Assembly (NCBI GenBank): GCA_004524425.1
Contig: SDNN01000071.1
Span: forward strand, 1 to 11,967
Length of the DNA stretch: 11,967 nt
Direction of reading: 5' to 3'
From: Promethearchaeota archaeon
GTDB taxonomy: Archaea > Asgardarchaeota > Lokiarchaeia > Sigynarchaeales > SOKP01
Positions 1 to 11,967 of this stretch are shown here, one piece after another. The translations under genes and the position numbers were made by a program. The notes under the pieces were generated by a model. The model did no database searches. It was not told the origin of the DNA and saw only the letters and a program-made list of their open reading frames with translations. The first letter of the stretch is position 1; each line of letters begins with the position of its first letter.

Positions 1-2012
1 CCCGATTCTTTGGCCCAAATTACCACTTTATCGATATCTATGGCATTGGAAACCGCACTCCAGAAATAGGCGGCCCGCATCGAAAGGCATGAGGCAAATC
101 CATATTCTCCCATGAAAAGATATTGAAAAGGATTTGTCTCAACTATAAGTTCAATCATGCCTTCGAAATCCGAATCAGGAGTCACGAGTGCCCGGCGAAT
201 TCGTTCAAGATTGATTCGAATTTCATCCACGATTTGTTGATCGGCATTTTCAGGCAGAGAATTGAGTTGTTCTCTCAGTTCTTCATGAGTGGAATTATTT
301 TTGACCTCAACTTCAAGTTGTTCAAATAATTCTCGAGTTTGTTTTAAATCAAGTTTAATTCTTTTCTGTTTTTCTTTTCTTGCATTTTTTACTTCATAAA
401 AATATTGCTTGGAAAAGGGAACTCTCCACCTGTCTAAACGAACATTCGGTTGCTGATTCTTGACTTTTTCAATCCATTCTTTTACAGGAGGTTCGGTCCA
501 TAGCCATTCATGTGGCTTTCCCTCAATCACATCAATAATCAAGAAACGTAGGTATTGATAGTTTTTTCCGCCCCCTAAGCGTTCAAGCATGAATAATGCT
601 GGGAAGATGTTTTCATCGATGTTTTCGGGATTATATTGGTCTCCCAAAAGTCTAAGTGCAATATCATGAAGCGCTTCTTTTTTGACCTTATCTATGAGAT
701 TTAAAGCACTTTGAGCTAGATGTGTCGATAAACCTTTCTTAATGTCTTTTTCCAGTTGTTTTTTTTCTTTCTTCGTTATTCTTTTTTCTTTCCAAGTTTT
801 TAATCTTTTTTCCAAATTTCGAGCTCTTGTTTTAAGGTCTTTGACACGTGGATTCTCATCATTCTTAATTATCTTCTTTATGGCATCTAATTCTGTTTCA
901 ATATTTTTTACCTTATTATCAAAATCGTTAAGCGGCTTGAGATCTAATTCGAGATCGATCCTACCACTAAATTCTTTTACTTTACTATAAAGATCGATTA
1001 ATTCAGGTGTATTAAGAAAGGAAAATCGCTGCTCAAATTTCGTTTCTGCAATATCTTTAAATTCAATTTTTTTCATGATCAAGTTTTCAAATTGGACAGG
1101 ATTAAGAATAAATCCCAATCTATAGATACCTTCCAAAAATTTCTCTGCAACATTAATGACTATATTTTTAGACTCGATATTATCCAGAAGTATTATTAAA
1201 AAGTCCCATGGAGCTACCCAATTCGCGGCATAATCGAGTGAGTCCAAAAGGACTCTTTGTTGTACTCTGTATCTCTGCCTGAAGATCAGAGCCATCAGTA
1301 TTTGAGCCGCTTTATTCCCTTTTACTATCGGTTTTTTTAATTCTTTCTCCAAACTAGTTTGGATGTGAGATAACTGGGCGATGATAATGATATCACGAAG
1401 CATTTCTCGTTTCACGTAATAATGATGTTCTGCGATGACGCACTCAAATAGCGCCAAGGTACAGAGCGGCGTTAATTTAGGAAACTTTTTTGAAACATCT
1501 CTTAAAAAATAAAATGCTTGATTCGCTCCTTTCGATATGTTATTCATGACTGCTTCCACGATTGTTTCATCAATAAATTCGGGTCGTTTTACCAATACAT
1601 GTTGGAAAGTCATGATCACGTTAAATGGACTTATTGCCATGTGTTCCAATATACAGTCTATAAATCTTTTTGTAATTAGCTCGGGGTGATTGGCACAAGC
1701 ATAATATGCATCATCAATCGCCTCTTTCGGATATTTTCCAAAAAAATTAAGATAGATATCCATGAGATCTTGTTTCCGTTCTGGATACTTGCTTGCGAAT
1801 TTATGCAAGATTGAGAAAACGCTGGAAGGTATGATATCGAAAAGTGATACTAAAAGATCCATCACATCTTGAGAAAAGTATTCGGGATTATAAGTCACGC
1901 AGGTACGTATTTTTGCCATGGCTTGATCTGGATTGGCCATGATGGACTCTCGAAGGGTTGCTTTTCCCAGATCATAATATTCTAATTCCTTGAGTAAGTC
2001 AGCTACCGTCAT
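1..2012 (-). CDS. Large helical-repeat protein of unknown function, C-terminus cut by the window edge
   Basis: An uninterrupted minus-strand reading frame of 670 codons runs off the left edge. The ATG at 2012 is preceded in frame by a TGA two codons upstream, which fixes the start. Residues 1 to about 335 are strung-together amphipathic helices resembling HEAT/ARM-type repeats. Residues about 362-425 are highly charged (Lys/Glu/Arg) and probably coiled coil. Residues 480-545 hold conserved-looking aromatic and basic positions (WLW, RLDRWRVPF), and 545-610 is a second charged helical stretch. The last visible part (623-670) is different: globular, with FMGEYGFASCLSMRAAYF and then NAIDIDKVVIWA. 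From memory, a Gly-x-x-Cys-Leu-Ser motif followed by an 'own-and-reuse' beta strand occurs at the C-terminus of uncharacterised proteins in several phyla; I cannot name the family. There is no signal peptide or membrane segment. The gene is certain; the function is unknown. Confidence 0.9.
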   Translation of the reverse strand, partial: MTVADLLKELEYYDLGKATLRESIMANPDQAMAKIRTCVTYNPEYFSQDVMDLLVSLFDIIPSSVFSILHKFASKYPERKQDLMDIYLNFFGKYPKEAIDDAYYACANHPELITKRFIDCILEHMAISPFNVIMTFQHVLVKRPEFIDETIVEAVMNNISKGANQAFYFLRDVSKKFPKLTPLCTLALFECVIAEHHYYVKREMLRDIIIIAQLSHIQTSLEKELKKPIVKGNKAAQILMALIFRQRYRVQQRVLLDSLDYAANWVAPWDFLIILLDNIESKNIVINVAEKFLEGIYRLGFILNPVQFENLIMKKIEFKDIAETKFEQRFSFLNTPELIDLYSKVKEFSGRIDLELDLKPLNDFDNKVKNIETELDAIKKIIKNDENPRVKDLKTRARNLEKRLKTWKEKRITKKEKKQLEKDIKKGLSTHLAQSALNLIDKVKKEALHDIALRLLGDQYNPENIDENIFPALFMLERLGGGKNYQYLRFLIIDVIEGKPHEWLWTEPPVKEWIEKVKNQQPNVRLDRWRVPFSKQYFYEVKNARKEKQKRIKLDLKQTRELFEQLEVEVKNNSTHEELREQLNSLPENADQQIVDEIRINLERIRRALVTPDSDFEGMIELIVETNPFQYLFMGEYGFASCLSMRAAYFWSAVSNAIDIDKVVIWAKES

Positions 2013-2043
2013 AGATCATGTCATTATATATTCAAATATCCAA

Positions 2044-2060
2044 CAAAAATATAAAAAAAA
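2044..2060 (-). terminator. T-rich terminator of the flavoprotein gene
   Basis: Read on the minus strand, eight consecutive Ts followed by ATATTTTTG lie 13-29 bases past the flavoprotein stop codon. Oligo-T stretches without a stem are the usual archaeal terminator. The same A/T block lies 32-48 bp upstream of the next minus-strand start (2012), so it could instead, or also, act as a TATA region for that gene. Confidence 0.45.
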
Positions 2061-2072
2061 GAGTAAATATAC

Positions 2073-2642
2073 TTAACTTTTTAACTTCTTAAGTACAAAC
2101 GCAAAATTCTTACCTAAATTTTTAAAGGTTTGAATTCCTTCAGTATCTTTCTTAACCTCTCCAGGCGCTAGTCCAAATCCCATGTTCCAATAAGAAGAAC
2201 CGACGACAATCATTTGAGAAATCAAGAAGAAATAATTAATACTTGAAAAAACATGCGTGGCTCCAGCTCTCCTGACTGCTATCACCCCTGCTCCCACTTT
2301 ACGTTTTAATAGGCCAGGGTTGGTCTGGGAGATAATACCAGCACGATCAATTAAAGCTTTCACCGTTGACGATACATTTGCGAAGTAAGTCGGTGAACCT
2401 ATAATAATGCCATCTGCCTCCAGCATTTTTTCGTAGTATACATTCAGTTTATCATCTGTTTGAATGCATGCTTTTTTCCCGGCGCAACTAAAACATGCCT
2501 TGCACGCATTCAAGTTCTCCCCACCGATCCATACATATTCACATTCAATACCTTCCGCTTCTAATTCTTCAATGACATAGTTTAAACAATGGTAGGTATT
2601 TCCTTTTTCACGTGGGCTCCCATTAAATAATACAACCTTCAT
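2073..2642 (-). CDS. Iron-sulfur flavoprotein (Isf-like), flavodoxin-fold NAD(P)H-dependent FMN reductase family
   Basis: Cytosolic flavodoxin-fold electron carrier or reductase that should bind FMN and a [4Fe-4S] cluster. The ATG at 2642 gives 189 residues beginning MKVVLFNGSPREKGNT, the beta-strand and phosphate loop of the family. A TTG six codons upstream (2660) keeps the frame open, but GGAG lies between it and the ATG (minus 2658-2655), so I prefer the ATG. Cysteines form C-x2-C-x2-C-x5-C (residues 47, 50, 53 and 59 from the ATG), the unusually compact cluster motif of methanogen Isf. GSPTYFANVS (about 82-91) is the second flavin-contact loop, and AVRRAGATHVFSSINYFF near 130 matches the usual dimer region. 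Length is normal for the family (about 190). Isf in Methanosarcina has been linked to electron transfer from ferredoxin and to oxidative stress; the role here is not shown. Divergent from the U32 gene across a 114-bp gap. Confidence 0.9.
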   Translation of the reverse strand: MKVVLFNGSPREKGNTYHCLNYVIEELEAEGIECEYVWIGGENLNACKACFSCAGKKACIQTDDKLNVYYEKMLEADGIIIGSPTYFANVSSTVKALIDRAGIISQTNPGLLKRKVGAGVIAVRRAGATHVFSSINYFFLISQMIVVGSSYWNMGFGLAPGEVKKDTEGIQTFKNLGKNFAFVLKKLKS

Positions 2643-2688
2643 CCTTTTATCTGACTCCAATTTTGATATTAACCTAAAGTATTTTCAG

Positions 2689-2698
2689 TATAATTTAA
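2689..2698 (-). promoter_or_regulatory. TATA-like box of the flavoprotein gene
   Basis: On the minus strand TTAAATTATA lies about 50 bp upstream of the ATG at 2642. With archaeal spacing of about 25 bp to the start site, this would leave a leader of about 25 nt that contains the GGAG element. A poly-T/poly-A tract (2701-2713) follows and separates this promoter from the divergent U32 gene. Confidence 0.4.
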
Positions 2699-2756
2699 GT
2701 TTTTTTTTAAAAATTGTTTAATAATCTCTCCTCTTCTCTTTATACAGAAAGAAGGA

Positions 2757-4019
2757 ATGATAAGATTCATGAAAAGTAAGATGGCTAAAAAACCAGAATT
2801 GCTTGCTCCCGCGCAGGATTGGAACTCATTAAAAGTAGTGTCTGGGTTAGCTGATGCTATATACTTTGGCGTGCAAAATTATAACATGAGAGCTAAGGCA
2901 AATAATTTTAAGCAAGCAGAATTGGAAGACGTTGCCGAATATTGTCATGCTCAAGAACCCAGAATCAAAACCTATCTATGTACTAATATTTTAATATATG
3001 ATCCAGAAATAAATGAGTTGGAAAATTTAATAGCAAGAGCCAAGGATGCGAAAATCGATGCCATTATAGCCCATGACCTTGCAACCATTCAAATTGCGAG
3101 AAGACATGACATGGCATTTCATGTATCAACTCAGGCAAATATTTCAAACATTGAAGCGGCACGATTTTACGAAGAAATGGGAGCTGAAAGAATCATATTA
3201 GCCAGAGAATTATCCCTCAAACAGATCGCCAGGATCAAGAAGCAACTAGAAAGAGCTCAAATCGAATGTTTCGTTCACGGTTCGATGTGCACTGCAATTT
3301 CAGGAAGATGCTATTTTTCAGCATCAATCCATGAATCTGAAGAACATTCAGCGAATAGAGGTAATTGCGCTCAACCCTGTAGAAGGCGATGGGTGGTAGT
3401 GGATGATCAAAATAATGAATTCATTTATGACGGGCAGCTTTTTTTAAATGCGAAAGATCTCTGCATGATTGAATACATCCCCGAATTGATTGAAGCTAAA
3501 ATTGACGCATTAAAAATCGAAGGGAGAATGAAAGACCCACTTTATGTTAAAACAGTTACCAAATGTTATCGTGAGGCAATAGATGATTACTTTAACGGTA
3601 CTTACACGAAGGATAAAGTAATTGATTGGATAAAAAGACTCTCCTTGGTGTATAATAGAGGATTTCACACGGGTTTTTATTTTAAAAAACCAACGATTAA
3701 TGATATCCAATTAGAATCGAGAGGAAACCTTTCTCCTTATAAAAAAACGTATTTTGGTAAGATACTATCTCATGATGAAAAAAGTAAATCTGCTAACGTG
3801 TTAATCGAGAGTAAGGAACGATTTTTAAGATTAGGAGATGAAATTATTATTATAGGAAAAAATACCTACCAAATCGAGACTGTAAAAAAGATCGTGTTTA
3901 AAGGAGAAAAAATCGAAAAGATTAAAAGAGATAGAAATAGTAAGTCAATAGAATTTAATTTACCATTACTAAATAGAGTCGAAACTGAAGATAAAATCTA
4001 TCTCATAACAAAAGAATAG
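2757..4019 (+). CDS. U32-family iron-sulfur protein (annotated as 'peptidase U32'), probable RNA hydroxylation enzyme
   Basis: The family signature is present: FVHGSMC (172-178), SGRC (182-185), RGNCAQPCR (201-209), then LCMIEYIPELIEA starting at C236 and KIEGRMKDP (253-261). C178, C185, one of C204/C208, and C236 correspond to cysteines that hold a [4Fe-4S] cluster in characterised members. Despite the name, characterised bacterial relatives are not proteases: TrhP makes 5-hydroxyuridine in tRNA, RlhA hydroxylates 23S rRNA, and UbiU/UbiV act in ubiquinone synthesis. Which reaction this one performs cannot be read from sequence. The N-terminal part (12-130, PELLAPAQDWNSLK onward) is the TIM-barrel-like half, and residues about 330-415 form the small C-terminal beta domain. 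Length (420) fits bacterial relatives of 420-450. In-frame ATGs at 2757, 2769 and 2781 are all possible; AAGGA abuts the first and sits 12 nt before the second, so the true start may be 4 or 8 codons later. Confidence 0.92.
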   Translation: MIRFMKSKMAKKPELLAPAQDWNSLKVVSGLADAIYFGVQNYNMRAKANNFKQAELEDVAEYCHAQEPRIKTYLCTNILIYDPEINELENLIARAKDAKIDAIIAHDLATIQIARRHDMAFHVSTQANISNIEAARFYEEMGAERIILARELSLKQIARIKKQLERAQIECFVHGSMCTAISGRCYFSASIHESEEHSANRGNCAQPCRRRWVVVDDQNNEFIYDGQLFLNAKDLCMIEYIPELIEAKIDALKIEGRMKDPLYVKTVTKCYREAIDDYFNGTYTKDKVIDWIKRLSLVYNRGFHTGFYFKKPTINDIQLESRGNLSPYKKTYFGKILSHDEKSKSANVLIESKERFLRLGDEIIIIGKNTYQIETVKKIVFKGEKIEKIKRDRNSKSIEFNLPLLNRVETEDKIYLITKE

Positions 4020-4042
4020 AATGCAAATGTAATTTTCAATAC

Positions 4043-4052
4043 TTTTTAAAAT
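4043..4052 (+). promoter_or_regulatory. TATA-like box directly ahead of pcm
   Basis: TTTTTAAAAT is centred about 24 bp upstream of the pcm ATG (4071), in the 51-bp gap after the U32 gene. That spacing predicts a leaderless or nearly leaderless transcript. The gap is also short enough for read-through from the U32 gene, so pcm may be both an operon partner and independently transcribed. Confidence 0.4.
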
Positions 4053-4070
4053 TAAAGCTGGATTGGAAAC

Positions 4071-4745
4071 ATGGATTTTGAAAAAAAAAGGAAAAAATTA
4101 GTGAAAAGTTTAATTAAAAGGAACGTGCTTACCAAGCCCGAGGTCATTAATGCCATGCTAAAGGTTCCTAGAGAAAAATTCATACCAAAAGAAGCAGAAT
4201 CGTCGGCTTATATTGACTCTCCATTGTCAATCGGCTCCGGACAAACCATTAGTGCGCCTCACATGAATGCAATGATGTGTGAATATTTAGAGCTTAAGGA
4301 AGGAGATAAGGTATTAGAAGTCGGAACGGGAAGGGGATATCATGCAGCCTTGTGTGCGGAATTAGTTGCACCAGAAAATGCGAAAAATCCTGGACACGTA
4401 TATACCATAGAAAGGCATGAAAAATTGGCAGAGAAGGCCAGAAAGAATCTAAGAATTACAAGTTATGATGATAGAGTGACGGTAATTGTGGGGGATGGAA
4501 CTCTGGGTTATGAGAAAGAAGCACCCTACGATAAGATATTGGTCACAGCTGCTTCACCTGAAAAAGTTCCTCCGCCCCTAAAGGATCAGCTCAATGATCA
4601 AGGTCTATTATGCATTCCCGCCGGTTCTAAAACCTGGGGACAAAATCTATATATAGTTAAAAAGGTAGGAAACTCGTTTGAAACAAAAAAGATTACCGGA
4701 GTTCGGTTTGTTCCCTTAGTAGGAAAATACGGATTCGATTCTTGA
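4071..4745 (+). CDS. pcm: Protein-L-isoaspartate O-methyltransferase
   Basis: SAM-dependent repair enzyme (EC 2.1.1.77) that methylates isoaspartyl residues in aged proteins so that they revert to aspartate; cytosolic. The family marks appear in order: VPREKFIP (32-39), the substrate-side GSGQTISAPHM (55-65), SAM motif I VLEVGTGRGYHAAL (81-94), the acidic ribose-binding E114 at the end of the next strand, GDGTLGY (141-147), VTAAS (158-162, usually VTAA), and the C-terminal FVPLVGKYGF (213-222). Length (224) is typical of archaeal and bacterial Pcm. The start at 4071 follows a weak GGAAAC sequence and matches the expected N-terminal length. It lies 51 bp downstream of the U32 gene on the same strand. 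Residues 98-112 include a short insertion (APENAKNPGH) between motif I and the acidic strand, common in archaeal versions. The stop faces the convergent microprotein gene 18 bp away. Confidence 0.96.
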   Translation: MDFEKKRKKLVKSLIKRNVLTKPEVINAMLKVPREKFIPKEAESSAYIDSPLSIGSGQTISAPHMNAMMCEYLELKEGDKVLEVGTGRGYHAALCAELVAPENAKNPGHVYTIERHEKLAEKARKNLRITSYDDRVTVIVGDGTLGYEKEAPYDKILVTAASPEKVPPPLKDQLNDQGLLCIPAGSKTWGQNLYIVKKVGNSFETKKITGVRFVPLVGKYGFDS

Positions 4746-4763
4746 TCTAAATATTAAAATTTA

Positions 4764-4913
4764 TTACTCGCGTGTAGCCTTCTTTTCAAACTTTTTCTGC
4801 ACTAATTCTTTTCTAATTTCCTTGACAAATGTTGATTTATGAATGCGCTCTTTTATATTATGGTCGTTTACATTCCATATGTTACAATTTTTCGAATTGC
4901 ATCCAGCTGACAT
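4764..4913 (-). CDS. Microprotein A: 49-residue basic protein, paralogue of the neighbouring microprotein B
   Basis: A complete 49-codon reading frame from ATG (4913) to TAA (4764). Support beyond an open frame: GGTGA on the minus strand (4923-4919) sits 5 nt before the ATG, a strong archaeal ribosome binding site, and CTTTAAAATA (minus 4956-4947) lies at TATA distance. It also aligns without gaps over 35 residues with microprotein B just upstream: 13 identities and about 7 conservative changes. The shared core is N-(I/L)-W ... K-x4-K-x2-(F/Y)-V-K-(E/D)-I-R-x2-L-x2-K-K-x-E-x-K. The N-terminus has two cysteines (C5, C10) in C-x4-C spacing, absent from B, and the C-terminal half (27-45) is a predicted basic amphipathic helix. 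No signal peptide or membrane segment. I do not recognise the family; a nucleic-acid- or protein-binding helix is a guess. Convergent with pcm. Confidence 0.7.
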   Translation of the reverse strand: MSAGCNSKNCNIWNVNDHNIKERIHKSTFVKEIRKELVQKKFEKKATRE

Positions 4914-4918
4914 CTTGC

Positions 4919-4956
4919 TCACCCCACTAGTCTATATTAGAAAAGGTATTTTAAAG
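4919..4956 (-). promoter_or_regulatory. Promoter and ribosome binding site of microprotein A
   Basis: Minus strand: TATA-like CTTTAAAATA at 4956-4947, then GGTGA at 4923-4919, then a 5-nt spacer to the ATG at 4913. TATA-to-start geometry predicts a leader of about 13 nt, just long enough to hold the ribosome binding site. This arrangement is the main evidence that the short frame is expressed. Confidence 0.5.
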
Positions 4957-5005
4957 TATTCCTTACAAAAAGTTAACAAATTCCAATTTTCGTTACAATA
5001 AATAA

Positions 5006-5027
5006 GCTAAAAGTGCTAAAAGCTTTT
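5006..5027. repeat. Short tandem repeat and palindrome between the microprotein genes
   Basis: GCTAAAAGT is followed directly by GCTAAAAGC, running into the palindrome AAAAGCTTTT (5018-5027). It lies 37-58 bp past the stop of microprotein B and about 95 bp before the start of A. It may be part of a terminator (T-rich on the minus strand) or an incidental A/T feature. Nothing else was seen in 4957-5063. Confidence 0.3.
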
Positions 5028-5063
5028 AAAACTTAAGATAGATGAGTGAAGAAGTAAAAAGGT

Positions 5064-5222
5064 TTAGTGAGAAAATTTTTCTTCTAATTTCTTCTTGAGT
5101 AATTTCGCTCGAATATCTTTTACATATTGGTTTTTTTCGAGATGAAGTTTCGCAGATTTATGATGAAATGCCCATAAATTTCTTCTTTCAAGAGAATTAT
5201 TGTTTTTAATATTGATTACCAA
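5064..5222 (-). CDS. Microprotein B: 52-residue basic protein, paralogue of microprotein A
   Basis: The frame opens after a TAA at 5238 and closes with TAA at 5064. No ATG is present, so the start is inferred as TTG at 5222, giving 52 residues (M-V-I-N-I-K ...). Evidence that it is real comes from the gapless 35-residue match to microprotein A: residues 15-49 here against 11-45 there, keeping N15, W17, K25, K30, V34, K35, I37, R38, L41, K44, K45, E47 and K49. The match is at protein level, with DNA clearly diverged, which suggests selection on protein sequence. It lacks the two N-terminal cysteines of A. The gene is 88 bp downstream of the GH57 stop on the same strand and could be transcribed with it. 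No ribosome binding site was seen and the start is uncertain. It could be a decayed copy, though the frame is intact. Confidence 0.55.
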   Translation of the reverse strand: MVINIKNNNSLERRNLWAFHHKSAKLHLEKNQYVKDIRAKLLKKKLEEKFSH

Positions 5223-5310
5223 GAAATTATTATTATCTTAATTATATTTTCTTCTTTTTCTATTTAAATTTAGTTAAATCGACAAAATTTCGTGGCATTG
5301 TATTGACAAA

Positions 5311-7482
5311 TTAGGAAATAATTAATTCAATATGTAATTCAAAGTTCTTGCCTAAGTTCATTCGCGGGATTAAATTTACTCCTTGATATATCTCTTTATA
5401 ACCTTCGTCCGTTTTTGTAAATGAGATTATGGGAAATTTATTAATTGTAAGGTGATTAGTATCAGATGAGAGCAATGCTTCAAAGCTTAAATTGTAGGTT
5501 TCATCACGGGCTTTGAAATTATCTCCAACGTAATGAAATGGCTCTAAAAGATTTTTGTTGGTTTTCTCAAGGTTCACGGATGCAGTCTCCCAGGTAAATT
5601 TATTAGGATCACCATTGAAGAAGAATGGAAGGTCGATAGCTAAATGAAGTTTATCGATTATTCTTTGCAAAATGGCTTCTTCAGCGGGATCCTCTTGAAA
5701 TTTTCCTTTCACGGTAATGATGATTTTATTTTCTTCGACAGATATTCTTTTTAAAATCGTGCATGAAATTTTCTCCTCGGAGTCAGGATCTTTGATGTTT
5801 CCCTCTTTTTCTAATTCGATCAGCGCACTTTTTTCATTTTTTTCATTGGTAACTATTTTAAATTCACCATCTATAAAATCTCCAAATTCATGATAGATGT
5901 CCTTATTCAGTTCTTTCAAGGTCGCATCTTGGTTCATGATTCTCACACGAAGCATGTTCTTTTTGTAGCGATCGGTAATTACTGACCCTGCATCTATTTT
6001 ATCCTTTTCATGATAAGCCTCAGGCCATCTTGTTAACGTATTTAACAAATTATAGGTTCTTGGCTTATAATCCAATTCAAAGATTGTACCACCATCAAAA
6101 GGATCAACATACACGTTTAAAAGATGCGATTCGATCAGGACTTCCAATCGACTATTTTTTGTAAAATCTAATGGTATGAACGTGATATAAGTATCTTTAA
6201 CAGGATAAAGAAGTGGTTTAATTTCATCAATAATGCTCTCTGCTGTAATTAAATGAGTATACACGGAAAATCTTAAAAACTGCAAGTAGATGCCTCCAAA
6301 CAATCCGTGCCAATAACAGTCATTGCATTGAGCTTTATAGATTTCATCCCAAGCTTTATCCAATTTTGGTTTTATTTTTTTTCTTAAATCTGAATCGTTT
6401 GCCGTTTTCAATTTCTCTTCTATTTCAATTAATTTTTCGCGAACATGAAGCATTTTTTTGTGCATGTTGTTTGATTCGGGATACTTGACTAGATAATATC
6501 GCCAAAATCCGCCTTTTAAGAATTGATATTCATTTTTCCTGTTCTCGTCATCTCTCAGTTGTTTCCTTAGTGTTCGAAAATTTTTTCGTATTTCGGTCGG
6601 CAATACCCATTCTTCCATCTTATCATAGCTTGCCGTGGGCAGATAGATCAAACTTTTTGCCGGATATTTCTTCATGTAATCTGATAAGGTTATCGATTTA
6701 ATCCAATCATACTTTAAAATTTTTTCAAAAAATGTAGGAATGAATGGATTGTTATCATCCCCATCCCAATGACCATGACCATCAACATAGCATATTTCGT
6801 GAGTTGAGCCCCATACTCCCATTTTTTCAGCATCGGAAATGAGGAGTGCAATTCTATCTCCCTTATTGTCTGCCATTTTCTCCAAATAATCGAAACTTTG
6901 ATGAGTAGGTTTCCAGGGAGTTAGATACCGGAGTTTTTCGTTTATGGGAAAGATTCTCAAGGTTTTTCCCTCGTCTTCAGTTATATACGTGTAGAATGTA
7001 TCCTCTTCAGTTATCCCTGTTGACCTGAAGTGATTGTCATCTACAATTACATACTTTAATCCAACTTCATTTAGAAAAGAAGGAAAATGAGGCTCCCAGA
7101 CTCTCTCAGATAACCATGCGCCATTAACATCCAACCCAAATTCTTTTCTTATGAGGTCTGATAACTTATTCATTTGCGCAATCTTATCACGATGAGGTAT
7201 GAGAGAAAAAATAGGTTCATAATATCCTCCGCCAATGATTTCAATCTGTCCTCTCCTAGACATTTCTTTTAATTTATTGATGGTATCTTGTTTGTACTTT
7301 AGGAACCATTCTAATAAATTTCCTGAAAAATGGAGAGTGACTTTAAGGTCCGAGAAACTATATATTTGATCGATCAATGGACCATATGCCTTGTTAAAAG
7401 CATCTTCTATAACATGATGAAAATTGTCAACAGGTTGATGAAAATGAAAAACCATGGGTAGATGAATAGATTTTTCTGTCAT
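5311..7482 (-). CDS. GH57 4-alpha-glucanotransferase / alpha-amylase
   Basis: Retaining glycoside hydrolase family 57 enzyme acting on alpha-1,4-glucans: transfer of malto-oligosaccharide units, possibly with hydrolysis. The GH57 conserved regions are all present: HFHQP (13-17), GGGYYEP (84-90), SERVWEP (125-131) with nucleophile E126, SDAEKMGVWG (216-225) with acid/base D217, and YLPTASY (280-286). The nucleophile-to-acid distance is 91 residues, the same as E123/D214 in the Thermococcus litoralis 4-alpha-glucanotransferase. FWRYYLVKYPESNNMHKKML (328-347) and AQCNDCYWHGLFGGIYLQFL are the next family blocks, followed by the C-terminal beta-sandwich (DUF1925/1926 type). At 723 residues it is longer than the Thermococcus enzyme (about 659). 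One visible difference is an Asp/His-rich segment, CYVDGHGHWDGDDNN (231-245), just after the acid/base region. No signal peptide, so intracellular. No ribosome binding site precedes the ATG. Whether transferase or amylase activity dominates cannot be told. Confidence 0.93.
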   Translation of the reverse strand: MTEKSIHLPMVFHFHQPVDNFHHVIEDAFNKAYGPLIDQIYSFSDLKVTLHFSGNLLEWFLKYKQDTINKLKEMSRRGQIEIIGGGYYEPIFSLIPHRDKIAQMNKLSDLIRKEFGLDVNGAWLSERVWEPHFPSFLNEVGLKYVIVDDNHFRSTGITEEDTFYTYITEDEGKTLRIFPINEKLRYLTPWKPTHQSFDYLEKMADNKGDRIALLISDAEKMGVWGSTHEICYVDGHGHWDGDDNNPFIPTFFEKILKYDWIKSITLSDYMKKYPAKSLIYLPTASYDKMEEWVLPTEIRKNFRTLRKQLRDDENRKNEYQFLKGGFWRYYLVKYPESNNMHKKMLHVREKLIEIEEKLKTANDSDLRKKIKPKLDKAWDEIYKAQCNDCYWHGLFGGIYLQFLRFSVYTHLITAESIIDEIKPLLYPVKDTYITFIPLDFTKNSRLEVLIESHLLNVYVDPFDGGTIFELDYKPRTYNLLNTLTRWPEAYHEKDKIDAGSVITDRYKKNMLRVRIMNQDATLKELNKDIYHEFGDFIDGEFKIVTNEKNEKSALIELEKEGNIKDPDSEEKISCTILKRISVEENKIIITVKGKFQEDPAEEAILQRIIDKLHLAIDLPFFFNGDPNKFTWETASVNLEKTNKNLLEPFHYVGDNFKARDETYNLSFEALLSSDTNHLTINKFPIISFTKTDEGYKEIYQGVNLIPRMNLGKNFELHIELIIS

Positions 7483-7501
7483 GATTTAGGATTGCTAATG
7501 A

Positions 7502-7520
7502 TTTGATTATGATAATCAAA
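7502..7520. promoter_or_regulatory. 19-bp palindrome, candidate operator of the GH57 gene
   Basis: TTTGATTA-TGA-TAATCAAA: two perfect 8-bp inverted arms around a 3-bp spacer, 20-38 bp upstream of the GH57 ATG. Whichever A/T block is the TATA box (the palindrome itself or TTAAAAAG at minus 7540-7533), it overlaps the TATA element or the transcription start, as expected for a repressor site. The arm sequence recurs as TTAATCAA or TTGATTAA ahead of the transporter and kinase genes. Confidence 0.5.
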
Positions 7521-7563
7521 AGTGAATAATTCTTTTTAATTATGTTGTTAGGTTTTTTTAAAA

Positions 7564-7581
7564 TCCTCACGTTTTTGAGGA
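7564..7581. repeat. Small inverted repeat in the gap between the GH57 and BAR-like genes
   Basis: TCCTCA-CGTTTT-TGAGGA, a perfect 6-bp stem with a 6-nt loop, lies mid-way in the 274-bp divergent gap (7483-7756). It could be a regulator site or an RNA hairpin. Apart from this, the palindrome at 7502-7520 and the ribosome binding site at 7746-7752, the gap shows only A/T-rich sequence. Confidence 0.3.
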
Positions 7582-7745
7582 GACAGTACTTCATGGACTG
7601 CATTTTCACTGAAGAAAATCATGCCAAATAAATAAATTATTTATAAAAAATATAAATGTCAGCATACTCTAAATTACTTGATTGAGATTTAATGTAAAAA
7701 CATGAAATTATTTCAAAATCAATTTCGTTAAAAAAACACAAATTA

Positions 7746-7752
7746 AGGTGAT
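7746..7752 (+). promoter_or_regulatory. Strong ribosome binding site of the BAR-like gene
   Basis: AGGTGAT, complementary to the archaeal 16S rRNA 3' end, sits 4 nt before the ATG at 7757. It fixes the start and contrasts with the sugar genes on either side, which lack such a site. Confidence 0.7.
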
Positions 7753-7756
7753 ATGA

Positions 7757-8434
7757 ATGAGTAAATTTAGAGATAAGTTGAAGGATGTTGTAGGAGGGAT
7801 CACTGATGCATTAAGTAGTTCCGCTACAGCCATCGAAGAAGTAATTAAGGAAAATAAGCAATATCTTGACTCGATTTTAAAAATGGTTAAAGAATCCACT
7901 GAAGGAGTTAATGCCTTAAGAAATTATGCTGAAACTGAGGCCCCCGCCTTAAAGGGTCCGATATCAAAGCTTGCAGAGACTTATGAAAGTCTGGAACAAG
8001 CTAGAAAAGAAAAAACAGAAAAACTTAAAGCAAACTTCATAACTCCACTAGAAGAACTATTGGTCATTTATAAAGAGCTCCGAAAAGAAGTAAAAGAAGT
8101 CGATGCTGCTAAGAAGGATTTAGAAAAAGCAGAGAAGAAATTTGAAAAGGAACGCTCAAAGCCTGAGGAAAAAAAGGATGCTGACAAGTTAGAAGCAGCT
8201 AAACTACATTATGAAGCAGCAAAAAAGGAGCTTGAGGTTCAAGAGAAAGAGGCTGATGCTGCGACCAAGAAATTTGAGGCGGAAAAATCTAAAACCCTGA
8301 AAAACGTTCTAGATAATATTATAAAGACAGAAAAGAATTTTCACGAATCGATGCTACAAAAAATCAAGGAACTAGAGCAAAAAGCTAGTTCACTCGGAGC
8401 TAAACCCACAACAGATCCAACGCAGCCCACCTAA
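7757..8434 (+). CDS. Helical protein resembling an N-BAR membrane-curvature domain
   Basis: A 225-residue, almost wholly helical protein. Residues 1-20 form an amphipathic helix with F4, L8, V11, V12, I15 and L19 on one face and Lys/Arg/Asp on the other, like the membrane-inserting N-terminal helix of N-BAR proteins. Residues 22-60, 66-135 and 140-210 read as three long helices. The second contains LAETYESLEQ (72-81), KANFITPLEELL (91-102) and KKFEKERSK (127-135). In endophilin-type BAR domains, as I recall them, helix 2 carries F-I-x-P-L-x-x-L-L followed by a charged D-Y-D-x-K/R segment, then a third long helix, so order and spacing agree. A flexible Thr/Pro tail ends the protein (214-225). 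No transmembrane segment. Predicted role, by inference: a cytosolic dimer that binds or bends membranes. Alternatives are a generic coiled coil or a PspA/ESCRT-III-like protein, whose N-terminal helix also looks similar. Strong ribosome binding site; T-run terminator downstream. Confidence 0.6.
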   Translation: MSKFRDKLKDVVGGITDALSSSATAIEEVIKENKQYLDSILKMVKESTEGVNALRNYAETEAPALKGPISKLAETYESLEQARKEKTEKLKANFITPLEELLVIYKELRKEVKEVDAAKKDLEKAEKKFEKERSKPEEKKDADKLEAAKLHYEAAKKELEVQEKEADAATKKFEAEKSKTLKNVLDNIIKTEKNFHESMLQKIKELEQKASSLGAKPTTDPTQPT

Positions 8435-8440
8435 CCAACG

Positions 8441-8510
8441 TGAAACCCATAAAAATTGGTTTCATAAATGGAAGAAGCTTATTTTTTACATTAGGGAATC
8501 TTTTTTTTTT
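8441..8510 (+). terminator. Hairpin and T-run terminator after the BAR-like gene
   Basis: TGAAACC (8441-8447) and GGTTTCA (8458-8464) form a perfect 7-bp stem with a 10-nt loop starting 7 bp after the stop codon. Two T-rich stretches follow, including ten consecutive Ts at 8501-8510. The T-run is the likely archaeal terminator; the stem may protect the 3' end. Confidence 0.5.
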
Positions 8511-8544
8511 AATATTAAGATATTTTTATGTGCCCAAATTTGAG

Positions 8545-8597
8545 ATCCATGATCCGTTAATCAAAGATCAGGATGGGAATAAGGGAGGGTTGATTAA
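8545..8597. promoter_or_regulatory. Nested inverted repeats upstream of the transporter gene
   Basis: ATCCATGATC (8545-8554) pairs with GATCAGGAT (8566-8574), 9 bp with one bulged A. Overlapping it, TTAATCAA (8557-8564) is inverted as TTGATTAA (8590-8597) with 25 bp between. Both lie 45-100 bp upstream of the TATA-like box. The second pair shares its arm with the GH57 palindrome. No short gene was found in 8435-8673. Confidence 0.35.
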
Positions 8598-8642
8598 AAG
8601 AGTTTATAAAGGTTAAAGCGAATAAAAAAATATCTTTATTAT

Positions 8643-8650
8643 TTTAAATT
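8643..8650 (+). promoter_or_regulatory. TATA-like box of the transporter gene (leaderless promoter)
   Basis: TTTAAATT is centred about 27 bp upstream of the ATG at 8674, with no ribosome binding site between, which predicts transcription starting at or next to the start codon. Confidence 0.45.
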
Positions 8651-8673
8651 AACTTAAAAAAAGTGTAAAACTA

Positions 8674-10092
8674 ATGGAGAATCAAACCCCACTCGTGGAA
8701 GAAGTAGTTCCCGTTAAATCGCGGGTGATGGTCTCCGCAGCAGATGCCTCGATTAATTTTATTCAGACCATTATTGCTGGTGGAGCGTTAACATACTACT
8801 TTGTAAACATTCGTGGTCTAGGTCCAATTTTAGCAGGTTTAGTATGGCTCATTTTTGGAATCTGGAATGCAATTAATGATCCGATTTTCGGATACGTTTC
8901 CGATAGGACAAAATCTGAGTTAGGAAGAAGAATTCCATATATCCGATATGGTGCTCCTTTGATTGCTGCTTTTTACATCCTATGTTGGATTGAATTCCCA
9001 AATATAACCTCGTTAGACCTTCAAACAGTTTTATTTTTACAGCTTTTAATCTTTTTATTCTTCTATGATATCCTTTATACGGCAATCGCCACAGCTCTAT
9101 ACGTGATGCCATATGAAATGGCCATTTCAAACAAGGCTAGAGGTAGCATTTTAGTTTGGAAACTATTTTTCAGCATTTTTTCCATCATGCTCCCTTTAGT
9201 CTTGATTCCCTTGCTTCAACCGACAACTGGAGAAGATACAACCTTCTATCAACTCTTCCACGTGGGAATCGGAATTTTTGTGGGTACTTTCGTATTTGCA
9301 AGTACCTTTTTCTATAAAGAAAAACATTACAAGCAAGCAGAACCTAACGTTCCTTTCTTGGAATCGGTGAAAAATACTTTCAAGAACAAGTCGTTCATAA
9401 TCTTTGAAGTCGTGAGCTTTACTATCATTTACTGTTCAGTAGGACTCATGATGGGATTATTATTCTATTTAGATGAGTTTCCTGAGAATTCCATGTTATA
9501 TTTATTTGCTTCATTATTCGCGGGTATCCCCGTGGGCATCTATTTGTTCATCGGAAAACAAGAAAAAATGGGAGTAAAAAAAACCATGCAGATAATGGTA
9601 TTAGTATTTTCTATCAGCTGCTTCATCATACTGATTTTCGGTCGTTTACTCATTCCCACCATGATTGGCTTTTTCGGGGTAGGCATGGGCGTGGTGGGAG
9701 GATACTTCTTAATTCCGCTCATGAACGGAGATGTCATTGATAAGGATGAGCACTTAACCGATCAGAGAAGAGAAGGAATGTATGCTGCAATCAATTCATT
9801 AATTACTAAGTATGCCGCCAGTCTAGCACAAGCGATTTTTCTATTCGTAATCGCATTTTTTGGGTATAATGAGGCCCTGCAAGCGGGAGAACAGAGTGAA
9901 TTAGCTAGAACGGGCATTCTCATTGGATGGATGCTAGTTCCTGGCATATTGCTCTTCTTGAGTTTCATTGTCATGAAATGGTATCCCCTTGCCGGTGAAG
10001 AATGGCGCGCAATAAAGGAAGAATTAGCATTAAAACATAGAAAAAAGGAAAGAGAATATTTAGAAAAATTAGGTTATAAATATACTGAATAA
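8674..10092 (+). CDS. GPH-family sugar:cation symporter (MFS)
   Basis: Polytopic inner-membrane transporter of 472 residues, about 12 hydrophobic segments, with a charged C-terminal tail in the cytoplasm (KKEREYLEKLGYKYTE). The family signature follows the second helix: DPIFGYVSDRTKSELGRR (69-86) then IPYI, matching the glycoside-pentoside-hexuronide group typified by MelB. In MelB the preceding helix reads W-D-A-I-N-D-P, with D55 and D59 forming the cation site; here it is W-N-A-I-N-D-P, so D59 is kept (D69) but the D55 position is Asn (N65), which may change ion coupling. Related transporters carry melibiose, lactose, glucuronides, xylosides or sucrose/maltose; substrate cannot be read directly. 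The GH57 gene and the maltokinase-like gene nearby favour an alpha-glucoside such as maltose. TATA at leaderless distance, no ribosome binding site; T-run terminator after the stop, then the kinase on the same strand. Confidence 0.9.
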   Translation: MENQTPLVEEVVPVKSRVMVSAADASINFIQTIIAGGALTYYFVNIRGLGPILAGLVWLIFGIWNAINDPIFGYVSDRTKSELGRRIPYIRYGAPLIAAFYILCWIEFPNITSLDLQTVLFLQLLIFLFFYDILYTAIATALYVMPYEMAISNKARGSILVWKLFFSIFSIMLPLVLIPLLQPTTGEDTTFYQLFHVGIGIFVGTFVFASTFFYKEKHYKQAEPNVPFLESVKNTFKNKSFIIFEVVSFTIIYCSVGLMMGLLFYLDEFPENSMLYLFASLFAGIPVGIYLFIGKQEKMGVKKTMQIMVLVFSISCFIILIFGRLLIPTMIGFFGVGMGVVGGYFLIPLMNGDVIDKDEHLTDQRREGMYAAINSLITKYAASLAQAIFLFVIAFFGYNEALQAGEQSELARTGILIGWMLVPGILLFLSFIVMKWYPLAGEEWRAIKEELALKHRKKEREYLEKLGYKYTE

Positions 10093-10107
10093 TATCTACT
10101 TATTCTA

Positions 10108-10125
10108 TTTTTTTTATCATTTTTA
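10108..10125 (+). terminator. T-rich terminator after the transporter gene
   Basis: Eight consecutive Ts (10108-10115) followed by ATCATTTTT lie 16 bp past the transporter stop codon. This suggests that the kinase 160 bp further on has its own promoter, though read-through is possible. The rest of 10126-10252 is A/T-rich with the features listed separately. Confidence 0.45.
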
Positions 10126-10209
10126 GGATGTTAAAAAAAATGCAAAATTTAACTATGAATTTTTATTCCTAAGTAAATTCTATAAACTATAAACCAAGAA
10201 TTATTAGGT

Positions 10210-10249
10210 TATAATATTTAAGTAATTAATCAAATATTTTTCATTGATT
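10210..10249 (+). promoter_or_regulatory. Promoter region of the kinase gene with inverted TTAATCAA half-sites
   Basis: TTATAATATTTAAG (10209-10222) is the TATA candidate, about 38 bp before the ATG at 10253. Downstream of it TTAATCAA (10226-10233) is followed after 10 bp by the inverted TTGATT (10244-10249), placing a putative regulator site over the expected transcription start. The arm is the same as in the GH57 palindrome. No ribosome binding site was seen. Confidence 0.35.
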
Positions 10250-10252
10250 CTC

Positions 10253-11967
10253 ATGGTTGAAAATTTAGATAAAAGCTTATTGCTTAATGTCTTCAATTCT
10301 AATGAATTTAAAGCATGGCTCATCTCTCGGAGATGGTTCGGAGATAAGTCTGCGCTTGCGAATCTGCAGTTTGAAATCTCATTTTCATATTTCCAAATTA
10401 TCGCTAACAGGATCTTCTTGTCTGTCATTCAAATTGAAACGGAAGATTTTAAAAAAGCCTATTTTTTACCCTTGATATATTACAAGAAACTCAAGGATAT
10501 CCTTGAAGATAGCGAACAAATGAGACAAAATGTCGTAAAGCTCACGGAAAACACCTTTACTAAAAAATTATTTTTTGAAAACATGGAGAAAATCTTTACT
10601 CTTAACCTGTTAGAAGCGGAATATTGCATCTTTTTCTGGAAAAAAATGCTCTTTTCTCAGGACATCACGGAAAAATTTCCTTCATTTTCATTGGATCTAA
10701 GCCTGTACACGGAACAATTTGAAGACCAAACAAACATGATGAAAGTACAGAACTTGATAGAAGCCAGTTTATATCAGGAGCGATATGATATTTCTTTAGA
10801 ACAATTAGGAAAGGGAAATACCACTAATCTATTATTTAAATTAAACTTGCATAACAAGAAATATCCTGAAAAAGAACCCATTTCTTATGTCTTAAAATCG
10901 TATAAGGAGTATGCAGAAAGTCTCGAACCCAAAACTCTTTATATTTTAGTGAAAAATGTCTATCCTAACGCTCCAAAAATTTATGGGACCATTAAAATCA
11001 GAGGAAAAGAGTCCATTGGAATTCTCGAAAATGTAACAAATGTCGGTAATGTAGGAGATATTTATTGGAATGAGTTAAATAACATGATTAACGGAGTATT
11101 TAAGGATACTAGGAAAGATTACGCCAATATCGACAGAAAAGAAGAATTTTCAAAACTAATAAAGCAATATTGCATTGAAAGCCTAAAAATCTCTCAAGAA
11201 ATTAGTTCCAACGTAAAAGAACTCCATCAGGCGCTCATTTTAAAAGGGGTTGATGAATATGAGGTTGAACACGTGGATAGCAATGCTTATTTAAATAATT
11301 ATGATGATAAGCTCAATACCATGATTTCTGAAATCCAGAACATGATGAAGAAAAAATCAAAAGACACGTTTTATAACTTGCCGAAAATCAGTTCTATCTT
11401 GCTTGACCTGACGGATATTATCAAAAAATTACATTCTCAATATACCGAAGAAAAAATTAAAATTCAACCCGTGCATCAAGATTTACACATGGAACAAATA
11501 CTCTACGATAAATCCAATGATCATTATACTTTCTATTTTATCGATTTTGAGGGTGATCCTCAATTATCCTTGAAAGAAAAAATGGGAAAATTCCCTATCG
11601 AAAAAGATCTAGCTTCCTTCCTAAGAGCCTTGAGCTATATAAAATTCAATACTTTACTGCTTTTCATAGAAAAGAAAATCATCCACAAGGACAGGTATGA
11701 AGTGCCTCAAGAAATACTCTATAATATTTACTTCAGGAAAACGGCACGACCCATAAATAAGACTCTAGACGTAGTGCTTAATATCCTCAACGCTTGGGAA
11801 GCTAAACTAATGGCTAAGATGCTAAAAGATTCAAATCTACACATTCCCTTGATAACATATTTTTATCTGGAAAGAGCATTGCATGAATTATCCTATGAAA
11901 TTTTATTTCGCCCGAATAACGTGATAGTTCCCTTATTAGGACTTAAAGAAATCATTGATAGAAATTA
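10253..11967 (+). CDS. Maltokinase-like sugar kinase (Mak/Pep2 family), reaching the window edge
   Basis: 571 complete codons, then TA at the edge; this could be the start of a stop codon, so the protein may be essentially full length. Family marks in order: RRWFGDKS (26-33; W-F-G-x-K in maltokinases, in the N-terminal cap), a glycine-rich QLGKGNTTNLLF (185-196), VLKSYK (213-218) with the likely ATP-binding K215, VHQDLHMEQILY (407-418; usually H-G-D-L-H-x-x-Q) with catalytic D410, FIDFEGDP (429-436) with metal-binding D431, KDLASFLRALSY (451-462), and YFYLERALHELSYE (536-549) near the end. Characterised maltokinases make maltose 1-phosphate with ATP for the GlgE glucan pathway; related enzymes phosphorylate glucosamine, so the substrate is not settled. 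It is about 100 residues longer than usual, mainly through an extended N-terminal cap and a charged insert around 335-375. The start has no ribosome binding site. It follows a putative sugar transporter, on the same strand. Confidence 0.85.
   Translation, partial: MVENLDKSLLLNVFNSNEFKAWLISRRWFGDKSALANLQFEISFSYFQIIANRIFLSVIQIETEDFKKAYFLPLIYYKKLKDILEDSEQMRQNVVKLTENTFTKKLFFENMEKIFTLNLLEAEYCIFFWKKMLFSQDITEKFPSFSLDLSLYTEQFEDQTNMMKVQNLIEASLYQERYDISLEQLGKGNTTNLLFKLNLHNKKYPEKEPISYVLKSYKEYAESLEPKTLYILVKNVYPNAPKIYGTIKIRGKESIGILENVTNVGNVGDIYWNELNNMINGVFKDTRKDYANIDRKEEFSKLIKQYCIESLKISQEISSNVKELHQALILKGVDEYEVEHVDSNAYLNNYDDKLNTMISEIQNMMKKKSKDTFYNLPKISSILLDLTDIIKKLHSQYTEEKIKIQPVHQDLHMEQILYDKSNDHYTFYFIDFEGDPQLSLKEKMGKFPIEKDLASFLRALSYIKFNTLLLFIEKKIIHKDRYEVPQEILYNIYFRKTARPINKTLDVVLNILNAWEAKLMAKMLKDSNLHIPLITYFYLERALHELSYEILFRPNNVIVPLLGLKEIIDRN

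Follow-up and report, generated by a model that had tools for sequence, protein, structure and literature searches.

Background

BAR domains are a hallmark of the way eukaryotes remodel membranes. In prokaryotes a BAR-like membrane sculptor, BdpA, has been described in Shewanella, and its authors state that it only just satisfied the criteria of the BAR models (PMC8687657). Among Asgard archaea, a putative BAR protein has been attributed to Lokiarchaeum (PMC4917890), Vps5-BAR proteins are reported that in Thorarchaeia are often fused to Vps28 (PMC10307638), and the introduction of PMC11791191 states that Asgard archaea encode BAR-domain proteins. An initial sequence-only reading of the DNA studied here had called BAR domains rarely reported from prokaryotes, a claim that these putative Asgard proteins, being already published, qualify.

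Among proteins of solved structure, those closest in sequence to the one presented here belong to FAM92/CIBAR1 (PF06730; PDB 9uhd, 8ceg). Shared with this family are a profile match above cut-off, the best PDB sequence match, the top position in fold searches, the helix layout, the E-x-P and PL residues, the residues of the salt bridge E131-K245 and the basic arm tips, while a low identity (45 of 199 aligned residues) and the absence of the central concave basic patch set the archaeal protein apart. Neither the FAM92 partner CBY1 nor cilia are known from archaea. With the classical and N-BAR proteins (amphiphysin, endophilin, BIN1; PF03114) the archaeal protein has in common its predicted fold and an amphipathic helix at the N-terminus, but their sequences are farther from it than FAM92, and with 225 residues it carries no SH3 or other domain. 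To the Asgard Vps5-BAR proteins (PMC10307638) it is comparable as a BAR-type protein of Asgard archaea and to BdpA as a prokaryotic BAR-like protein, although the archaeal family, unlike BdpA as described by its authors (PMC8687657), passes the Pfam cut-offs.

Results

Identification of a probable BAR domain

The gene is an ATG open reading frame on the forward strand (7757..8434, stop included) of the window, the whole stretch of 11,967 nucleotides that was analysed, and a possible ribosome-binding site, GGTGAT, was spotted by eye four bases 5' of the ATG (7747..7752, forward strand). The protein matches both the BAR model PF03114 (32.4 bits, cut-off 28.5) and the FAM92 model PF06730 (27.7 bits, cut-off 23.6). 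Fourteen homologues with 39–72% identity were found in databases, and at E≤0.001 PF03114 matches 15 and PF06730 25 of 28 family members; PF03114 scores 54.4 bits in a tandem relative and just 19.1 bits in P0018.

When the PDB was searched with the protein itself the best match was CIBAR1 (E = 1.7e-9, 41.6 bits to FAM92A), and FAM92/CIBAR1 also heads both fold-search lists obtained with the modelled structure. A search of 177635 PDB sequences with the family profile returned BAR chains as the sole matches at E≤0.1, with 77.7 bits for FAM92/CIBAR1 and 25.4 bits for endophilin-B1, the matches to classical and N-BAR proteins being weaker (6.9e-5 to 0.034). The endophilin/GRAF type named by the sequence-only reading as the nearest is thereby replaced by FAM92/CIBAR1, while its proposal that an Asgard archaeon possesses a BAR fold gains support from profiles, structure prediction and relatives. 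Together these data indicate that the product of the lokiarchaeal gene is very probably a genuine BAR-domain protein.

The structure model predicts four helices in a BAR-type arrangement, three of them long, and the coordinates that follow are all on the forward strand. Helix 0 (residues 2–21, 7760..7819) is amphipathic and N-BAR-like; the hydrophobic moment over residues 2–19 is 0.61, a value reached in a fraction of 0.0008 of 5000 shuffles, although the helix is modelled with low confidence (pLDDT 54–57). It is followed by helix 1 (residues 23–60, 7823..7936), in which Y57 aligns with the FAM92A dimer residue Y127, by the junction E61-A62-P63 (7937..7945), by helix 2 (residues 63–133, 7943..8155), by a lysine-rich tip and loop (residues 131–141, 8147..8179) and by helix 3 (residues 142–213, 8180..8395), in which H196 aligns with H264 of FAM92A. 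The protein ends in a Thr/Pro tail (residues 214–225, 8396..8431) with the terminus KPTTDPTQPT, predicted to be disordered (pLDDT <50 over 215–225). Altogether 92 of the 225 residues are charged and the charge is balanced. The amphipathic N-terminus, the three long charged helices, the Thr/Pro tail and the block KANFITPLEELL (residues 91–102) with KKFEKERSK 25 residues later (residues 127–135) had all been picked out from the sequence beforehand and were recovered here.

Comparison with FAM92A

The roles of individual residues were taken from the structure and mutants of FAM92A as given in PMC12269497. Counts refer to 40 archaeal rows, 27 of A4 and 13 locus ORFs of A3, with four pairs being the identical protein, and cover the family apart from the tandem proteins and the distant L099 and L100. 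Thirteen residues of FAM92A recur as the majority residue in 85% or more of the archaeal rows, and E131, P133, P167 and L168 (E61, P63, P97 and L98 in the window protein) are present in all 40; the E-x-P motif formed by E61 and P63 is absent from the L099/L100 subfamily. Of the eight hydrophobic positions in the FAM92A dimer interface, seven keep a hydrophobic residue in 90% or more of the archaeal rows, compared with 25 of 50 other hydrophobic positions of FAM92A, L120 being the interface residue not retained. The inter-subunit salt bridge E131-K245, corresponding to E61 and K177, is represented by E in 40/40 and by K or R in 39/39 rows, while polar interface contacts such as E123, H95 and K247 are lost in the archaeal family at large.

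The basic residues of the membrane face are unevenly kept. The arm-tip residues R201, R203 and R205 (K131, R133 and K135 in the window protein) are basic in 40/40, 34/40 and 40/40 rows; K176, K183 and K194 are basic in 34/40, 35/40 and 30/40. In the central concave lipid-binding patch R108, K109, R112, R114 and K116 (mouse FAM92A) are basic in 1/39, 0/39, 24/39, 0/40 and 0/40 rows, and the window protein has a basic residue just at K42, in place of R112. K169, R179 and K178 are basic in 2/40, 1/40 and 16/40 rows and the two region 5 residues examined in none. Overall the lipid-binding basic residues (6 of 16 retained) are kept no better than the other basic residues (6 of 17). Since the central patch is lost, the protein is named a FAM92-like member of the BAR superfamily, which it very probably is, and not a FAM92 orthologue, its function being inferred.

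By PDB sequence search no other BAR of solved structure appears as close to FAM92A as the archaeal family is, because mouse FAM92A as query finds only the two FAM92A sequences at E≤1, while the archaeal protein reaches FAM92A with the bit score given above.

Distribution and subfamilies

The family was found in 24 of 227 genomes of the phylum (A3 profile, E≤0.001), compared with 21 matched by the A1 profile, 15 with the FAM92 model above cut-off and four with the BAR model PF03114 above cut-off. All 24 belong to one class of 83 genomes, whose centre, G007, is Lokiarchaeota and which includes Helarchaeota and Sigynarchaeota genomes with GH57 loci, and the other 144 genomes thus gave zero matches to the A3 profile, an absence that, with genome completeness unstated, is not proof. 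Among the 24, the match in G120 is a fragment at the edge of a contig, that in G121 covers just 37 residues (31.6 bits) and that in G096 contains a TGA and a TAG, and for four others one or two TAA are listed, perhaps where the match overruns the end of the gene.

Tandem two-domain BAR proteins of 444–461 residues were observed in Ca. Harpocratesius sp. and relatives (L116:6685-8058 in G100; P0028–P0032). The predicted structure of this natural tandem form has a pTM of 0.77, and it may represent a covalent pseudo-dimer.

A distant subfamily (L099 in G104 and L100 in G103, also G096 and G097) matches the A3 profile with 50–76 bits; no Pfam BAR match was obtained for L099 and L100, and neighbour genes are common to G103 and G104.

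In other Asgard genomes, ORFs of 411–466 residues with BAR matches under cut-off were seen (L107, L109, L110 and L112 in G201, G205, G195 and G200). The two scanned, with a weak VPS28 match in L107 and a weak BAR match in L110, both below cut-off, recall the published Vps28/Vps5-BAR fusions and are possibly of that kind; neither G201 nor G195 belongs to the class of 83 genomes that holds the A3 matches.

Genomic neighbourhood

Upstream of the BAR gene lies a GH57 protein gene on the reverse strand (5311-7482), with relatives of up to 67% identity, the best in Lokiarchaeota assemblies, and divergent from it a maltokinase-like gene (10244-11965) with an NCBIfam match under cut-off. The two are 2761 bp apart, and the gap holds, besides the BAR gene, that of an MFS symporter. 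Of 58 GH57-related loci, 55 are labelled Lokiarchaeota or Lokiarchaeia and one each Helarchaeota, Sigynarchaeota and Chloroflexi, and in the 45 relatives where the divergent pair could be measured its distance is ≤300 bp in 25, 301–2000 bp in 13 and larger in seven. An MFS gene lies within the gap in L003 and L004. None of the 58 loci gave a tblastn match to the BAR gene (E≤1e-8), and in G007 and G011 the pair is 91 and 152 bp apart (L027, L050) with the BAR gene elsewhere in the genome. The neighbourhood is thus uninformative on function and suggests that the BAR gene has moved.

At the other end of the window, a reading frame at positions 3-2012 runs off the window edge and codes for 670 residues or more. 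Its protein gives no match above cut-off in Pfam or NCBIfam, and tblastn finds it in none of the 58 GH57 loci.

Discussion

We consider it likely that the gene encodes a compact lokiarchaeal BAR protein, homologous to eukaryotic BAR domains and with FAM92/CIBAR1 as its closest solved relative by sequence, that would act as a homodimer sensing or stabilising membrane curvature. The computation shows homology, predicted fold, conservation and distribution; dimerisation, membrane binding, the sign of the curvature and the cellular role are proposed. The protein would consist of the amphipathic helix 0, a BAR coiled coil of three helices and a short tail predicted to be disordered. Most likely two copies would pair in antiparallel fashion on the inside of the cell membrane, where the lysine-rich arm tips would bind acidic lipids and helix 0 would insert shallowly, and as a result curvature, for example of blebs, vesicles or protrusions, would be sensed or stabilised. 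With the arm-tip basic residues kept and the central patch lost, the arm tips and helix 0, and not the middle of the crescent, would be expected to make the membrane contact.

Lysine- and glutamate-rich coiled coils may mimic BAR matches, and the many charged residues, the weak Pfam matches to DUF4618 (0.0074), KIF9 (0.019) and Fib_alpha (0.023), all below cut-off, NCBIfam matches to SMC and others far below cut-off, coronavirus spike fragments among the PDB matches (best 1e-5), matches of DUF4398, talin-like, ATG17-like and Mce4 models to 3, 2, 1 and 1 of the 28 members (E≤0.001) and the source annotation of one relative as 'chromosome segregation ATPase' are all in line with such mimicry. 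However, the reversed sequence, with the same composition, loses the match (nothing better than E 0.2 in the PDB, no Pfam BAR or FAM92 at E≤0.1), the family profile finds only BAR chains in the PDB at E≤0.1, the agreement with FAM92A at E61, P63, P97 and L98 is complete in the 40 rows, and 301 control genomes of the Chloroflexi phylum yielded only stretches of 42–44 residues at ~20 bits in four genomes (E 5e-4 to 8e-4), which makes a generic coiled coil very improbable. PspA/ESCRT-III-type proteins are long-helical membrane remodelers found in archaea too, but PspA_IM30 and Snf7 are missing from the list of 13 Pfam families (asked for up to E 1, with most above 0.1 filtered out), in which BAR and FAM92 exceed their cut-offs, and this identity is scarcely credible. 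A genuine BAR fold that has lost the ability to bend membranes, serving as a protein scaffold or as a flat membrane-binding dimer, would agree with the lost central patch, the balanced charge and the existence of a protein partner, CBY1, for FAM92A (PMC12269497); it is rather unlikely, the conserved arm-tip basic residues and amphipathic helix 0 fitting membrane contact.

Compatible with such a curvature-related homodimer is an origin in which a FAM92-like BAR gene passed from a eukaryote into a lokiarchaeal lineage and was then spread patchily. Such a transfer, which we regard as a tenable though not the probable course, fits the presence in 24 of 83 genomes of one class and in none of the other 144 genomes of the phylum, the position of the BAR and MFS genes between genes at most 300 bp apart in 25 of 45 relatives, and the sequence of FAM92, to which the archaeal family comes closer than the other BARs of solved structure do. 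Against it speak the diversity of the archaeal family, which extends down to 26% identity with the window protein and includes a tandem branch and a distant subfamily, and a tree in which FAM92A attaches outside all archaeal rows, on a branch of 3 changes per site, with a midpoint root, two FAM92 rows and long branches and unlike composition flagged. The opposite course, that a FAM92-type BAR predates eukaryotes, was homodimeric in an archaeal ancestor, was inherited by eukaryotes and still shapes lokiarchaeal protrusions and vesicles, in one lineage through a covalent pseudo-dimer, is more speculative and we hold it to be doubtful.

The first Lokiarchaeum paper may already name this FAM92 match. 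The confinement to one class constrains simple accounts of inheritance. Published Asgard reports concern a putative BAR protein (PMC4917890) or Vps5-BAR (PMC10307638). The family described here scores above Pfam cut-offs, its dimer residues match those of a specific eukaryotic counterpart, and one of its forms, the tandem, could be purified as a single chain. Both the function of an archaeal BAR and the origin of BAR domains thereby become directly testable.
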